A stretch of DNA of 64,000 bases, taken from Demequina sp. NBRC 110054 (GTDB lineage: Bacteria > Actinomycetota > Actinomycetes > Actinomycetales > Demequinaceae). The stretch's first letter is position 1. Every line of letters starts with the position of its first letter. The notes under the pieces are model-generated. The model was not told where the DNA came from and searched no databases. It saw nothing but the letters and a program-made list of their open reading frames with translations. A program made the translations under genes and the position numbers. Location of the stretch: the NCBI RefSeq assembly GCF_002090115.1, contig NZ_BBRK01000004.1, positions 744,001 through 808,000 of the forward strand, written 5' to 3'. Positions 1 to 64,000 of the stretch are shown here, piece after piece.

Positions 1-254
1 AGCAGCCTGACGACGTGCGCGAGCTTCGCCCGACCCAGCTCGGCCGGGTCCGCGTCGACGCCGAAGGCCTCGGCCATGCGCGCCATGACCTCGTGCCCAC
101 CGAGGCCGATGAAGGGCTTCTTGTCCTCCATCGTCAAGGCGACGCCGTGCTCCGCGAACGCGAGCCGCTCCGCCTCGAACAGCAGCGGCTCGGAGTCGAT
201 CAGGACACCGTCCATGTCCCACAGGACGGCGAACCCGGAGTCAGCGGCAACCAT
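1..254 (-). CDS. HAD-family hydrolase, beta-phosphoglucomutase-like (3' part cut by window edge)
   Basis: Reading leftward from ATG at 254, the first 84 residues are present and the C-terminus lies outside the window. Residues 13-17 read DMDGV followed by LIDSE, the HAD motif I whose first Asp is the nucleophile and whose second is the acid/base. The following helical stretch resembles the cap of the beta-phosphoglucomutase/phosphatase subgroup. A purine-rich ribosome site lies just upstream of the ATG. It is divergent from the TetR gene at 305, which may control it. The substrate cannot be told from this fragment: a sugar phosphate is likely from the family. Confidence 0.85.
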   Translation of the reverse strand, partial: MVAADSGFAVLWDMDGVLIDSEPLLFEAERLAFAEHGVALTMEDKKPFIGLGGHEVMARMAEAFGVDADPAELGRAKLAHVVRL

Positions 255-279
255 GCCCCACCCACCTTCGCAAAAAACA

Positions 280-291
280 GACAACGCTGTC
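280..291. promoter_or_regulatory. Possible TetR operator between divergent genes
   Basis: GACAACGCTGTC is an imperfect inverted repeat (GACA-N4-TGTC) in the 50-base gap between the HAD gene and the TetR regulator. An A/T-rich patch follows at 293-303. Position and symmetry fit an autoregulatory operator, but the repeat is short and could be chance. Confidence 0.35.
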
Positions 292-304
292 GGTATTTGA
301 TATC

Positions 305-970
305 GTGACAAGCATGCCACAGGAGCCGGGAGCCCGCCACGACAAGGAGGCGGGCACGTACGCGAAGGGCGATCTCCGCAGGGCCCACATCGTCTCCACG
401 GCGCTGCACCTGTTCGCGGACGCCGGCTACGAGCGCACGAGCATGGTCCAGGCCGCCGCGGCCGCGGGCATCTCCCGCGCAGGACTCCTCCACCACTTCC
501 CCACGAAGGACGACCTGCTCGCGGCTGTTCTCGAGGAGCGCGATCGCCTGGACGACGCGCGGCACTTCGATCACCTGGACCCGGCCGACCCCCTCGGCTG
601 GCTCGCCAACCTGATCCGCCTCACGGAGTTCAACGCGACCCAGCCGCGGCTGGTGCGCCTCTTCGCGGTGCTGTCGGCCGAGTCGTCGTCGCCCGACCAT
701 CCCGCGCACGAGTACTTCGCGCGCCGCTACGCAGCCACCCGGAGCGAGTACGCGCGCGTCATCGCGGAGCTCGTCAGGCAGGACCTCCTCGCCCCCGGCG
801 TCGAAGCCGAGGGGCTCGAGGTCGAGCTGATCGCCTTCACCGACGGCGTCCAGGTGCAGTGGCTGCTCGACCCCAGCATCGACATGGCGCGCCTCCTGAG
901 GCGCAGGCTCCAGCAGCTGGTCACCGCGCCGCTGCCCGACCCGACGCCGGAGACGACGCTGCGCTCATGA
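305..970 (+). CDS. TetR-family transcriptional regulator
   Basis: A 221-residue protein with a typical TetR N-terminal helix-turn-helix at about residues 24-70, including the ISRAGLLHHFPTKDDLL recognition helix region, followed by an all-helical ligand-binding domain. The GTG at 305 sits directly after an A/T-rich stretch with no ribosome site, so the mRNA could be leaderless. ATG at 314 is an alternative start. It is divergent from the HAD hydrolase, the most likely target besides itself. The ligand is unknown. The C-terminal half resembles TetR proteins found next to sugar or phosphatase genes, but that is only suggestive. Confidence 0.88.
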   Translation: MTSMPQEPGARHDKEAGTYAKGDLRRAHIVSTALHLFADAGYERTSMVQAAAAAGISRAGLLHHFPTKDDLLAAVLEERDRLDDARHFDHLDPADPLGWLANLIRLTEFNATQPRLVRLFAVLSAESSSPDHPAHEYFARRYAATRSEYARVIAELVRQDLLAPGVEAEGLEVELIAFTDGVQVQWLLDPSIDMARLLRRRLQQLVTAPLPDPTPETTLRS

Positions 971-1030
971 CCGCCTCTCGGCGACCATGAGCGCAGCGCG
1001 CACCGGGATCGGAGTTCCGGCTACCTTCCG

Positions 1031-2407
1031 CTAGGCCCCCAAGCGGAGGGATTCGGGCAGCCCATCGGCGTGGGCCTCGAGGAGCTCGTCCGTCATGTCG
1101 CGGATCTGCTCGAGCGTGAGGTGCGCACCGGTCAGCGGGTCGAGCGCGACCGCCTGGTACACGTGCTCCTTGTTGCCGGTGCGGGCCGCCTCGAGCGCGA
1201 GGAGCTGCACGTTGATGTTGGTCCGGTTGACCGCCGCGAGCGCGGGGGGAAGCTCGCCGAGCGCGACCGGCTGGATGCCGTTGCGGTCCACGAGGCACGC
1301 GACCTCGACGGTGGCGTCCGCGGGCAGGTTGAGGATCAGCCCGTCGTTCGGGACGTTGCCGTAGATGACCGCGGGCACGCCCGTGACGGCGGCGTTGACG
1401 ATCGTCGCGCCGTACTCGATCGAGGGCTCGAGGCTGTCGGTCAGGTTCGCGAGCTGCTCGTCGACGTCGCCCTGCTCATCGTGGTTCACGCAGATGTCGT
1501 AGTAGTCCCAGCGCTCGGGGATGTACCGCAGCACCGTCTCCGGGTCCTTGCGGAAGTACGGGAGGTACTCCGACGCGTGGTGGCTCGACTCGGTCTGGAA
1601 GCAGCCGAAGGTCTCCATGATGGCGTTGCGGACCTGCTCGTTGCCGCCCTCGTAGTTCGAGTCCCCCTCGGCGATGCCGGTGTGGTCGCCGTCATCCTCG
1701 GCGATGTCCTCCGCGCCCCGGCCCAGTGAGTGCTTGCGGTGCATGATCTCCTTGAGGCGCGGGTAGAGGTCCTCCCCGTCACGCTCGAGCTTGAGCAGCC
1801 ACGCCTGGTGGTTGATGCCGGCCGAGACGTAGGACATCTCCTCGTAGGGGATGCCGAGCGTGCGGGCGAGCATGCGGGTCGTGCCCTGCACGCTGTGGCA
1901 CAGACCGACGGTGGAGATCCCCTGCGCGTTGAGATAGCCGGTGGCCATGGCCATCGGGTTCGCATAGTTGATCAGCAGCGCGTCGGGGCACAGGCGGAGC
2001 ATGTCGTCGGCGATCGCCTTGTAGGCCTGGATCGAGCGCAGGAAGCGGAACACGCCGCCCGGGCCGACGGTGTCGCCCACGGTCTGGTCGACGCCGTACT
2101 TGCGCGGGATCTCGACGTCCCACTTGTAGGCCTCGACGCCGCCGACCTGGAAGGTGATGAACACGAAGTCGGCGCCGGTGAGCGCCTCCTCGCGCGAGGT
2201 CGTCTCGATCACGCTTGCTTGAAGCGAGTGGTGCTCCGCGAGCGCACGGGCGGCGTCGGCCGTGCGCTTCACGCGATCCGCGTCGATGTCCATAAGGACG
2301 TACTCGGCGGACTGGAGGGCGGTGTGGCTCATGAGGTCACCGATGAGGCGGAACGGGAACACGAATCCGCCGGCGCCGATGATCACGATTCTGGGAGTGG
2401 TGGTCAT
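1031..2407 (-). CDS. GH4 alpha-galactosidase/alpha-glucosidase, NAD- and metal-dependent
   Basis: A 458-residue cytoplasmic glycoside hydrolase family 4 enzyme. These enzymes use NAD+ and Mn2+ and cleave alpha-glycosides through transient oxidation at C3. The N-terminus has the Rossmann motif IIGAGGF. Cys170 (GLCHSVQG) and His200 (GINHQAW) match the GH4 metal ligands, and the region around residue 150 (NYANPMA) is typical of the melibiase/AglA subgroup. The start at 2407 was chosen because the homologous region begins there; the frame stays open further upstream without family similarity. It is divergent from an AraC regulator resembling MelR, as in enterobacterial melR-melA. Melibiose or related alpha-galactosides are the likely substrate; maltose-type substrates are possible. 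Confidence 0.9.
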   Translation of the reverse strand: MTTTPRIVIIGAGGFVFPFRLIGDLMSHTALQSAEYVLMDIDADRVKRTADAARALAEHHSLQASVIETTSREEALTGADFVFITFQVGGVEAYKWDVEIPRKYGVDQTVGDTVGPGGVFRFLRSIQAYKAIADDMLRLCPDALLINYANPMAMATGYLNAQGISTVGLCHSVQGTTRMLARTLGIPYEEMSYVSAGINHQAWLLKLERDGEDLYPRLKEIMHRKHSLGRGAEDIAEDDGDHTGIAEGDSNYEGGNEQVRNAIMETFGCFQTESSHHASEYLPYFRKDPETVLRYIPERWDYYDICVNHDEQGDVDEQLANLTDSLEPSIEYGATIVNAAVTGVPAVIYGNVPNDGLILNLPADATVEVACLVDRNGIQPVALGELPPALAAVNRTNINVQLLALEAARTGNKEHVYQAVALDPLTGAHLTLEQIRDMTDELLEAHADGLPESLRLGA

Positions 2408-2498
2408 GGGACCGACTGTACGTTCGTCATTCACGCAGTTCCTCCGCCCTGCGTGGCGAATCTTCCGGAATCCTCGCCTCGTCGCGTAGCGTGGGGCC
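2408..2498. promoter_or_regulatory. Divergent promoter region of GH4 and AraC genes
   Basis: This 91-base gap must hold both promoters. TTCCGGAA at 2463-2470 is a perfect 8-base palindrome flanked by GAATC and TCC, a candidate regulator site. I could not assign convincing -35/-10 elements. Confidence 0.35.
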
Positions 2499-3353
2499 AT
2501 GTCCGCCTCCGACGTCGTGGTCAACGCCCCTGGGTTCTGGGTGCATCGGGGCGGCGCGCTGCCGATGACGAGCGCGCACCGTCACGACGACCTGGAGCTG
2601 AACCTCGTCACGCGCGGGAGCCTCGAGTACCTCTTCGGCGGCAGGTCCCTCTCGGTGCCGGCCGGATCGATCGCGATGTTCTGGGCCGCCACCCCGCACC
2701 GGCTCGTCGACTCGGGGGACGATGCGGAGGCGCCCGAGGGCTGCTGGCTGCACGTTCCGCTCGCCACGGTGCGGGGATGGGGACTGCCCCAGGACTCGCT
2801 AGCCCGCCTCCTGCGAGACCGCCCGCTGATCGTCGACGCGGCCGGCCTCGGCGACCTCTCGGCCGCCTTCGACCGGTGGGCGACCGATCTCACCACCCCC
2901 GAGACGACCACGATCGCGCTCATGGAGGTCCAGGCGCTCGCGATGCGGATCCTGCGCGCCGCAAGGGACGGCAGCGCCGGCGGCCCGGGCGGGCGGCGCG
3001 GCTCCTCGCAGATGCCCGACGCGGTGGCCGCGATGGCGGGGTTCATCGCCCTCAACTTCCGGGATCCGGTGCGCGTGGCGGACGTGGCCGCCGCCGTGCC
3101 GCTGCATCCCAGCACGGCGATGCAGGTGTTCCGAGCGTCGCTGGGCATCACGATCGGCGAGTACCTCACGCGCTGCCGCGTCGCCGAGGCCCAGCGACTG
3201 CTCATCACGACCTCGAGGCCGGCGGGCGACATCGGGATCGCCGCGGGCTTCGGCACCGTGAGCGCGTTCTACGAGGCGTTCCGGCGTGCGACCGGCGGCC
3301 CGCCCGCCGCGTATCGGCGCGGCCTCGCGGCGCACGAGCCGCCGCGGAGCTGA
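2499..3353 (+). CDS. AraC-family regulator, MelR-like
   Basis: A 284-residue regulator. Residues about 15-100 form a cupin-type sugar-sensing domain (HRHDDLELNLVTRGSLEYLFGG). Residues about 175-275 contain the two AraC helix-turn-helix motifs, ending with the conserved GFGTVSAFYEAFRRATGGPPAAYRR. Its position divergent to the GH4 enzyme suggests it activates that gene in response to an alpha-galactoside. The ATG at 2499 follows a GGGGCC-rich stretch, and no better start exists upstream. The ligand is inferred from context only. Confidence 0.87.
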   Translation: MSASDVVVNAPGFWVHRGGALPMTSAHRHDDLELNLVTRGSLEYLFGGRSLSVPAGSIAMFWAATPHRLVDSGDDAEAPEGCWLHVPLATVRGWGLPQDSLARLLRDRPLIVDAAGLGDLSAAFDRWATDLTTPETTTIALMEVQALAMRILRAARDGSAGGPGGRRGSSQMPDAVAAMAGFIALNFRDPVRVADVAAAVPLHPSTAMQVFRASLGITIGEYLTRCRVAEAQRLLITTSRPAGDIGIAAGFGTVSAFYEAFRRATGGPPAAYRRGLAAHEPPRS

Positions 3354-3377
3354 ACCGACCTCAGCAGCGCCTGCGGG

Positions 3378-4352
3378 TCACTCGGCCAGAAGGTCCGCGA
3401 GCAGGCCCTTCGCCCACTCGTAGGGACCGTCGTCCGGATACTGCCGGTAGTGGGTCTCGATCGTCATGAGCAGCACCAGGTAGATGCTGTAGAGCCACCG
3501 TCGCCGCGCCATCTCGGGCGTCACGAACTCGAGCCCGTATCCCTCGATGAACGGCGTGGGGTCGCCGAAGTCGGGCAGGTCCATGCCGTTGAAGCCGGCC
3601 TCGATGAGCGGGTCTCCCCACAGCGCGCGCTCATGGTCGATCAGCGCGACGATGCGGCCGTCCCTCACGAGCACGTTGCCCGGCCACAGGTCCCATTCGA
3701 CCAGCCGCGGCTCGGTGACCTCGTCGAGCGCGTCCAGGTGGCCATCGACCACCGCGCGGACGACGTCATACTCGACCCCCAGGTCCAGCCCCGCGCGCTC
3801 ACCGTCTCCGAGGATGTCCTCCATCATCGCGGCGAAGCACTCGCGCCACGTCGCGAAGCCGTCCCCGAGAAGCGGTCCGAAGCGCACGCCGACGGCCTCG
3901 TTGATCCCTCGGTTGAGCACGCCGAGGTCCCGCCGCAGCCCGGCCGTCACCGCGACCGGCACGTCCTCGGACTCCTCGAGGGCGGAGAGGCTGTCCCCCT
4001 CGATGAGCGGCATGACGAACCAATCGGCGTCGACGAGCTCATGCGTGGTGTCCGCGAAGTCGACCTCGGGCACCGGCGCCGACGTCCGCGAACGCAGCAG
4101 CTCGAGGGCCGCGAGCTCGGTGCGCATCGCACCGCGTTCGCAGGTCATCACCTCGACCTCCCGCGGAGGTGCGATCTTCAGCACCACCTGCCGTCCGGAG
4201 CGCAGGACGAGGCGGTAGGCGACGTTGAAGTAGCCCTCACCCAGCTCGGTCGCGAAGTCCTCGCCCTCGGGCACCTCGGCCTCGCCGTACGCCCGCGCGA
4301 CGATGCGGCGCAGCACCTCGACGGGCTGGCGGTTCTTGGTGATGCTCTCCAT
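3378..4352 (-). CDS. APH-like phosphotransferase (kinase fold)
   Basis: A 324-residue protein of the aminoglycoside phosphotransferase/choline kinase-like superfamily. A nucleotide-binding Lys lies in QVVLKIAPP (around residue 59). The catalytic loop reads VEWDLWPGN, with Asp221 and Asn226 present. The usual His before the Asp is replaced by Trp/Glu. LIDHERALWGDP carries the metal-binding Asp239. Its ATG overlaps the MarR stop codon by one base (TGATG), so the two are translationally coupled. It could inactivate an antibiotic, phosphorylate a small metabolite or act in catabolism. Context with an aromatic monooxygenase does not settle this. Confidence 0.8.
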   Translation of the reverse strand: MESITKNRQPVEVLRRIVARAYGEAEVPEGEDFATELGEGYFNVAYRLVLRSGRQVVLKIAPPREVEVMTCERGAMRTELAALELLRSRTSAPVPEVDFADTTHELVDADWFVMPLIEGDSLSALEESEDVPVAVTAGLRRDLGVLNRGINEAVGVRFGPLLGDGFATWRECFAAMMEDILGDGERAGLDLGVEYDVVRAVVDGHLDALDEVTEPRLVEWDLWPGNVLVRDGRIVALIDHERALWGDPLIEAGFNGMDLPDFGDPTPFIEGYGLEFVTPEMARRRWLYSIYLVLLMTIETHYRQYPDDGPYEWAKGLLADLLAE

Positions 4353-4777
4353 CAGCCCTCCAGCAGCGCGCGAAGCCCGGCGCGCAGCGCCTCGCGCTGC
4401 TCGGCCGAGAGCCCCTCGGTGAGCCTGCGGTTCGCCTCCTCGACGAGCGGCTTGAGCCGCGCGCGCTCCGCGAGCCCGTGCTCGGTGAGCGTCACCGTGT
4501 TGCGGCGGGCGTCGTCGACGTCGCGCGCCCGCGCCACGAGACCGCGGCGCTCCATGCGCCTCACGAGATCCGCGACCGTCGAACGGTCGAGGTCGACGCG
4601 ATCGCAGAGCTCGCGCTGGCTCGCCTGACCGCACTGATCGAGGATCACAAGGATCGAGTACTGGACGCTCGTGATCTCGGTGGAGACCACCCGAGACCAC
4701 ATCGCCAGATGCGCCTGCTGGGCGCGGCGGATCAGGTACCCGGTGTAGCGCTGCGGCTCCTGATCGTCGATCTCCAC
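4352..4777 (-). CDS. MarR-family transcriptional regulator
   Basis: A 141-residue winged-helix repressor with the MarR core: SVQYSILVILDQCGQASQRELCDRV and the wing DVDDARRNTVTLTEHG, then a C-terminal dimerisation helix. It lies 7 bases downstream of the monooxygenase and overlaps the phosphotransferase start, so all three form one leftward operon. MarR proteins commonly sense phenolic compounds, which suits a neighbour that hydroxylates an aromatic ring. It likely represses its own operon through a site near 6700. Confidence 0.9.
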   Translation of the reverse strand: MEIDDQEPQRYTGYLIRRAQQAHLAMWSRVVSTEITSVQYSILVILDQCGQASQRELCDRVDLDRSTVADLVRRMERRGLVARARDVDDARRNTVTLTEHGLAERARLKPLVEEANRRLTEGLSAEQREALRAGLRALLEG

Positions 4778-4784
4778 GGCCCGA

Positions 4785-6695
4785 TCATCCCAGGGCGGCG
4801 GCCTCCCTTTCCAGCAGGATCGCGGAGAAGAAGTCGGTCAGCTCCACCCGAGCGGCGAGCGGCAGCACGTGCGCGACGTACTGGTCAGGACGGACGATGA
4901 CGAGCGCGCCGTCGTCGGCGATCCCACGGGCGGAGAAGATGTCGTCGTCGGGATCGACGGCCCACGCCTTCTCCCAGTCCTGCAGCCCGAGAGGGCCCGA
5001 GCGTGGCAGCAGGATCCCGGGCACCGAGGAGATGTCCACCTCGTGGTGCCCCGCGCGGAAGATGCCGTGCACATCGAAGGCCGCGTCGAGGTCGGCGCCA
5101 GCAAGCCGGAATCGCTGCACGGGCGAGTCCAGCGACTCCGTGAGCCACTCCGCGAGCTCGCGCAGCGCCACGCCCGTCGTGTCGCCGAAGGCATAGAGCC
5201 TCCACCGGCCGTCGGCCACGTGCGCGTGGCCGAGGTGCATCGGGCGCGCGTCGGCAACGCGAATGACCGGCGAGGAGTGGAAGCGCGTGCCGATCTCGAA
5301 GCCGGTCGCGAGTCCCTGGTGCTCGCCGGTGCCGGTGAGCGTCGAGGGCCGGTAGCGGGTCGCGAGGCCTGCGGTGTACCTGCCCTGGCGCGCGAACTCG
5401 GCCTGCATCGCCTCGGCCGTCACGCCGCCATTCTCGGGGTGGTCGGGGTCGAGCGTCGGCTGCGCGATGAAGGCCGACCAGAAGCGGTCGAAGTCGATCA
5501 GGTCCTGCGCGACCGACTGCCGCTCCTCCGAGTAGGTCGCGAGCAGTCCCTCGGGCGCCCGCCCCTCGAGCACCGCGACGAGCTTCCAGCCGAGGTTGAA
5601 CGCATCCTGCATCGACACGTTCATGCCCTGGCCCGCCTTGGCGGAGTGCGTGTGGCACGCGTCGCCCGCGATGAACACGTGGGGCTCGCGCTCGCCCACC
5701 AACTCCGCGGGGACGTCGTCGAAGCGATCGGTGAGTCGCTGTCCCACCTCGTACACCGACGACCACGCAACGGAGCGCACGTCGATCGAGTAGGGATGCA
5801 GGATCGCGTTCGCGACGTCCGCGAGCTGCGCCGCGGTCGTCCCGCGGATCGCCGAGTCGCCCGCCTTCACCTCGCCCAGGTCGACGTAGAGCCGCACCAT
5901 GCTGCCGCCCTCGCGCGGGATCATGAGCAGGCTTCCCTTCCCCGCGGACTGGATGACGTTCTTGGTGCGCCAGTCGGGGAAGTCGGTGGTCGCGAGCACG
6001 TCCATGACGCCCCACGCATGATTGGCGGCGTCGCCCTTGAGCTCACGCCCGATCGCGGTGCGCACCGCGCTGCGCGCGCCGTCGCAGCCGACGACGTAGC
6101 GCGCCCGGACGGTGCGCACCTCGCCCTCGCGCTCGCCGCCCGCCTGACGCAGGGTCACCGTCACGGGGTAGCCCCCCTCCCCCACGGTCAGATCGACGAG
6201 CTCGACGCCGTAGTCCACCGTGAGCCGGCTGGGCTGCTTGGCCGCGTAGTCCAGCAGGTACTCCTGCATGCGGGCCTGGTTGACGATCACGTGCGGGAAC
6301 TCGCTGAGCCCGGGCGGGGTGTCCTGGACCCAGCCGGTGCGCTCGATCCTGTCGCGGTCCGCGGACGACGGTCCCCAGAATCGCACCTCGTTGACCCAGT
6401 ACGCCTCGCGCACGAGGGCGTCGGCGAGGCCGAAGGCCTGGAACATCTCGACAGTGCGGCACGCGACGCCGTCGGCGTGGCCGAGCTCGAGCGGGGTCGC
6501 GCGGCGCTCGATCACGCGCGTACTGATGCCGGGGAACGCGGCGAGCTGCGCGGCGAGCACCGCGCCCGCCGGTCCGGTGCCGACGATGAGCACGTCGAGC
6601 TGCTCGGGGATCTCGGCGGAGCGGGCGAGCGCCTGGGGCGCCGCGGGCCTGAGGTCGGGGTCGCCGGGGCGGTAGCCGTCGCGGTAGAACTGCAT
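4785..6695 (-). CDS. FAD-dependent aromatic-ring monooxygenase, 3-hydroxybenzoate 4-monooxygenase/phenol hydroxylase-like
   Basis: A 636-residue flavoprotein monooxygenase of the PheA/MobA type. GTGPAG at residues 39-44 binds the FAD ADP part. VVGCDGARSAVR is the central DG motif, and HVFIAGDACHTHSAKAGQGMN is the GD/FAD-ribityl motif. The last 190 residues form the thioredoxin-like C-terminal domain of this subgroup. The start MQFYRDGYRPGDP resembles 3-hydroxybenzoate 4-hydroxylases. The reaction is NAD(P)H- and O2-dependent ring hydroxylation. It is first in an operon with MarR and an APH-like kinase, behind a good promoter at 6737-6765. The exact phenolic substrate is inferred. Related enzymes also hydroxylate phenol, resorcinol or polyketides. 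Confidence 0.85.
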   Translation of the reverse strand: MQFYRDGYRPGDPDLRPAAPQALARSAEIPEQLDVLIVGTGPAGAVLAAQLAAFPGISTRVIERRATPLELGHADGVACRTVEMFQAFGLADALVREAYWVNEVRFWGPSSADRDRIERTGWVQDTPPGLSEFPHVIVNQARMQEYLLDYAAKQPSRLTVDYGVELVDLTVGEGGYPVTVTLRQAGGEREGEVRTVRARYVVGCDGARSAVRTAIGRELKGDAANHAWGVMDVLATTDFPDWRTKNVIQSAGKGSLLMIPREGGSMVRLYVDLGEVKAGDSAIRGTTAAQLADVANAILHPYSIDVRSVAWSSVYEVGQRLTDRFDDVPAELVGEREPHVFIAGDACHTHSAKAGQGMNVSMQDAFNLGWKLVAVLEGRAPEGLLATYSEERQSVAQDLIDFDRFWSAFIAQPTLDPDHPENGGVTAEAMQAEFARQGRYTAGLATRYRPSTLTGTGEHQGLATGFEIGTRFHSSPVIRVADARPMHLGHAHVADGRWRLYAFGDTTGVALRELAEWLTESLDSPVQRFRLAGADLDAAFDVHGIFRAGHHEVDISSVPGILLPRSGPLGLQDWEKAWAVDPDDDIFSARGIADDGALVIVRPDQYVAHVLPLAARVELTDFFSAILLEREAAALG

Positions 6696-6697
6696 GC

Positions 6698-6713
6698 TGA
6701 TCTCCTTTGATCA
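6698..6713. promoter_or_regulatory. Inverted repeat over the monooxygenase ribosome site (candidate MarR operator)
   Basis: TGATC-N6-GATCA spans the strong Shine-Dalgarno AAAGGAG of the monooxygenase gene, read leftward. The site lies just upstream of the start codon and within the expected transcript, so it could bind the operon's MarR protein as a roadblock or form a small RNA hairpin. Only position and symmetry support this. Confidence 0.4.
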
Positions 6714-6736
6714 GTGATGCGTGCCGGGGTGGGATC

Positions 6737-6765
6737 AGAATAAGTCAGTACCCCAACGATTTCAA
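6737..6765 (-). promoter_or_regulatory. Promoter of the monooxygenase-marR operon
   Basis: On the minus strand TTGAAA (6765-6760) and TATTCT (6742-6737) are separated by 17 bases, a good primary-sigma promoter. Transcription would start near 6730, giving a leader of about 35 bases before the ATG at 6695. Confidence 0.6.
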
Positions 6766-6777
6766 GGACGCGTCAAC
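6764..6777. promoter_or_regulatory. 14-base element shared with the liv operon upstream region
   Basis: AAGGACGCGTCAAC overlaps the -35 end of the monooxygenase promoter. The identical 14 bases, in the same orientation, occur at 20481-20494 upstream of the liv-aldehyde dehydrogenase operon. It contains the palindrome GACGCGTC. See the matching finding. Confidence 0.4.
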
Positions 6778-6870
6778 AGATGGGGCCGTCACCCCCGGCA
6801 GATCACGTTTCCTTGGCGAGGAGGACCGGTGCTTCGCTGACCGGCCCCGTCGCGCGGTACAACTGAGGCC

Positions 6871-7533
6871 ATGGCGAAGGCGACCGACCCCACCGAGCCC
6901 GTGATCGGCGAGCTGCGACTCGACGACCTGGCCGAGGGCTTCCCCGGCGACCTCGGCCCGCACGAGCGCTGCGACGGCCTGCGATTCATCGACCTGGACC
7001 TCGGCGACCGCGACCTCACCGGCGCGACCCTGAGCGAGTGCGAGCTCCTCGGCTGCGACCTGCACGAGACCAGGCTGAACCTCGCCCGCGTGGTCGAGAC
7101 CCGCATCGTCCGGGCGAACGCACCCGTGCTCAAGGCGCCCCGCTCCGCGTGGCACGACGTCCGCCTCGACTCCTCAAGGCTCGGCGCGGTCGAGCTCTAC
7201 GAGGCTGAGGTCGACACGGTCGCCGTGACCGGCTCCAAGCTGTCCTTCGTGAACCTGCGCGGGGCGAAGCTCAAGGACGTGCTGTTCGAGGACGTGGTCA
7301 TCGACGAGCTCGACCTGAGCCAGGCGACCGCCGAGCGCGTCGCCTTCCGCGACTGCCGCATCGACACGCTCCTGCTGCACGGCGCGCGCCTCACACACCT
7401 GGACCTGCGGGGCACGGAGCTGCACACGTTCGGCGGCCTCGAGTCCGCGCGCGGCGCGATCGTCTCCCCCGAGCAGCTCCTCGACCTCGCGCCCGTGATG
7501 GCGGCGCACCTGGGGATCGACGTCACCGGGTGA
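6871..7533 (+). CDS. Pentapeptide-repeat-like protein
   Basis: A 220-residue soluble protein made of degenerate five-residue repeats with a central Leu/Phe, such as LRFIDLDLGDRDLTGATLSECELLGCDL and LSFVNLRGAKLKDVLFEDV. These fold as a right-handed quadrilateral beta-helix. No signal peptide or catalytic motif is visible. Pentapeptide proteins include DNA mimics that protect gyrase from quinolones, but most have unknown roles. It is a stand-alone gene with a 176-base upstream gap shared with the divergent monooxygenase. The annotation rests on repeat character only. Confidence 0.75.
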   Translation: MAKATDPTEPVIGELRLDDLAEGFPGDLGPHERCDGLRFIDLDLGDRDLTGATLSECELLGCDLHETRLNLARVVETRIVRANAPVLKAPRSAWHDVRLDSSRLGAVELYEAEVDTVAVTGSKLSFVNLRGAKLKDVLFEDVVIDELDLSQATAERVAFRDCRIDTLLLHGARLTHLDLRGTELHTFGGLESARGAIVSPEQLLDLAPVMAAHLGIDVTG

Positions 7534-7591
7534 CACCCGAACGATAGGGTGGACCGAGCGCCGCGGGGGCGGCGCGGACACGGGGGACACG

Positions 7592-8053
7592 GTGGGTTTC
7601 AGGAACGGGACGATGCGATTCGCAGCGCTGGCGACGGGGCTAGGACTCGCGGGGACGATGCTGTCCGGGTGCAGCAGCACGCCGGACTGCTCGCAGGGGC
7701 TCGGCATGCCCGACGAGGCGATCGAGGCCTTCACCGACGCGCTCGAGAGCGGCGACGCGTCCGAGGTCGAGGAGGCGCTCTCGGCGGGCCCCTACGGGAC
7801 CTCGACGGACATCGCCGCGCTCGCCGAGGAGCTCGGCCCCACCTCGGACTACGCGATCGGTCTAGTCGACAGCCAGATCCCCGGCACGTACTACGTCAAT
7901 GTCGGGGACGCGAGGGGCGGCAACTGGGCGACCTTCGAGATCTACGAGCTCGAGGACGGCGAGGACAACCCCCAGACCCCCTCCGCGTGCTACGACGCGG
8001 CGTGGGGCCACGCGACCGTCGACCCGAGCGCCACGCCGAGCGTGGCCGACTGA
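7592..8053 (+). CDS. Small secreted lipoprotein, function unknown
   Basis: A 153-residue protein with a lipoprotein signal peptide: a hydrophobic stretch and lipobox LSGC near residue 26. The mature part is acidic with two further Cys residues (PDCSQ and SACYD) that could form a disulfide. It is likely anchored on the outer face of the membrane. GTG at 7592 has GGGGGAC upstream; ATG at 7613 is an alternative and overlaps a copy of the GGGACGATGCG motif. I recognise no domain. Confidence 0.75.
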   Translation: MGFRNGTMRFAALATGLGLAGTMLSGCSSTPDCSQGLGMPDEAIEAFTDALESGDASEVEEALSAGPYGTSTDIAALAEELGPTSDYAIGLVDSQIPGTYYVNVGDARGGNWATFEIYELEDGEDNPQTPSACYDAAWGHATVDPSATPSVAD

Positions 8054-8126
8054 GCCCGGACCGCACGCCTCGCACACCCAGCCTGCGGCGCCTAGCGTAG
8101 AGCGCGTCCGCACGACGGGAGCAGCA

Positions 8127-8759
8127 ATGTCAGACAAGGTCGACCCGAAGAGGACCCTCGACTCGTACGCCGCCCGCAAGGGCGAGTTCCGCATCGTCCG
8201 CGTGCCTCCGATGAGGTACCTCGCCGTCGACGGCCACGGCGACCCCAACACCTCCCCGGCGTTCGAGCGCGCGATCGGCGCGCTCTACCCTGTGGCCTAC
8301 GCCCTCAAGTTCGCCTCCAAGGCCCGCGGCCACGACTACGTGGTGCCGCCGCTCGAGGGCCTGTGGTGGTCCGAGGACATGGACTCCTTCGCGGTCAACC
8401 TCGACAAGTCCCAGTGGAGCTGGACGCTCCTGCTGCTGATCCCCGATACGGCACTTCCGGAACCCCTGGACGATGCGATGGTCGCGACGGCCACGGAGGC
8501 CGCCGCCGCGAAGGCTCCCGATGCGGGGGTCGAGGGCGTGAGGGTCGAGACGATCGACGAGGGCGAGTGCGTGCAGACGCTCCACGTCGGACCTTTCGAC
8601 GACGAGGCTCCGGTGATCGCTCGGATGCATGAGGAGTTCATGCCGGCGCACGGGCTGCGCCCCTCGGCCCACCATCACGAGATCTACCTGAGCGACTTCC
8701 GCCGCGCCGCGCCCGAGAAGTTGCGCACGATCCTGCGGCAGCCCGTCGCTCGCGTCTGA
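8127..8759 (+). CDS. GyrI-like small-molecule-binding domain protein
   Basis: A 210-residue soluble protein. The opening resembles the GyrI-like (SOUL/AraC effector-binding) family of stand-alone ligand-binding proteins: FRIVRVPPMRYLAVDGHGDP, then YALKFASKARGHDYVVPPLEGLWW, and a C-terminal HHHEIYLSDFRRAAPEKLRTILRQPV. Related proteins bind or hydrolyse small hydrophobic compounds. The ATG at 8127 has a GGGAGC ribosome site. It stands alone between a lipoprotein and a membrane protein. Confidence 0.78.
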   Translation: MSDKVDPKRTLDSYAARKGEFRIVRVPPMRYLAVDGHGDPNTSPAFERAIGALYPVAYALKFASKARGHDYVVPPLEGLWWSEDMDSFAVNLDKSQWSWTLLLLIPDTALPEPLDDAMVATATEAAAAKAPDAGVEGVRVETIDEGECVQTLHVGPFDDEAPVIARMHEEFMPAHGLRPSAHHHEIYLSDFRRAAPEKLRTILRQPVARV

Positions 8760-8904
8760 GGCCACGCGCCGCGCGGCTGGCACCGGGGCGCGAATCGTGA
8801 CCGCACGGTGATGCGGCGCACGCCCGGAACTCGCCGGCGTGGGTTACCGTCTATGCAAGGCCGCATCGCATCCGGGGGGACGCATGGGCGGCCGAGGGGG
8901 TGTC

Positions 8905-9603
8905 ATGAGCATCGAAGAGGTCGGCGTGCCCGCGCGAGCGAGGCCGCAGTGGCCGATCATGGTGGCCGCGGGAGTGGTCGCCGCGTTCGCGATCGCGCTC
9001 GTGGCGGCTTTTCCGCTGGTGGAAACCTCGAACGACGCCGATCCGCAGACGCTCACGACCGAGCAGATTGCGTCGCGCGGCTACGACGTCGCCGCCGCGG
9101 AGCTGCTCGCCGGGGTGTGGGACTCGAGCTACGGGCCGACGGTCGTCACGGTCGACGACGTTGTCTCGCTCGCGCCCGGGAGCACCGATGGCGACGTGAC
9201 GCTCGTGGCCGACCACTCGGGCATCGACGTCGACGCGCGCACGGAGCGGACCGCGACGGCAGCAGAGCGCAGTGACGTGATCGCCGACGCGATCCCGATG
9301 ACGGCGACCGGGCGCGCGGCGGTGACCTCGCTCATCTCCGAGCTGCGAGCCGTCGAGGAGGAGGCGACCGCCGCATCGTCCAGTGCCGACATGGTCGCCA
9401 TCACCGTCGAACCGACCGCGGTCGAGGGCCATCTCACCGACACCGTCGGCGACTACTGGGTGCAGGTCAGCCTGTATGTGACCGAGGAGTACCGCGACGG
9501 AGTCGTGTCGGAGGGCGTCGAGACGGCCATCGTGGTGTTCGATCCGGACACACACGCGGTCGTCGACGCGGTGCTGCTGACGCAGGAGGACGCCGCTCCG
9601 TAG
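8905..9603 (+). CDS. Membrane-anchored protein of unknown function
   Basis: A 232-residue protein with one transmembrane segment at about residues 18-38 and a large acidic, probably extracytoplasmic domain. No known motif is visible. The ATG at 8905 has a GAGGGGG ribosome site; an in-frame start at 8839 is possible but lacks one. The next small membrane gene begins 10 bases after its stop, so the two are probably co-transcribed. Confidence 0.65.
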   Translation: MSIEEVGVPARARPQWPIMVAAGVVAAFAIALVAAFPLVETSNDADPQTLTTEQIASRGYDVAAAELLAGVWDSSYGPTVVTVDDVVSLAPGSTDGDVTLVADHSGIDVDARTERTATAAERSDVIADAIPMTATGRAAVTSLISELRAVEEEATAASSSADMVAITVEPTAVEGHLTDTVGDYWVQVSLYVTEEYRDGVVSEGVETAIVVFDPDTHAVVDAVLLTQEDAAP

Positions 9604-9612
9604 GCTGGCGGT

Positions 9613-9843
9613 ATGACGTCGATCGGCAAGGTGCACGTGGGCTGGCTGCTGCTGGCCGTGCTCGCAGACATCGTGGCGATCCTCTTGTGGAACCTCACCA
9701 TCACCACCTGCACCGAGGCCGTCGAGGGCGTCGGCGCGTGCGACACCTCACCCGTGCCCCGGATCGGCGCCGTGCTCGTCGCGCTGCTGTCGGTGGGCTT
9801 CGTGCTCAAGGCGCTCACCGCGATCCCGCGGGACGAGGTCTAG
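9613..9843 (+). CDS. Small two-helix membrane protein
   Basis: A 76-residue protein with two hydrophobic segments (about residues 10-28 and 48-66) joined by a short loop containing two Cys residues (TTCTEAVEGVGACD). The loop Cys pair could form a disulfide outside the cell. It follows the membrane-anchored protein closely and is probably translated from the same mRNA. Function unknown. Confidence 0.6.
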   Translation: MTSIGKVHVGWLLLAVLADIVAILLWNLTITTCTEAVEGVGACDTSPVPRIGAVLVALLSVGFVLKALTAIPRDEV

Positions 9844-9942
9844 CAGCCCGCTCGCCGAGCGCGCGGCTGCACCGTCGACCTCCCTGGCGTGCGAGCCGCT
9901 GCTCACCGCCCGACGCGTGTGTTTCCGGGCTACCGTCGAGTC

Positions 9943-10701
9943 ATGGTCACGTCCCCGGTCGAGATCACCTCTGGCGGTATCGCGCTCGTCGGCACGCTCG
10001 ACGTGCCGGAGCTCGAGCCGGGCCAGCGGGTGCCTCTCGTCGTGATCATGCACCGACTCTTCGGCGACCAGGAGGAGGCCGTGCTGGTCGCCACCTCGCG
10101 CGCGCTGGTCGCGCGGGGGATCGCCACGCTGCGATTCGACTTCATCGGCCAAGGCCGCAGCGGCGGTCGCTTCATCGACATGACCGTGCCGATCGAGCTC
10201 GCGGAGGCCGCGGACGTGGTGGCGTTCGCGCGGGCCTTGCCGTTCGTCTCGACACTTGGGCTGGTCGGGCATTCGCAGGGCGGGGTCGTCGCGTCGATGC
10301 TTGCGGGACGGATGGGCTCCGACGTGGGTGCGATCGTGCTGCTCGCGCCCGCCGTCATCATCCGCGACGACACCCGCGCGGGCACCATCCTTGGCGCATC
10401 GTTCGATCCCGACGATCTCCCCGAGCAGATCGAGATGTGGGGATACCCGCTGGGTCGGGAGTTCCTCAGGACGGGGCAGGAGCTCCCGATTCTCGACGAC
10501 TCCTCCCCGTACGAGGGACCGATGCTGGTGCTCGCCGCGGGTGCTGATGAGCATGTACCGCTCTCGCCCATCGAAGCCTTCGCCTCGCGCATGACTGACG
10601 CGCGCATCGTGGTGCTCGACGGCAAGGACCACTTCTTCGAGCCCGACGTGCAGCGCGCTGCGACGCTCGCCGCGGACTTCCTCCGCGAGCACCTGGTCTG
10701 A
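9943..10701 (+). CDS. Alpha/beta hydrolase (cinnamoyl esterase-like)
   Basis: A 252-residue alpha/beta hydrolase. The nucleophile elbow is GHSQGG with Ser111. The acid is probably the Asp in AAGADEHVPL and the base the His in DGKDHFF near the C-terminus. The oxyanion region MHRLFGD matches feruloyl/cinnamoyl esterase-like and dienelactone-hydrolase-related enzymes. No signal peptide is present, so it acts in the cytoplasm. The ATG at 9943 fits the family's N-terminus. It may hydrolyse an ester of an aromatic acid, but the neighbours do not show this. Confidence 0.8.
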   Translation: MVTSPVEITSGGIALVGTLDVPELEPGQRVPLVVIMHRLFGDQEEAVLVATSRALVARGIATLRFDFIGQGRSGGRFIDMTVPIELAEAADVVAFARALPFVSTLGLVGHSQGGVVASMLAGRMGSDVGAIVLLAPAVIIRDDTRAGTILGASFDPDDLPEQIEMWGYPLGREFLRTGQELPILDDSSPYEGPMLVLAAGADEHVPLSPIEAFASRMTDARIVVLDGKDHFFEPDVQRAATLAADFLREHLV

Positions 10702-10709
10702 GGAAGAGG

Positions 10710-11813
10710 TCAGGCCGCGGTCGGCTCCCGGGACCATCCCGCATCGTCCGGGTTCACCCAAGTCTCCTCGGTGTCCCCATACGCGCGCACCCCGGCGAAC
10801 CAGTACGTCGTGTCCGGGTCCCAACCTGCCAGGACGGACGATGCGCCATCGCCTACGGGGATCGCGCGGCCAGCGGTCTCGAGGTAGCCAGCGACGGTGA
10901 GATGGGCGCCGTCGTAGTACTCGGCGACGCGGGACCAGTCGGGAAGGACCCACGGCCCGGGCTCCCCCGTCGTCCGGTACCAGTCATGACGGCGCGACGC
11001 GGTGACGTCGATCGGGAAGCGGCGGCACAGGTCGGCCCACGCGTCGGGGCCGTCGATCTCGTAGACGTTCGCGTCGCTCGGGACAGCAGCACGGCGGACC
11101 AGCGCCCGCTCCGGCCCATGGCTGTCCTCGATCAGCCACAGCCCCGCAGGACCGCTGTCTCCAAGCGAGCGCGTGGTGCGCGTCAAGGCGTGCGGCGGCT
11201 TGGACCACCACGGTCCCGAGATGGCCTCCTGAGGGCGCTTGCGGTAGCTGCGGTGAAAGCGGTACTCCTCCTCGACGATCGCCTCGCGCCAGTTCGCCAG
11301 CACGGTGGCGGGCTCGCCCGCGTGCTCGAAACCTGCCGGGTGATCGTGAAGATCGAACTCGACCACCCATTGACTCGCAAGGTCCACCGGCGCACCCCAC
11401 CAGGACGGTGCCTCGCTCGCCTCGATCGCGGCGGCCACCTCGACCAGCGGCCCTCGCATCTCGTCCGTCGCGGCGAGCACGTCCTCACCGTCGGGCGCCT
11501 GCCAGTACATCGCCGCGTCGACGGAGGCGACGAGCGCGGACATGAGCGTGTGCGCGTCGAGGCGCCCGCGCGGGGCGTCCGCCCACAGCCGGGCTACGTC
11601 CGCCGTGGTACGAATCGGGATTTCTGGGGGCCCGGACCCCTCAAGGGCGAGCATGCTGAGGGCCGGGGTCCCCCGGCGAGGATCGAGATCGTGCGAGGCG
11701 TAGAAGACCGCGGTGACGAACTCCTGGCCCGCGTCGTCCTCCGCGTGACTCGCCCACTCGAGCATCGTCGCGAGGCACAGTCTCCGCCCGCGCGGTCCCG
11801 CCATCAGATCCAT
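10710..11813 (-). CDS. Protein of unknown function
   Basis: A 367-residue cytoplasmic-looking protein, Trp-rich, with no signal peptide and no motif I recognise. The ATG at 11813 is preceded by GGGGG at good spacing; a GTG at 11834 is possible. It is convergent with the hydrolase (8 bases between the stops) and divergent from the GntR regulator, with a 60-base gap that may hold both promoters. Confidence 0.55.
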   Translation of the reverse strand: MDLMAGPRGRRLCLATMLEWASHAEDDAGQEFVTAVFYASHDLDPRRGTPALSMLALEGSGPPEIPIRTTADVARLWADAPRGRLDAHTLMSALVASVDAAMYWQAPDGEDVLAATDEMRGPLVEVAAAIEASEAPSWWGAPVDLASQWVVEFDLHDHPAGFEHAGEPATVLANWREAIVEEEYRFHRSYRKRPQEAISGPWWSKPPHALTRTTRSLGDSGPAGLWLIEDSHGPERALVRRAAVPSDANVYEIDGPDAWADLCRRFPIDVTASRRHDWYRTTGEPGPWVLPDWSRVAEYYDGAHLTVAGYLETAGRAIPVGDGASSVLAGWDPDTTYWFAGVRAYGDTEETWVNPDDAGWSREPTAA

Positions 11814-11873
11814 CTGCACACCCCCGACTGTCACCCTAGGGCCGTGCGCTCCCGGTCGCGCTAGGTTCGATCC

Positions 11874-12224
11874 ATGGACCTCACCGTCGACGCCGCGTCG
11901 AAGACGCCACCGTTCGCGCAGGTGCGCGACCAGATCGCCGCGCAGATCCTCGCCGGCGACCTTGCGGACCAGGCGAGGCTTCCGGCAATCCGGGCCCTCG
12001 CATCGTCCCTGTCCGTGGCGCCCGGCACCGTCGCGCGCGCCTACGGCGAGCTCGAGGAGGCCGGGCTCGTCGTCACGGCGGGCCGCAACGGGACGTGCGT
12101 CATCGGCCAGGCGGTCGATGTGGAGCTCGCCTCTGCGGCCGACGGCTTCCTCGCGCTAGGACGCATGAAGGGGCTCGAGCCGGAGGCGCTCATCGCACTC
12201 CTGCGGTCCCGCCCACGGGTCTAG
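11874..12224 (+). CDS. GntR-family regulator, YtrA-type
   Basis: A 116-residue GntR protein with the winged helix-turn-helix at residues about 12-75 (FAQVRDQIAAQILAGDL through LSVAPGTVARAYGELEEAGLV) and only a short helical C-terminus, as in the YtrA subfamily. YtrA regulators usually lie beside ABC transporter genes, but none follows here. The divergent unknown gene is the most likely local target. Confidence 0.85.
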   Translation: MDLTVDAASKTPPFAQVRDQIAAQILAGDLADQARLPAIRALASSLSVAPGTVARAYGELEEAGLVVTAGRNGTCVIGQAVDVELASAADGFLALGRMKGLEPEALIALLRSRPRV

Positions 12225-12256
12225 GCACGCACGCGGCCGGCGCCACCGCGGACTGC

Positions 12257-12880
12257 CTAGCCGCGGCCTGCGGCAGCCGACGCGACCAGGTTGCTCTTCG
12301 GCAGGGACTCACCGGCCTCGACCGCCGCGAGCCACGTCGCGGCGTCAGCCACGGCTGCCCAGTTCGAGTGCAGCAGCGCCATGAGGGTCTCGTGGACCTG
12401 CCTCGCAGGAGCGGTACCTGCGTCATTGACCAGGTCGATCGCGCCCGTCGCATCGGCCAGCACCTCGACGGCGAGGCCCTTCGTGGCGGCGTCGACCGAC
12501 GTGCCGAGCACGCAGTTGTTCGTCATGTACCCGGTCAGCGCGAGGGTGTCGACGCCCTGAGCACGGAGCCACTCCTCGAGTCCGGTCTCCGCAAGCACTG
12601 ACGCGTGGTGCTTGACGACGCGTTCCCACGCGGGCGTCTCGCGCGCCGCGAGCGAGGGGTGGACCTCGTACCCGGGCGTCCCGGGTGCGAACACAGGGGC
12701 CCCGGCGCCCGAATCGTGCTGCACCACGACGATCGGGATACCTCGCGCCTCCGCCTCGTCGACCGCCTCGAGGATCCGCGCGAGCGACTCCTCTCGCGGC
12801 GGGTGCTGGATCGGCAGCCTTCCGGTGAAGTACTCGTTCTGGACATCGATCAGGACGAGCGCGCGGCGCGGCGTGGTCAT
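12257..12880 (-). CDS. Isochorismatase-like cysteine hydrolase
   Basis: A 207-residue cytoplasmic protein with the complete Asp-Lys-Cys triad: Asp12 (LIDVQNEYF), Lys90 (VVKHHAS) and Cys123 (MTNNCVLGTSVDA). A cis-peptide-bearing GYMTNN lies before the Cys. The family includes nicotinamidases, N-carbamoyl amidohydrolases and isochorismatases, and this one lacks clear markers for any. The ATG at 12880 is preceded by GGGAGGA. It forms its own leftward unit, downstream of the AraC gene and separated from it by a hairpin. Confidence 0.85.
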   Translation of the reverse strand: MTTPRRALVLIDVQNEYFTGRLPIQHPPREESLARILEAVDEAEARGIPIVVVQHDSGAGAPVFAPGTPGYEVHPSLAARETPAWERVVKHHASVLAETGLEEWLRAQGVDTLALTGYMTNNCVLGTSVDAATKGLAVEVLADATGAIDLVNDAGTAPARQVHETLMALLHSNWAAVADAATWLAAVEAGESLPKSNLVASAAAGRG

Positions 12881-12937
12881 CGTTCCTCCCGGGTGTCGGC
12901 CGCTGTCCACGCTACTCGCGCTCGGCACGCGTGGGCG

Positions 12938-12994
12938 CTGGAATCGCACCACGGTGGGGATCGGGCCGCCAGAGCGGCCGTCATGCGATTCCAG
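12938..12994. terminator. Large hairpin between AraC and isochorismatase-like genes
   Basis: CTGGAATCGCA (12938-12948) pairs perfectly with TGCGATTCCAG (12984-12994), and a second GC-rich stem with GGCCGC/GCGGCC lies inside the loop. It sits just past the AraC stop (13011, leftward) and before the hydrolase promoter, as a terminator would. There is no U-tract. Confidence 0.5.
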
Positions 12995-13010
12995 GACGCA
13001 TCTGGGAGGG

Positions 13011-13961
13011 CTATGACGCGACCGACAGCTCCCGCGTCGGCCCCGCGACGCGCCACTCGCGCGGGGTCACCCCGTGCTGACGCCGGAACGCGCGTGTGAA
13101 GGTCGTCGCATCGTCGAAGCCCGCGCTCGCCGCGATCTCGGCGATCGGCACGTCGGCGAACTCGGGATCCGTGAGGCGCGCCGCCGCGAGCGCGAGCCGC
13201 CGGCCGCGCAGATAGTCGCTCGGCGTCGTGCCCACGTCCTCGAACACGTGATAGACCGTCCGCCGCGACAGGAAGAACTCCGCGGCGATGTCGTCGACGC
13301 GCACCCGCGGAAGGTTCACCGCCACGAAGTCCTGGATCGCGCGCAGCAGCCCGCCGCGGGTCCGCGGCAGCACACGCGTGCCCTCGGCCGAGGCACGGAT
13401 CATCGTCGCCGCCAGGTCTCGCGCCACCTCGGACGCCTCGGCCGCCTGGGTCCCCGGAGGGGGACCGCCCTGCTTGTGCAGGTCGAGCGCATAGGTGAAG
13501 AACACCCGGGTCGCGTCCGTGGCGGGCAGGCTCAGCTGACCCAGCCCTCCCCTCACGGCTTCGGACGGCGCGTCGAGCGAGGCCTGCGAGACCTGCACGA
13601 TGAGCTGCTGCTGCCCCGGTTCCGAGTAGTCGAGGTAGTAGGGGGAGTCGGTGGCGTACATGGACGCGCTGCCGGGACGCACCGACACCATGCGCCTGCC
13701 CTGCCGCACCGTGCCTCGCGAGGCCACCTGGAGGGACAGGTGCAGATCATCCACCTCGGACCTGGCCGCAAGTCGCTCGGACCGGTCCACCGTGTGACCG
13801 TCGGTCGCGACGCACGAGATCGAGATGCTGTCGTCGAGCTCGAGGTGATCCATCCTGGCCGTGAATCCGGGCTCGAACGAGTCGAAGCTGATCGGGATGA
13901 AGCAACGGCTGACGACGTCCTTCCATTCGTCCGCGCTGCCTGCCGCGTGAACAACCATCAC
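13011..13961 (-). CDS. AraC-family regulator, likely controls the aldehyde dehydrogenase operon
   Basis: A 316-residue AraC protein with an N-terminal AraC-binding-like domain of the FeaR/XylS-related type (residues about 10-180) and the DNA-binding domain at about 205-310, ending AGFDDATTFTRAFRRQHGVTPREWR. FeaR relatives activate aromatic aldehyde dehydrogenase genes. The gene directly upstream here is a benzaldehyde-dehydrogenase-like enzyme, which supports an activator role for this operon. It has its own strong promoter at 13985-14013. The inducer is unknown but probably aromatic. Confidence 0.87.
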   Translation of the reverse strand: MMVVHAAGSADEWKDVVSRCFIPISFDSFEPGFTARMDHLELDDSISISCVATDGHTVDRSERLAARSEVDDLHLSLQVASRGTVRQGRRMVSVRPGSASMYATDSPYYLDYSEPGQQQLIVQVSQASLDAPSEAVRGGLGQLSLPATDATRVFFTYALDLHKQGGPPPGTQAAEASEVARDLAATMIRASAEGTRVLPRTRGGLLRAIQDFVAVNLPRVRVDDIAAEFFLSRRTVYHVFEDVGTTPSDYLRGRRLALAAARLTDPEFADVPIAEIAASAGFDDATTFTRAFRRQHGVTPREWRVAGPTRELSVAS

Positions 13962-13984
13962 CGCCTCCTTGCGCTGATTCTCAG

Positions 13985-14013
13985 AACGTAAAACCGCCCT
14001 TGGGAATTGTCAA
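13985..14013 (-). promoter_or_regulatory. Promoter of the AraC gene with overlapping palindrome
   Basis: On the minus strand TTGACA (14013-14008) and TACGTT (13990-13985) are spaced by 17 bases, a near-consensus promoter. The -35 lies within TTGTCAACAA (14007-14016), a perfect 10-base palindrome that could be an autoregulatory site. GACAATGTTGA follows at about 14024-14034. Confidence 0.6.
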
Positions 14014-14111
14014 CAATCTGGCCGACAATGTTGAGGTTCCGTGATCTACACCGATCCCGAAGGATCCGCGAGGCTCGATCGGCATCGTTTACGCGACACC
14101 GTGCGGGCGGA

Positions 14112-15566
14112 TTAGAACGGGTAGGTGGCGATCTCGCCCTGGATGGTCACCCACTGCGTCTCGGTGAACGCCTCGATGTTGGCCTCGTGGCCGCCGAAGC
14201 GCACGCCGGTGCCCGAGTCGCCGACCCCGCCGAACGGCGCCTGCGCCTCGTCGTCCACGGTCTGGTCGTTGATGTGGATGATGCCGCTGTGGAGACGATC
14301 GGAGAGCTCGAAGGCGGCGTACGGGTCTCCCGTGAGCAGTCCGATCGAGAGCCCGAAGGGCGACGCGTTCACGAGCTGGACGAGCTCGTCCGTCGTCGAG
14401 AACGAGGACACCGAGGCCACAGGCCCGAAGATCTCCTCCTCGAAGGCCGCCTGCCCAGGCGTCACGTCAGCGAGCACCGACGGCTCGTAGAAGAGGTCCT
14501 CGAAGGCGCCGCCCACCGTGAGCCTCGCCCCGGCCTCGACGCTGCGCGTGACGATCGAGTGCACCTTGTCGCGCTGGCCGCCGTCGATGATCGGCCCTAG
14601 CGGCGCGCCGGTCGCGGGCGCACCAGCATGGAGCCGCGCCGCCTTCTCGGTCAGCAGCTCGACGTAGCGGTCGTACAGGCTCTCGTGCACCAGGTGGCGG
14701 CCCGTCGTCATGCAGATCTGGCCCTGGTGCAGGAACGATCCCCATGCGCCGGCCGAGGCCGCCGCCTCGACGTCGGCGTCGGCGAGGACCAGGAGCGCGT
14801 TGTTGCCGCCGAGCTCAAGGTGGACGCGCTTGAGCAGCTGACCCGCCCTCGCCGCGATCGCGCGCCCGGCGGGAGTCGAGCCGGTGAAGGAGATCATCGG
14901 CACGCGCGGCTCGTCGACGAGCGCCTGCCCCACGTCCGCACGGCCGGGAACCACGTTCAGCACGCCCGGCGGGAGCCCCGCCTCCTCGAGGATCGCCGCG
15001 AGGAACAGCGCGCCCGCGATCGTCGTGCGCGGGTCCGGCTTGAGCACCACCGAGTTGCCGAGCGCGAGCGCGGGTGCGAGCGACCTCGCCGCCAGGATCG
15101 CGGGGAAGTTGAAGGGCGCGACCACGCCCACGACCCCCACCGGGAGCCGGCGGGCGATGCTCGTGCGCGGCCGCCCCGTGCGCAGCAGCTGGCCGTAGGG
15201 CATCATCGCCGTCGCCGCGGCGAGGTGGAACTCCGACGCGACGAGCCCGGCCTCGAAGGCCGCCTTGCCCGGCGCCGACCCCGCCTCGTCCGCGAGCCAC
15301 GCGGCGAGCACGTCGGAGTGCTGCTCGATCAGCGCGGCCGCGCGGCGCATCACCGCGGCCTTCTCCTCGGGCGAGGTGCTCGCCCACGTGCGCTGCGCGC
15401 TCACCGCGAGGTCCACGGCCGTCTGCACGTCGTCGACGTCCGCCATCGCGTAGGACGCGATCCGCTCGCCCGTCGAAGGCGAGACCGCATCGGCGGTCGA
15501 CTTCAGCGTCGTCCATCCGCCCAGGTAGGTGCGCCCCTCCCAGGTGCCCTTGTCGAAGAACCCCAT
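14112..15566 (-). CDS. Aldehyde dehydrogenase, benzaldehyde dehydrogenase-like
   Basis: A 484-residue NAD(P)-dependent aldehyde dehydrogenase oxidising an aldehyde to the acid. Catalytic Cys285 (GQICMTTGR), Glu251 (HLELGGN) and Asn153 (APFNFP) are all present. The opening GFFDKGTWEG is typical of benzaldehyde/vanillin dehydrogenases. I chose ATG at 15566 because AAGGAGG lies 7 bases upstream. An ATG at 15623, right after the permease stop, could add 19 residues by coupling. It is the last gene of a six-gene operon behind a five-gene ABC importer, so the imported compound or its product is probably an aromatic aldehyde or acid. Confidence 0.87.
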   Translation of the reverse strand: MGFFDKGTWEGRTYLGGWTTLKSTADAVSPSTGERIASYAMADVDDVQTAVDLAVSAQRTWASTSPEEKAAVMRRAAALIEQHSDVLAAWLADEAGSAPGKAAFEAGLVASEFHLAAATAMMPYGQLLRTGRPRTSIARRLPVGVVGVVAPFNFPAILAARSLAPALALGNSVVLKPDPRTTIAGALFLAAILEEAGLPPGVLNVVPGRADVGQALVDEPRVPMISFTGSTPAGRAIAARAGQLLKRVHLELGGNNALLVLADADVEAAASAGAWGSFLHQGQICMTTGRHLVHESLYDRYVELLTEKAARLHAGAPATGAPLGPIIDGGQRDKVHSIVTRSVEAGARLTVGGAFEDLFYEPSVLADVTPGQAAFEEEIFGPVASVSSFSTTDELVQLVNASPFGLSIGLLTGDPYAAFELSDRLHSGIIHINDQTVDDEAQAPFGGVGDSGTGVRFGGHEANIEAFTETQWVTIQGEIATYPF

Positions 15567-15626
15567 GGTGGCCTCCTTCTTCCCGGCCGCTTCGGCCGCA
15601 TCCGTCGTCATCTGATCGAGCATGAT

Positions 15627-16691
15627 TCAGTCCGTTACCGTCATGACCGCGTCCGGGTGACGCGATGCGTGTCTGCGCTCCCCGTGGTCGGCGACCGCGA
15701 CGACGCGGTGCCCGATGGGGAAGATGCTGAGGTTGAATCGCGACGCGAGAGCTCCCCAGACGCCCTGGGGAAGGAACAGCGTCACGACGATGGCCAGCAC
15801 GCCGAGCACCGCGAGGTACCACAGGCCCATCTGGCTGAAGTAGAGGTCCATCACGTAGTAGATGACCGCCCCGACGATCGGCCCCTCGATCGTGCCGATG
15901 CCACCGATCAGCACCATGAAGACCATGAAGGCGGAGAAGCTCACGGAGAAGATCTGGGCGGGCGACTGCACGCCGATCGCCTGCAGGCAGATCACCGAGC
16001 CCGCGAGGCCCGCGCCGACGCCCGCGATCACGAAGACGATGCGCTTGGTGCGCCCCACGTGGATGCCGAGGGCGCGCGCGGCGACCTCGTTGTCGCGGAT
16101 GCTCTGCAGCGCGATGCCCATGCGGCTGCGCAGCAGGAACAGCGTCGCGATGAGCGTCGCCGCGAGGATCGCGAGCGCGAGCCAGTACGTGAAGAGGTTC
16201 CGCATCACGGGGTCCTCGGTGTAGTTCGCGATCGACCGCCCGCGCCCCGCGCCGAGCGAGTCGAACTTCACGACGACCTGCCTCACGGCCTCGGCGATCA
16301 CCCACGTGCCGATCGCGAAGTAGCCGCCGCGCAGCCTGAAGGCGACGAACGACAGCCCGAACGCGATCACCCCGATCGCGACCGACGCGACCAGTGCGCT
16401 CGCATACGGGTTGAGGCCCAGGTCGTTGAACACGAAGATCCCGTACGCGCCGAGGCCGATGTAGGCCTGCTGGCCGACCGACACCATGCCCGCGTAGCCC
16501 GCGAGGAGGTTCCATACGGTCGCGAGGGTGATCAGGTAGAACAGCTTGATCCACTGGCTCGTGACCGCGGGCACGAACAGGTAGGGCGCGAGCGCGAGCA
16601 GGACGATGACCGCGGCGCCGACGATCTGCGTCGTGATCATGCGCCGGCGCAGCCGGTCGACGCGCACGTGTCCGGGGACGAGCTCGGCCAT
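15627..16691 (-). CDS. livM: Branched-chain amino acid-type ABC permease LivM
   Basis: A 354-residue permease with 9-10 membrane segments of the LivM family. The signature region GYAGMVSVGQQAYIGLGAYG and the cytoplasmic coupling loop RSRMGIALQSIRDNEVAARALGI are clear. Its ATG overlaps the LivH stop (TGATG). LivH/LivM importers of this type take up branched-chain amino acids, but also urea, short amides and aromatic acids in catabolic operons. The downstream aldehyde dehydrogenase favours an aromatic or related substrate. Confidence 0.9.
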   Translation of the reverse strand: MAELVPGHVRVDRLRRRMITTQIVGAAVIVLLALAPYLFVPAVTSQWIKLFYLITLATVWNLLAGYAGMVSVGQQAYIGLGAYGIFVFNDLGLNPYASALVASVAIGVIAFGLSFVAFRLRGGYFAIGTWVIAEAVRQVVVKFDSLGAGRGRSIANYTEDPVMRNLFTYWLALAILAATLIATLFLLRSRMGIALQSIRDNEVAARALGIHVGRTKRIVFVIAGVGAGLAGSVICLQAIGVQSPAQIFSVSFSAFMVFMVLIGGIGTIEGPIVGAVIYYVMDLYFSQMGLWYLAVLGVLAIVVTLFLPQGVWGALASRFNLSIFPIGHRVVAVADHGERRHASRHPDAVMTVTD

Positions 16692-17563
16692 CAGACTGCC
16701 ACCTTGCTTCGGACGATGCCCGTGGGCCTGAACATGAGGACGGCGAGGAAGACGAGGTTGCCGACGAGCAGCGGGAGCTCGGGGCTGACCACTCCCGCCA
16801 GGGTCTGAGCGACGCCGAGGACCACGCCGCCCGCGAGAGTGCCCCACAGCGACCCGAGCCCGCCGATGATGACGGCCTCGAACGCGAACAGCACCGCGAG
16901 CTGGCCGTCGAACGGGGTGACGCCTCCCTGGCGCATCCCGAAGAACACGCCCGCGAGCGCGGCGATCCCGAAGGCCATCGCCATGGCGAGCGCATACACG
17001 CGGCGGTGGTCCACGCCCATGAGGCGCAGCGTCTCCCAGTCGTCCGCCGCGGCCCGCATGTAGCGGCCGTTGCGCGTCCTCGACAGATACAGCTGCGTGG
17101 CCGCGATGAGAGCCACCGCGACCACCATCGTGAGCAGCGGCAGGACACCGATGCTCACGCCCTCGACGACGGTGATGCTGCTCACGGCGAGGCTGCCGGT
17201 GGGGATCGCCTGCTTGTTCGTGGTGAACAGCTCGATCAGCACGTTCGGGATGATGATCGCTATCCCGAACGTCACGAGCAGGGGCGCGAGCTCTCCGATC
17301 CTGAGCGCCCGCTGCAGCATCGCCCGCTGCACCCAGTAGCCGAGAAATCCGAGCAGCGGCACGGCGACGAGCAGGCTCACCCACACGTTCACCCCGAGCC
17401 GGGACAGCGCGATCGCCGCGATGTAGGCGCCCACCGTCATGATCTCGCCGTGCGCGAGGTTCACCACGCGCAGGACGCCGAAGGCGATCGACAGGCCGAG
17501 CGCGGCCATCGCGAAGACTCCGCCCAGGAGGATGCCCTGCACCAGGGCGTTGACGACTACCAT
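16691..17563 (-). CDS. livH: Branched-chain amino acid-type ABC permease LivH
   Basis: A 290-residue inner-membrane permease with about 8 helices. It carries the LivH hallmarks GLSIAFGVLRVVNLAHGEIMTVGAY near the N-terminus and the coupling segment AAADDWETLRLMGVD. It overlaps livF by 7 bases upstream and livM by one base downstream, so its translation is coupled. It pairs with LivM to form the channel energised by LivG and LivF. Confidence 0.9.
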   Translation of the reverse strand: MVVVNALVQGILLGGVFAMAALGLSIAFGVLRVVNLAHGEIMTVGAYIAAIALSRLGVNVWVSLLVAVPLLGFLGYWVQRAMLQRALRIGELAPLLVTFGIAIIIPNVLIELFTTNKQAIPTGSLAVSSITVVEGVSIGVLPLLTMVVAVALIAATQLYLSRTRNGRYMRAAADDWETLRLMGVDHRRVYALAMAMAFGIAALAGVFFGMRQGGVTPFDGQLAVLFAFEAVIIGGLGSLWGTLAGGVVLGVAQTLAGVVSPELPLLVGNLVFLAVLMFRPTGIVRSKVAV

Positions 17564-18318
17564 CCCGCTCCCCCGTTCCCGGCCGCCGCATCGTCCCCAG
17601 CCCCTCCGGCGGGCGCGGTGACGTGGCCGAAGTACGCGTCGGTAATGGCCTCGCGGCTCAGGCTGTCGGGGGTTCCCTCGAGCACGGCCTCGCCCTCGAG
17701 CATGCAGACGATGCGGTCGGCGACCGCGAGCGTCCGGTCCAGGTCCTGCTCGACAAGGACGACGCCGAGACCTCCATCGCGCACCGCGGCTAGCGACTCG
17801 TACAGCTCGTCGATGATGATCGGCGCGAGCCCGAGCGAGACCTCGTCGAGGAGGAGCACCTCGGGGTTCGACATGAGCGCCCGCCCGATCGCGACGGCCT
17901 GCTGCTGACCGCCGGACAGCTGCGAGGCGTTGCGGTCGAGCAGCGGCGCGAGCATCGGCAGCGCGTCCGTCACCGTGCCGACGTTCCACCGCCCCGCGCG
18001 TCGCGAGCCGCCTCCGACCAGGAGGTTCTCCCGCACCGTGAGGCTCGCGAACAGCCGTCGGCCCTCGGGCACGAGCGCGATCCCGCGCCGCGCCCGCTCG
18101 AAGTCGCGCAGTCCCGTGACGTCGTCTCCCTTGAATCCGACGGTGCCAGAGAAGGGACGATGCGCCCCGGCCAGCACGCGCAGGAGCGTGGACTTCCCGG
18201 CGCCGTTGGCGCCGACGAGGGCGAGCAGCTCGCCCTCGGCGAGGGCGAGCGACACGTCGGTGACCGCGCGCACGTCGCCGTAGCGCGCATCGATCTCATG
18301 TGCGGCGAGCAGCGCCAT
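17557..18318 (-). CDS. livF: ABC transporter ATP-binding protein LivF
   Basis: A 253-residue ATPase with Walker A GANGAGKST (about residues 37-45), signature LSGGQQQAVAIGRAL and Walker B VLLLDEVSLGLAP. These are typical of LivF. The start lies in a junction with livG reading ATG-TGATG, so either GTG 18321 or ATG 18318 may be used. A 20-residue Gly/Ala-rich tail follows the conserved core. Confidence 0.9.
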   Translation of the reverse strand: MALLAAHEIDARYGDVRAVTDVSLALAEGELLALVGANGAGKSTLLRVLAGAHRPFSGTVGFKGDDVTGLRDFERARRGIALVPEGRRLFASLTVRENLLVGGGSRRAGRWNVGTVTDALPMLAPLLDRNASQLSGGQQQAVAIGRALMSNPEVLLLDEVSLGLAPIIIDELYESLAAVRDGGLGVVLVEQDLDRTLAVADRIVCMLEGEAVLEGTPDSLSREAITDAYFGHVTAPAGGAGDDAAAGNGGAGW

Positions 18319-19061
18319 CACATCCCTCCGCCCAGGTAGACCTTCTGCACCTCAGGACTGCGCATCACCTCGTCGGGAGGCCCGTCGGCGACGACCACGC
18401 CCGTGGCGAGGCACACGAGGCGCTCGACCACGGCCGTGAGCGCCTTGACCACGTGCTCGATCCAGATAATCGTGATGCCCTCGCCGTGGAGCTGCCGTAT
18501 CGTCGCGATGAGGCTGTCGCACTCGGCCTCGGTGAGGCCGCCCGCGATCTCGTCGAGCAGCAGCAGGCGCGGCTCGGTCGCGAGAGCCCTGGCCAGCTCG
18601 AGCCGCTTGCGGCCGAGCAGCGGCAGCGATCCGGCGGGGGTGTTCGCGACGTCGAGCATGTCCGCCATCTCGAGCGCCTCAAGGGCCCTCAGATCTGCGG
18701 CGTGGCCGTGGAGACCCGCCCCATACGCGGCGCCCGCAAGCGCGTTCTCGAACACCGTGAGGTGCGTGAACGGCCTGGGGATCTGGAAGGTCCGGCCGAT
18801 GCCGGCGCGAGCCCGGTCCGCGGGGCTGACGCCTGTGACGTCGCGCCCCGCGAACCGAACTGCCCCCCCGGTTGCGTGCTCGGTGCCGTTGATGACGCTC
18901 AGGAGCGTCGACTTCCCCGCGCCGTTGGGTCCCACGATGCCCAGGGCCTGCCCGGTGGGGACCTTGAGGTCCACTCCCGTCAGCACGTCGAGAGCGCCGT
19001 ACGACTTGGCCACCGAGTCGACCTCGAGCAGGACCTCCGCAGTCGCTGCCCGGGCCGCCAT
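18318..19061 (-). CDS. livG: ABC transporter ATP-binding protein LivG
   Basis: A 247-residue ATPase with Walker A GPNGAGKST and the LivG-specific insertion GRTFQIPRPFTHLTVFENALAG. The signature region is degenerate (LPLLGRKRLELARALA rather than LSGGQ), as is usual for this subfamily, and Walker B reads LLLLDEIAGGL. The ATG at 19061 overlaps the binding-protein stop as TGATG. It is partner to LivF in the heterodimeric ATPase. Confidence 0.9.
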   Translation of the reverse strand: MAARAATAEVLLEVDSVAKSYGALDVLTGVDLKVPTGQALGIVGPNGAGKSTLLSVINGTEHATGGAVRFAGRDVTGVSPADRARAGIGRTFQIPRPFTHLTVFENALAGAAYGAGLHGHAADLRALEALEMADMLDVANTPAGSLPLLGRKRLELARALATEPRLLLLDEIAGGLTEAECDSLIATIRQLHGEGITIIWIEHVVKALTAVVERLVCLATGVVVADGPPDEVMRSPEVQKVYLGGGM

Positions 19062-20428
19062 CACCACTCCAGGATCGCGAGCGGGCGCTCGACCTCGAGA
19101 CCGGGCACGTCGCCAGCGTCGACGACCACCCACTCCCACTCGCCCTCATCGGTCAGCTCCCACTGGCCCATGGCCGTCGGGATCGTCGCGATGCCGGGGA
19201 ACGGTCCGCTCGTGAAGTCGATCTGCCCGCCGAGCGTCATCATGTTGATGTCGTCGAACGCGGCGACCAGCGCCTCCTTGTCGAACGGATCGCCCGAGGC
19301 CTCGAGGCCGACCTTGGCGACCTCGAACAGCGCGCCGTTCAGCGGCGTCGCCTGGTTCCAGACCAGGCCCTCGCCCTCGGGGCTCGCCGAGTAGGCGTCG
19401 ATCCACTCCTGAGGCGTCGTGCCGTCGAAGCTCGACTCGTACGGGAACGTCGGTCCCCACCAGGTCGCGAACGCGAGGCCCTCACCCAGGTTGTCCGGGA
19501 TCGACGGCACGGTGGTCGGGAAGAACAGCGCCTTGCCGACCGTCGCGATCTTGGGCTCGAAGCCCTGCTGCGCGGCCTGCGTCCAGAACGTCACGAAGTC
19601 GGGCGGGATCGGGATGCCCGCGATGATCTCGACGTCCTCGTCCTTGAACGTCTGGATGATCGACGTGAAGTCCTGCGTGCCGTTCTCGTAGGCGCCCGGG
19701 TCGACGATCGTGTAGCCCGCGGCCTCGGCGTACGGCGTGTATCCCGTGTCGGGGTCGCGGAAGGCGCCGCCGTCCGAGTCGTTCGGCCACAGCACGCCGA
19801 CCTTCTTGTTGGTGTCGATCTGGTCCCACGCGAGCGGGTCGACGTCGCCGAAGCCCTCGATGCCGAAGAAGAAGTGGTGCGACCACTCCATCGGGTTGTC
19901 GGGCCCGAAGCCGGCGCCGAAGATCACGGCCTGCCACGGAGCGTTCGCGGTGAGACACGGCACGGCGTTGGCCTCGCACTGGGCGATCACCGGGTTGACG
20001 GTCTCGGGAGTCGACGTCGCCATGAGCAGGTCGACGCCCTCCTGAGTGATGAGCTCCTGGGCGAGCTCGCCCGCCTTCGAGGCGTCGGAGGCGGCGTCAC
20101 GGTCGATGATCTCCACCGGGTAGGTGACGCCGTCGATCGTGATGCCGTCGGCGAACTGCTCGCGGACCACGCTGAGCATGTAGGGGTCGCCGTCGGTGAA
20201 TCCGGCGAGCGAGCCTGTGACGGGCGCGATGTAGCCGATCTTGATGGTCTCGCCCATCTCGTCTCCGGCGGCCATCTCCGAGGACTCGGGCTCCGCCGAG
20301 TCCGAGGCGCTGTCGGTGCCTGCAGGCGAGCAGGCGGCGATGGTGAGGACCGCTGCTGCGGGAAGCGCAGCGAACATGAGGTGGCGAGCGCGGCCTGGCC
20401 GCTTCACGGCCGATGCAAGGTAGGTCAT
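19061..20428 (-). CDS. livK: Periplasmic-type substrate-binding lipoprotein of the Liv importer
   Basis: A 455-residue lipoprotein: signal peptide with lipobox IAAC near residue 33, an acidic linker, then a type I periplasmic-binding fold (IKIGYIAPVTGSLAGFTDGD). It is anchored outside the membrane and delivers substrate to LivHM. It is the first gene of the liv-aldehyde dehydrogenase operon. The pocket motif of true leucine-binding proteins is not obvious, so the ligand may be non-amino-acid. An aromatic acid would fit the context. Confidence 0.88.
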   Translation of the reverse strand: MTYLASAVKRPGRARHLMFAALPAAAVLTIAACSPAGTDSASDSAEPESSEMAAGDEMGETIKIGYIAPVTGSLAGFTDGDPYMLSVVREQFADGITIDGVTYPVEIIDRDAASDASKAGELAQELITQEGVDLLMATSTPETVNPVIAQCEANAVPCLTANAPWQAVIFGAGFGPDNPMEWSHHFFFGIEGFGDVDPLAWDQIDTNKKVGVLWPNDSDGGAFRDPDTGYTPYAEAAGYTIVDPGAYENGTQDFTSIIQTFKDEDVEIIAGIPIPPDFVTFWTQAAQQGFEPKIATVGKALFFPTTVPSIPDNLGEGLAFATWWGPTFPYESSFDGTTPQEWIDAYSASPEGEGLVWNQATPLNGALFEVAKVGLEASGDPFDKEALVAAFDDINMMTLGGQIDFTSGPFPGIATIPTAMGQWELTDEGEWEWVVVDAGDVPGLEVERPLAILEW

Positions 20429-20480
20429 GGGGACTTGTCCAATCCTTGGGTGCCCACTCCGTTGTGGGCGCGTTCAGGCT

Positions 20481-20494
20481 AAGGACGCGTCAAC
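20481..20494. promoter_or_regulatory. 14-base element upstream of the liv operon
   Basis: AAGGACGCGTCAAC begins 53 bases upstream of the livK start. It is identical in sequence and orientation to 6764-6777, upstream of the monooxygenase operon. Read on the minus strand it contains TTGACG, a possible -35, but I see no good matching -10. Confidence 0.4.
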
Positions 20495-20616
20495 CAGTCG
20501 CGGGGGGATTTCGCGGGACCATGCACAGAACGCCGATTGCTGCGGCGGTCGACGCGCTGGCGTCGCATGAGTGCCGCGATCCGCACCGCCAGCGGCACTG
20601 GTGCGATGCCAGGGCG

Positions 20617-21717
20617 CTAGCCGTTGCAGTCGCGCTCGACGACCCGCGCGAGGGCGTCGATGTCTCCCTCTCTGAGCGGCTCGAGCAGCTGCTCGTCCTT
20701 CGCCTCCCCGAGCTCGGGGTTGTAGGTCGCGATCGCGCGCAACGCGCTGAACCCCTCGAGCGCGTCCTGCGCTTCGGAGACCCGCTGAGCGTCGTCCGCC
20801 TGCGCGCCCCACAGGTACTCGCGCAACCACGCGCACTGCCAGTCCATGGCCGCGTAGACCGCCGCATTCCCCTTGACGACGCTGAACTCACCCGGCTGCG
20901 CCTCGTCGGACAAGTAGCGCGCGACCGTGTCGTTCTCCCACAGCAGGGTCGCACCGTCCACCCGCGGCCACAGGTCCGCGAGGGTCGGCTCGGTCGCGCC
21001 CGCGGGGTACGGCTCCTCGACCTTGTAGAAGTCAGGGTCCTCGAGTTGCGCGGCCGCAGGGTCGACGCCGGTACCCTCCACCGCGTCGTCGAACTGCGGG
21101 AAATCCGCGAGCAGCCTCTCGTAGAGGATCTCTCCGGTCGCCACGTCGATCACGATGACGCTCTTCGCGGGCCACTCCGGGTCCGGGTCGGGCACGACAA
21201 AGTCAGGGCCCAGGTCGGCGTAGTCCCCGAGCGCCGCCATGCTGGTGCGGTAGGACGCCTCGATCATCGTGCCGTCGGTCGTGTTGATCGTGGCGGTCTC
21301 GGGGTGGCTGAGAATCACCTGATCCCAGTCCTCACACGCGCGCACCGGCGTCGAGTTCCAGTAGCCCTCGACGCCACCGACGCCTCCTGCGGCCTTGCCC
21401 GCGATCACCGTCGCGGGCCGGCAAGCCGCCGCATCGGCACCCGATCCCTCCATGACCGCGGGGCCGTGCGAAGCCGCGGTCGACGGAGTCGCCTCCGTCG
21501 CCGGCCCCACCTCGGCAGGCGCGGGCCGCAGCGTCGTCCCGAACAGCAGTGCACCCACGACCGCGAGCCCACCCACCGAGAGGAGCACCGTGCGTCCGGC
21601 CCTGTATCGCGCGACCCGCACCTCGACCGGTCCGGGATTCGCGCGCAGGTCGGTCGTGTCGAACACGCGGCCTGCAACGTCGTGCAGGTCGCTGAACGCT
21701 TCTCTCGCGGAGCTCAT
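20617..21717 (-). CDS. Membrane-anchored protein co-encoded with ECF sigma factor (possible anti-sigma)
   Basis: A 366-residue protein: about 45 cytoplasmic residues, one membrane helix at about 45-62, and a large extracytoplasmic domain with several Cys residues. The gene overlaps the sigma factor by ATGA, the usual arrangement for an anti-sigma or signal-sensing partner. The N-terminus lacks the HxxxCxxC zinc motif of ZAS anti-sigmas. The outer domain is unlike any I recognise. Confidence 0.65.
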   Translation of the reverse strand: MSSAREAFSDLHDVAGRVFDTTDLRANPGPVEVRVARYRAGRTVLLSVGGLAVVGALLFGTTLRPAPAEVGPATEATPSTAASHGPAVMEGSGADAAACRPATVIAGKAAGGVGGVEGYWNSTPVRACEDWDQVILSHPETATINTTDGTMIEASYRTSMAALGDYADLGPDFVVPDPDPEWPAKSVIVIDVATGEILYERLLADFPQFDDAVEGTGVDPAAAQLEDPDFYKVEEPYPAGATEPTLADLWPRVDGATLLWENDTVARYLSDEAQPGEFSVVKGNAAVYAAMDWQCAWLREYLWGAQADDAQRVSEAQDALEGFSALRAIATYNPELGEAKDEQLLEPLREGDIDALARVVERDCNG

Positions 21718-22268
21718 CGCACGCCTCCGTCCCTGGTCACGACGGGGACCGTGTCCCCGTCACCGAACTCAAGCCCCGGCATCGTCCGTCTCAACGTGGC
21801 GACCGCGTCGGACAGGTATCGCTTCACCGTGCCCTGTGCGAGGCCGAGCGTGTCCGCGACTCCCGCGACCGTCATGTCGTCCATGTACCTCAGCACCACG
21901 CACGCGCGCTCCCTGGGTGCGAGGATGAGCAGCGCGGACTGGAGGTCCAGCACGGCATCGACACGCGACCCGTGGTCGGGGGCGAGCGGTGCGCGGCTCA
22001 CCCAGTCTGTGAGATCACCTGCGCTGACGGGCCGGGACGACGCACGTCTCGCCGCGTCGATGAACGCGGTCGTGATCGCGCGCTTCGCATACGCGTGCGC
22101 CGCATCGACGGATGAGCATCGTCGGCCGCTCCGGAACGCACGCACGAGGGCGTCCTGGAGCAGGTCCTCCGCGGCGTCGCGATCGCCCGTGAGGACGTAC
22201 GCGTAGCCGAACAGCGCGCGTCCTCGCTCGCGCACCACGGCGTCGAGCATCCCCCGCCAGTCGTTCAC
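21714..22268 (-). CDS. ECF-family RNA polymerase sigma factor (SigE-like)
   Basis: A 184-residue sigma factor with region 2 (GYAYVLTGDRDAAEDLLQDALVRAF, about residues 20-45) and region 4 (LAPRERACVVLRYMDDMTVAGVADTLGLAQGTVKRYLSDAVATLR, about 120-165). It resembles SigE-like ECF factors of Actinobacteria (SigM/SigK-type short factors). I chose GTG at 22268 because GGGGG lies about 9 bases upstream. The paired membrane protein probably controls it. Confidence 0.87.
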   Translation of the reverse strand: MNDWRGMLDAVVRERGRALFGYAYVLTGDRDAAEDLLQDALVRAFRSGRRCSSVDAAHAYAKRAITTAFIDAARRASSRPVSAGDLTDWVSRAPLAPDHGSRVDAVLDLQSALLILAPRERACVVLRYMDDMTVAGVADTLGLAQGTVKRYLSDAVATLRRTMPGLEFGDGDTVPVVTRDGGVR

Positions 22269-22337
22269 CGGCCATTTCCCCCGCTCATGCCAGCAACAAC
22301 GCAACCCTAGGCCAGAACGTTGGGGTCGGGCAGGTAC

Positions 22338-24053
22338 TCATCCGGTCCCGCCACCGAGGTCCCCTCGCCACGTGCCCGTGGCCTCATCGACCGCGGCGCC
22401 GACAGTCGGCAGGAACCGGTCCGAGGTGAACCGCTCCGCGGTCCCGTACCGGCGCAGCACGTCCTTGACCGGCCCCTTCACCTCCGCGAACACGAGGCGG
22501 ATGCCGCGGGCGCCGAGGTAGTCGTCGAGCTCGAGCAGCTCATCGAATGCGGTGGTGTCGATGCTCGTGATCGGCTCGGCGGCGAGGATCACCGTGTGGA
22601 CGTCGGGTCCTGCCGCGTCGACGGTGGCCCTCGCCCAGTCGTCGAAGATCGAGCCGTTCGCGAAGAACAGCGGCGCGTCGAAACGCAGGATCACCACCCC
22701 GGGGATCGCCTCGCCATGCTTCGTGTGACGGGACAGGTCGTGATAGCCGCGCCGCCCAGGGATCCGCCCGAGCTGCGCGCGATACGGGCGCCACGACCGG
22801 TTCACGAAGGTCAGCAGCGACAGCACGATCGCGACGACGATGCCCTCGAGGACCCCGAACACGAGCACGCCGAGCATCGCGATCACGGACAGCGCCGCAT
22901 CGACCCTGTTCATCCGCCACAGCGAGGCCACCGCCGGAGCGTCGATCAGGGTCAGCGCGGCCGCGATGACCACGGCGGCGAGCGCCGCCTGCGGCAGGTA
23001 CCGGGTGAGGTCGGGAAGCGCGAGCATGAACAGCAGCACGCACGCGGCCGACACGACGCCGGTGAGCTGCGTGCGCGAGCCGGCCGCCTGGGCGACCGGG
23101 GTGCGCGACGAGGAGGCCGACACCGGAAAGCCGCCAAGCAGTCCCGTCGCGACATTGGCCGCGCCGATACCGCCCAGCTCGGCGGTGCCGCTCACGGTCT
23201 CGCCGCGGCGCGCGGCGAGGGTGCGGGACAGCACCGCGCTGTCGGTGAACGCGACGAGCGCGATGCCGGCCGCGGGCGCGACGAGCTCGCCGATGTCCCC
23301 CCAGGTGAGGCCCGCGAGCGCGGGTGCGGGAAGGCCCTGGGGCAGGCCGCCCACGACGGGAAGGTCGTCCGCGAGCCCCGCGATCCACAGCGCGAGCATC
23401 GAGGCGACCACCGCGACCATGACCCCCGGAACAGGTGATCTCAAGCGCCGCAGGATCAGGATCACGGCGAGCGAGCCGACGCCGATGACAGCAGCGACCG
23501 GCACGACGTCTCCTGTCGCGACGCCGTCCCAGGTCGCGAGCGCACCGGACCACGGCCCGTCCGCGTCGGTGGAGAAGCCGAGGAGCTTGGGGAGCTGCGA
23601 CACGATGACGATGAGGGCGATCGCATTGAGATATCCGACGCGCACGGGCTTGGAGAGCAGATCCGTGACGAAGCCGAGTCGGAAGGCGGCGGCCGCGAGC
23701 ATGAATAGGCCCACGAGCACCGCGAGGGCACCGGCGAGCGCGATCGCCCTATCGCCGTCGCCGAGCGCGAGCGGCAGGATCGCCGCGGCGATCACGGGGG
23801 CGAGCGCCGAGTCGGGCGCGAGGATGAGGATCCGGCTCGGGCCGAACACGGCGTACGCGAGCAGCGGGACGATCGACGCGTACAGCCCCGCGACCGGCGG
23901 GAGGCCGGCGACGGTCGCGTAGCCCATGCCCGCGGGGATCATCAACGCGGTCACCACGAGGCCCGCGCGCACGTCGGGCCACAGCCACGCGCGCTCGTAC
24001 TCCCGGACGATGCGCACGCCCGGCACCCATCGCGCGATCCCAGTCGCCGCCAT
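22338..24053 (-). CDS. SulP-family anion transporter with STAS domain
   Basis: A 571-residue membrane protein with 10-12 helices of the SLC26/SulP family and a C-terminal cytoplasmic STAS domain at about residues 440-560 (PGVVILRFDAPLFFANGSIF and SIDTTAFDELLELDDYLGARG). SulP proteins carry sulfate, bicarbonate or carboxylates. No carbonic anhydrase or sulfate gene is adjacent, so the anion is undefined. ATG at 24053 has GGAGGAGG upstream. Confidence 0.9.
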   Translation of the reverse strand: MAATGIARWVPGVRIVREYERAWLWPDVRAGLVVTALMIPAGMGYATVAGLPPVAGLYASIVPLLAYAVFGPSRILILAPDSALAPVIAAAILPLALGDGDRAIALAGALAVLVGLFMLAAAAFRLGFVTDLLSKPVRVGYLNAIALIVIVSQLPKLLGFSTDADGPWSGALATWDGVATGDVVPVAAVIGVGSLAVILILRRLRSPVPGVMVAVVASMLALWIAGLADDLPVVGGLPQGLPAPALAGLTWGDIGELVAPAAGIALVAFTDSAVLSRTLAARRGETVSGTAELGGIGAANVATGLLGGFPVSASSSRTPVAQAAGSRTQLTGVVSAACVLLFMLALPDLTRYLPQAALAAVVIAAALTLIDAPAVASLWRMNRVDAALSVIAMLGVLVFGVLEGIVVAIVLSLLTFVNRSWRPYRAQLGRIPGRRGYHDLSRHTKHGEAIPGVVILRFDAPLFFANGSIFDDWARATVDAAGPDVHTVILAAEPITSIDTTAFDELLELDDYLGARGIRLVFAEVKGPVKDVLRRYGTAERFTSDRFLPTVGAAVDEATGTWRGDLGGGTG

Positions 24054-24186
24054 CGGAGACCTCCTCCTCCCATCCTTCCGCGTGTCAGGACGATGCGGGT
24101 GACGGGCGGGCAGGAGGGATTCCGCCCTAGGCGAGACGGGACCGCGACACGGAATGCCGCTCCTCGCGCATCCGTTGACGCTCACC

Positions 24187-25164
24187 ATGCGCACTGTCAT
24201 GCACGCCGAGTTCGGCGATCCTTCACACGTCCTCTCCGTCACCGAGACCGAGATGCCCGAGCCCGGCCCGGGCGAGGTCCGCGTCCGCCTCCTCCTGTCC
24301 CCCATCCACAATCACGATCTGTGGACCATCCGCGGCACGTACGGCTTCAAGCCCGAGCTGCCCGCGAGGGCCGGCACCGAGGCGGTCGGCATCGTCGACG
24401 CGCTCGGCGAGGGTGTTGAGGGCCTGACCGTCGGCCAGCGCGTCGCGACGGGCGGCACCTTCGGCGTATGGACCGAGTACTTCACCGCCAAGGCCGCGGC
24501 CCTCCTGCCCGTCCCCGAGGGGGTGCCCGACGAGGTCGCCGCGCAGCTCGTCGCGATGCCGTTCTCCGCGATCAGCCTGCTCGAGTCCCTCGGCCTGTCC
24601 GAGGGCGACTGGCTGATCCAGAACGCCGCGAACGGCGCCGTCGGTCGCCTGGTCGCGCAGCTCGCGCCCGCGCGCGGCATCCACGTGATCGGGCTCGTCC
24701 GTCGCGCCGAGGGGGTGGCCGAGCTGGCCGCCGCCGGGATCGAGCGCGTGGTCGCGACCGATGCCGAGGACTGGAAGGACCAGGTCCGTGCGATCGCGGG
24801 CGACGCCCCCATCAAGGCGGGCGTCGACTCCGTCGGCGGCGAGGCCTCGGGCGAGGTGCTGTCGATGCTCGGCGAGGGCGGCACGCTCGTGTCGTTCGGG
24901 GCCATGGCCTCCCCCACCATGAGCATCTCCTCGGGCGACGTGATCTTCAAGCAGGCCACCGTCAGGGGGTTCTGGGGCTCCAAGGTCAGCGCGACGATGC
25001 CCGCCGAGGACCGCCGCCGTCTCATGGGCGAGCTGTTCTCCCGGCTCGGCGACGGTACGTTGAGGCTCCCGGTCGAGGCGATCATGTCCTTCGACGAGGT
25101 CCGCGAGGCCGCGGCCGCCAACTTCACGCCGGGGCGCGAGGGCAAGATCCTTCTCAAGCCGTAG
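24187..25164 (+). CDS. Zinc-free MDR oxidoreductase, quinone/enoyl reductase-like
   Basis: A 325-residue medium-chain reductase. N-terminal GroES-like fold with PGPGEVRVRLLLSPI, a substrate-site stretch GTYGFKPELPARAGTEAVG, and an NADPH Rossmann motif AANGAVGRLVAQL. The catalytic zinc ligands of alcohol dehydrogenases are missing. The QNAANGAVG motif recalls mitochondrial-type 2-enoyl-thioester reductases (MECR/ETR), but a quinone oxidoreductase is equally possible. The ATG at 24187 matches the family start; 24154 and 24199 are alternatives. A strong terminator follows. Confidence 0.82.
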   Translation: MRTVMHAEFGDPSHVLSVTETEMPEPGPGEVRVRLLLSPIHNHDLWTIRGTYGFKPELPARAGTEAVGIVDALGEGVEGLTVGQRVATGGTFGVWTEYFTAKAAALLPVPEGVPDEVAAQLVAMPFSAISLLESLGLSEGDWLIQNAANGAVGRLVAQLAPARGIHVIGLVRRAEGVAELAAAGIERVVATDAEDWKDQVRAIAGDAPIKAGVDSVGGEASGEVLSMLGEGGTLVSFGAMASPTMSISSGDVIFKQATVRGFWGSKVSATMPAEDRRRLMGELFSRLGDGTLRLPVEAIMSFDEVREAAAANFTPGREGKILLKP

Positions 25165-25179
25165 CGCGCATCCGGCCGA

Positions 25180-25214
25180 CGAGGCGCCCGCCCCTTCTCG
25201 GGGCGGGCGCCTCG
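25180..25214. terminator. Strong hairpin terminator after the MDR gene
   Basis: A perfect 15-base stem, CGAGGCGCCCGCCCC (25180-25194) with GGGGCGGGCGCCTCG (25200-25214), and a 5-base loop. It lies 16 bases past the stop at 25164. There is no T-run, as is common in high-GC actinobacteria. Confidence 0.75.
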
Positions 25215-25253
25215 TCGCATCTGAGCCACCGGCCCGGGGCTAGGCTCGCTCGG

Positions 25254-26189
25254 GTGACCACGAGCGCGCCCGCCACCACCGCATCGTCCCGGCGCGGTCG
25301 CATCGTCGCGATCCTCTCCCTGCTCGGCGCGACGCTGTTCTGGGCCGGCAACTACATCGTCGGCGCCGAGGTCGTCCACGACGTGGACCCACTTTCGCTC
25401 GTGCTGCTGCGCTGGTCGATCGCCGTGGTCCCGCTGCTGCTGCTCGCACACGCGACGGAGCGGCCCGACTGGCGCGCCGCGATCCGTTCATGGCCGTGGC
25501 TGGTCGCGCTGTGCGCGACCGGCCTCGCGGGCTACAACCTGCTCCTGTACAGCGCGCTTCAGTTCATCGGCGCATTCGACGCAGGCCTCATCAACGCGTT
25601 CAACCCGGCACTGATCGTGCTGGCGGCCGCGGTCCTGCTCCACCAGCCGCTCACGCGCCGCTCCGTCGGCGGAGTGCTCGTCGCGCTCGTCGGCGTGCTC
25701 GTGGTGCTCACCGACGGCGCGCCCTGGCTCGTGCTGACGAACGGCTTCGGCACGGGGCAGCTGCTCATGATCGGCGCGATCACCGCCTGGACGGCCTACA
25801 CGATCCTCGGTCGGCTGGCTCCGCCCATCCCGCCGATCGCCTCGACGTCGCTGCAGGCGCTGATCGCTGTCATCGGCCTCGCCCCGCTCGTGCTCCTCAC
25901 CGGTGGGCCCTCGCTGCCGTCGACGGGCACCGGGTGGTGGGCGCTGCTCTTCATCGCGGTGTTCCCGTCCGTGCTGTCGTACCCGCTGTGGAACCGGGCC
26001 CTGACGGCGCTGCCCGCGGGCAGCGCCGGGGTGTTCCTCAACCTCATCACCGTGTTCACGACGGCCTTCACGATCGCCGCAGGCCACCCCTGGACCTACG
26101 CCGAGCTGCTCGGCGGCGTCGCGGTGATCGGCGGCGTCACGCTCGCGAACCTCAGGCCGCGACGCTTGTCCACACCCGCCGAAGCGTGA
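25254..26189 (+). CDS. DMT-superfamily transporter (EamA-type)
   Basis: A 311-residue membrane protein with 10 predicted helices in two EamA repeats (LLGATLFWAGNYIVGAE... and ...ALLFIAVFPSVLSYPLWNRAL). Family members export amino acids, metabolites or drugs. GTG at 25254 is the start that matches the family N-terminus. It follows a terminator, so it has its own promoter. The transported compound is unknown. Confidence 0.88.
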   Translation: MTTSAPATTASSRRGRIVAILSLLGATLFWAGNYIVGAEVVHDVDPLSLVLLRWSIAVVPLLLLAHATERPDWRAAIRSWPWLVALCATGLAGYNLLLYSALQFIGAFDAGLINAFNPALIVLAAAVLLHQPLTRRSVGGVLVALVGVLVVLTDGAPWLVLTNGFGTGQLLMIGAITAWTAYTILGRLAPPIPPIASTSLQALIAVIGLAPLVLLTGGPSLPSTGTGWWALLFIAVFPSVLSYPLWNRALTALPAGSAGVFLNLITVFTTAFTIAAGHPWTYAELLGGVAVIGGVTLANLRPRRLSTPAEA

Positions 26190-26215
26190 CCGACACCGAG
26201 TGCTACATTCAGCTC

Positions 26216-26785
26216 ATGACCGGCAAGCACCTCACCCAGATGGCGAACATCTACACCACCTACCTGTTCCTCTACGTCGTCGGGATCGTCGCCGGGTTCC
26301 TCATCGGCGGCGCGGGAATCCACGTCATGACGGACGAGAACGGCATGTACGCGTCGTGGGACTTCCTGGGCGGGGTCATCGGAGCCGTCGCGGCCGCGGT
26401 CTCCGCGCTCCCGATGCTGCTCGTCTTCCTGGCGTTCAAGGTCGTCGTGGACCAGCGCGAGCTGCAGCACGGCGACACCCTGTGGAGGCTGGACCAGCAG
26501 ACCGCCGCGCTGACCGAGGCGCTCGCCGCGCTGCAGCCGGCGAGCGCCGAGGGCTCCGGGGATGCGATCGCGGCCGACGAGGAGGGCACCGCGGGGACGC
26601 TGCTCGGCCGCACCGACTCGCTCGTCGACACGCTTCTCGCGGACCCTGAGATCGCCGCGCAGGCGCGCGACATCCGCAAGCTCTACGGCAAGGGCGTGTG
26701 CGCGTCGTTCCTCACCCGCAAGGCCGTCGAGAGGGGCCTCGAGGGCGAGCCCGTCACGGAGAGCGACATCCCCGACACCTTCTGA
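26216..26785 (+). CDS. Two-helix membrane protein of unknown function
   Basis: A 189-residue protein with two hydrophobic segments (about residues 16-36 and 50-73), then a cytoplasmic tail with a helical, Ala-rich stretch that could coil (LDQQTAALTEALAALQPA) and a charged C-terminus. The ATG at 26216 lies 26 bases after the DMT stop, so co-transcription is likely. I recognise no family. Confidence 0.6.
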   Translation: MTGKHLTQMANIYTTYLFLYVVGIVAGFLIGGAGIHVMTDENGMYASWDFLGGVIGAVAAAVSALPMLLVFLAFKVVVDQRELQHGDTLWRLDQQTAALTEALAALQPASAEGSGDAIAADEEGTAGTLLGRTDSLVDTLLADPEIAAQARDIRKLYGKGVCASFLTRKAVERGLEGEPVTESDIPDTF

Positions 26786-26908
26786 CGCGGGGCGCCCACC
26801 ACCTGCCTCGGATCTTCCGGAGCCGGCGCGCCGGACCGATCCGCCGTGGTCCCGGCTCCGAACCCTCACCGGACCAGCGAATACCGTTCGGAAGGTGAGG
26901 AACCTCAG

Positions 26909-27943
26909 GTGATCGACCCCACGGCCACCGCCTACGCACTGCTGCTCGGCGCGGTCGCGGCGTTCAACCCCTGCGGCTTCGCGCTGCTGCCCGCCTACCT
27001 CACGGTGATCGTCACCGGCACCGCGGACGAACGGATCGGCCGTGCCGTCGCGCTGCGGCGCGCGATCGGCTTCGGGTCCGCGATGACCCTCGCCTTCACC
27101 GGGGTGTTCACGGCCTTCGGCCTGCTCTTCGGAGCCGTCAACGCGGGGCTGCAGGGATCGATCCTCCCCTACGTCTCCTACGTCACCGTGGTGCTCGGTG
27201 CGGGCCTCATCGTGCTCGGCTTCGTGCTCGCGTGGCGCGGCGAGCTGCGCGGACCGGGGCTCTCGATGCGGGGCTCCGCGCCGGGTCGCACGTTCGCATC
27301 GCAGCTCGCCTACGGCGCGGCCTTCGCCGTCGCGTCGCTCAGCTGCACGATCGGGCTGTTCCTCGGCGTGGTCACGCAGTCGCTCGCGGCGCCGGGCCCG
27401 CTCGCGGCGATGGCCCCCTTCGTGGCGTACGGCATCGGCATGGGCGCGAGCGTCCTCACACTGTCGATGATCGCGGCACTCGCCGGATCCTCCGCGGCCG
27501 CGGCGCTCCGCTCGCGCACCCCGCTGCTCATGCGCGCCGGCGGCGTGCTCATGGTCGCCGCAGGAGCATACGTTTTGGTGTTCGGGCTGGCCGAGGTGCT
27601 CCCGCACTACGGCATCCGCACGCTGGACCCGGTGCTGCTCACGACCGCGAGCTGGCAGTCGACCGTGTCGGCATGGATCACCTCCTGGGGAACCGCCACG
27701 CTTCTCGCTCTCGTCGGCACCGTCGCCGTCGTGGTCGTCGCGGTGCTCGTGGCGGCCCGCCGTCAGGAGCGCGCGAGCGCCGCCGCATCCGGGATGCCTG
27801 ACGACGCCGAGGCCGTCACGACCGCCGCGGGAACCGGCGGCTCCACCGGCCCCGCGAACGCCGGACCGTCGGAGTCCGCGCGCACCGCTGACCCGTCCAC
27901 GCTCGCTGCGATCCGCGACGCCGTGAGCCGCCCGCAGCGCTGA
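26909..27943 (+). CDS. ccdA: CcdA-type cytochrome c biogenesis/thiol-disulfide transporter
   Basis: A 344-residue membrane protein of the DsbD/CcdA family. The first-helix Cys lies in AFNPCGFALLPAY and the second in SLSCTIGLFLG. This pair passes electrons from cytoplasmic thioredoxin across the membrane. Six core helices plus an extra C-terminal helix and an Ala/Thr-rich tail are present. GTG at 26909 has a GGTGAGG ribosome site. A TlpA-like lipoprotein is encoded convergently at 28293 and is the probable outside partner. Roles could be cytochrome c maturation or disulfide repair. Confidence 0.88.
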   Translation: MIDPTATAYALLLGAVAAFNPCGFALLPAYLTVIVTGTADERIGRAVALRRAIGFGSAMTLAFTGVFTAFGLLFGAVNAGLQGSILPYVSYVTVVLGAGLIVLGFVLAWRGELRGPGLSMRGSAPGRTFASQLAYGAAFAVASLSCTIGLFLGVVTQSLAAPGPLAAMAPFVAYGIGMGASVLTLSMIAALAGSSAAAALRSRTPLLMRAGGVLMVAAGAYVLVFGLAEVLPHYGIRTLDPVLLTTASWQSTVSAWITSWGTATLLALVGTVAVVVVAVLVAARRQERASAAASGMPDDAEAVTTAAGTGGSTGPANAGPSESARTADPSTLAAIRDAVSRPQR

Positions 27944-28246
27944 CCACGTCCCCCGAGATACCGCCCGGGTTGGGGCACGACCGCCTGGCCGGACTCGGCC
28001 GCCAGGTATGACTCGGCAGCCCGGCCCCACTTGGCTGCCCACGCTGACTCGGCGGCCCCATCGGCGGACTGGTCCGACGCGACCGGCATCCTCGGCGGCT
28101 TCGACGTGCGCCGCGTGAGGATCCTCGCCGGCCACGCGGACATCTGCTGACACCACGCGGCCTCTCGGCACGGCATGTCCGTCGAGACCCACCGATCCTT
28201 GAGGTGGTGCCGTGTCAGCGAGCGCCCGGCGCCGGGCAACACAGCG
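27944..28246. other. Gene-poor gap of about 300 bases with short repeats
   Basis: No convincing gene is present. Three direct copies of ACTCGGC(C/A/G)GC occur at about 27986-28056. A plus-strand open stretch near 28063-28149 ends in a GHADIC-like peptide that faintly recalls tyrosine recombinases, but it has no start or flanking homology. No promoter or RNA was identified. Confidence 0.4.
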
Positions 28247-28279
28247 ACGCCCGCCTCACCCCTGGGGCAAGGCGGGCGT
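28247..28279. terminator. Hairpin terminator after the TlpA-like gene
   Basis: ACGCCCGCCT (28247-28256) pairs with AGGCGGGCGT (28270-28279) around a 13-base loop. It lies 14 bases past the stop of the leftward TlpA-like gene. It may serve both convergent genes. Confidence 0.6.
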
Positions 28280-28292
28280 GGCGGCGGGATGG

Positions 28293-28937
28293 CTACGACG
28301 CCGCGAGCTTCTCCGCGGCGGCGACGATGCCGTCGGCGTCGGTCGCACCGGCGAGCACCTCGACGCTGCCGTCGTCGTCGATCATGACGAGCGCGGGCTG
28401 GTACGAGACCCCGAAGTTGGCCCACAGCGACCCGTCCTCGTCGAACAGGTGCGGGAATGCCCCGAGCTCGTACGTCTCGACGAACTCCTCCGCGTCCACG
28501 AGAGCCGACTTGCCCGGCAGGCCGTACAGCGCCACGCCCTCGGGCAGGCGCGGGGCCGCGTCCGCGACCGCGGGCGCCTCGGCCTGGCACGTGGGGCACC
28601 ACGACGCCCACACCCAGATCAGGGTGTCCTGACCCGCGAGGCTCGCACCGTCGAACTCCTCTCCGTCGGCGAGGGTCGTCGCCGTGAACCGGAGCTGCTC
28701 GGGCACCTCGACGTCCTCGCCGGACGCCATGGCCTCGCCGGTCTCGTCGGACATCGCGTCATCTGCATCGTCCGACTCCATGGAGTCCTCCGAGTCCATG
28801 GAGTCGTGACTGCCGGAGGAGGATTCCATCGCCGTCTCCTCGGAGGACCCGGCCTCCGTGGTGGCGGGGGCACAGGCCGCGAGCGCGAGCAGGGCGGCAC
28901 CGAGGACGGGGACAGGGAGGGCGCGCAGAGTCTTCAT
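28293..28937 (-). CDS. TlpA/redoxin-like thioredoxin-fold lipoprotein
   Basis: A 214-residue lipoprotein: signal peptide with lipobox LAAC at residues 19-22, then a highly acidic Ser/Asp/Glu/Met linker of about 50 residues, then a thioredoxin-like domain with active site WASWCPTC. A reducing or isomerase role outside the membrane follows from the family. It is convergent with CcdA, a natural electron donor. The linker is unusually long and negatively charged with repeated DSMDSE-type units. No cytochrome c synthesis genes are near. Confidence 0.87.
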   Translation of the reverse strand: MKTLRALPVPVLGAALLALAACAPATTEAGSSEETAMESSSGSHDSMDSEDSMESDDADDAMSDETGEAMASGEDVEVPEQLRFTATTLADGEEFDGASLAGQDTLIWVWASWCPTCQAEAPAVADAAPRLPEGVALYGLPGKSALVDAEEFVETYELGAFPHLFDEDGSLWANFGVSYQPALVMIDDDGSVEVLAGATDADGIVAAAEKLAAS

Positions 28938-29041
28938 GCGTGCAGTTCGGAGCCGACGCGCGAGCGGATGGGTGGCCTTGTCGCGCGAATCCGAAGACCC
29001 GCCGCCGCCTGGCTTCCGCGCGCGGAGGCCAGGCGGACACG

Positions 29042-29081
29042 CACAGGGGCCGGGACGGCGGTCGCCGTCCCGGCCCCTGTG
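29042..29081. terminator. Terminator of the lacZ operon
   Basis: CACAGGGGCCGGGACGGCG (29042-29060) is perfectly complementary to 29063-29081. This 19-base inverted repeat begins about 45 bases past the lacZ stop, read leftward. Confidence 0.75.
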
Positions 29082-29126
29082 AAGGTGCGCGTCATACGCA
29101 CGCATCGTCGCAACGTCGATACGTGG

Positions 29127-32100
29127 CTACCGCAGCACCCCCTGGAAGCCGAAGGTGAACGTGAGCTCACCCTCGGGCACCCGGTACTCGGGGTGCGTCA
29201 TGGCGCCCCATGAGTCGTCGCCTGCCGCGCCGCGTCGCATGAGCGCGGGACGCAGAATCGTCCGGTGGATCGGCGGCAGCTCGTTCGGATGACGCGCGTT
29301 CTGCACCTCGAACGGCGTCCACGGCAGCGCCGACAGCTCCATGCCCGTCGGGCAGTCGAGCCTCACGCCGAATCCCTTGGCGTCGAGCACCTCTGCCCAC
29401 CGCACGCCGGTGTGGTTGCCCGACTCCTGGGGACGCATGTACGGCGTGAGCTGGTCGCGCACGTCGGCGCTGTAGATGCCGAGCCGCGCGCCGCCCCTGC
29501 GATCGACATAGCTCTCCGCGGGCCCCTCGCCGTACCAGGTGAGACGACGCAGGTCCGCATCGACGGTCATGAGCACGCCGAACTCCGGCACGTCCGGCAG
29601 GCCCTCGCCCGGCCGCACCGTCGTCGTCACGGACACATGCCCGTCCCCGTCGACCGTGTAGGACAGGTCGACCTCGCTCGGTGGCACGGTCGGCAGCTCG
29701 TAGCCGAACTGCACCTCGACGGCCGACTCGTGCCGGACGACCTTGGGCTTCTCGAAGCCCTTGCGCGACTTGCGGTTGCGGCTCGCGAGCTCCCACTGGC
29801 CGTCGCGGAACGGCATGCCCCAGCCGCGCTCATTGGAGGTGGGCGCATGCCAGAAGCTCGGATACGGCACGTCGCGCAGCAGCTCGCGGCCCCCGTCAAT
29901 GGTCCGCCCGTAGCGGTAGGACACGAGGTACCCGTAGAGCCGCGAGAACGTGATCGAGAAGTGCGAGCCATGGACCCCGATGTTGTGAGTGCTCTCGACG
30001 ACCCGAGGGGCGGGCGCCGGGGACGATGCGGGGGCGGCCGTCGGTTCGACCGTCACCACCTCCTGCTCCCAGCCGACCTCATAGCCCGCGGGCGCCCAGT
30101 CCGTCGCCGCCTTGAGGCGGTACGACACGTCGATCGTGTACTCGCCGGCGCGCTCGGGGACGACGAACGGCACCGGGTAGGTGCGCTGCTCGCCCGCCGG
30201 GACGTCGACGTCGAGCACGACCTCGCGCAGCACCTTGCCCACGCGCGTGAGGGTCACGACGACGTCGAGGTCGCTCAGGTCGGTGAAGAGCCGCCTGTTG
30301 TCGATCTCGATCGTCCCCTCGGAGATGCGCGTCCGGAACGGCTGGTAGAGGTAGCGCACCTCCTGATACGCCGGGGTCGGCGTGCGGTCCGAGAACACGA
30401 TGCCGTTGGCGCTGAACTCGGCGTCGTGCGGCGCCTCGAGGCAGTCGCCTCCATAGCCCTTGAACGGCACGTCGTACCTGTCGGTCAGCGGCAGGGTCTG
30501 GTCCACGAAGTCCCAGATGAAGCCGCCCTGGAACAGGGGCTCCCTGTCCGCGAGGTCGAGGTACTTGTCGACGGCGCCGAACGAGTTGCCCATCGAGTGG
30601 GCGTACTCGCATAGCAGGAACGGCTTGTCGCGGTGCTCCTTCAGGTGCGCCTCGATGGTCGCCGCGGGCGTGTACATCTGGCTCGTGATGTCGGTGGTCT
30701 CCGGGTATCGGGGATCCCAGTGCACGCCCTCGTAGTGGACGGGCCTCGTGGGGTCCGTCGACCGGAACCAGTCGCTGAGGTCGCGCAGCACCGAGCCGCC
30801 GTACGACTCGTTGCCGAGCGACCAGATGATCACGCTTGGGTGGTTCTTGTCCCGCTCGAGCATGCTCGTGGCGCGATCGAGCAGCGCGGCGCGCCACTCG
30901 TCGCGGTCGCCGGGAAGCGCCTGCTCGACCGTGAGCTCGCCCGCCACGACCTTGTCCCACATCGCGTGGGTCTCGAGGTTCATCTCATCGATCACGTACA
31001 GGCCGTAGCGGTCGCACAGCTCGTAGAAGACCGACTGGTTCGGGTAGTGGCTCGTGCGGACCGCATTGATGCCGGCCCGCTTGATGATCCGGATGTCCTC
31101 CTCGATCTCGGCGGCGGTCATCGCGCGCCCGCGCGCTCCGAACTCGTGGCGGTTGGTGCCGTGGAAGACGATGCGCTTGCCGTTGACCCGGATGATCGCG
31201 TCGGCGATCTCGACCCGGCGCAGCCCGATGAGCTGTGGCACCACCTCGGCCACCTCGCCATCGCCGTCGAGCACCTCGATGAGCACCTCGTAGCGGTGCG
31301 GGTCCTCGCCGCTCCACAGGCGAGGAGAGTCCACGTGCGCGACGAGGCGCCCCTGACCCGCATCGTCCATCGGTCCGACGCCCACGAGCGTCGCGCGCAC
31401 GCTGCCCTCGCCGACCAGCGCGACGTCGACGGTGATCTCCGCGCTCAAGAAGTCCTCGGCGAGCTCGGTCGACACCTTGACATCCTCCGCGTGGACCGCG
31501 GGGCGACGGTTCAGGACCACATCGCGGAAGAGGCCGTGAAAGCGGTAGAAGTCCTGGTCCTCGAGCCACGATGCGGCGGTCCACCGGAACACCTGCGCGG
31601 CGAGCCGGTTCACGCCGTCGCGCACATGCGGCGTCAGATCGAACTCGGACGGCGTGAAGGTGTCCGTCGCCCAGCCGACGTACGCGCCGTTGAGCCAGAC
31701 CGCGATGCCGCTCTCCGCGCCGTGGAAGGTGACGGAGAGGTTCTCTCCCTGCGCGAGCGGCGAGTCGAGCGTGAAGTCCTTCACGTAGCTCGCTACGGGA
31801 TTCCAGTCCTTCGGCACCTGGCCAGGCTCGAGGTCCTCGAGACCGTCCCACGGGTACTGCACGTTGGCGTACTGCGGTCGGTCGTATCCGTGCATCTGCA
31901 CGTGCGCGGGCACGGGGATGTCGTCCCACCCGTCGACATCCGCTTCGGGGCTCTGGAACCCCGCGAGCGTCATCGACGGGTTCTTGGCGTGATGGAACTT
32001 CCACAGCCCGTTGAGGCACTGCGTGAACGAGCTCTCGCCCGTCGCTGCCTCGTCCGCCGTGGCGTACCAGTGATGATCCGAGTGCGCCGCGAGGCGGTGC

Positions 32101-32147
32101 TCGGACACGTACTCCGGATCGGTGATCCGGGAGATGTCGAAGGTCAC
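29127..32147 (-). CDS. lacZ: GH2 beta-galactosidase LacZ
   Basis: A 1006-residue beta-galactosidase with LacZ domain order: sugar-binding jelly roll, two immunoglobulin-like domains around a TIM barrel, and a C-terminal beta-sandwich (small_chain domain). The acid/base is Glu447 in WSLGNESYGG and the nucleophile Glu514 in LCEYAHSMGNS. It hydrolyses lactose or beta-galactosides in the cytoplasm. GTG at 32147 overlaps the permease stop by GTGA. It is last in an operon with a sugar importer, and GH36 and LacI genes flank the locus. Length matches the E. coli enzyme. Confidence 0.95.
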   Translation of the reverse strand: MTFDISRITDPEYVSEHRLAAHSDHHWYATADEAATGESSFTQCLNGLWKFHHAKNPSMTLAGFQSPEADVDGWDDIPVPAHVQMHGYDRPQYANVQYPWDGLEDLEPGQVPKDWNPVASYVKDFTLDSPLAQGENLSVTFHGAESGIAVWLNGAYVGWATDTFTPSEFDLTPHVRDGVNRLAAQVFRWTAASWLEDQDFYRFHGLFRDVVLNRRPAVHAEDVKVSTELAEDFLSAEITVDVALVGEGSVRATLVGVGPMDDAGQGRLVAHVDSPRLWSGEDPHRYEVLIEVLDGDGEVAEVVPQLIGLRRVEIADAIIRVNGKRIVFHGTNRHEFGARGRAMTAAEIEEDIRIIKRAGINAVRTSHYPNQSVFYELCDRYGLYVIDEMNLETHAMWDKVVAGELTVEQALPGDRDEWRAALLDRATSMLERDKNHPSVIIWSLGNESYGGSVLRDLSDWFRSTDPTRPVHYEGVHWDPRYPETTDITSQMYTPAATIEAHLKEHRDKPFLLCEYAHSMGNSFGAVDKYLDLADREPLFQGGFIWDFVDQTLPLTDRYDVPFKGYGGDCLEAPHDAEFSANGIVFSDRTPTPAYQEVRYLYQPFRTRISEGTIEIDNRRLFTDLSDLDVVVTLTRVGKVLREVVLDVDVPAGEQRTYPVPFVVPERAGEYTIDVSYRLKAATDWAPAGYEVGWEQEVVTVEPTAAPASSPAPAPRVVESTHNIGVHGSHFSITFSRLYGYLVSYRYGRTIDGGRELLRDVPYPSFWHAPTSNERGWGMPFRDGQWELASRNRKSRKGFEKPKVVRHESAVEVQFGYELPTVPPSEVDLSYTVDGDGHVSVTTTVRPGEGLPDVPEFGVLMTVDADLRRLTWYGEGPAESYVDRRGGARLGIYSADVRDQLTPYMRPQESGNHTGVRWAEVLDAKGFGVRLDCPTGMELSALPWTPFEVQNARHPNELPPIHRTILRPALMRRGAAGDDSWGAMTHPEYRVPEGELTFTFGFQGVLR

Positions 32148-32971
32148 TTGACCACTCCTGTGAATCCGGCCACGAAGGACCGCTGAAGGACGAAGAAGAT
32201 CACGATCGTCGGCAGCGAGGCGATGAGCACCGCGAGCATGAGCGCTCCATAGTCGATCACGTAGCCGCCCGTGAAGTTCGAGATGAGCATGGGCATGGTC
32301 TGGTAATCGCTGTTGACCAGGATCACCTTGGGCCACAGGAAGTTGTTCCACGCCGCCATGAAGGTGATGACCGCAGCCGCCGCGTACGTGGGCTTCATGG
32401 TCGGGATGAACATCGTCACGAAGATCCTCAGCTCGCCCAGCCCGTCGATGCGCGCCGCCTCGATGATCTCGTGGGGGAAGCTGCGCGCCGACTGTCTGAA
32501 CAGCAGGATGAGCAGGGGGGTCGCGATCACCGGGAGCACGACGGCCCACGCGGAGTTCACCATGCCGAAGTCAGCGAACAGCTGGAACAGCGGGATCATC
32601 GTGGCCGCGAAGGGGATCATCATCGCGAGCATGAGGACCCACATGAGGCGGTCCTTGTTCGGCGAGTGATAGACCTCGAAGCCGTAGCCGGCGATCGAGC
32701 TCACCACGAGCGCGAGCACCGTCGTGAGGACCGCGTTGACCGTCGAGTGGTACATCGCAGCGCCCACGTCCTGGAACTCGACCAGCGCCTTCCAGTTCTC
32801 GATCAGGTTGGTCCCGGGGAGCATGGTCGAGGCGAGCACATCCTGGCTCGTGTTCGTCGCCGACACCACCATGAAGTACAGCGGACCGATCGACAGCAGG
32901 GCCACGATCGTCAGGAAGACGTACTTGGGCGTCTCGCGGAGCGCCACCTTCGCCTTAGTCACGCTTGTCAC
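32144..32971 (-). CDS. Sugar ABC permease, MalG/LacG-type
   Basis: A 275-residue permease with six helices. The conserved EAA coupling loop reads EAARIDGLGELRIFVTMFIP. GTG at 32971 overlaps the upstream permease by 17 bases, so the two are coupled. It pairs with the MalF-type permease. No ATPase is encoded here, so a shared MsmK/MsiK-type ATPase elsewhere must energise the importer, as is common in Actinobacteria. Confidence 0.92.
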   Translation of the reverse strand: MTSVTKAKVALRETPKYVFLTIVALLSIGPLYFMVVSATNTSQDVLASTMLPGTNLIENWKALVEFQDVGAAMYHSTVNAVLTTVLALVVSSIAGYGFEVYHSPNKDRLMWVLMLAMMIPFAATMIPLFQLFADFGMVNSAWAVVLPVIATPLLILLFRQSARSFPHEIIEAARIDGLGELRIFVTMFIPTMKPTYAAAAVITFMAAWNNFLWPKVILVNSDYQTMPMLISNFTGGYVIDYGALMLAVLIASLPTIVIFFVLQRSFVAGFTGVVK

Positions 32972-33911
32972 CGACCTTCATCTGGATGGCAGCGAGGATC
33001 GCGACCATGATGAGGATCACGTAGGACAGCGCCGCGCCGTAGCCGAAGTTGGGGTTGTTCACGAACGACACCTCGTACAGGTAGTGAGACATCGTCATCG
33101 ACGTGTTCGCGGGTCCGCCCCTGGTCAGGTTGAAGGACTCATCGAAGAGCTGCAGGGTGCCGTTGGTGGACATGATCACCGTGAGCAGGATCATGGGCTT
33201 GAGCTGGGGCACCGTGACGGAGAAGAAGGTCCTAATCGTGCCGGCTCCATCCATCTTGGCCGCCTCGATCGTGGTCGGGTCGATGTTCTGGAGACCCGCG
33301 AGGTAGAAGATCATGTTGTAGCCGGTCCACCGCCACAGCAGGCCCAGGATGATGACCATCCGTGCCGTGGTCGGGTCGCCCAGCCAGTTCACCGGGGAGT
33401 CGATGAAGCCAAGCGCGAGCAGCCAGTCGTTCACAAGACCGTCGTTCGAGAAGATCGTGCGGAACACGAGCGAGTACGACACGAGCGAGATCGCGGCGGG
33501 CAGGAAGATCGCAGTCCTCCAGAATCCCTTGAACTTGAGCCTCGGGTTGTTGAGGATGTTCGCGAGGACCAGGGCCGTGACCAGCATGATCGGCACCTGG
33601 ATGGCCAGGTAGAGCAGCGTGTTCTGCATGGTGAGCTTGAAGATCTCGTCCTCAAGCATGCGGCTGTAGTTGAAGTACAGCGGGTCGGCGAAGTCGAGCG
33701 CGGAGCCGCGTCCGGTCTTGAACGACAGGATGAGCGCCTGGAACATCGGCCAGAACATCATCACGCCGATGAGCACCGCGGCTGGCAGCAGGAACATCCA
33801 ACCCGTGAGGCTCCTGCGGCGGGCAGCGGGCGAGAGCTTGCGCTTCTCGACGCGCTTCTTGGACTTCGACTTCTTCTCAGGGCGGTCCGGGGCAACCACC
33901 GGGGTCATCAT
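32955..33911 (-). CDS. Sugar ABC permease, MalF/LacF-type
   Basis: A 318-residue permease with a Lys-rich cytoplasmic N-terminus and six helices. The coupling loop reads EAAKMDGAGTIRTFFSVTVP. I chose ATG at 33911; GTG at 33917 is also possible with the same GGGAGAG ribosome site. A stable hairpin lies just upstream, between it and the binding-protein gene. Confidence 0.92.
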   Translation of the reverse strand: MMTPVVAPDRPEKKSKSKKRVEKRKLSPAARRRSLTGWMFLLPAAVLIGVMMFWPMFQALILSFKTGRGSALDFADPLYFNYSRMLEDEIFKLTMQNTLLYLAIQVPIMLVTALVLANILNNPRLKFKGFWRTAIFLPAAISLVSYSLVFRTIFSNDGLVNDWLLALGFIDSPVNWLGDPTTARMVIILGLLWRWTGYNMIFYLAGLQNIDPTTIEAAKMDGAGTIRTFFSVTVPQLKPMILLTVIMSTNGTLQLFDESFNLTRGGPANTSMTMSHYLYEVSFVNNPNFGYGAALSYVILIMVAILAAIQMKVGDKRD

Positions 33912-33938
33912 CGACACAGATCTCTCCCTTGTCGGTAC

Positions 33939-33968
33939 GGGAGGGGGCCGGACAGCCGGCCCCCTCCC
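33939..33968. terminator. Intercistronic hairpin, likely attenuator or mRNA stabiliser
   Basis: GGGAGGGGGCCGG (33939-33951) pairs perfectly with CCGGCCCCCTCCC (33956-33968), with a 4-base loop. It lies 26 bases past the binding-protein stop and 22 bases before the permease start. It would let the binding protein be made in excess over the permeases. Confidence 0.65.
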
Positions 33969-33993
33969 TTCTCCGAGGTGATGAGGGCTGGGG

Positions 33994-35316
33994 TCAGCTC
34001 ATCGCGAACTCGACGGTGGACTGCGCCTCGCCGAGCGCCGTCGCGGCGTCGGTGCCGCCCATGATCTGCGTGATCGCGACGCCGACGGCGTCACGGGCCT
34101 CGTAGTAGTAGGCGCCGGTGTTGTTGGTCGGAACGCCTGCTCCGAACTCGATCACATCGGCGTAGATGGCCTGGCCGCCGTAGAAGTCCTGCGGCTCCTG
34201 GTAGACGTCGGAGTCACCCGCGGGGATCCAGTTCGCGACCGCACCCGCACTCGGGAGGATCGTGTCGTAGAGCTCGGTCGAGCCCGCGAAGGTCGACGCG
34301 AGGAAGTCCGCGGCGAGCTCGTAGTCGGCGTTCGAGCTGATCGCCCACGAGGATCCGCCGTTCGCGGAGTAGTGGGTGGCACCGTCGACCCCGTCGACGC
34401 TCGGCAGGTTCGTGACGCCCCACAGGCCGGCCTGGTCCTCAGCGGTCTGCAGCGAGCCGGAGATCCACACACCGTTGATGGTGCTGGCGACCTGACCATT
34501 CACGAGGGTCGCGATGTACTCGTCCCACGAGTTCACCTCGAGGTAGATGCCCTTCTCCACCATCTCCGAGTAGAGGTCGATCGAGGTCTCGAGCGCCGCG
34601 TTGTCGGTGATGGTCGGGTTGCCCTCGTCGTCGAAGAGGCTCTGGCCCGCGGACTGGAGCATCATGAGGATCGTGTCGGGCTCGCCCGCGATGCCGGACA
34701 GCATCGGGTAGCCGGTCTTGTCGAGGATGTCCTCGCCCATGGTGATGTACTCGTCCCACGTGACGTCCGTGAAGTCGTCCAGCGTGTAGCCGGCCTCCTC
34801 GAGGATGTCGGTGCGCATCGCGTTGATCGCGGTGCCCGCGTCGAACGGCACACCGTAGTTGGCCCCGTCGACCGTCGAGTAGCCGGTGACGCCCTCGGGG
34901 AAGTCACTGAAGCTCACGCCCGAGTCGGTGAGGTCGGAGAAGAGGTCCGGGTAGTTGATGACGTTCTTCTGGAACGCGTTGTTCTGCATCAGGAAGATGT
35001 CAGGGAGCTGGTCGAACTCCTGCGACTGCGCGAGGGTCGTGAGCTTGGTCTGAAGGTCCTCCCACGTGACCTCCTGGATGTCGAGGACGAAGTCCGGGTT
35101 CTCCTCCTGGTAGACCTTCTCGGCCTCCTCCATCGAGTAGATGTTGAACGCCGGGTCCCACGCCCACACGGTCAGCGTGTTGCCGCCGCTGCTGCCCGAG
35201 TCGCCGCTCGCGTCGCCGCTCGCGTCACCGTCGTCTCCGCCGCTCGAGCACGCGGCCAGTCCGATCGCCAAGACCGCGCCTGCCGCGGTCGCTGCACCTG
35301 CACGAAGCACTCTCAT
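33994..35316 (-). CDS. Sugar-binding lipoprotein of the galactoside ABC importer
   Basis: A 440-residue lipoprotein with signal peptide and lipobox LAAC near residue 23, an acidic Gly/Ser linker, and an extracellular solute-binding family 1 domain (LTVWAWDPAFN...). Aromatic residues in the mature part suit binding of an oligosaccharide. ATG at 35316 has AGAAGGCGG upstream. It is first in the operon with two permeases and LacZ, so galactosides such as lactose or galacto-oligosaccharides are the likely ligand. Confidence 0.9.
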   Translation of the reverse strand: MRVLRAGAATAAGAVLAIGLAACSSGGDDGDASGDASGDSGSSGGNTLTVWAWDPAFNIYSMEEAEKVYQEENPDFVLDIQEVTWEDLQTKLTTLAQSQEFDQLPDIFLMQNNAFQKNVINYPDLFSDLTDSGVSFSDFPEGVTGYSTVDGANYGVPFDAGTAINAMRTDILEEAGYTLDDFTDVTWDEYITMGEDILDKTGYPMLSGIAGEPDTILMMLQSAGQSLFDDEGNPTITDNAALETSIDLYSEMVEKGIYLEVNSWDEYIATLVNGQVASTINGVWISGSLQTAEDQAGLWGVTNLPSVDGVDGATHYSANGGSSWAISSNADYELAADFLASTFAGSTELYDTILPSAGAVANWIPAGDSDVYQEPQDFYGGQAIYADVIEFGAGVPTNNTGAYYYEARDAVGVAITQIMGGTDAATALGEAQSTVEFAMS

Positions 35317-35475
35317 GTTCGTCCGCCTTCTCCATTGAAGTCGTTCAGTTCCCGGTACTGCGAGCGAACCCCTTTGAACGCCCTCCGGATCCCATCCCGT
35401 CGCCGTCGCACCGAGCCGACACCGTGATCGACCTTTCCCTTCGACCTCGTCGTCGATCGGCACCCCTGCGGCGGA

Positions 35476-35491
35476 ATGTTAAGGTCAACAT
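35476..35491. promoter_or_regulatory. Candidate LacI operator O1
   Basis: ATGTTAAGGTCAACAT is a 16-base imperfect palindrome (ATGTT-N6-AACAT) in the 298-base gap between the binding-protein and lacI genes. It matches O2 at 35577-35592 in 13 of 16 positions. It lies on the binding-protein side. TTGACC on the minus strand overlaps it. Confidence 0.55.
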
Positions 35492-35576
35492 AACCGAGAT
35501 CTGTCCGACACCCAAGGTCAACGTCGGTCACATTTCGGTAAAGGTCCCCTTTCCAGGCGGGCGAAGGGGCGAGTCG

Positions 35577-35592
35577 ATGGCAACGTCAACAT
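35577..35592. promoter_or_regulatory. Candidate LacI operator O2
   Basis: ATGGCAACGTCAACAT is the second copy, 101 bases from O1 and 23 bases before the lacI start. Spacing allows DNA looping by a tetrameric or dimeric LacI protein. A weaker related site, AAGGTCAACGTC, lies between them at 35514-35525. Confidence 0.5.
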
Positions 35593-35614
35593 TGCGAGCG
35601 GTGAAGGGGTTATT

Positions 35615-36655
35615 GTGAGCAGCGTGGCGGTCAACGGAGAACGCAACGGACGCAAGAAGGGCCCGTCCCTTCTCGATGTCGCGCGCCTCGCAGGCGTGTC
35701 AGGACAGACCGTGTCGCGCGTCTCCAACCAGCCTGAAGCCGTCAAGCCCGAGACCCGCGAGCGCGTCCTGCGCGCCATGGACCAGCTCGGCTACGCGCCC
35801 AACCGCGCCGCCCGCGCACTGCGCCACGGCAGCTATGGCAGCATCGGACTGCTCGCGCGCCAGTTCGACCGCACGGGAGAGAGCGCCATCACCGACGCGG
35901 TGCTGCGCGCCGCAGCGCTGCGCGACCTGAGCGTGACGCTCATGAGCCTCCACGCGGTGCCTCACGACGACTGGGAGGCCGCCGCGCGTCGCATGCGCCA
36001 CCAGACGGTGGACGGCCTCATCCTGCTGCGCTCGGAGGGCTACTCGACCGCGCGGCTCGCCCTCCCGCCCGGCCTGCCCATGGTCGCGAGCGACTCGCGC
36101 GTCCGGGGACTGCACCCGTGCGTGGTGAGCGATGAGGTGGATGGTGTGCGGAAGGCGGTCGACCACCTGCTCGCACTTGGCCACCGCACCGTGCACCACC
36201 TCGCGGGGCCGGAGGCCTCGCAGCCCGCCCGGCTACGCCTGCATGGCTGGCGCACGCGGCTCGAGGAGGCGGGCATCACGCCGGTCGAGCCCCACCACGG
36301 CGACTGGACTCCCGAGTCGGGATACCGGATCGGCCGGATCCTCGCGGCGCAGGACGACGTGACCGCCGTGCTGTGCGGCAACGACGAGATGGCTTTCGGG
36401 CTCATGAAGGCGCTGCGCGAGGCCGGGAAGGACGTACCCGGCGACGTCTCCGTGATCGGCTTCGACGGCATCGCGCTCGGGGAGTTCGCCGCGCCGGCGC
36501 TCACGACCATCCGTCAGGACTTCGCGCGGCTGGGGACGGAGCTGCTCAACGCCCTGCTCGCGCTCATCGAGGACGCCAGGCACCCCGGTGCGACCAACCT
36601 CCTCGTCCCCACCGAGCTGGTCCTCCGCGGCTCGACCGCGCCGCCGCGCGCCTAG
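35615..36655 (+). CDS. LacI-family repressor of the galactoside operon
   Basis: A 346-residue LacI protein. The helix-turn-helix LLDVARLAGVSGQTVSRVSN lies at about residues 19-38, followed by the hinge helix and a periplasmic-binding-like sensor domain ending in DVSVIGFDGIALGEFAAPALTTIRQD. It is divergent from the binding-protein operon and convergent with GH36 (stops overlap in a CTAG palindrome). GTG at 35615 has a GAAGGGG ribosome site. The inducer is likely a galactoside. Confidence 0.9.
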   Translation: MSSVAVNGERNGRKKGPSLLDVARLAGVSGQTVSRVSNQPEAVKPETRERVLRAMDQLGYAPNRAARALRHGSYGSIGLLARQFDRTGESAITDAVLRAAALRDLSVTLMSLHAVPHDDWEAAARRMRHQTVDGLILLRSEGYSTARLALPPGLPMVASDSRVRGLHPCVVSDEVDGVRKAVDHLLALGHRTVHHLAGPEASQPARLRLHGWRTRLEEAGITPVEPHHGDWTPESGYRIGRILAAQDDVTAVLCGNDEMAFGLMKALREAGKDVPGDVSVIGFDGIALGEFAAPALTTIRQDFARLGTELLNALLALIEDARHPGATNLLVPTELVLRGSTAPPRA

Positions 36656-38793
36656 CTCTCGATCCGCTCCGCCACGGCGAGGATCGCCTGCTCGGGCCAC
36701 AGGTTCGGCGGCTGCAGCCCCACGGTCGCGAGCGCCGCTCCCGTCGTGATCGCTCCCTCGTCGTACCAGCGCGGTCCGCGCGCCTGGACCGTGCGAGCGC
36801 CGCCGAACTCCTGTGCGCGCACGCGGTAGCGCGCCTCGGGATCCAGGCCGGGGAGCCGGAAGGACGCGGGCCGCGTGCTGCCCGAGGTCGCGAGCTGCAC
36901 GTACGCGAAGACCGCCGTACCGCGGTCCTGCGCGACGACACCGTGCACCAGCGCCCCGGGGTCGGGGTGCTCGACTCTGACGACGCGACCCGCGTGCAGC
37001 ACCCCGCGGTGACGCCGGTAGAAGGCGGTCCAGGCAGCGAGCGCCTCGACCTCCTCCTCGCTCGCCTCGAGCAGGTTCCACTCGATGCCGGCGTGGCCGA
37101 ACAGCGCGGTGATCGCCCGCAGCTGCAGACTGTGGACGCGCCCCGTCCCGTGGGAGGGGCTCGGGCCGATGTGGGTGCCGAGCATCTCGGGAGGGATCAC
37201 GAGCCCGGTCCAGCGCTGGATGCCCTGGCGTTCGAGCGCGTCGTTCTGGTCCGAGGTCCAGAACCGATCGGCATGGAACGCCATGCCGAGATCGACGCGA
37301 CCGCCGCCCGACGCGCACGACTCGATCTCGAGCCGCGGGCTGCGGCGGCGCAGCTCGTCGAACAGCGCGTAGATCGCGTGGGTCTGGGCGCGGACGGCGG
37401 GATGGCCTTCATGCGCGGGATCCGTGAGGAAGCGGTTGTGATCCCACTTGATGTAGTCGACCTCGTACTCGGCGACGATCGCATGCACGCGCTCGAGGAT
37501 GTGTGCGAACGCGTCCGGGTGGGTGAGGTCGAGAACCCACTGGTTCCGGGCGAGCGGCGGCATGCGGCCGGGCACGTGAAGCACCCAGTCGGGGTGCGCA
37601 CGGAAGAGCTCGGAGTCCTCGTTGAGCATCTCGCCCTCGAACCACAGACCGAACTGCATGCCGCGCGATCGGACCGCATCGACCAGGGGTCCGAGCCCAT
37701 CAGGCCACGCGTCCTCCGAGACGACCCAGTCTCCGAGGCCCGAGGTGTCATCCCTGCGTGAGCCGAACCACCCGTCGTCCAGGACGAAGCGCTCGACGCC
37801 CACCACCGCCGCGCGCTCGGCGAGGCGCGTGAGCGTGTCGAGCGAGTGGTCGAAGTACACGGCCTCCCACACGTTGAGCGTCACGGGACGATCGCTGCCC
37901 CGGTGCCCCGGCCGCGCACGCAGCCACGCGTGCGAACGCGCCCCCATGCCGTCGAGGCCGTCGGCGGCGTACAGCGCGGCGATCGTCGGGGCGCGGTAGC
38001 TCTCGCCCGGTGCGAGCTCGACCTCACCCGGCTCGAGGAGCTCGCCCGCACCGAGCGCGCCCCTCCCGGCGGTGTCCCGCTCGGCGAGGTAGGCCGTGCC
38101 GCCGCTCCACAGCGGCGCGAGGGCCCACACCTCACCGGTCTCGGTCGTGGTGGTCGGGGTGAGGGCGCACTGGACGATGCTCGCGTCGTGGCCGGTTCGC
38201 CCCTCGCGCCCCTCGCGCACGCGCAGTCCTGGGGCGAAGGGCAGGCGGTTCGGCTGGCGCTCGAGCAGCCACCGCCCGGAGAAGTCGAGCAGCTCGGTGG
38301 CGCGGTCCGGCACCGGGAGCCACGTGGCGAGGCCGTCGAGGCTGTAGGAGCCATCGCCCGTGTTGGAGAGCTCAGATCCGAGCAGGAGGACTCCCTGCGG
38401 CGTCATGGTGACGGTCATGCTCAGCGCGAGTCCCGCGGACTCGTCGGCGAGCCGGATCGTCGCGCTGTCGCCGTCGACCTCACATGACTGCACCGCGAAG
38501 AGCGGCGAGAAGTCTCGGCCGGAGCGGTGTCCGCGCAGTGCCGGACGGCCGCGGAAGCCCCGAGCGGACTCGCGCAGCATCCCCGGCTCGACGGGCTCGT
38601 TCAGGTCGCAGTGAGGGCGGCTCGCGTCGGCGAGCACCCGGAGCTCGTCCGTGCTGCAGCCGCCGAGCGGGGCGCCCCAGTGGAGCACCACGGGGTAGCC
38701 GTCGGCGAGGTCGAGGCACAGCTCCACTCCCGCCGCCTGCATGCGCAGGCAGCCGTGCGCGTCCACAACAGTGGTGCGGACTCCATCGTCCAT
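36652..38793 (-). CDS. GH36 alpha-galactosidase
   Basis: A 713-residue alpha-galactosidase. Nucleophile Asp451 lies in YIKWDHNR and acid/base Asp515 in FWTSDQND; CASGGGRVD precedes it as in RafA/AgaA. It removes alpha-1,6-galactose from melibiose or raffinose. No signal peptide is present, so it acts on imported sugars. Its stop overlaps the lacI stop, and an aldo-keto reductase gene lies upstream on the same strand 40 bases away. ATG at 38793 has a GGAGGA site. Confidence 0.93.
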   Translation of the reverse strand: MDDGVRTTVVDAHGCLRMQAAGVELCLDLADGYPVVLHWGAPLGGCSTDELRVLADASRPHCDLNEPVEPGMLRESARGFRGRPALRGHRSGRDFSPLFAVQSCEVDGDSATIRLADESAGLALSMTVTMTPQGVLLLGSELSNTGDGSYSLDGLATWLPVPDRATELLDFSGRWLLERQPNRLPFAPGLRVREGREGRTGHDASIVQCALTPTTTTETGEVWALAPLWSGGTAYLAERDTAGRGALGAGELLEPGEVELAPGESYRAPTIAALYAADGLDGMGARSHAWLRARPGHRGSDRPVTLNVWEAVYFDHSLDTLTRLAERAAVVGVERFVLDDGWFGSRRDDTSGLGDWVVSEDAWPDGLGPLVDAVRSRGMQFGLWFEGEMLNEDSELFRAHPDWVLHVPGRMPPLARNQWVLDLTHPDAFAHILERVHAIVAEYEVDYIKWDHNRFLTDPAHEGHPAVRAQTHAIYALFDELRRRSPRLEIESCASGGGRVDLGMAFHADRFWTSDQNDALERQGIQRWTGLVIPPEMLGTHIGPSPSHGTGRVHSLQLRAITALFGHAGIEWNLLEASEEEVEALAAWTAFYRRHRGVLHAGRVVRVEHPDPGALVHGVVAQDRGTAVFAYVQLATSGSTRPASFRLPGLDPEARYRVRAQEFGGARTVQARGPRWYDEGAITTGAALATVGLQPPNLWPEQAILAVAERIES

Positions 38794-38832
38794 GGGTTCC
38801 TCCTCGAGGCGACCTTCTCCAGGCGGCCTTCT

Positions 38833-39669
38833 CTACTCGACCCGGCCGAATGTCTCCGGGTCGGGACCGAAGCGCTCGCCGCGGTCCAGGGCGGCAATAG
38901 CGGCCATGTCCTCGATGTCGAGCGCGAAGTCGAAGACATCGATGTTGGAGACGATGCGGGCAGGCGTCACCGACTTCGGGATGACGACGTTGCCGAGCTG
39001 CACGTGCCAGCGGATCACGACCTGCGCGGCAGTCTTCCCGTGCTTAGCGGCTATCGCCTCGATCGCGGGGTCGGTGAGGACTCGGCTCTGACCGAGGGGG
39101 CTCCACGCCTCGGTGAGCGCACCGTGCGCCGCATTGACGCCGCGCATGGCCTCCTGCTGCAGGTAGGGATGCACCTCGATCTGATTGAGCACGGGCGCCT
39201 CGCCTGTCTCCTCGATCAGGCGCTCGAGAGTCGCGGGGGTGAAGTTCGAGACGCCGATCGCGCGCACGAGACCCTCCTCGCGCAGCTCGATCATGGCCTT
39301 CCAGGTGTCCACGTAGCGGTCGGCCTTGGCGACGGGCCAGTGGATGAGCAGCAGGTCCACGTAGTCGAGGCCGAGGCGCTCGAGGCTCGTCCGCGCGGCC
39401 TCCTTCGTGGACGCGAAGCCCTGGGCACGGTTCCAGACCTTGGTCGTCACGAACACGTCCTCGCGCGGCAGGCCGGCGTCGCGCAGACCCGCCCCGACGC
39501 CCTCCTCGTTCTCGTAGATCGCGGCGGTGTCGATGTGACGGTAGCCGGCGGCGAGCGCCTCACGGACCGCCGTCGTCGCCTCCTCCTGGCTCGCCTTCCA
39601 CACGCCGAGGCCGACCTGAGGGATCGTGCCTCCGTCGTGGAACGAGACGGTGGGGCTGAGGGCGGTCAT
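38833..39669 (-). CDS. Aldo-keto reductase
   Basis: A 278-residue NADPH-dependent AKR with the complete tetrad Asp47, Tyr52, Lys77 and His110 in the expected motifs (HIDTAAIYENE, TTKVW, LLIHWP). The C-terminal loop IPKSVTPARI binds NADPH phosphate. Closest in type to 2,5-diketo-D-gluconate/methylglyoxal reductases (AKR5). It may be co-transcribed with the GH36 gene 40 bases downstream, but its substrate is unknown. Confidence 0.88.
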   Translation of the reverse strand: MTALSPTVSFHDGGTIPQVGLGVWKASQEEATTAVREALAAGYRHIDTAAIYENEEGVGAGLRDAGLPREDVFVTTKVWNRAQGFASTKEAARTSLERLGLDYVDLLLIHWPVAKADRYVDTWKAMIELREEGLVRAIGVSNFTPATLERLIEETGEAPVLNQIEVHPYLQQEAMRGVNAAHGALTEAWSPLGQSRVLTDPAIEAIAAKHGKTAAQVVIRWHVQLGNVVIPKSVTPARIVSNIDVFDFALDIEDMAAIAALDRGERFGPDPETFGRVE

Positions 39670-39742
39670 GCGGGCTCCCTTCGACCGACGCGGCGCCGGT
39701 GCTTCGCGACAAGTCAACCACGCGCGCGCGGGGGGGACGAAA

Positions 39743-39776
39743 AGGGCCGGGGACGGCTCTCGCCACCCCCGGCCCT
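39743..39776. terminator. Terminator of the AztD-like gene
   Basis: AGGGCCGGGG (39743-39752) pairs with CCCCGGCCCT (39767-39776) across a 14-base loop, about 46 bases past the stop of the leftward AztD-like gene. Confidence 0.6.
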
Positions 39777-39821
39777 GTGTCGTCAACCGCGTGGTTCCAG
39801 CCGTATGGCTGAGTGGTCGGA

Positions 39822-41141
39822 TCAGCCGGTGACGCCGGCGATCTCGTTCATCTCGACGCCGACCTCGACGGACTTCCACAGCTCGCCCTCGACGTAGTCG
39901 ACGATGTGGACCTCGCCGGTCGCGGGCTCGGTCACGTACGCCATGCCTGCGAGCACCTCGACGGCCGGGTGAGCAGTCTGCCACTCGACCGGCACCTCCC
40001 ACTCGTCGACGACGGGGATCGCGGATACGACGTCGCCGGTCGCCTCGTCGAGGACGCGCAGCGTGCCATCCGTGCCGAGCACGAGGATCTCGCCGTCGTC
40101 GCCGCGGCGGATGTCGCGCCACGTGTACTCCGCGTCGGCGCCGTCGAACGGGTCGACGACGGTGCGCGTCTCATTGGCGGTGTCGAGGAGGACGATCTCG
40201 CTCAGGTTGATGCCGCCCTCGGGGTCGGTCTTGAGGTCGCCGACCACGATGTTCGAGCCCTCCGAGGAGTACAGGTTGCCGGTGCGGGCGTAGTCCTCGC
40301 CCGCGGTGAAGTAGTGGACGTGGTCGCCGTGGAACACGACCGCGCCGTTCTCGCAGCCGACCATGAGCAGGTCCTCGCCCTCCGCGTTCGTGAAGGCGGT
40401 CTCGCCGTGCACGCCCGGGCACTGGTCGGTCGACGCGATGACCTCGTCGTCCTCATCGAGCAGCATCGCGCCCGTGCGACCGTCCTCGTTGCCGATGGTG
40501 ACGAGCAGCTCGCCCTCCTCGGTCAGCACGGCCACGCCGTGGTGCGCCTCCTCGGCGTCGTACTCGCGGACCACGTCGAGGTGCCCCTCCTCGACCATGT
40601 GGGTCCAGTCCGAGGTGTAGAACGCCGACACGTGGCCCGTGCCGTCGTCGAACAGGATGCTGTAGCCGTCGTGCACGACCACGTGACCCGGCGTCTCGGC
40701 CTCGACCATGAGGTCGGTGAGGCTGATCTCGCCCGTGTAGTAGTGGTAGTGGTCCCCGTGGGCCTGCGACCACGTGCCTGCATCGAGAATCTGGAAGCCG
40801 CCGGTCGTGGAGACCGCGACGTGGCGACCGTCGCCGAGCGAGTTGAGGCGATTGAAACCGTCGAGCGCGATGTCGGCCTCGACCTCGAGAGAGTTCGCGT
40901 CCACGACGACGATGCCGCCGTCGTAGGTCATGACGAGGCGCGGGGTCGCAGACGCCTGCTCGGTCGAGCCGGACTCCGACTCCTCCTCGTCGTGGTCATG
41001 ACCGTCCTCGTCGTGCTCCTCGGCGGAGGCCGTGGCCGACGCCTCGGGCTCCGCGTCTGCGGTCGCGCAGGCGGTGAGGCCGAGCGCGAGCACTGCGCCG
41101 AGGGCGGCGTACCGGGCTGGGCGGGACAGGGTGCGTGACAT
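39822..41141 (-). CDS. aztD: AztD-like zinc metallochaperone, beta-propeller lipoprotein
   Basis: A 439-residue exported lipoprotein (lipobox LTAC near residue 25). A metal-binding His/Asp/Glu stretch follows (EEHDEDGHDHDEEE), then about seven WD-like blades of a beta-propeller with further HGDHYHYY and DHVHYF motifs. This layout fits AztD, the zinc chaperone that loads the AztC zinc-binding protein of an ABC importer. AztABC is not in this window, so the partner is unknown. Two overlapping Zur-like boxes lie at the promoter, which supports a role in zinc starvation. ATG at 41141 has GAGGAA upstream. Confidence 0.82.
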   Translation of the reverse strand: MSRTLSRPARYAALGAVLALGLTACATADAEPEASATASAEEHDEDGHDHDEEESESGSTEQASATPRLVMTYDGGIVVVDANSLEVEADIALDGFNRLNSLGDGRHVAVSTTGGFQILDAGTWSQAHGDHYHYYTGEISLTDLMVEAETPGHVVVHDGYSILFDDGTGHVSAFYTSDWTHMVEEGHLDVVREYDAEEAHHGVAVLTEEGELLVTIGNEDGRTGAMLLDEDDEVIASTDQCPGVHGETAFTNAEGEDLLMVGCENGAVVFHGDHVHYFTAGEDYARTGNLYSSEGSNIVVGDLKTDPEGGINLSEIVLLDTANETRTVVDPFDGADAEYTWRDIRRGDDGEILVLGTDGTLRVLDEATGDVVSAIPVVDEWEVPVEWQTAHPAVEVLAGMAYVTEPATGEVHIVDYVEGELWKSVEVGVEMNEIAGVTG

Positions 41142-41153
41142 GGGAGTTCCTCG

Positions 41154-41169
41154 CCCCTGCGCGCAGGGG
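41154..41169. promoter_or_regulatory. Palindrome in the aztD leader
   Basis: CCCCTGCGCGCAGGGG is a perfect 16-base palindrome 12 bases upstream of the aztD start codon. It could form a short hairpin in the leader next to the ribosome site. Function is unknown. Confidence 0.4.
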
Positions 41170-41258
41170 CTTGCCTTTCACTTCGGTGGGTTCCTTGCGC
41201 CGACGGACCGGCGCGTCATCCGCGGGCGCGTCGTCGGGCTGCCTGATGAACTGCGACG

Positions 41259-41298
41259 AGCCTAACCTAGTTGGGAATGATTTTCAAAACCATTTGCA
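41259..41298 (-). promoter_or_regulatory. aztD promoter with tandem Zur-like boxes
   Basis: TGGGAATGATTTTCA (41272-41286) differs from the actinobacterial Zur palindrome TGAAAATGATTTTCA at two bases. A second, overlapping box TCAAAACCATTTGCA (41284-41298) differs at three. A -35 TTGAAA (41287-41282) and -10 TAGGCT (41264-41259) with 17-base spacing lie across them, so Zur binding would block the promoter. Confidence 0.65.
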
Positions 41299-41329
41299 AC
41301 TAGCGTGCGGAACCCCCGAGGGAAAGGCG

Positions 41330-42349
41330 CTACTCGACCGGCACCGCCGGCTGCTGCTGGGTGATGCAGTGGATCCCGCCGCCGCGCGCGAACAGCGGCC
41401 GCGCGTCGACCAGCACGATCTCCCGCCCGGGGTACTCGGCGGCCAGGATCTCCTTCGCGACCGCATCGTGCGGATCGTCGAACGCACACAGGATGACCGC
41501 ACCGTTGACCACGAAGTGGTTGATATACGAGTAGTCGACCCAGCCTTCGTCATCCCGCAGCACCGTCGGCGCAGGCATCGACACGACCTCAAGCGGCCGA
41601 CCCGCCGCATCGGTCGCGGCCTCGAGCGTCTCGCGGATGAGCCTGCTCACCTCGAAGTCCGGGTGCTCCGGATCCTGCTGATCGTGCAGCAGCACCCTTC
41701 CCGGCCTCGTGAAGCACGCGACGATGTCCACGTGTCCGCGCGTGCCGAAGCGCTCCGCGTCGCGCGTGAGCCCGCGAGGCAGCCAGATCACCTTCCGGGC
41801 GCCGACGGTCTGGGCCAGCTCCTCCTCGACCTCCGCCTCGGTGAGACCCGGATTGCGTCCCGGGTCGAGCTGCACCGTGCGGGTGACAAGGAACGTGCCC
41901 TCGCCGTCCGTGTGGATGCCCCCGCCCTCGTTGACCAGGGGCGAGTCGATCAGGGTCGCGCCGGACGCCGAGGTCGCGATCAGGCTTGCGTGCGCGTCGT
42001 TGTCCCACGTCGCCCAGTCCTGCGCGCCCCACCCGTTGAAATCCCAGTTCACGGCGCCGAGCGCATCCTCCTGTCCCCACACGAACGTGGGCCCGATGTC
42101 GCGGTACCAGCCGTCGTCCAGGTCCCCCTCGACCACGTCGACCTCGGGCGCGAGATACTCGGCGGCGACGTCCTTGAGATGCGCGGGCACGATCATCGTG
42201 ACGGGCTCGAAGCGCACGATCGCGTTCGCGACCGCCGCCCAGGTGGCCCATGCCTCGTCCGATCTCTCCCCGAGCGTGTACTCCGCCGACGGCCACGCCA
42301 TCCAGGCACGCTCGTGCGGCTCCCACTCGGCCGGCATCGTCCAGGTCAT
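41330..42349 (-). CDS. aguA: Agmatine deiminase
   Basis: A 339-residue enzyme of the porphyromonas-type peptidylarginine deiminase/agmatine deiminase fold, giving N-carbamoylputrescine and ammonia from agmatine. Catalytic Cys328 lies in GGGIHCITQQQP. Earlier signature regions DDGWYRDIGPTF and NEGGGIHTDGEG hold the guanidine-binding residues. ATG at 42349 overlaps the amidase stop as ATGA, so the two are translated together. The amidase may complete putrescine formation. Confidence 0.92.
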   Translation of the reverse strand: MTWTMPAEWEPHERAWMAWPSAEYTLGERSDEAWATWAAVANAIVRFEPVTMIVPAHLKDVAAEYLAPEVDVVEGDLDDGWYRDIGPTFVWGQEDALGAVNWDFNGWGAQDWATWDNDAHASLIATSASGATLIDSPLVNEGGGIHTDGEGTFLVTRTVQLDPGRNPGLTEAEVEEELAQTVGARKVIWLPRGLTRDAERFGTRGHVDIVACFTRPGRVLLHDQQDPEHPDFEVSRLIRETLEAATDAAGRPLEVVSMPAPTVLRDDEGWVDYSYINHFVVNGAVILCAFDDPHDAVAKEILAAEYPGREIVLVDARPLFARGGGIHCITQQQPAVPVE

Positions 42350-44016
42350 GCGTTCCCTCCCAGGTACGTAGGCGCGGCGCGCGGCGGCAGCACACGCTCG
42401 ACCGCGCCCGCGAGGCTCAGCAGGCGCGCGTCGTCCCACGCGCGGCCCGCGATCGTGAGACCCACGGGCATGTGTGTGTCCTCCATGACCCCCATCGGCA
42501 CGGTGACCGTGGGGATGCCGAGGTGACGGATCGCGAGGTTGCCGTTGGCCACCCACACGCCGTTGCGCCACGCCGCGGTCGCGGACACGGGGTCGACGTC
42601 CGCGTCGGCAGGGCCGACGTCGGCCATGGCGGGGAACACGACGGCATCCAGACGATGCTCATCCATCCAGTCCTCGAGGAGGACCTGGCGCGCGCGCTCG
42701 AGGCCCCGAAGCCCCTCCTCGAGGAAGGGCACGTCTCGCCACGGGGTCACGCCCTCGCGCGCGCGTCGCACGTAGTCGCCCAGGTCGAATGCGTCGTCCG
42801 CGTAGCGTGCGGGCAGGGTCAGCGAGCCGTAGCGGTCCGGCAGCGCACCCTCGGGCGCGGGGAAGATCTGATCCGGGTCGGCGTCGGCCAGAGCGTCGAG
42901 TCCCGGCTGGCCGTTCGCCGCGAGGAAGTCGTCCCACGCGGCGATCGACAGGTCCCACAGCTCGCGCTCGAAGAACTCCACGGGAACCCAGCCCTCCTCC
43001 ACGAGTGCGCCCGCCTCATAGCGCTCGACCGCCGGGAAGTCCGTCTCGACCACCTCGGCGCCCGCCGCCTCGAGCATCGTCCTGGCGCGCTCCCACAGCG
43101 CGGTCACCGAGTCCCGGGTGCGGATCGGGTGCTCCTGCTCGGGGGCGCCGTTGACGTACATGCGGGGCACCGCGATCCGCACACCCTCGAGGCTCGCGTT
43201 CGGCACCATGCTGTCCTCGCTCGCCTTGAGCTCCTCGGGTGAGGGCATCGGCACCCACGGCTGCATGCGCCACAGGTCCCCCCTGGAGTCCGGGTCGTAC
43301 GCGATGAGGAGCTGCACGAGCTCGTGCATGTCGGCGACCGTGCGGGTGTGGGGCACGACGACGTCCATGGTCGGCACGAGCGGCCAGTTGCCGCGTACCG
43401 AGATGATCCCGCGCGAGGGCGTGTACGCGACGAGCGCGTTGCACGAGGCGGGAGCCCTGCCGCTCGACCAGGTCTCCTCCCCCAGCCCGAACGTCGCCAT
43501 GCTCGCCGCGGTCGCAGTGCCCGAGCCGTTCGACGAGCCTGACCCGAACGCCGAGGTGAGGTACTCGCGGTTGTAGGGGCTCTCGGCGCGCCCGTAGAGG
43601 CCGCGCTGCATCCCGCCGTTGGCCATCGGCGGCATGGTCGTCTTGCCCAGGTGGATCGCCCCGGCCTGACGCAGGCGCTCGATCGTGAAGGCGTCGCGCG
43701 TCGCGACGAGGTCCCTGAACGCGGGCGAGCCTGAGGCGCACGTGAGTCCCGCGACCGCGTACGAGTCCTTCGCGGTGAAGCAGATCCCGTCGAGGGGCCC
43801 GAGGGCGCCCCCGAGCGCGCGGCGGTCATCCGACGCGCGCGCCTGGTCGAGCGCCGTCGGATCGGGCACACAGATCGCGTGCAGGCCGTCGGGTCCGGCG
43901 TCGAGGCGAGCGATGCGCTCGAGGTAGGCCTCGACGAGCTCGACCGCCGTGACCTCGCCCGACTCGAGTGCGGCGCGCACGTCGGCGATGGATGCCTCCA
44001 CGACGTCGAAAGCCAT
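42346..44016 (-). CDS. Amidase-signature-family hydrolase
   Basis: A 556-residue amidase-signature enzyme with Lys83 (TAKDSYAV), the cis-Ser loop FGSGSSNGSG (about residue 161-162) and the nucleophile Ser185 in EETWSSGRAPAS. The usual DTGGS is changed to ETWSS, an unusual feature. Substrates in the family range from amides to carbamoyl compounds. Tight coupling to agmatine deiminase suggests it acts on N-carbamoylputrescine instead of the usual nitrilase-type AguB. That is inference. Confidence 0.82.
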   Translation of the reverse strand: MAFDVVEASIADVRAALESGEVTAVELVEAYLERIARLDAGPDGLHAICVPDPTALDQARASDDRRALGGALGPLDGICFTAKDSYAVAGLTCASGSPAFRDLVATRDAFTIERLRQAGAIHLGKTTMPPMANGGMQRGLYGRAESPYNREYLTSAFGSGSSNGSGTATAASMATFGLGEETWSSGRAPASCNALVAYTPSRGIISVRGNWPLVPTMDVVVPHTRTVADMHELVQLLIAYDPDSRGDLWRMQPWVPMPSPEELKASEDSMVPNASLEGVRIAVPRMYVNGAPEQEHPIRTRDSVTALWERARTMLEAAGAEVVETDFPAVERYEAGALVEEGWVPVEFFERELWDLSIAAWDDFLAANGQPGLDALADADPDQIFPAPEGALPDRYGSLTLPARYADDAFDLGDYVRRAREGVTPWRDVPFLEEGLRGLERARQVLLEDWMDEHRLDAVVFPAMADVGPADADVDPVSATAAWRNGVWVANGNLAIRHLGIPTVTVPMGVMEDTHMPVGLTIAGRAWDDARLLSLAGAVERVLPPRAAPTYLGGNA

Positions 44017-44089
44017 CTGTCACGACCTCTCACTGCGCCCACGACGGGGCATGGTTGCGGGGGTGAGCACCTACCGGAGTGAGCACAGG

Positions 44090-45634
44090 CTAGCCGGTCG
44101 GGACCGCGCCCACGTGTTCGACCCGGTTCGTGGCGTGACCCGGGCTCGTGGCCCCCGGCCGGGTCGGGGACGGGGGCGCTTGCTCCGCCAGCGGCAGCAC
44201 GGGCTCCTGCGGCGCCTCGACCTGAGCGAGGAACGGGTTGCGGGTCGCCTGCCAGGCGTATCCCGCGCTGTCGCGCACGCACTCGGGGCACCAGTGCCCC
44301 GCGGTGAGGATCAGCCGCGGGCTCGCCTCGAAGTCGTGCCCGAACGCGCACCGCCACTGGAGTCGAGCCGTTGGGGTGCCGACGCGCACCAGCGGCGTCA
44401 TGAGCTCGCCTCCGCGGAAGCGAGCGGCGCCCGCGAGGTCGTCCCGCGTCCACTCCCTGGGGTGCTTCGACTCGTCGTAGCCGTGGTCGAGCGACGTCGG
44501 CGTGCGCGAGGGCGTCGGCGGCACGAAGGCGTCCCAGCCGCCGATGTGCAGCCACTCGTCGAGCGACCCGAAGTGCGCCTCCACCTCCGCCATCCGCCGG
44601 TGGGTGATCGCGTGCATCGTGCCGCGCCTCTCGTGCGCGATCCGCTGCATCACGTAGCGCTTGACGATCCAGGGCGGGACGCTCCCCGCGCGCCGGATCC
44701 GGGCCGGCGCATCCCCCACCGCGTCGCGCAGCCGGTCGTCGAAGACGTCTCGCCGGAAGGGGATCAGGTCGTGCAGCGCGTCGCTGTCGGTGAACCAGTG
44801 CCCGTGGAAGTTACGCGTCGCGAACCAGTGCCGCTCGTACCAGGCGCGCACGTCGCGCACGCCCATCGCCTCCGCGAGCGCCGTCTGGAACTGCCAGTTC
44901 GTGAGCCGCCACGCCTCCCCTCCTCCGACGTTGAACACGCGACCCCACACTTCAGAGGGGACGTCGCGCGCGGCGAGCCCCACGAGCAGTCGCGCCGCGT
45001 CGTCATCCGACACCCACTCCATGACCTCGTGCAGAGGGACATGCGTGAGGATCGGATCGCGCACGCCGAGGAGGCCCTCGTGGAAGATGCCGGTCTGCCT
45101 CAGCCACACCCAGCGTGGCAGGCCGGACTCGATCAGCAGCCGCTCGGCCTCGACCTTCGTCTGGCCGTAGGCATCGAGCTGGGACACCCGGACCGGATCC
45201 CCGATACGCCCCCAGTGGTGCGGGGGCTGCCTGTCGCCGGTCTCCGCCACCGAGCCTACGCCGACGATGGCGACCGCCGACGGATCCGGGAGCGCCTGCA
45301 CCGCCGCGATGAGGTGGCGCATGCTGCCGACGTTGACGCGGTGCGCGCGAGCGGGGTGCTCATCCGCGACCGGGGAGACGACGCCACCGACGTGCAGGAT
45401 CACGTCCACGCCGTCGATCGCACGGGAGACGTCGGCGAGCCGCGTGAGGTCGCCCTTGTAGATCTCGAGATGAGGGAGGTCCGCGAACTCCTCGAGCACC
45501 ACGTGCTCCTCGGCGCCGGTCAGGGCGAGCACGCGGACGTACAGGTCGTCGGCGTCGCGCAGCGCCCGCAACGTCGCGCGACCCCAGTTGCCCGTCGCGC
45601 CCGTGAGCAGGACACGACGCGTGGCCGCCGTCAT
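44090..45634 (-). CDS. NAD-dependent epimerase/dehydratase with C-terminal zinc-knuckle tail
   Basis: A 514-residue extended short-chain dehydrogenase. The N-terminal NAD motif is TGATGNWGRA (about residues 11-20) and the catalytic pair is YGQTK near residue 155. About 180 additional residues follow the usual domain, ending with Cys429, His433, Cys449 and Cys452 in a CxxxH...CxxC zinc-binding pattern (WRCAFGHDF and HWCPEC), which resembles a probable zinc-ribbon domain. Such a fusion is rare. The sugar or lipid substrate is unknown. ATG at 45634 is the first of the ORF. Confidence 0.8.
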   Translation of the reverse strand: MTAATRRVLLTGATGNWGRATLRALRDADDLYVRVLALTGAEEHVVLEEFADLPHLEIYKGDLTRLADVSRAIDGVDVILHVGGVVSPVADEHPARAHRVNVGSMRHLIAAVQALPDPSAVAIVGVGSVAETGDRQPPHHWGRIGDPVRVSQLDAYGQTKVEAERLLIESGLPRWVWLRQTGIFHEGLLGVRDPILTHVPLHEVMEWVSDDDAARLLVGLAARDVPSEVWGRVFNVGGGEAWRLTNWQFQTALAEAMGVRDVRAWYERHWFATRNFHGHWFTDSDALHDLIPFRRDVFDDRLRDAVGDAPARIRRAGSVPPWIVKRYVMQRIAHERRGTMHAITHRRMAEVEAHFGSLDEWLHIGGWDAFVPPTPSRTPTSLDHGYDESKHPREWTRDDLAGAARFRGGELMTPLVRVGTPTARLQWRCAFGHDFEASPRLILTAGHWCPECVRDSAGYAWQATRNPFLAQVEAPQEPVLPLAEQAPPSPTRPGATSPGHATNRVEHVGAVPTG

Positions 45635-45707
45635 GGCTCGCCTCCCGTCTCAGGTGGACGAGGCGTCCTCCACTTCCACGGTAGACCCGGAGCGGCCCGG
45701 TGGCGAC

Positions 45708-47072
45708 CTACATCTGCGGGGCCATGTCCGCGAAGTGCGCGTAGTCCTTCTTGAACGCCACGGCGATCGTGTCGGTGGGTCCCGCACGGTGCTTGGCGAC
45801 GATGAAGTCGGCCTCGCCTGGGCGGTTGTCGCGGTCGTACGCGTCCTCACGGTGCAGCAGGATCACGATGTCCGCGTCCTGCTCGATCGCGCCCGACTCA
45901 CGCATGTCCGACAGCATGGGCTTCTTGTCTCCGCGCTGCTCGGAGCCACGGTTCAGCTGCGAGATCGCAATGACGGGGACCTCGATCTCCTTCGCGAGCA
46001 GCTTGAGCGCACGGGAGAACTCGGAGACCTCCTGCTGACGCGACTCGACCTTGCGCCCCGAGCTCATCAGCTGGAGGTAGTCGAGCACCACGAGTCCGAG
46101 GTTGTGCTGCTGCTTGAGGCGGCGGCACTTCGCGCGGATCTCCATGAGGGTCATGTTGGGCGAGTCGTCGATGAACAGCGGTGCGGAGGACACGCGCGCC
46201 GAGGCGCGGGCCAGCCGGTCCCAGTCGCTCGGCCCGAGCGGACCCTTGTTGAGCTGCGTCAGCTTGACCTTGCCCTCGGTGGAGAGCATGCGCTTCGTGA
46301 TCTCCTCCTTGCTCATCTCGAGCGAGAAGATGACGGAGGCGATGTTGTGGTGGATCGACGCGGAGCGGGCGATGTCGAGGCCGAGCGTGGACTTTCCGAT
46401 CGCGGGTCGCGCGGCGATGACGACCATCTGGCCCGCCTGCAGGCCGCCGGTGAGCTCATCGAGGTCACGGAAGCCGGTGGGGACCCCGCGCATCGAGCCG
46501 TCGTGGTTCGACGACTGCTCGATCTGGCCGAGCGTCGACTCGAGGATGTCGCCGATCGGCAGGTAGTCGTCGGAGTTCCTGCGCTCGGTGACGGCGAAGA
46601 TCTCGGCCTGCGCGCCGTCGACGACGAGGTCGACCTCGCCACCGTCGCCGTCGTAGCCCATGTTGGCGATGCGCGTGCCCGCCTCGACGAGGCGCCGGAG
46701 GATCGACTGCTCGCGGACGAGGCGCGCGTAGTAGCCGGCCGAGGCTGCCGACGGCACCGTCGCGATGAGGGTGTGGAGGTACTCCGCTCCCCCGATCCGC
46801 GAGAGCTGCTGGGTGCGCTGGAGCTCCGCGCCGACGGTGAGCGCGTCGACCGGGTCGCCGCCGTTGTAGAGCTTGGTCGCGATGTCGAAGATGAGCTCGT
46901 GCGCAGGCTTGTAGAAGTCGTCCGAGCGCACCATCTCGATGACGTCGGCCATCGCGTCCTTGGACAGCAGCATCGCTCCGAGCACCGACTGCTCGGCCTC
47001 GAGGTTCTGCGGTGGCAGACGCTCGAACGAGGTAGGCCTCTCGTACGACGACTCCAGCTCGTCGATCGACAC
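45708..47072 (-). CDS. dnaB: Replicative DNA helicase DnaB
   Basis: A 454-residue hexameric helicase. The N-terminal helical domain binds DnaG primase (residues about 18-120), then a linker, then a RecA-like core with Walker A ARPAIGKST (usually PGMGKS or similar), Walker B VVLDYLQLM and an Arg-finger region. No intein is present. I chose GTG at 47072, preceded by GGAAGG. It follows the ribosomal/ssb cluster after a 600-base gap that carries DnaA-box-like sites. Confidence 0.95.
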   Translation of the reverse strand: MSIDELESSYERPTSFERLPPQNLEAEQSVLGAMLLSKDAMADVIEMVRSDDFYKPAHELIFDIATKLYNGGDPVDALTVGAELQRTQQLSRIGGAEYLHTLIATVPSAASAGYYARLVREQSILRRLVEAGTRIANMGYDGDGGEVDLVVDGAQAEIFAVTERRNSDDYLPIGDILESTLGQIEQSSNHDGSMRGVPTGFRDLDELTGGLQAGQMVVIAARPAIGKSTLGLDIARSASIHHNIASVIFSLEMSKEEITKRMLSTEGKVKLTQLNKGPLGPSDWDRLARASARVSSAPLFIDDSPNMTLMEIRAKCRRLKQQHNLGLVVLDYLQLMSSGRKVESRQQEVSEFSRALKLLAKEIEVPVIAISQLNRGSEQRGDKKPMLSDMRESGAIEQDADIVILLHREDAYDRDNRPGEADFIVAKHRAGPTDTIAVAFKKDYAHFADMAPQM

Positions 47073-47613
47073 CTGGCACCTTCCTCTCACGATGTGACGG
47101 TCCCGCGGCGCCTCCCCCGCGGGCGCCACGACTCCACTGTCTCGCGGAGGTCTGACAACGGACGTTAGGCGGCTCGCGCGCCGGTATCAAACTCGGGATC
47201 CGCGCGTCGACACGGAAACGTGGACAACTCGTCAATGGTCTGGGGATTGCCTGGGGACTACTCGGGTAGGTCCGTGTTGAAGACTGCGGGGACAACTGTG
47301 GATAGCGCTGTGAGTTTCGTCAACACTGGGGTGAATTCCCTATGTCTACCAGGGATATCGCGAATTCCACCACTGTGGAGAAGTCAGGGGAGGAACTTCT
47401 CGGCGTGTCGCGCCTCGGCGTGTCGCCACACCTGACGATCAGATATGAGAATGTCCTGGAACCCGTCCGTTTCATCCTTTTCTCACTCTTGACTTGGACA
47501 CCCGAGGTTCGATAAGACCGACCGGCCGCGCCCCTGACGAGCAAGCCCGAGGACGACACCGGCCAGAACGCCCGTCCCTTCCCCACGCACGCGCCCCTCC
47601 CAGGACGCACGAA
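47073..47613. other. 540-base gap upstream of dnaB with three DnaA-box-like sites
   Basis: Less GC-rich than its surroundings. Three 9-mers in one orientation, each one mismatch from a DnaA box, lie at 47219-47227 (TTGTCCACG on the minus strand), 47297-47305 (CTATCCACA) and 47374-47382 (TTCTCCACA), about 77 bases apart. Repeated TTGACG hexamers on the minus strand may be -35 elements for dnaB, one overlapping the first box. No coding gene is convincing. Confidence 0.45.
47489..47517 (+). promoter_or_regulatory. Plus-strand promoter-like sequence with no gene
   Basis: TTGACT (47489-47494) and ATAAGA (47512-47517) with 17-base spacing point toward rplI, antisense to it. No coding gene follows, so it may drive a short RNA or be inactive. 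The rplI terminator at 47614 lies on its path. Confidence 0.3.
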
Positions 47614-47641
47614 GGCCCGGCCCCCATGAGGGGACCGGGCC
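47614..47641. terminator. Terminator of the rpsF-ssb-rpsR-rplI operon
   Basis: GGCCCGG with CCGGGCC and an inner CCCC/GGGG stem (one C-A mismatch) around a 4-base ATGA loop, 29 bases past the rplI stop read leftward. Confidence 0.65.
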
Positions 47642-47669
47642 CGCGTGGATGGACCCGAGGGTCCGAGCG

Positions 47670-48116
47670 TTACTTCGCGGCGACGACCTTCACGGCGACG
47701 GTCGCGGAGACCTCGTCGTGAAGCGACACCGTGGCGGTGTACTCGCCGAGCGCCTTGATCGGCTGCGCGAGGTGGATGCGACGCTTGTCGACCTTCGCGC
47801 GGTCGCCGATGGCGGACGCGATGTCTCCGGGCGTCACGGCGCCGAAGAGGCGACCGGACTCGCCGGCCTTCGCCTCGACGACGACCTCGGCGGACTGCAG
47901 GGCGTCGCGGGCCGCCTGGGCGCCCTCGATGCTCTGGATCTCCTTGGCGCGGCGCGCCTTGCGGAGGCCCTCGATCTGCTTCTCAGCACCGGCCGACCAC
48001 GGGGTGGCCAGCTTGCGGGGCATGAGGAAGTTGCGAGCGTAGCCGTCCTTGACGTCGACGACGTCGCCGGCGATGCCGAGACCGTGCACCTCGTGGGTGA
48101 GGATGACCTTAGCCAT
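47670..48116 (-). CDS. rplI: 50S ribosomal protein L9
   Basis: A 148-residue protein with the L9 N-terminal RNA-binding signature (EVHGLGIAGDVVDVKDGYARNFLMP) joined by a long central helix to the C-terminal domain. Part of the large subunit near the L1 stalk. It is last in the rpsF-ssb-rpsR-rplI operon and is followed by a terminator. Confidence 0.98.
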   Translation of the reverse strand: MAKVILTHEVHGLGIAGDVVDVKDGYARNFLMPRKLATPWSAGAEKQIEGLRKARRAKEIQSIEGAQAARDALQSAEVVVEAKAGESGRLFGAVTPGDIASAIGDRAKVDKRRIHLAQPIKALGEYTATVSLHDEVSATVAVKVVAAK

Positions 48117-48128
48117 GTCTACCCCCGA

Positions 48129-48365
48129 TCAGCGGCCGGAGCCGGCGTAGGGAAGGAGCGCCATCTCGCGCGCGACCTTGACGGCACGGGCGATCTCACG
48201 CTGCTCCTGGACGGTGACACCGGTCACGCGACGCGAGCGGATCTTGCCGCGGTCGGAGATGAACTTGCGCAGCAGCGCGGTGTCCTTGTAGTCGATCTTC
48301 TGAACCTTGGCCGCCTTGAGGGGGTTGACCTTCTTGCGCGGCTTGCGGATGTCGTTCTTAGCCAT
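48129..48365 (-). CDS. rpsR: 30S ribosomal protein S18
   Basis: A 78-residue, Lys/Arg-rich S18 with the conserved [19 protein letters not shown] and [22 protein letters not shown]. It lacks the Cys residues of a zinc-binding S18 form. It binds S6 in the ribosome platform. It lies between ssb and rplI on the same mRNA. Its small size and motifs are standard. Confidence 0.98.
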
Positions 48366-48383
48366 TTCTTGATTCCTGGGTGT

Positions 48384-48872
48384 TTAGAAGGGGGGCTCGT
48401 CCGACGCCGGGGCCGTGGCCCACGGGTCGTTGTTGGAACCACCGGCCGGAGCCTGCGAGTAGCCGCCACCGCCGCCGGAGAATCCTCCGCCGCCGTTGCC
48501 GCCGCCGCCACGCGCGTTGCGCGTGACCTTGGCCGACGCGTAACGGAGCGAGGGGCCGACCTCGTCGACCTGGATCTCGTTGACGGTGCGCTTCTCGCCG
48601 TTGGCCTCCCACGAGCGCGACACCAGGCGGCCCGTCACGATGACGCGCATGCCCTTGGTCAGCGACTCGGCCACGTTCTCCGCGGCCTCGCGCCACAGGG
48701 AGCAGCGCATGAACAGGGTCTCCCCGTCCTTCCACTCGTTCGACTGACGGTCGAACTGACGCGGGGTGGACGCCACCGTGAAGTTCACCACCGCGGCGCC
48801 GGACTGGATGAATCGCAGCTCGGGGTCGCCGGTGAGGTTTCCTACGACGGTGATCTGGGTGTCGCCTGCCAT
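48384..48872 (-). CDS. ssb: Single-stranded DNA-binding protein
   Basis: A 162-residue SSB: an OB-fold at residues 1-110, a Gly-rich linker of about 35 residues, and the acidic C-terminal tip DEPPF that recruits replication and repair proteins. It sits between rpsF and rpsR, the standard position in Actinobacteria, and binds single-stranded DNA as a tetramer. Confidence 0.97.
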
Positions 48873-48930
48873 GAATAGCTCCCTAGGGGTCGCTTGCTGT
48901 GGGTGAGGGTTCCTACGAAGCCCGGGTGCC

Positions 48931-49221
48931 TTACTTGGCGTCCGGGCGGAGCAGCTTCAGGCGAAGGACGGTCTCGTTGAGGCCGAGCTGACGCTCGAGC
49001 TCCTTGGCCGTCGCGGACTCCGCGGTGAAGTCGATCACCGCGTAGATGCCGTCGCTCTTCTTCTTGATCGGGTACGCAAGGCGGCGGCGGCCCCACACGT
49101 CGAGCTTGTCGATCGTGCCGTTGTCGCTCGTGATCACGCCGAGGTACTTCTCGAGCGACGGGGTGACCGTGCGCTCATCCACCTCAGGGTCGAGGATGAC
49201 CATCATCTCGTAATGACGCAT
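48931..49221 (-). CDS. rpsF: 30S ribosomal protein S6
   Basis: A 96-residue S6 with the conserved [16 protein letters not shown] start, the [18 protein letters not shown] strand region and the C-terminal [14 protein letters not shown]. It is first in the operon and partner of S18. ATG at 49221 has a strong GAGGAGG site. A hairpin in its leader could mediate S6:S18 autoregulation. Confidence 0.97.
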
Positions 49222-49250
49222 CGAAATACCCACCTCCTCTGGACTGTACG

Positions 49251-49269
49251 GCCACGGACGTTCCGTGGC
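49251..49269. promoter_or_regulatory. Hairpin in the rpsF leader
   Basis: GCCACGGA (49251-49258) pairs with TCCGTGGC (49262-49269), leaving a 3-base loop, 30 bases upstream of the rpsF start. Leader hairpins bind the S6:S18 complex in other bacteria. This one contains the CCG trinucleotide within its stem, but I cannot confirm the known fold. Confidence 0.35.
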
Positions 49270-49373
49270 AGGAGGGTCTGATGCTTCGCGGCGCGCACCG
49301 TCGGGTGACGGAGCGCAACCACGGGGATCTAGGTTACGGCATCGGACCGACACTTGCCAGGCGCGCTGGGGAC

Positions 49374-49413
49374 AGGGACGATGCGCGACCCGCCCCGCGC
49401 CCGCATCGTCCCT
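49374..49413. repeat. Inverted pair of the GGGACGATGCG motif
   Basis: AGGGACGATGCG (49374-49385) and its exact complement CGCATCGTCCCT (49402-49413) form a 12-base inverted repeat with a 16-base loop, between the divergent rpsF and femX genes. A third copy, CGCATCGTCC, starts at 49448. This is the clearest cluster of the dispersed motif. Confidence 0.75.
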
Positions 49414-49482
49414 TCTCCCCAGGGTCCGGGGCCGGCGGGCGTCCCACCGCATCGTCCGCGTTCTCGCCGTTACGCTGGGTCC

Positions 49483-50526
49483 GTGAACACCTCAGCTGAC
49501 GCCCTCAGCGTCGCCCAGGTCCCCGACGATCGCTTCCTCGAGCTGGCGCGCGGCGCCGCCCACCCCGTCCCGATCGAGCAGTCCCCCGCATGGGATCCGT
49601 ACGATGCGGCGGTCCCCGGTCGCGCGCCCTGGCGTCGCCTCGTGGTCGCCTCGGGGGACACGCCCGTCGCGCTGATCGCCTTCAGCGCCTTCGAGGGTCG
49701 CGGCTTCCGCTACCTGTGGGCCAAGCACGGCCCGATCTGGCTCGCCGAGCAGACCCCCGAGAGTGAGCGCGCCGTGCGCGAGGCGCTGGTCGCGTACGTG
49801 AGGAGCGAGGCCCCGTGGGCCGTCTTCCTGCGCCTCCACGCGAAGCATCGCGCCGCCGACCTGAGCGAGCTGCTCCAGACCGTGACCTACGACCACACCG
49901 TGATCGTCGACCTCACGCGCGAGGAGGACGTCATCATGCAGTCCTTCTCCAAGCGCGGCCGCTACAAGACGCGCCGCACGCTCAAGGACGAGGCCATGAC
50001 CGTCACCGAGGAGACGGGGCTCACCGACGAGGAGTTCGGCGAGCTCTACGAGATCTATCGGGAGACGGCCTCGCGGGACGGCTTCGGGATCTTCGGCCCG
50101 GACGTCTACCTGACGATGCTGCGCTCGCTCGGCGAGCACGTGCGGCTGTGGGTCGCGCGACGTCACGACACGGGACCGGAGGGCGACCTCACCCCGGGTC
50201 GCGCGGTGTCGTGGGTCATCTCCACCGTCTATGACAACGCGGGCGTGGACGTGTACGCCGCGGGCAGCGCGGAGGCGCGCAAGACCGAGGCGGCCCTGCG
50301 GATCAAGTGGCACATCCTCACGACGCTCAAGTCCGAGGGCGTCACGCAGTACGACCTCATGGGCGTCGGCTCGGACCGCGCGCCGCAGCTCATGGGCGTG
50401 CGCGAGTTCAAGCAGCAGCTCGGCGATGTGGTCGAGGTCGACGGCGGCTGGGACGTGCCGGTGAAGCGGCTGCGCTACGCCGCGCTTACGCAGGCGCTGC
50501 GCCTCAAGCACGCGCTCGGTCGCTGA
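49483..50526 (+). CDS. FemAB-family peptidoglycan interpeptide-bridge aminoacyltransferase
   Basis: A 347-residue FemX/FemAB protein with two GNAT-like domains. The core motif [20 protein letters not shown] and the second domain stretch [24 protein letters not shown] are clear. FemAB enzymes add amino acids from aminoacyl-tRNA to the lipid-linked peptidoglycan precursor, building the cross-bridge. Location next to a class A PBP supports a cell-wall role. GTG at 49483 is preceded by a GGG-rich site. Confidence 0.9.
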
Positions 50527-50574
50527 CGCCGCGGCGCGCGCAGCACCACGCTCACGGCGCCCGCCACGTACGAC

Positions 50575-50611
50575 GAAGCGCCGGTCCCGCGTTCTGCGGA
50601 GCCGGCGCTTC
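50575..50611. terminator. Bidirectional terminator between femX and the PBP gene
   Basis: GAAGCGCCGG (50575-50584) pairs with CCGGCGCTTC (50602-50611), with further CCCGC/GCGG pairing inside. It lies between the convergent stops at 50526 and 50642 and can serve both. Confidence 0.65.
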
Positions 50612-50641
50612 TCGTGTGCGGGCCGCTCCCGGCCCGACCTC

Positions 50642-52924
50642 CTAGGGAAGCTTGACGTCCTCGGCGGATGGCGCGACGCTCGGGTCCGGATCGGAGGTCG
50701 TCGTGGTCTCCGACGGCTCCGGCTCGGGCTCGGTCGTCGTCTCCTCCGGCTTCGACGTCGTCTCCTCCGGCTCCGAGGTGGTCTCCTCCGGCTCCGACGT
50801 CGTCGTGGTCTCCGACGGCTCCGGCTCGGGCTCCTCGGACGCGGTGGTCTCCTCGACGTGGGTCGCGGTGCCGACGTTCGCCCGGTCGGGGAACTCCTCG
50901 ACCGGGTAGTCCTCGAGGATCGTGCCCATCATGTCGGTCCAGATGTCGGTCGGCACCGTGGAGCCGGTGATCTGGCTGTAGCCGCCGAAGGGCGTGATCG
51001 ACTCCGCGGAGCCGTCCTCGCCGATCTGGTAGAGCGCGACGACGCCGACGATCTGCGGGGTGAAGGCCGCGAACAGCGCCGACTTGTTGGAGTTCGAGGT
51101 TCCGGTCTTGCCCGCGATGTCGCGGCCGAGCGAGTTCGCGGTGCGGCCCGAGCCGTAGAGCACGACCTGCTGCATCGCGTACGTGGTGTCCGCGATCACG
51201 TCCTCGTCGAAGACCCTGCGCGACGTGGTGTCGTGCTCGTAGGCGGTGTCGCCGTCGGCGTCCAGGATCGTCTGCACCATGTAGGTGTCGTTGTGGACGC
51301 CGCCCGACGCGATGGTCGCGTACGCCTCGGCGATGTCGATCGGGTGCGGTGCTGCGGGGCCGAGCACGTTGGACGGGTTGTCGTTGAGGTCCGTCGTGTC
51401 CTCGGGGATTCCCGCGTCGATCGCGGTCTGCATGACGTTGTCGTTGCCGACATCCAGCCCCAGCCCGACGAAGGCGGTATTGATCGACTTCTGCGTCGCC
51501 TCGATCAAGTCGACCCAGCCGTAGCTCACGCCCGCGAAGTTGCCGACGGGACCGTAGTCGCCGAACATCATGTCGTTGTTGGCGAGGTACTGAGTCTCAA
51601 GCCCGATGCCCTGCTCGAGGCCCGTGATCAGCGCGAATGGCTTGAAGGTCGATCCCGCCTGGACGATGTCTTGGGTCACGCCGTTGCGCTGCCGTTCCAG
51701 ATAGTCGGAGCCGCCGTACATCGACGTGATCGCACCCGTCTCGGAGTCCACGGTGACGGCCGCGGCCTGAAGCCCCTCATCCGCGTCGTCGGGCATGTTC
51801 TTGACCGCCGCGACGGCCGCCTTCTGGTGCGACTTCTCGATCGTCGTGACGATGTCGAGGCCGAGGGTCTCGATGTCCTCCTCGGAGTAGTCGGTGCTCG
51901 CGACGACCTCCTCGATCGCGGCGCGGATCAGGTAGCCCGTCGTCCCGCCGAAGGTATTCTCGCGCGTGTACTCGATCGTCTCGGGGAACTCCTGCGCGTC
52001 GCGCTCCTCCTGAGTGATGAAGCCCGCGTCGACCATGCCGTCGAGCACGTAGTTCCAGCGGTACTCCGCCTGCGCCTCGTCGATGCGCGGATCCCACGCC
52101 GAGGGCGCGGGGATGACGCCGGCGATGAGCGCGGCCTCGGACAGCGTGAGCTCCGACGCATCCTTGTCGAAGTACTCCTCGGCCGCCTTCTGGATCCCGT
52201 AGGCACCGCGGCCCAGATAGATCGTGTTCATGTAGTTGAGCAGGATCTCGTCCTTCTCCTGCTCCGTGTTGATCTTGAGCGCGAGCAGCGCCTCGTTGAT
52301 CTTGCCCGGGATGTCGGTGACGGTCTCGCCCGAGTAGTAGCGCTCGACGTACTGCTGGCTGATGGTCGAGCCGCCCTGTCGGTCGCCGAGGATGACGGTC
52401 TTGTACAGCGCGCGCGCGGTGCCGAGCAGGTCGACGCCGGGGTTGGTCCAGAACGAGCGGTCCTCGGCCGCGACGATCGCATTGCCGACGTAGTCGGGCA
52501 GCTCGTCGTACTGCTCCTCGGTGAGGATCTCTCGCTCTGCCTCGCCGAGCGTGCCCATCACGGACTTGCCGTCGGCGTAGTAGACGGTCGACTGCTCGTA
52601 CAGCGCGAACTCCGAGGGCTCGGGGGTCTCGAGGCGCTCGTACATGATGAAGAGGGCCACGAGCACCGCCGTCACCGCGAGCAGTCCCGCGACGAGCAGG
52701 CCGATGGCGATGCGCTTGGTCCAGACCTTCCACTTCGCCTTGGGCGGCTTGGCGTCCTTGGAGGCCTTGCCGTTGCCGTTCTTTGCAGGCGTCTTGGCCG
52801 CGGTCGTCGCCGCGCCGGCGCGCTGGGCTCCCGTGGTTGGTCGGGCACCGCCGGAGGCCCCGCCCTGGCCGCTCGCGGAAGGGCGGAGGGACTGACGGCG
52901 GGGGGTGTCTCGTTGGTCGCTCAC
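50642..52924 (-). CDS. Class A penicillin-binding protein (transglycosylase/transpeptidase)
   Basis: A 760-residue bifunctional PBP. After a 65-residue Ala/Lys-rich tail and a membrane helix (about 71-95) comes the GT51 domain: catalytic Glu154 in AAEDRSFW, GGSTISQQ and a second motif RKIxE-like region. The transpeptidase has SxxK as GSTFKPF, SxN as KSINTAF and KTGTS. A C-terminal Glu/Pro/Thr/Ser tail of about 75 residues follows, with repeated EPEETTS units. It builds and crosslinks peptidoglycan. GTG at 52924 is the start. Confidence 0.95.
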   Translation of the reverse strand: MSDQRDTPRRQSLRPSASGQGGASGGARPTTGAQRAGAATTAAKTPAKNGNGKASKDAKPPKAKWKVWTKRIAIGLLVAGLLAVTAVLVALFIMYERLETPEPSEFALYEQSTVYYADGKSVMGTLGEAEREILTEEQYDELPDYVGNAIVAAEDRSFWTNPGVDLLGTARALYKTVILGDRQGGSTISQQYVERYYSGETVTDIPGKINEALLALKINTEQEKDEILLNYMNTIYLGRGAYGIQKAAEEYFDKDASELTLSEAALIAGVIPAPSAWDPRIDEAQAEYRWNYVLDGMVDAGFITQEERDAQEFPETIEYTRENTFGGTTGYLIRAAIEEVVASTDYSEEDIETLGLDIVTTIEKSHQKAAVAAVKNMPDDADEGLQAAAVTVDSETGAITSMYGGSDYLERQRNGVTQDIVQAGSTFKPFALITGLEQGIGLETQYLANNDMMFGDYGPVGNFAGVSYGWVDLIEATQKSINTAFVGLGLDVGNDNVMQTAIDAGIPEDTTDLNDNPSNVLGPAAPHPIDIAEAYATIASGGVHNDTYMVQTILDADGDTAYEHDTTSRRVFDEDVIADTTYAMQQVVLYGSGRTANSLGRDIAGKTGTSNSNKSALFAAFTPQIVGVVALYQIGEDGSAESITPFGGYSQITGSTVPTDIWTDMMGTILEDYPVEEFPDRANVGTATHVEETTASEEPEPEPSETTTTSEPEETTSEPEETTSKPEETTTEPEPEPSETTTTSDPDPSVAPSAEDVKLP
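50697..50833. repeat. Tandem repeats in the PBP C-terminal tail
   Basis: A 35-base unit at 50697-50731 recurs identically at 50799-50833, with shorter CTCCTCCGGCTCCGA units between. They encode the TSEPEETT tail. Such repeats expand and contract by recombination, so the tail length may vary between strains. Confidence 0.7.
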
Positions 52925-53147
52925 GAAGTCAGTCTACGAACGGGATAGTTCCGACGTTCCAGGCGCGGCCTGTCGGGGAGTCTCCCGCGCGGCCCGACAG
53001 CGACATGCACTCAGCACGGATTCCGTGCCGACACGCCAGCGTGTCTCCTCGGATGCGGGAGTGTCGCCCGGGGTGTCGAATCCACATCCGCGCGCAGTGC
53101 ATGGTGATGTCGGGCGTCGCGACGCCCCGGCGCGCCAGTTTTGCGAG
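52925..53147. other. Gap between the PBP and padR operators
   Basis: About 220 bases between the divergent PBP and padR genes. It contains several GTGTC/GACAC-type short repeats but no obvious coding sequence, and I could not assign a promoter for the PBP gene. The rest of the gap holds the PadR operators. Confidence 0.35.
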
Positions 53148-53198
53148 CGATGTATCGATGCGATACAACTTGATGCTACATATCGCACCGATACATCG
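53148..53198. promoter_or_regulatory. Double PadR operator upstream of padR-ino1
   Basis: TGTATCGATGCGATACA (53151-53167) is a 17-base palindrome with a 3-base centre. A second, related site CATATCGCACCGATACA lies at 53179-53195, and the pair together form a 17/18 inverted repeat (arms 53148-53165 and 53181-53198). It lies 57 bases before the padR start, as expected for an autoregulatory site controlling padR and ino1. Confidence 0.7.
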
Positions 53199-53254
53199 CG
53201 ACGACCTCCCCGGATCGCGCATGATCTCGACCGGCTGGAGCAAGGAGGCGACGC

Positions 53255-53851
53255 ATGGCGAAGACCGACGTGCTGACCCTCGGCATCCTCGGCATGCTCG
53301 CCGAGCAGCCGCTCCACGGCTATCAGATCCGCAAGCGTCTCGGCACCGAGCTCGGTCCGTTCCGCGCCCTCAGCTACGGCTCGCTCTACCCCGCGCTCAA
53401 GCGCATGGTGGCCGCCGGCCTGATCGCCGCGGTCGGCGAGGAGAGCCCCGAAACGACGGGCGTCCCGTCGTCGCGTCGATCCAGGATCGCCTACGCGCTC
53501 ACGGACGACGGCAGGGGTCGTCTTGAGCAGGAGCTCGCGACGGCGGGTGCGCACTCGTACGACGACGACTCCTTCGACGTGCGGTTCTCGCTGTTCGGCC
53601 AGACCGACTCCGAGACCCGCCTGCGCATCCTCGAGGGCCGCCGCCTGCGGCTGTCCGAGAGGATCGACGAGCTCCAGGAGACCAGGCGAAGGCAGCGCGA
53701 GCGAGCCGACGCCTACACCGCCGAGCTCCACCGCCACGGCCTCGAGCGCGTCGAGCGCGAGGTCGAATGGCTCGACCGTCTCATCGAGAACGAACGTTCC
53801 GCACACCGCGGAGAAAACAACGGCTCCGGCGCATCGGCGACGGACGACTGA
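53255..53851 (+). CDS. PadR-family transcriptional regulator
   Basis: A 198-residue PadR protein: an N-terminal winged helix ([23 protein letters not shown], with [11 protein letters not shown] and a wing ending YALTDDGRG) and a C-terminal coiled coil at about 130-180 for dimerisation. It lies 14 bases before inositol-phosphate synthase, so both are on one mRNA. A PadR gene also lies beside ino1 in mycobacteria. It probably represses its own operon through the double site at 53148-53198. Confidence 0.9.
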
Positions 53852-53865
53852 AAGGGAACACTCCA

Positions 53866-54960
53866 ATGGCGAAGCTTCGCGTAGCGATCGTGGGCGTGGG
53901 CAACTGCGCGACGTCGCTGATCCAGGGCGTCGAGTTCTACAAGAACACCCCGGCCGACGAGAAGGTGCCGGGCCTCATGCACGTCCAGCTCGGCGACTAC
54001 CACGTCTCGGACATCGAGTTCGTGGCCGCCTTCGACGTCGACTCGCTCAAGGTCGGCAAGGAGCTCGTCGAGGCCACCAACGCCTCCGAGAACAACACCA
54101 TCAAGATCTGCGAGGTCCCCAAGACCGACGTGCAGGTGTCGCGCGGCGTGACCCTCGACGGCCTCGGCAAGTACTACCGCGAGACCATCGTCGAGTCGGA
54201 CGACGCCCCCGTCGACGTGGTCCAGACCCTCAAGGACACCGAGGCCGACGTCCTCGTGTGCTACCTCCCCGTGGGCTCGGAGCAGGCCGCCAAGTACTAC
54301 GCGCAGTGCGCGATCGACGCGAACGTCGCATTCGTCAACGCCCTGCCCGTCTTCATCGCCTCGGACCCCGAGTGGGCCCAGAAGTTCACCGACGCGGGCG
54401 TCCCGATCGTCGGCGACGACATCAAGTCGCAGGTCGGCGCGACCATCACGCACCGCGTGATCGCGAAGCTGTTCGAGGACCGCGGCGTGCGCCTCGACCG
54501 CACGTACCAGCTCAACGTCGGCGGCAACATGGACTTCAAGAACATGCTTGAGCGCGACCGCCTCGAGTCCAAGAAGGTCTCGAAGACCCAGGCCGTGACC
54601 TCGAACCTCAACGACGGCCCGCTGGCCGGCGTCAAGGACGACCGCAACGTCCACATCGGCCCGTCGGACTACGTCGCGTGGCTCGACGACCGCAAGTGGG
54701 CCTACGTCCGCCTCGAGGGCTCGGCCTTCGGCGAGGTGCCCCTCAACCTCGAGTACAAGCTCGAGGTCTGGGACTCCCCGAACTCGGCCGGCATCATCAT
54801 CGACGCCGTCCGCTGCGCCAAGATCGCCAAGGACCGCGGCATCGGCGGCCCGATCCTGTCGGCCGCGACCTACTTCATGAAGTCGCCGCCCGTCCAGACC
54901 GAGGACACCCTCGGCCGCCAGCACCTCGAGGCGTTCATCGCCGGCGAGCGTGAGCGGTAA
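53866..54960 (+). CDS. ino1: Myo-inositol-1-phosphate synthase
   Basis: A 364-residue NAD-dependent enzyme that turns glucose-6-phosphate into inositol-1-phosphate, the first step to phosphatidylinositol and mycothiol in Actinobacteria. The N-terminal Rossmann motif [10 protein letters not shown] and the catalytic region [14 protein letters not shown] and [11 protein letters not shown] with conserved Lys residues (SKKVSKT) are present. It follows padR on one mRNA and is closed by a strong terminator. Confidence 0.96.
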
Positions 54961-54990
54961 GCAGTTTCCCGGGCCCATCCCCGGGTAGCG

Positions 54991-55026
54991 CGAAGGCCGG
55001 GATCCCTCACGGGGTCCCGGCCTTCG
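54991..55026. terminator. Terminator of padR-ino1
   Basis: CGAAGGCCGGGATCCC (54991-55006) pairs with GGGGTCCCGGCCTTCG (55011-55026), with one G-U pair and a 4-base loop, 30 bases after the ino1 stop. A 16-base stem. Confidence 0.75.
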
Positions 55027-55060
55027 TCGTGTCCGGTCCTGTTCGTGCCGGGACGATGCG

Positions 55061-55753
55061 TCACACGGCCGCTGCCACCGCATCCCCGATCGCGATCTCG
55101 CCGGAGACGAGCTCCCACTGCTTCCCGACGGTCGCCGGGTCGCGCAGGCACGCGAAGATCGTCGCGGCCACGTCGGCGCGAGGGATCGAGCCGTAGCCGA
55201 CCTCCTCACCGAGCGCGATGTGACCGCTCGGCTCGTCGTCGGTGAGGCGTCCCGGGCGCAGGATGGTCCAGCGCAGCCCGCTCGCCCGCAGCGCGACGTC
55301 GGCATCCCGCTTCGCGTGGACATACGCGACCCACGCCTCGCCGCGGCTCTCGTCCGGCGGGGAGTCCACGCCGATCGCCGAGACCTGCACGAAGCGGTGG
55401 ATGTGGAGCGAGCGCGCCGCCTCGATCGCGTTGGTCGAACCCTCCAGGTCCACGGTGCGCTTGCGCTCGACGTTGCCGTCCGCGCCTCCCCCGGCGGAGA
55501 ACACCACGGCGTCGCATCCCCGCAGCGCCTCGACCCACTCGTCGGCGCTCGCGCTCTCGATGTCGAGCAGGCGCGGGCTCACGCCGATGGACTCGAGCTC
55601 GGTCGCCTGCTCCTGGCGTCGCACGAGCGGGACGACGTCGATCCCGCGCGCGACGAGCAGCGGGATCAGCCGCCTCGCGACCTTGCCCGCGCCGCCGACG
55701 ATGGCGACCTTGTCGGGGAGGGACACGTGCATGGATTCCTGTGACTGGCTCAT
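55061..55753 (-). CDS. Atypical SDR, NAD(P)H-binding oxidoreductase-like protein
   Basis: A 230-residue protein of the NAD(P)-binding NmrA/SDR-a5-like group. The nucleotide motif IVGGAGKVARRLIPLL occurs near the N-terminus and AVVFSAGGGADG binds the phosphate. A YVHAKRDAD stretch stands where SDRs carry YxxxK. Family members act as oxidoreductases or redox sensors. The ATG at 55753 was chosen; ATG at 55732 has the better AGGAA ribosome site. It is convergent with ino1. Confidence 0.75.
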   Translation of the reverse strand: MSQSQESMHVSLPDKVAIVGGAGKVARRLIPLLVARGIDVVPLVRRQEQATELESIGVSPRLLDIESASADEWVEALRGCDAVVFSAGGGADGNVERKRTVDLEGSTNAIEAARSLHIHRFVQVSAIGVDSPPDESRGEAWVAYVHAKRDADVALRASGLRWTILRPGRLTDDEPSGHIALGEEVGYGSIPRADVAATIFACLRDPATVGKQWELVSGEIAIGDAVAAAV

Positions 55754-55848
55754 ATCTGTGCGACGCGCGGCGGCGCGCTGGTATTCCCACGCCGCGCCGC
55801 CGCGCGGGCGGCACGTGGGCCCGGTCGACACCCCCGTCGGCCGTCGCT

Positions 55849-57120
55849 CTACTCCGTGACCTGGTACTGCGCGTGCACCACCTCGGTCGACTCGTCGGTG
55901 GCCAGGAACCGCGCGAACGGCACGCTCAGCGATCCGTCGGCGTCGCGTGCGGCCGCGGTCGCGGCGTAGCCCTCCGAGGAGTGGGGCCGGAGCCCGTCGG
56001 CGACGGTGTCCGTGACGGTGACCCGTAACGGCCCGTCCCCCTCCGGCGCGAGGTCGAGCGCCGGCACGGCGTCGCCCTCGTGGACGAGCGACAGCACCGG
56101 CACCCCCGGAGGATCGTCGGCGGTGTCGATGGGCGCGCCGGCGACCACCACGCCCTCGACCGACACGTCGCCGAGCCCCGTGCGCGCGAGGTCCGCCGCG
56201 AGCATCCCTCCGAGCGAGAAGCCCACCATCAGCACGGGCGCGCCTGCGGGGATGCCCGCCCGCCGCACCGCCTCCTCGACCCCCTTACGGAAGGCCGAAG
56301 CCCGCCCCGGGAGCAGTGCGAGCACCGCGATCGCGTCCAGGTCGTTGGGCGCGGGGGTGTCGCCGTCGAACACCACCCAGTCCTTCGTCGAGGGCAGGGT
56401 GATCACCCAGCTCTCCTCCCCTGCGGCGGTGGTGACCTTGGCGATGTCGACCACGGCCTTGTCCTGGCCGCCCATCGTGTCGACCAGCTCGCAGTCGGCG
56501 ATGAGCTCGGCGACCGAGGCGGGTCGCGAGGCGTCAAGCGTCTCCTTGGCCTCCGCCGCCTCCGCCGCCTCCTCGCCCTCCTCGCCATGGTCTGCCGAGT
56601 ACGGACCTGCCTGTGGCTCGGTGATGAAGGCGTCGATGCAGGCCCGCCAGTACGCGTAGAGGCCGGCCGGGGGCGCGAGCAGGGAGAGAGCCGCGCCGAT
56701 TCCCGGGAGAGTGAGGCTCCGTTCGATGTCGAGCACCTCGGGCCGGGTGAGCGCCTCGATCTCGCTCGCGATGGCGTCGAGCCGCGCGTTCCTCTCCGGC
56801 ACGCGCGGACCCCACCACGCGGTCCGCTCCCCCTGGGCGGTCCCGAATCCGGGCGGGCACCCGAGAACGCGCTCCGCCGCCACCCCGCCTGTGTCCTCGA
56901 TCGCGACCGCGGCGCGGACCAGCAGGTCAGCGCCCTCGCGGCGCAGCTCGACGAGGTCGCCGACCGCTGCGCCGAGGCTCGCCTGCGCCTCCATGGTCGC
57001 ACCCGCGATCCAGCCCAGGCCCGTGTCGAGATTCAGCGCAGACGCCCTCTGCTCGAAGGCGTCGGCCTCACGCCGCATGGTCGCCGCGCACGAGCGAAGG
57101 TCGTCCGCGGCCTCACTCAT
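55849..57120 (-). CDS. Alpha/beta hydrolase with WXG-like helical N-terminal domain
   Basis: A 423-residue protein. About 180 N-terminal residues are helical and Ala-rich with coiled features, like WXG100/ESX substrates. An alpha/beta hydrolase domain follows with nucleophile elbow GFSLGG and a late His (VVHAQYQVTE region or LVHEGDAVP). No signal peptide is visible. It overlaps the preceding 103-residue gene by 8 bases. This pairing suggests secretion or complexing with the small protein, perhaps by a type VII-like system, but no ESX genes are in the window. Confidence 0.6.
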   Translation of the reverse strand: MSEAADDLRSCAATMRREADAFEQRASALNLDTGLGWIAGATMEAQASLGAAVGDLVELRREGADLLVRAAVAIEDTGGVAAERVLGCPPGFGTAQGERTAWWGPRVPERNARLDAIASEIEALTRPEVLDIERSLTLPGIGAALSLLAPPAGLYAYWRACIDAFITEPQAGPYSADHGEEGEEAAEAAEAKETLDASRPASVAELIADCELVDTMGGQDKAVVDIAKVTTAAGEESWVITLPSTKDWVVFDGDTPAPNDLDAIAVLALLPGRASAFRKGVEEAVRRAGIPAGAPVLMVGFSLGGMLAADLARTGLGDVSVEGVVVAGAPIDTADDPPGVPVLSLVHEGDAVPALDLAPEGDGPLRVTVTDTVADGLRPHSSEGYAATAAARDADGSLSVPFARFLATDESTEVVHAQYQVTE

Positions 57121-57424
57121 CGCGCGCGTCCCTCGCATCGACCGCGGCCCCGTGGGCGGGGCTGCCTCCCAGTTCCTGATCCACCGCAAGAATCTCCGCG
57201 ACGCAGTCCTGCGCGACCCTCGCGAGGCTCATCGCCTCGGCGCAGATCGCGGCGGCGGCCCGCCGATGCTCAGCGTCCATGCACGCGACCGCTGCGAGCA
57301 GGCTCGCGTGCCCCGCCATCTCCGCGGCGTCCGCGGGGCGCGCGGTGAGCGCCTCGGCTCCGAGCGCCCGCAGCGCCAGTACCGTACGCGCGGCCCGGTC
57401 CTCATCGATCATGAGATTCGCCAT
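57113..57424 (-). CDS. Small helical protein paired with the hydrolase
   Basis: A 103-residue acidic, Ala-rich protein predicted to be mainly helical, close in size to WXG100 proteins. I see no WXG motif. The stop overlaps the hydrolase start by 8 bases, giving tight translational coupling. It may be a partner, chaperone or regulator of the hydrolase. Function is unknown. Confidence 0.55.
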   Translation of the reverse strand: MANLMIDEDRAARTVLALRALGAEALTARPADAAEMAGHASLLAAVACMDAEHRRAAAAICAEAMSLARVAQDCVAEILAVDQELGGSPAHGAAVDARDARDE

Positions 57425-57580
57425 GACCCCCCTTCCGTCGCCGGCAGGCTAGGCGCCGGCCACCCTGGCGCGCGCGCTCGTCAGGCTCCGCTGGGGAGAA
57501 GGCAGTCAGGTCAAGGGCCTGTGGCCGAGGCGCGGTCGCGTCACAGCGTCCACGGGCAAGGCGTCAGGGGTGAAGGCAGA

Positions 57581-58108
57581 TCAGGGCTGGAAGGGGTCGC
57601 TCGAGGTCGGCGGCATGGGCTGGCCGGGCGCCGGCGGCGGCGTCATCGGGATGTGGCCCCACTCGGCGCCCTTCGGGTTGGGGCCGTACGCATTCGTCCC
57701 CGGCTCGGAGTCGAGAATCGTGAACACGAAGATCACGATCGATCCGCCGGGGATGAGGCCCAGGAGGATCCACCAGCCGGAACGACCCGTGTCGTGCAGG
57801 CGGCGAATCACCACGGCGAGGGACGGCAGGAACAGCGCGATGGCGACCGCGAGCAGCAGGATGCTGCCGATCACGAGCGGAGTCACGTTGAAATCGTCGA
57901 AGGCCGACTCCGGGATCGTGCCGTCGGCCTCGGCCTGCGAGAACACGGGCGCGAACGCCATCGCGTAGAGGATCCAGAAGACGATCTGGAACGGGATCTC
58001 GATGAGGAAGATGAAGAGCTGGAACCACCAGTACTCGGAGCGCCGCGCGCGTCCCGAGAAGTCCGCGTACTTGCTGAAGCAGACCTTGATCGCCTCGCCG
58101 AATCCCAT
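57581..58108 (-). CDS. DUF805 membrane protein
   Basis: A 175-residue membrane protein of the DUF805 family, with the opening GFGEAIKVCFSKYADFSGRARRSEYWWFQLF, four membrane helices and the conserved RRLHDTGRSGWWIL. A Pro-rich C-terminal tail follows. Its role is unknown. ATG at 58108 has GGGGGAA upstream, and the frame stays open to 58138. Confidence 0.88.
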   Translation of the reverse strand: MGFGEAIKVCFSKYADFSGRARRSEYWWFQLFIFLIEIPFQIVFWILYAMAFAPVFSQAEADGTIPESAFDDFNVTPLVIGSILLLAVAIALFLPSLAVVIRRLHDTGRSGWWILLGLIPGGSIVIFVFTILDSEPGTNAYGPNPKGAEWGHIPMTPPPAPGQPMPPTSSDPFQP

Positions 58109-58212
58109 GATGTTCCCCCTGGTGCTATGCCGTTCCATCGCGATGATGGCGCGGATCCACCCTAGCCGGGGAACACGTCTCGCGACAGCGGTCGCGAAGG
58201 TTCAGGGCCCAG

Positions 58213-58271
58213 GGACGATGCGGCAGCAGGGACGACGCCGGGTGCCGACGATGCGGGGGTCGGGACGATGC
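58213..58271. repeat. Cluster of GGGACGATGCGG motif copies
   Basis: GGACGATGC occurs at 58213-58221 and 58263-58271, with near-copies GGGACGACGCC and CCGACGATGCGG between. They fill the gap between the DUF805 start and the LysE-family stop. All are in one orientation. Direct repeats, not a hairpin. Confidence 0.7.
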
Positions 58272-58274
58272 GGT

Positions 58275-58925
58275 TCACGCCGCGCGTCGCGACACCAGGA
58301 GAACGACGCCGAGCGTCGCCATCAGTCCCCCGCCCGCGGCGCGCATCCTCGCGAGCCTGCGCGGCGATCCCGCGAACCAGTCACGCGCCCACGCCGCGAG
58401 CAGCGCGTACAGGCCGTCACTGACGATCGCGATCACCGAGAACACCACGCCGAGCACGAGGATCTGCGCCCACGCGGGTCCCGCGGCCGGCTCGACGAAC
58501 TGCGGCAGCACGGCGGCGACGAAGACGAGGGTCTTGGGGTTCGTCACCCCGACCACGAACGACTCGGCGAGGACCTTCCAGACCGAGGTCTCCTCGGCGA
58601 CCACCGCATCGTCCTGGTCCCAGCCCCGGATGCCGTCGTGACGGTGACGGATCGCCTGGATGCCCAGGTAGATCAGATAGAGGCCGCCGACGATCTTGAG
58701 GATCACGAAGGCCGCCTCGGACGCGGCGATGAGCGCGCCGACGCCCGTCGCGACCAGCACGGCGTGGACGATGAAGCCGCCGGCGTTGCCCACGACCGAC
58801 AGCAGCGCGCGGCCCCGCCCGTGCTGGAGCGCGCGGCCGACGATGAACAGGACGCTCGGCCCCGGGATCGCGATGACGACGAAGGCGAGCGCCGCGAAGG
58901 CGAGCAGCGTGTGCGGCGCGATCAC
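58275..58925 (-). CDS. LysE-family amino acid exporter
   Basis: A 216-residue membrane protein with six helices. It has the LysE opening and second helix (FVVIAIPGPSVLFIVGRALQ) and the later GVTNPKTLVFVAAVLPQFV. It may export lysine, homoserine or threonine-like amino acids. The GTG start overlaps the TetR stop (GTGA), so TetR likely controls it. It is the last gene of the acyltransferase-TetR-LysE unit. Confidence 0.85.
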   Translation of the reverse strand: MIAPHTLLAFAALAFVVIAIPGPSVLFIVGRALQHGRGRALLSVVGNAGGFIVHAVLVATGVGALIAASEAAFVILKIVGGLYLIYLGIQAIRHRHDGIRGWDQDDAVVAEETSVWKVLAESFVVGVTNPKTLVFVAAVLPQFVEPAAGPAWAQILVLGVVFSVIAIVSDGLYALLAAWARDWFAGSPRRLARMRAAGGGLMATLGVVLLVSRRAA

Positions 58926-59635
58926 GGCGCACCCCCGCCGGCCTGGCCCGCCTCGGTGCCCGCGACCCGCGCCTGGCGGGCCTCCTTGATCGCGTCGAGC
59001 GCATCGACCGCGTCGAGCGCGAGCGGCGCGAGCGGCTTGATCCGCGCCGCGCGGATGAGCCGCGACAGCGTCGGCGCGAGGCGCCCCACGATCTTGCGCG
59101 ACACCCGACCGCCCTCGGAGAGGTCCTGCACCCAGCCGAGCGTGACGATCATCTGCACGAGCCACAGCAGCTCGGGCAACGCGGCGCGCAGACGGGCGTC
59201 GGTCTTGAGGTCCGAGCCCTCGATGACGTCCTCGTACAGCGCGATGAAGGTCTCGCGCGCGGGCTTGGACTCGGCGCTGAACGGGCTGAGGGGGCTCGTC
59301 GGCACGACGGCCATGCTCACGAGCGACTCCGCGACGGCCCGGTAGCGCGACGAGACCTCGAGATAGGTGTCGAGAGCCGTGCCGAGTCGCTTCTTGAACG
59401 ACCGCTCCCCCTCGATCCTTGTCCGGGTGAGGTCCGCGTGCTCGCGCGCGATGCTCTCGTAGAAGCCCTGGACCAGGTCCTCCTTGCCGGAGAAGTAGTA
59501 GTAGGTGCTGCCCAGCGAGACGTCCGCGCGGTCGGCGATCGCACGCATCGTCGTCCCGTCGTACCCGTTCTCCAGGATCAGATCGGTCGCCGCCTGGACG
59601 ATGCGGTCGCGGGTGGTGGAGTCGAGGGTGGGCAA
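58922..59635 (-). CDS. TetR-family regulator with TTG start
   Basis: A 237-residue TetR protein. Its helix-turn-helix lies at about residues 25-45 (YDGTTMRAIADRADVSLGSTYYYFSGKEDLV) before a helical ligand domain. The start is TTG at 59635 with GGAGG 6 bases upstream; no ATG or GTG fits and the frame further upstream runs into the preceding gene. It overlaps the LysE-family gene, and its operator-like palindrome lies at 59646-59657. Confidence 0.85.
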   Translation of the reverse strand: MPTLDSTTRDRIVQAATDLILENGYDGTTMRAIADRADVSLGSTYYYFSGKEDLVQGFYESIAREHADLTRTRIEGERSFKKRLGTALDTYLEVSSRYRAVAESLVSMAVVPTSPLSPFSAESKPARETFIALYEDVIEGSDLKTDARLRAALPELLWLVQMIVTLGWVQDLSEGGRVSRKIVGRLAPTLSRLIRAARIKPLAPLALDAVDALDAIKEARQARVAGTEAGQAGGGAP

Positions 59636-59645
59636 GGAGACCTCC

Positions 59646-59657
59646 TGAACGCGTTCA
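59646..59657. promoter_or_regulatory. TGAACGCGTTCA palindrome, candidate TetR operator
   Basis: A perfect 12-base palindrome immediately upstream of the TetR start and overlapping the acyltransferase stop codon at 59655-59657. Its position suits autoregulation of tetR-lysE. Confidence 0.55.
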
Positions 59658-61004
59658 ACTCCGCTCAGGGTAAGCCCGGACCGTCCTGAACCACACCGCG
59701 AGCTCGGCTGCACCATACGAGAGGGCGACGAGCGCGAGCGCCACCTGCTCGGTGATCGGGATCCCGACAAGGTGGCCCACGTAGAGGTCGCCGGCACCGC
59801 GGAAGCCGGTGACGGCGAATCCGAGCAGGCCGACGATTCCGAGCACCACCGACGCCGCGGCGAGCACGGCCCTGCCCCTGGACGGGCCCGCAGGTGGAGC
59901 GGGCTTCGGCGGCCGCTCGGCGAACCGGAAGACGATCACGAGGAGGAGGACCAGCGCCAGGAACGGCACGAGCATGGCGAGCTTGACCCACCAGAACGAT
60001 GCGGTCGACGGGTCGCCGCTCAGGTCCGTCCCGAAGGCCCACAGCACGAGGTGCACGCCGATGAGAGCCGTGAAATGCCACAGGAACGCGGTCATCGCGA
60101 CCGAGCCGGCGACGATGACCGTCGCCCAGACCCGCCGCCGCGCGAGCCAGCGCGTCGCTGGGCCGCGCAGCAGCAGGAGCGCTCCTGCCTGCGCGACCGC
60201 GAAGACCAGCAGGGCGACCGTGGGCGGCGCGAGATTGGACAGCTCCTCGCCCGCGTACGACACCATCGTCGTCGAGTACGGACCCAGCCACGCGAGCAGG
60301 GCGAGGACGGCCGCGCCCCCGCCCAGCATCGTCCCTCCCAGGCGCCTCGCGCCCACCCTGTCGGCCACGCCGTCGGCGTAGAAGAAGCCGAGCTGGTGCA
60401 CGGCGAGCCACACGAACGCGAAGTTGAGCCACTTCACGCCGTCGATCCCGACCGCGAGACGCAGCACGTCGACGAGCACCACCGCGCCGGCGAGCGCCGC
60501 GAGCACCCGCCATCCCCAGCGGTCGTGCGCGGTGAGCAGCGCGGGCGCGAAGCCGACCGCGATCAGGTAGATCCCGAGGAACCACAGCAGCTGCCCCGCG
60601 ACCTGGAGCACCGGGCCCGTCAGCGCATCATCCGCCGTGCTCGCCTCGACGAAGAATCCCACGAGATTCCCGATGGCTACGAAGACCAGCGTCGGCCTCA
60701 TCAGCCGGACGATGCGGGAGCGGATGAAGTCCGCGTACCCGCCTCCCCTGCGGCGCACTGTCCGCCAAGCCGTCGCGTGCGCGAAGCCGCCGACCACGAA
60801 GAAGATCGGCATCACCTGGAAGATCAGGGTGAGCGGGCGCGCCCAGGGCTGGGTGTCGAGAACGTTCGCGACGGCGATCGTGCCCGCGGCGTGGTCCATC
60901 GCGACAGCGGCCATGAAGAAGTGGCCCAGGATCACCCCCGCGAGTGAGCCGACGCGCAGCAGATCCGCGTACCGGTCGCGCGACGCGGGCGTCGCATCGA
61001 CCAT
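59655..61004 (-). CDS. Membrane acyltransferase (Acyltransferase 3 family)
   Basis: A 449-residue membrane protein with about 10 helices of the acyltransferase-3 family. The N-terminal region has RYADLLRVGSLAGVILGHFF with the family's His-containing motif (GHFFMAAV) and a short Arg-rich loop (RSRIVRLMRP). Members acetylate or acylate sugars, lipids or wall polymers. It precedes TetR by 19 bases, so all three genes may share an mRNA. ATG at 61004 has a GGGGAG site. Confidence 0.82.
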   Translation of the reverse strand: MVDATPASRDRYADLLRVGSLAGVILGHFFMAAVAMDHAAGTIAVANVLDTQPWARPLTLIFQVMPIFFVVGGFAHATAWRTVRRRGGGYADFIRSRIVRLMRPTLVFVAIGNLVGFFVEASTADDALTGPVLQVAGQLLWFLGIYLIAVGFAPALLTAHDRWGWRVLAALAGAVVLVDVLRLAVGIDGVKWLNFAFVWLAVHQLGFFYADGVADRVGARRLGGTMLGGGAAVLALLAWLGPYSTTMVSYAGEELSNLAPPTVALLVFAVAQAGALLLLRGPATRWLARRRVWATVIVAGSVAMTAFLWHFTALIGVHLVLWAFGTDLSGDPSTASFWWVKLAMLVPFLALVLLLVIVFRFAERPPKPAPPAGPSRGRAVLAAASVVLGIVGLLGFAVTGFRGAGDLYVGHLVGIPITEQVALALVALSYGAAELAVWFRTVRAYPERS

Positions 61005-61116
61005 CTCCCCGAGCCTCACCCGTGACCCCGCTTCCGTCGCCCCTGCCGCGATGCTAGCGGGCGGCCAGGCACCCCGTGTCTCTCCGCATGCCCGCGCAGC
61101 CTCTACCCTGAGCCGC

Positions 61117-62427
61117 ATGTCCCTGCGCGCCGACCTCCGTGTGCTGTGGAGGTCTCCCGGCTTCCGCCGCCTCACCTGGACGCGGCTGCTGTCCCAGGGC
61201 GGCGACGGCATGTTCCAGGTCGGCATCGCGACGGCGTTCTTCTTCGATCCGACGACCGCGACCTCGCCCGAGCAGATCGCCGTCGGCTTCGCGGTGCTGC
61301 TCGCGCCCTTCACGCTCGTCGGGCCGTTCGTCGGGCCGCTGATCGACCGATGGCAGCGCCAGCGGATCCTGCTCGTCGGCAACCTCGTACGGCTCGTGCT
61401 CGCCGCCGGCATCATCACGCTCGTGCTCGCGGACGCGCCCGTGTGGTCCCTCTACGCGACGGCGCTGCTGACCCTGTCGGTGAACCGCTTCCTGCTCGCG
61501 GCGATGACCGCGGGCCTTCCGCAGGTCGTGCCCGCACATCAGCTGCTCGCGGCGAACGCCGTGCTCCCCACTCTCGGCACGATCGCCGCCTCGGTGGGCG
61601 GCGCGATCGGCGGGATCGCGACGTTCGTCGTTCCCTCGGTGAGCGACAACTCGCTCGCTGTCACCGCGCTGATCTGCGCGGGACTCGCCTTCGGCGCCTC
61701 GTCGATCGCCGCGACCCGCATCTCGCGCAAGGAGCTCGGCCCCACGCACCCGCTCGAGAAGCTCGACGTCGGTGCGCAGCTGCGCGCGCTCACCGCCGAG
61801 CTGCTGGAGGGCGAGCGCTACCTCCGCGCGCGCCGCACGCCCTGGCACGCGCTCGGCGTGATGTCGGCGCAGCGGCTGCTCTACGGACTGGTCTTCGTGG
61901 CATCGATCCTCGCGTCGCGCAGCATCCTCGCCGACCCGGACGACGCGGAGGCGGCCCTGGGCGCGTTCTCGATCGTCCTCGGGTTCGCGGCGGTCGGGTT
62001 CGGTCTCGCGGCGGTGATCACGCCGATGCTCGGCGACCGCGTCTCGCGCGAGCGGTGGATCCTCATCTGCCTCGGCATCGGCGCGGTCGGGCAGATCGTG
62101 CTCGCGACCGCGCCGACCGCGTGGGCGCTGCTCACCGCCGCGATCATCGTGAGCTTCGCGGTCCAGGGAGGGAAGATCGCGGTCGACACGATCGTCCAGC
62201 GCGACACCGAGGACCATGTCCGCGGCCGGGCCTTCACGCTCTACGACATGGCCTACAACGTCGCCTTCATGTCCTCGGCCGTGGTCGGCGGGCTGATCCT
62301 CCCCGACAGCGGCTGGTCGCGCCCGATCATGCTCGGCATCGCGGTGGTCTACGTGCTGGTCGCGATCGTGTTCGCGCGCACCCCGCACGAGGTGCGACCC
62401 GTTCCCCCGCGACCCGTCGCGAACTGA
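61117..62427 (+). CDS. MFS transporter
   Basis: A 436-residue permease with 12 predicted helices and an MFS motif A-like loop (GPLIDRWQRQRILLVGNL) between helices 2 and 3. Similar proteins are macrolide or drug efflux pumps, but no resistance gene is next to it. ATG at 61117 is the start. It is convergent with the Lrp regulator; a hairpin lies between the stops. Confidence 0.85.
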   Translation: MSLRADLRVLWRSPGFRRLTWTRLLSQGGDGMFQVGIATAFFFDPTTATSPEQIAVGFAVLLAPFTLVGPFVGPLIDRWQRQRILLVGNLVRLVLAAGIITLVLADAPVWSLYATALLTLSVNRFLLAAMTAGLPQVVPAHQLLAANAVLPTLGTIAASVGGAIGGIATFVVPSVSDNSLAVTALICAGLAFGASSIAATRISRKELGPTHPLEKLDVGAQLRALTAELLEGERYLRARRTPWHALGVMSAQRLLYGLVFVASILASRSILADPDDAEAALGAFSIVLGFAAVGFGLAAVITPMLGDRVSRERWILICLGIGAVGQIVLATAPTAWALLTAAIIVSFAVQGGKIAVDTIVQRDTEDHVRGRAFTLYDMAYNVAFMSSAVVGGLILPDSGWSRPIMLGIAVVYVLVAIVFARTPHEVRPVPPRPVAN

Positions 62428-62449
62428 ACTCGCACACCCGACCACTGAC

Positions 62450-62510
62450 GCATCGTCCCTGTCTCCCCTGCCGCGGGGAACCCCGCGCCCGCCGCTCAGA
62501 CGCATCGTCC
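62450..62510. repeat. Motif pair and hairpin between convergent genes
   Basis: GCATCGTCC occurs at 62450-62458 and 62502-62510 in the same orientation. A short GCGGGG/CCCCGC stem-loop (62473-62486, two-base loop) lies between and may be a terminator for the MFS gene and the Lrp-type regulator. Confidence 0.55.
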
Positions 62511-62523
62511 CTAAGGGAGCCTC

Positions 62524-63057
62524 CTACTCGAAGGGCTTGCGCATCGCCTGAATGCCGCCCGTCGTGCCGTGGTGCTCGGCGCCGATGAGGTGCTCGAACA
62601 CGATGTTGGTCTCGGTCGACGCGACCACGGGATCCATCGAGATGTAGCTCGCGACGAAGTCGCGCAGCTGACCCGTGGACGTGCACACGACGTGGATGAG
62701 GAAGTCGACCTGCCCTCCGACGAAGAACACCGACATCACGTTCGGCAGACGCACGACCTTGCGGGCGTAGGTCTTGATCTGCGGGCGTGCCTGCGCCTGG
62801 AGCTTGACCGAGATGAGTCCCTGCACCGGCAGCCCGAGCGCCTCGAAGTCCATCTCGATGTGGGAGGACTTGATGACTCCGGCGTCGCGAAGCGACTTCA
62901 CGCGCGCGTGAGTGGTCGACGGGGAGACGTGCACCTTCGCCGCGAGCGCGGTGTTGGACAGGCGCGCGTCCCGCGACAGCTCCCACAGGATGTGCTCGTC
63001 GAGCTCGTCGAGCCGAAGATTCGACGGCCGGGAGGCCCCTTCCACGCGTTCTGACAT
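62524..63057 (-). CDS. aldR: Lrp/AsnC-family regulator, likely AldR
   Basis: A 177-residue Lrp/AsnC protein: helix-turn-helix at about residues 15-60 (LDEHILWELSRDARLSNTALAAKVHVSPSTTHARVKSLRDAGVI) and a RAM ligand domain to the C-terminus. It is divergent from alanine dehydrogenase, as AldR is in mycobacteria, where it activates ald in response to alanine. ATG at 63057 has a GGAGGA site; ATG at 63099 is a weaker alternative. Confidence 0.87.
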   Translation of the reverse strand: MSERVEGASRPSNLRLDELDEHILWELSRDARLSNTALAAKVHVSPSTTHARVKSLRDAGVIKSSHIEMDFEALGLPVQGLISVKLQAQARPQIKTYARKVVRLPNVMSVFFVGGQVDFLIHVVCTSTGQLRDFVASYISMDPVVASTETNIVFEHLIGAEHHGTTGGIQAMRKPFE

Positions 63058-63122
63058 AGATCCTCCGAGATTCACCGCCGTTTCGGCGATTGTATTCATG
63101 ATTCGTTGCGCTTGCCGGAGGA

Positions 63123-63139
63123 TCTTCGACAATTGAAGA
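63123..63139. promoter_or_regulatory. Candidate AldR binding site
   Basis: TCTTCGACAATTGAAGA is an imperfect palindrome (TCTTC-N7-GAAGA) in the 160-base gap between aldR and ald, 82 bases before the ald start. It could bind AldR. An A/T-rich region lies nearby at 63087-63105. Confidence 0.45.
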
Positions 63140-63220
63140 AGGTCAGCGAAGTGACCGCGACAGGAGACCTGAATCCCCAGGCCTCCTGCCGCATCGGAGC
63201 GAAGGCGAAGGAGAGGGACC

Positions 63221-64000
63221 ATGCACGTCGGCATCCCCGCAGAGATCAAGAACAACGAGAAGCGCGTGGCGATCACGCCTGCCGGTGTGCACGAGTTCGT
63301 GAAGCACGGCCACACCGTCACGATCGAGGCCGGCGCCGGTCTCGGCAGCGCCTTCACCGACGAGGAGTACGTCGCCGCGGGTGCGACTCTCGGCACGGTC
63401 GAGGAGGCCTGGGCCCAGCCGATGGTCCTCAAGGTCAAGGAGCCCATCGCCTCCGAGTACAAGTACCTCCGCGACGACCTCCTGCTCTTCACCTACCTGC
63501 ACCTCGCCGCCGACGAGGCGCTCACCCAGGCGCTCGTCGCCGCGGGCACGACCGCGATCGCGTACGAGACCGTCGAGCTGCCGGACGGCTCGCTGCCGCT
63601 GCTCGCCCCGATGTCCGAGGTCGCGGGCCGCATGGCGACGATGGTCGGCGCGTTCAACCTCCAGTCCTCGGCCGGCGGCCGCGGCGTGCTGCTCGGCGGC
63701 GTCCCGGGCGTCCGTCCGGCGAAGGTCACCGTGCTCGGCGCCGGCATGTCCGGCCAGAACGCGATCTCGCAGGCCGTCGGCCTGGGTGCCGAGGTCACGG
63801 TGCTCGACCTGTCGATCCCGCGCCTGCGCCAGCTCGACGCGCTGTACGCCGGTCGCGTCAAGACCGTCGTCTCCTCGGCCTACGAGGTCGAGCAGGCGTG
63901 CCTCGAGGCCGACCTGGTCGTCGGAGCGGTGCTCGTCGCGGGCGACAAGGCGCCGAAGCTCGTCTCCCACGACCTCGTGTCGCGCATGAAGCCGGGCTCG
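63221..64000 (+). CDS. ald: Alanine dehydrogenase (3' end beyond window)
   Basis: 260 residues are visible, starting MHVGIPAEIKNNEKRVA with Arg15, catalytic Lys73 (MVLKVKEP) and His94 (TYLHLAADEA), then the Rossmann motif VLGAGMSGQNA near residue 172. It interconverts pyruvate and L-alanine with NAD. It is complete in its N-terminal part; the end is cut. ATG at 63221 has GGAGAGG upstream. Divergent AldR likely activates it. Confidence 0.95.
   Translation, partial: MHVGIPAEIKNNEKRVAITPAGVHEFVKHGHTVTIEAGAGLGSAFTDEEYVAAGATLGTVEEAWAQPMVLKVKEPIASEYKYLRDDLLLFTYLHLAADEALTQALVAAGTTAIAYETVELPDGSLPLLAPMSEVAGRMATMVGAFNLQSSAGGRGVLLGGVPGVRPAKVTVLGAGMSGQNAISQAVGLGAEVTVLDLSIPRLRQLDALYAGRVKTVVSSAYEVEQACLEADLVVGAVLVAGDKAPKLVSHDLVSRMKPGS

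Follow-up and report, generated by a model that had tools for sequence, protein, structure and literature searches.

An amidohydrolase that offers an alternative route from N-carbamoylputrescine, AguY, was described by Li et al. (2025, Biochem J; PMC12283126). Amidase genes adjoining aguA are reported there in both Proteobacteria and Actinomycetota, and two of the enzymes, from S. oneidensis and Microterricola gilva, have been assayed on N-carbamoylputrescine, with kcat/Km values (per M per s) of 1.8e5 for the former and 6.4e5 for the latter. A second AguY paralogue is reported for M. gilva, and the authors conclude that Tse8 evolved from AguY. Tse8, a T6SS effector of P. aeruginosa, does not lie beside aguA in that organism and is accompanied by an immunity gene (PMC12283126). 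The same reaction is predicted for AguB and AguY, the former being a CN_hydrolase (PF00795) protein and the latter an Amidase (PF01425) protein. A search of the accessible literature for AguY together with N-carbamoylputrescine returned no report beyond PMC12283126.

The window analysed here, a 64,000-nucleotide stretch of the Demequina sp. NBRC 110054 genome, carries an aguY-aguA pair (Table 1) which very probably constitutes an operon for the conversion of agmatine to putrescine, with the amidase AguY in place of the nitrilase AguB. In the pathway predicted from the two sequences, AguA would turn agmatine into N-carbamoylputrescine and AguY would hydrolyse the latter to putrescine, by which the pair would salvage or catabolise agmatine from outside. 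We infer the substrates of the two window enzymes; gene anatomy, family, triad residues and co-inheritance with AguA are observed. As with the AguYs of PMC12283126, the product is an amidase of similar size (568 and 584 residues in the assayed enzymes), its gene adjoins aguA and it is related to Tse8, whereas the gene order differs, with aguA first in S. oneidensis and an aguY-aguA order with a 4-nt overlap in the window. The initial annotation had suspected a non-orthologous N-carbamoylputrescine hydrolase, a proposal which is supported by the family, by co-occurrence, by partner exclusion and by the homologue kinetics given in PMC12283126. It was right in kind and already published as AguY; the locus would add a case of the nitrilase AguB being replaced by the amidase.

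Organization of the locus

Table 1. Features of the aguY-aguA locus, in window coordinates.
Feature	Position	Strand	Length	Description
SDR/epimerase-like gene	44090-45634	minus		73 bases upstream of aguY
aguY	42346-44016	minus	556 aa	amidase-signature ORF; predicted N-carbamoylputrescine amidohydrolase
ATGA overlap	42346-42349	minus	4 nt	shared by the aguY stop codon and the aguA start codon
aguA	41330-42349	minus	339 aa	agmatine-deiminase-like, PAD_porph family; predicted to convert agmatine to N-carbamoylputrescine
AztD-like zinc metallochaperone gene	39822-41141	minus		downstream of aguA

On the minus strand, aguY is followed by aguA. The initial annotation had aguA overlapped by an amidase-signature gene, with an aguA reading frame at 41330-42571 that opened on an upstream GTG; homology places the start at the ATG at 42349, and with the start so moved the overlap is confirmed in the form of a four-nucleotide ATGA, which suggests that the two predicted genes may be translationally coupled. 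The SDR-like gene encodes an N-terminal epimerase/short-chain-dehydrogenase domain and a C-terminal stretch containing Cys residues (CAFGH...CPEC), for which no Pfam model match was found. The AztD-like protein has an N-terminal stretch rich in His, Asp and Glu and reaches 315.5 bits to NF038015, below the cut-off of 400. A conserved operon including either of these neighbours was considered and rejected on the basis of two close orthologue loci: at one (L024, genome G027) both genes lie near the pair in a different order, and at the other (L025, genome G001) neither has a match at E 1e-15 within 18 kb.

Family assignment and catalytic residues

Against NCBIfam NF005127 (PRK06565, ‘amidase’), AguY scores 805.6 bits, where the cut-off is 575 and the second-best NCBIfam family lies far below at 192 bits. 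Amidase PF01425 (194 bits) is its sole Pfam match, and the CN_hydrolase domain typical of AguB is absent from this aguA-adjoining gene product in the same Pfam scan. The best solved relative is Tse8 (PDB 6te4), with 679.9 bits, a peptide amidase following far behind at 128.5 bits. Tse8 belongs to the same family, aligns over residues 3-549 and keeps both ETWSS and the GSSNG motif, but window AguY differs from it in having aguA and the SDR-like gene as neighbours.

The ETWSS stretch reported in the initial annotation is present at residues 181-185, although it is not the unusual signature that it had been taken for. The AguY family was aligned in 100 rows, made up of the window protein together with 19 loci of the genome set and 80 named loci, in which ETWSS occurs together with K83, S161 and S185 in all 96 main-family rows, the window included; 22 of these are aguA-linked, with the window and the longer of the two L042 pieces among them, and 74 are not closely linked. 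The four remaining rows, which form a paralogue group, have ETVSS with the same three residues, so that K83, S161 and S185 are conserved in 100 of 100 rows. We take these residues to be the amidase-signature triad (Lys, cis-Ser, Ser), as assigned by motif spacing. ETWSS is thus the norm of the PRK06565/AguY family, with the nucleophilic Ser kept, and the view that it marks an active site that is odd or degenerate was rejected.

Membership in NF005127 is broader than AguY, since a paralogue in the window’s own genome also passes the cut-off (662 bits against 575) and Tse8 lies in the same family. Among the best 80 named loci (of at least 580 relatives, mostly Pseudomonas and Mesorhizobium), an aguA was found within 5 kb in only nine, seven of these within 300 bases, in a sample which is unfair and in which some flanks end at contig ends, the order-level counts given below being the better guide. 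PRK06565 membership alone is therefore no proof of activity, and it is the neighbouring aguA that carries most of the argument for the predicted AguY activity. The assignment sharpens the automatic ‘amidase’ labels for a family that includes the antibacterial effector Tse8.

AguA matches PAD_porph (PF04371) over its full length with 355 bits, as well as solved agmatine deiminases in the PDB. The catalytic motif GGxIHCITQQ is found as GGGIHCITQQQP, aligned with GGNIHCITQQQP of the agmatine iminohydrolase 1vkp, the Cys of the motif presumably being the nucleophile. Its score to TIGR03380 (agmatine deiminase) is 292.2 bits, below the equivalog cut-off of 381.8, for which reason the protein is called agmatine-deiminase-like here and its activity is treated as a prediction. 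The weight of this low score is softened by the fact that the TIGR03381 (AguB) cut-off is likewise reached by no nitrilase in any of 80 AguA genomes, and for this order the curated thresholds would seem to be set high.

Co-occurrence and linkage in related genomes

In a set of 59 genomes that takes in the own one, the amidase was matched in 17 (E 1e-60) and AguA in 18 (E 1e-20). Among the 17, G018 carries a paralogue-type amidase only; main-type AguY is present in the other 16, with AguA in 16 of 16 and adjoining in 15, the exception being G019, where the two genes are on different contigs. In an order-level set of 297 genomes, 86 were found to have AguA (E 1e-60 or better) and 54 to have AguY (E 1e-100 or better), with the two together in 52, a pairing greater than expected by chance (hypergeometric 2.6e-32 for the 297 genomes, phylogeny being ignored). 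AguA is missing from two of the AguY genomes, G264 and G313, whose AguY copies share only 51 and 53% identity with window AguY. The 56 order-level AguY copies are a lower bound, scoring having been confined to a few top candidates in each genome; for 34 of them AguA is no more than 2 kb away, with the genes arranged as aguA-aguY in 24 cases, as aguY-aguA in five (the window included) and divergently in five. That the pairing is kept through three different gene arrangements speaks for a shared function. The remaining 22 copies, the own-genome paralogue among these, are not within 2 kb of AguA. In genus g7, the two genes are on different contigs, or separated by more than 100 kb, in all 13 genomes that have both; this weakens the case for an operon and leaves that for co-occurrence unaffected.

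Several loci deserve separate description. Two same-genus genomes, G019 (L046 and L035) and G275 (contigs C26 and C27), hold aguA and aguY on different contigs. With neighbours named by reading, the lone aguA of G019 adjoins a dnaB-like gene, as is also found near the window’s pair, while its lone aguY occupies the site at which the same-genus loci L032 and L036 carry the pair. No remnant of the absent partner was found at either split locus, the best values being E 0.31 for AguA in L035 and E 1.6 for AguY in the 4-kb L046, and the split has the look of two cassettes that underwent complementary losses. In G008 (L042:8145-9777), the aguY match is broken into two pieces that lie in different frames, so that the gene may be disrupted; the adjoining aguA reads through. 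By reading of the neighbours, a TetR-like regulator gene adjoins the pair in L027, L028, L029, L031, L033 and L037, with acyl-CoA-synthetase-like and glutaminase-like genes nearby in L028, L029, L031 and L033.

Nitrilase partners and possible alternative substrates

A search with TIGR03381 at E 1e-25 or better covered 80 of the 86 AguA genomes (all 127 rows). Of the 34 genomes with AguA only, 14 have a nitrilase no farther than 5 kb from aguA, as opposed to none of the 46 with both AguA and AguY; in the other 20 AguA-only genomes no nitrilase was detected by this search within 5 kb of aguA. In the remaining six AguY genomes no nitrilase lies near aguA, by coordinates read from a separate search. 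Among the AguA genomes examined, there is thus none with a nitrilase neighbour of aguA while AguY is present. In the 14 nitrilase-linked genomes the nitrilase precedes aguA, which is the slot held by aguY in the window, and the adjoining nitrilases score 174-212 bits to TIGR03381. AguB-like nitrilases are the aguA partner in 14 genomes of the order, and the same AguA family clearly swaps partners, AguY or an AguB-like nitrilase, within a single order.

In a different, improbable reading, the substrate of the pair would be some guanidino compound distinct from agmatine, a divergent AguA producing another ureido compound that this AguY lineage hydrolyses. Window AguY and two same-genus orthologues (82-83% identical to it) form a long-branched clade, parted by a branch with 98% SH-aLRT support from Pseudomonas, Aeromonas and most other actinobacterial members, in a tree of 99 rows made with a quick method that gave a warning of long-branch joins. 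Among these rows, to which the assayed S. oneidensis and M. gilva sequences do not belong, the lineage stands on a separate long branch, and its activity is a prediction. It is improbable that this lineage is a deep AguY branch that evolved separately, possibly with a shifted substrate alongside its sub-threshold AguA; if true, the shifted substrate would mean that one pair of enzyme families serves in two pathways. In favour of such a shift are the AguA score under the agmatine deiminase cut-off and the long branch that sets the lineage apart from most other AguYs, but the triad residues and ETWSS are common to all 22 aguA-linked rows of the alignment, and in 14 relatives AguAs 59-64% identical to window AguA have AguB-like nitrilases as partners, in keeping with the same ureido intermediate. 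Conversion of agmatine to putrescine by AguA and AguY thus remains the preferred reading.

As to an aguB elsewhere in the genome, for which the initial annotation had advised a search, no own-genome protein is over the TIGR03381 cut-off, while one nitrilase (G000:C4:530475-531302, 247.9 bits) remains a candidate. It adjoins a dihydropyrimidinase (538.5 bits to TIGR02033), as do its counterparts in five of six similar nitrilase loci of other genomes, so that a role in pyrimidine breakdown is likelier, and the arrangement suggests that its predicted substrate is beta-ureidopropionate. That this nitrilase is the working AguB and the amidase stands outside the pathway, as a Tse8-like or general amidase, is very unlikely: the nearest solved structure of the amidase is indeed that of an antibacterial effector and the nitrilase does reach 248 bits to TIGR03381, but the aguA-adjoining nitrilases of relatives score lower to that model, the dihydropyrimidinase neighbour recurs, and AguY both overlaps aguA and co-occurs with AguA.

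Agmatine and putrescine genes in the own genome

Searches of the own genome gave no match to agmatinase (TIGR01230), to the OKR-type decarboxylase (PF01276) or to the pyruvoyl arginine decarboxylase (PF01862). Agmatinase was likewise without a match in 35 of 36 other same-genus genomes, G018 being the exception with a 42-bit partial match. The single PF02784 match is LysA-like and lies beside an argS-like gene, names being given by reading of the open reading frames. No putrescine transcarbamylase over the cut-off of 500 was found; the best candidate, at 238 bits, lies between argD- and argR-like genes and is ArgF-like by the same reading. Since the three families tested yielded no arginine decarboxylase, agmatine would come from outside, and with no agmatinase or putrescine transcarbamylase over cut-off either, the pair most likely salvages or catabolises external agmatine, a role that can be stated as probable.

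The own-genome AguY paralogue (L041:8463-10418; G000:C4:1155468-1157108) is 52% identical to window AguY, has ETVSS for ETWSS and is not near aguA. It lies directly downstream of a PLP aminotransferase-like gene, and a similar aminotransferase neighbour is found, by reading, in two of the three other genomes with the ETVSS paralogue.
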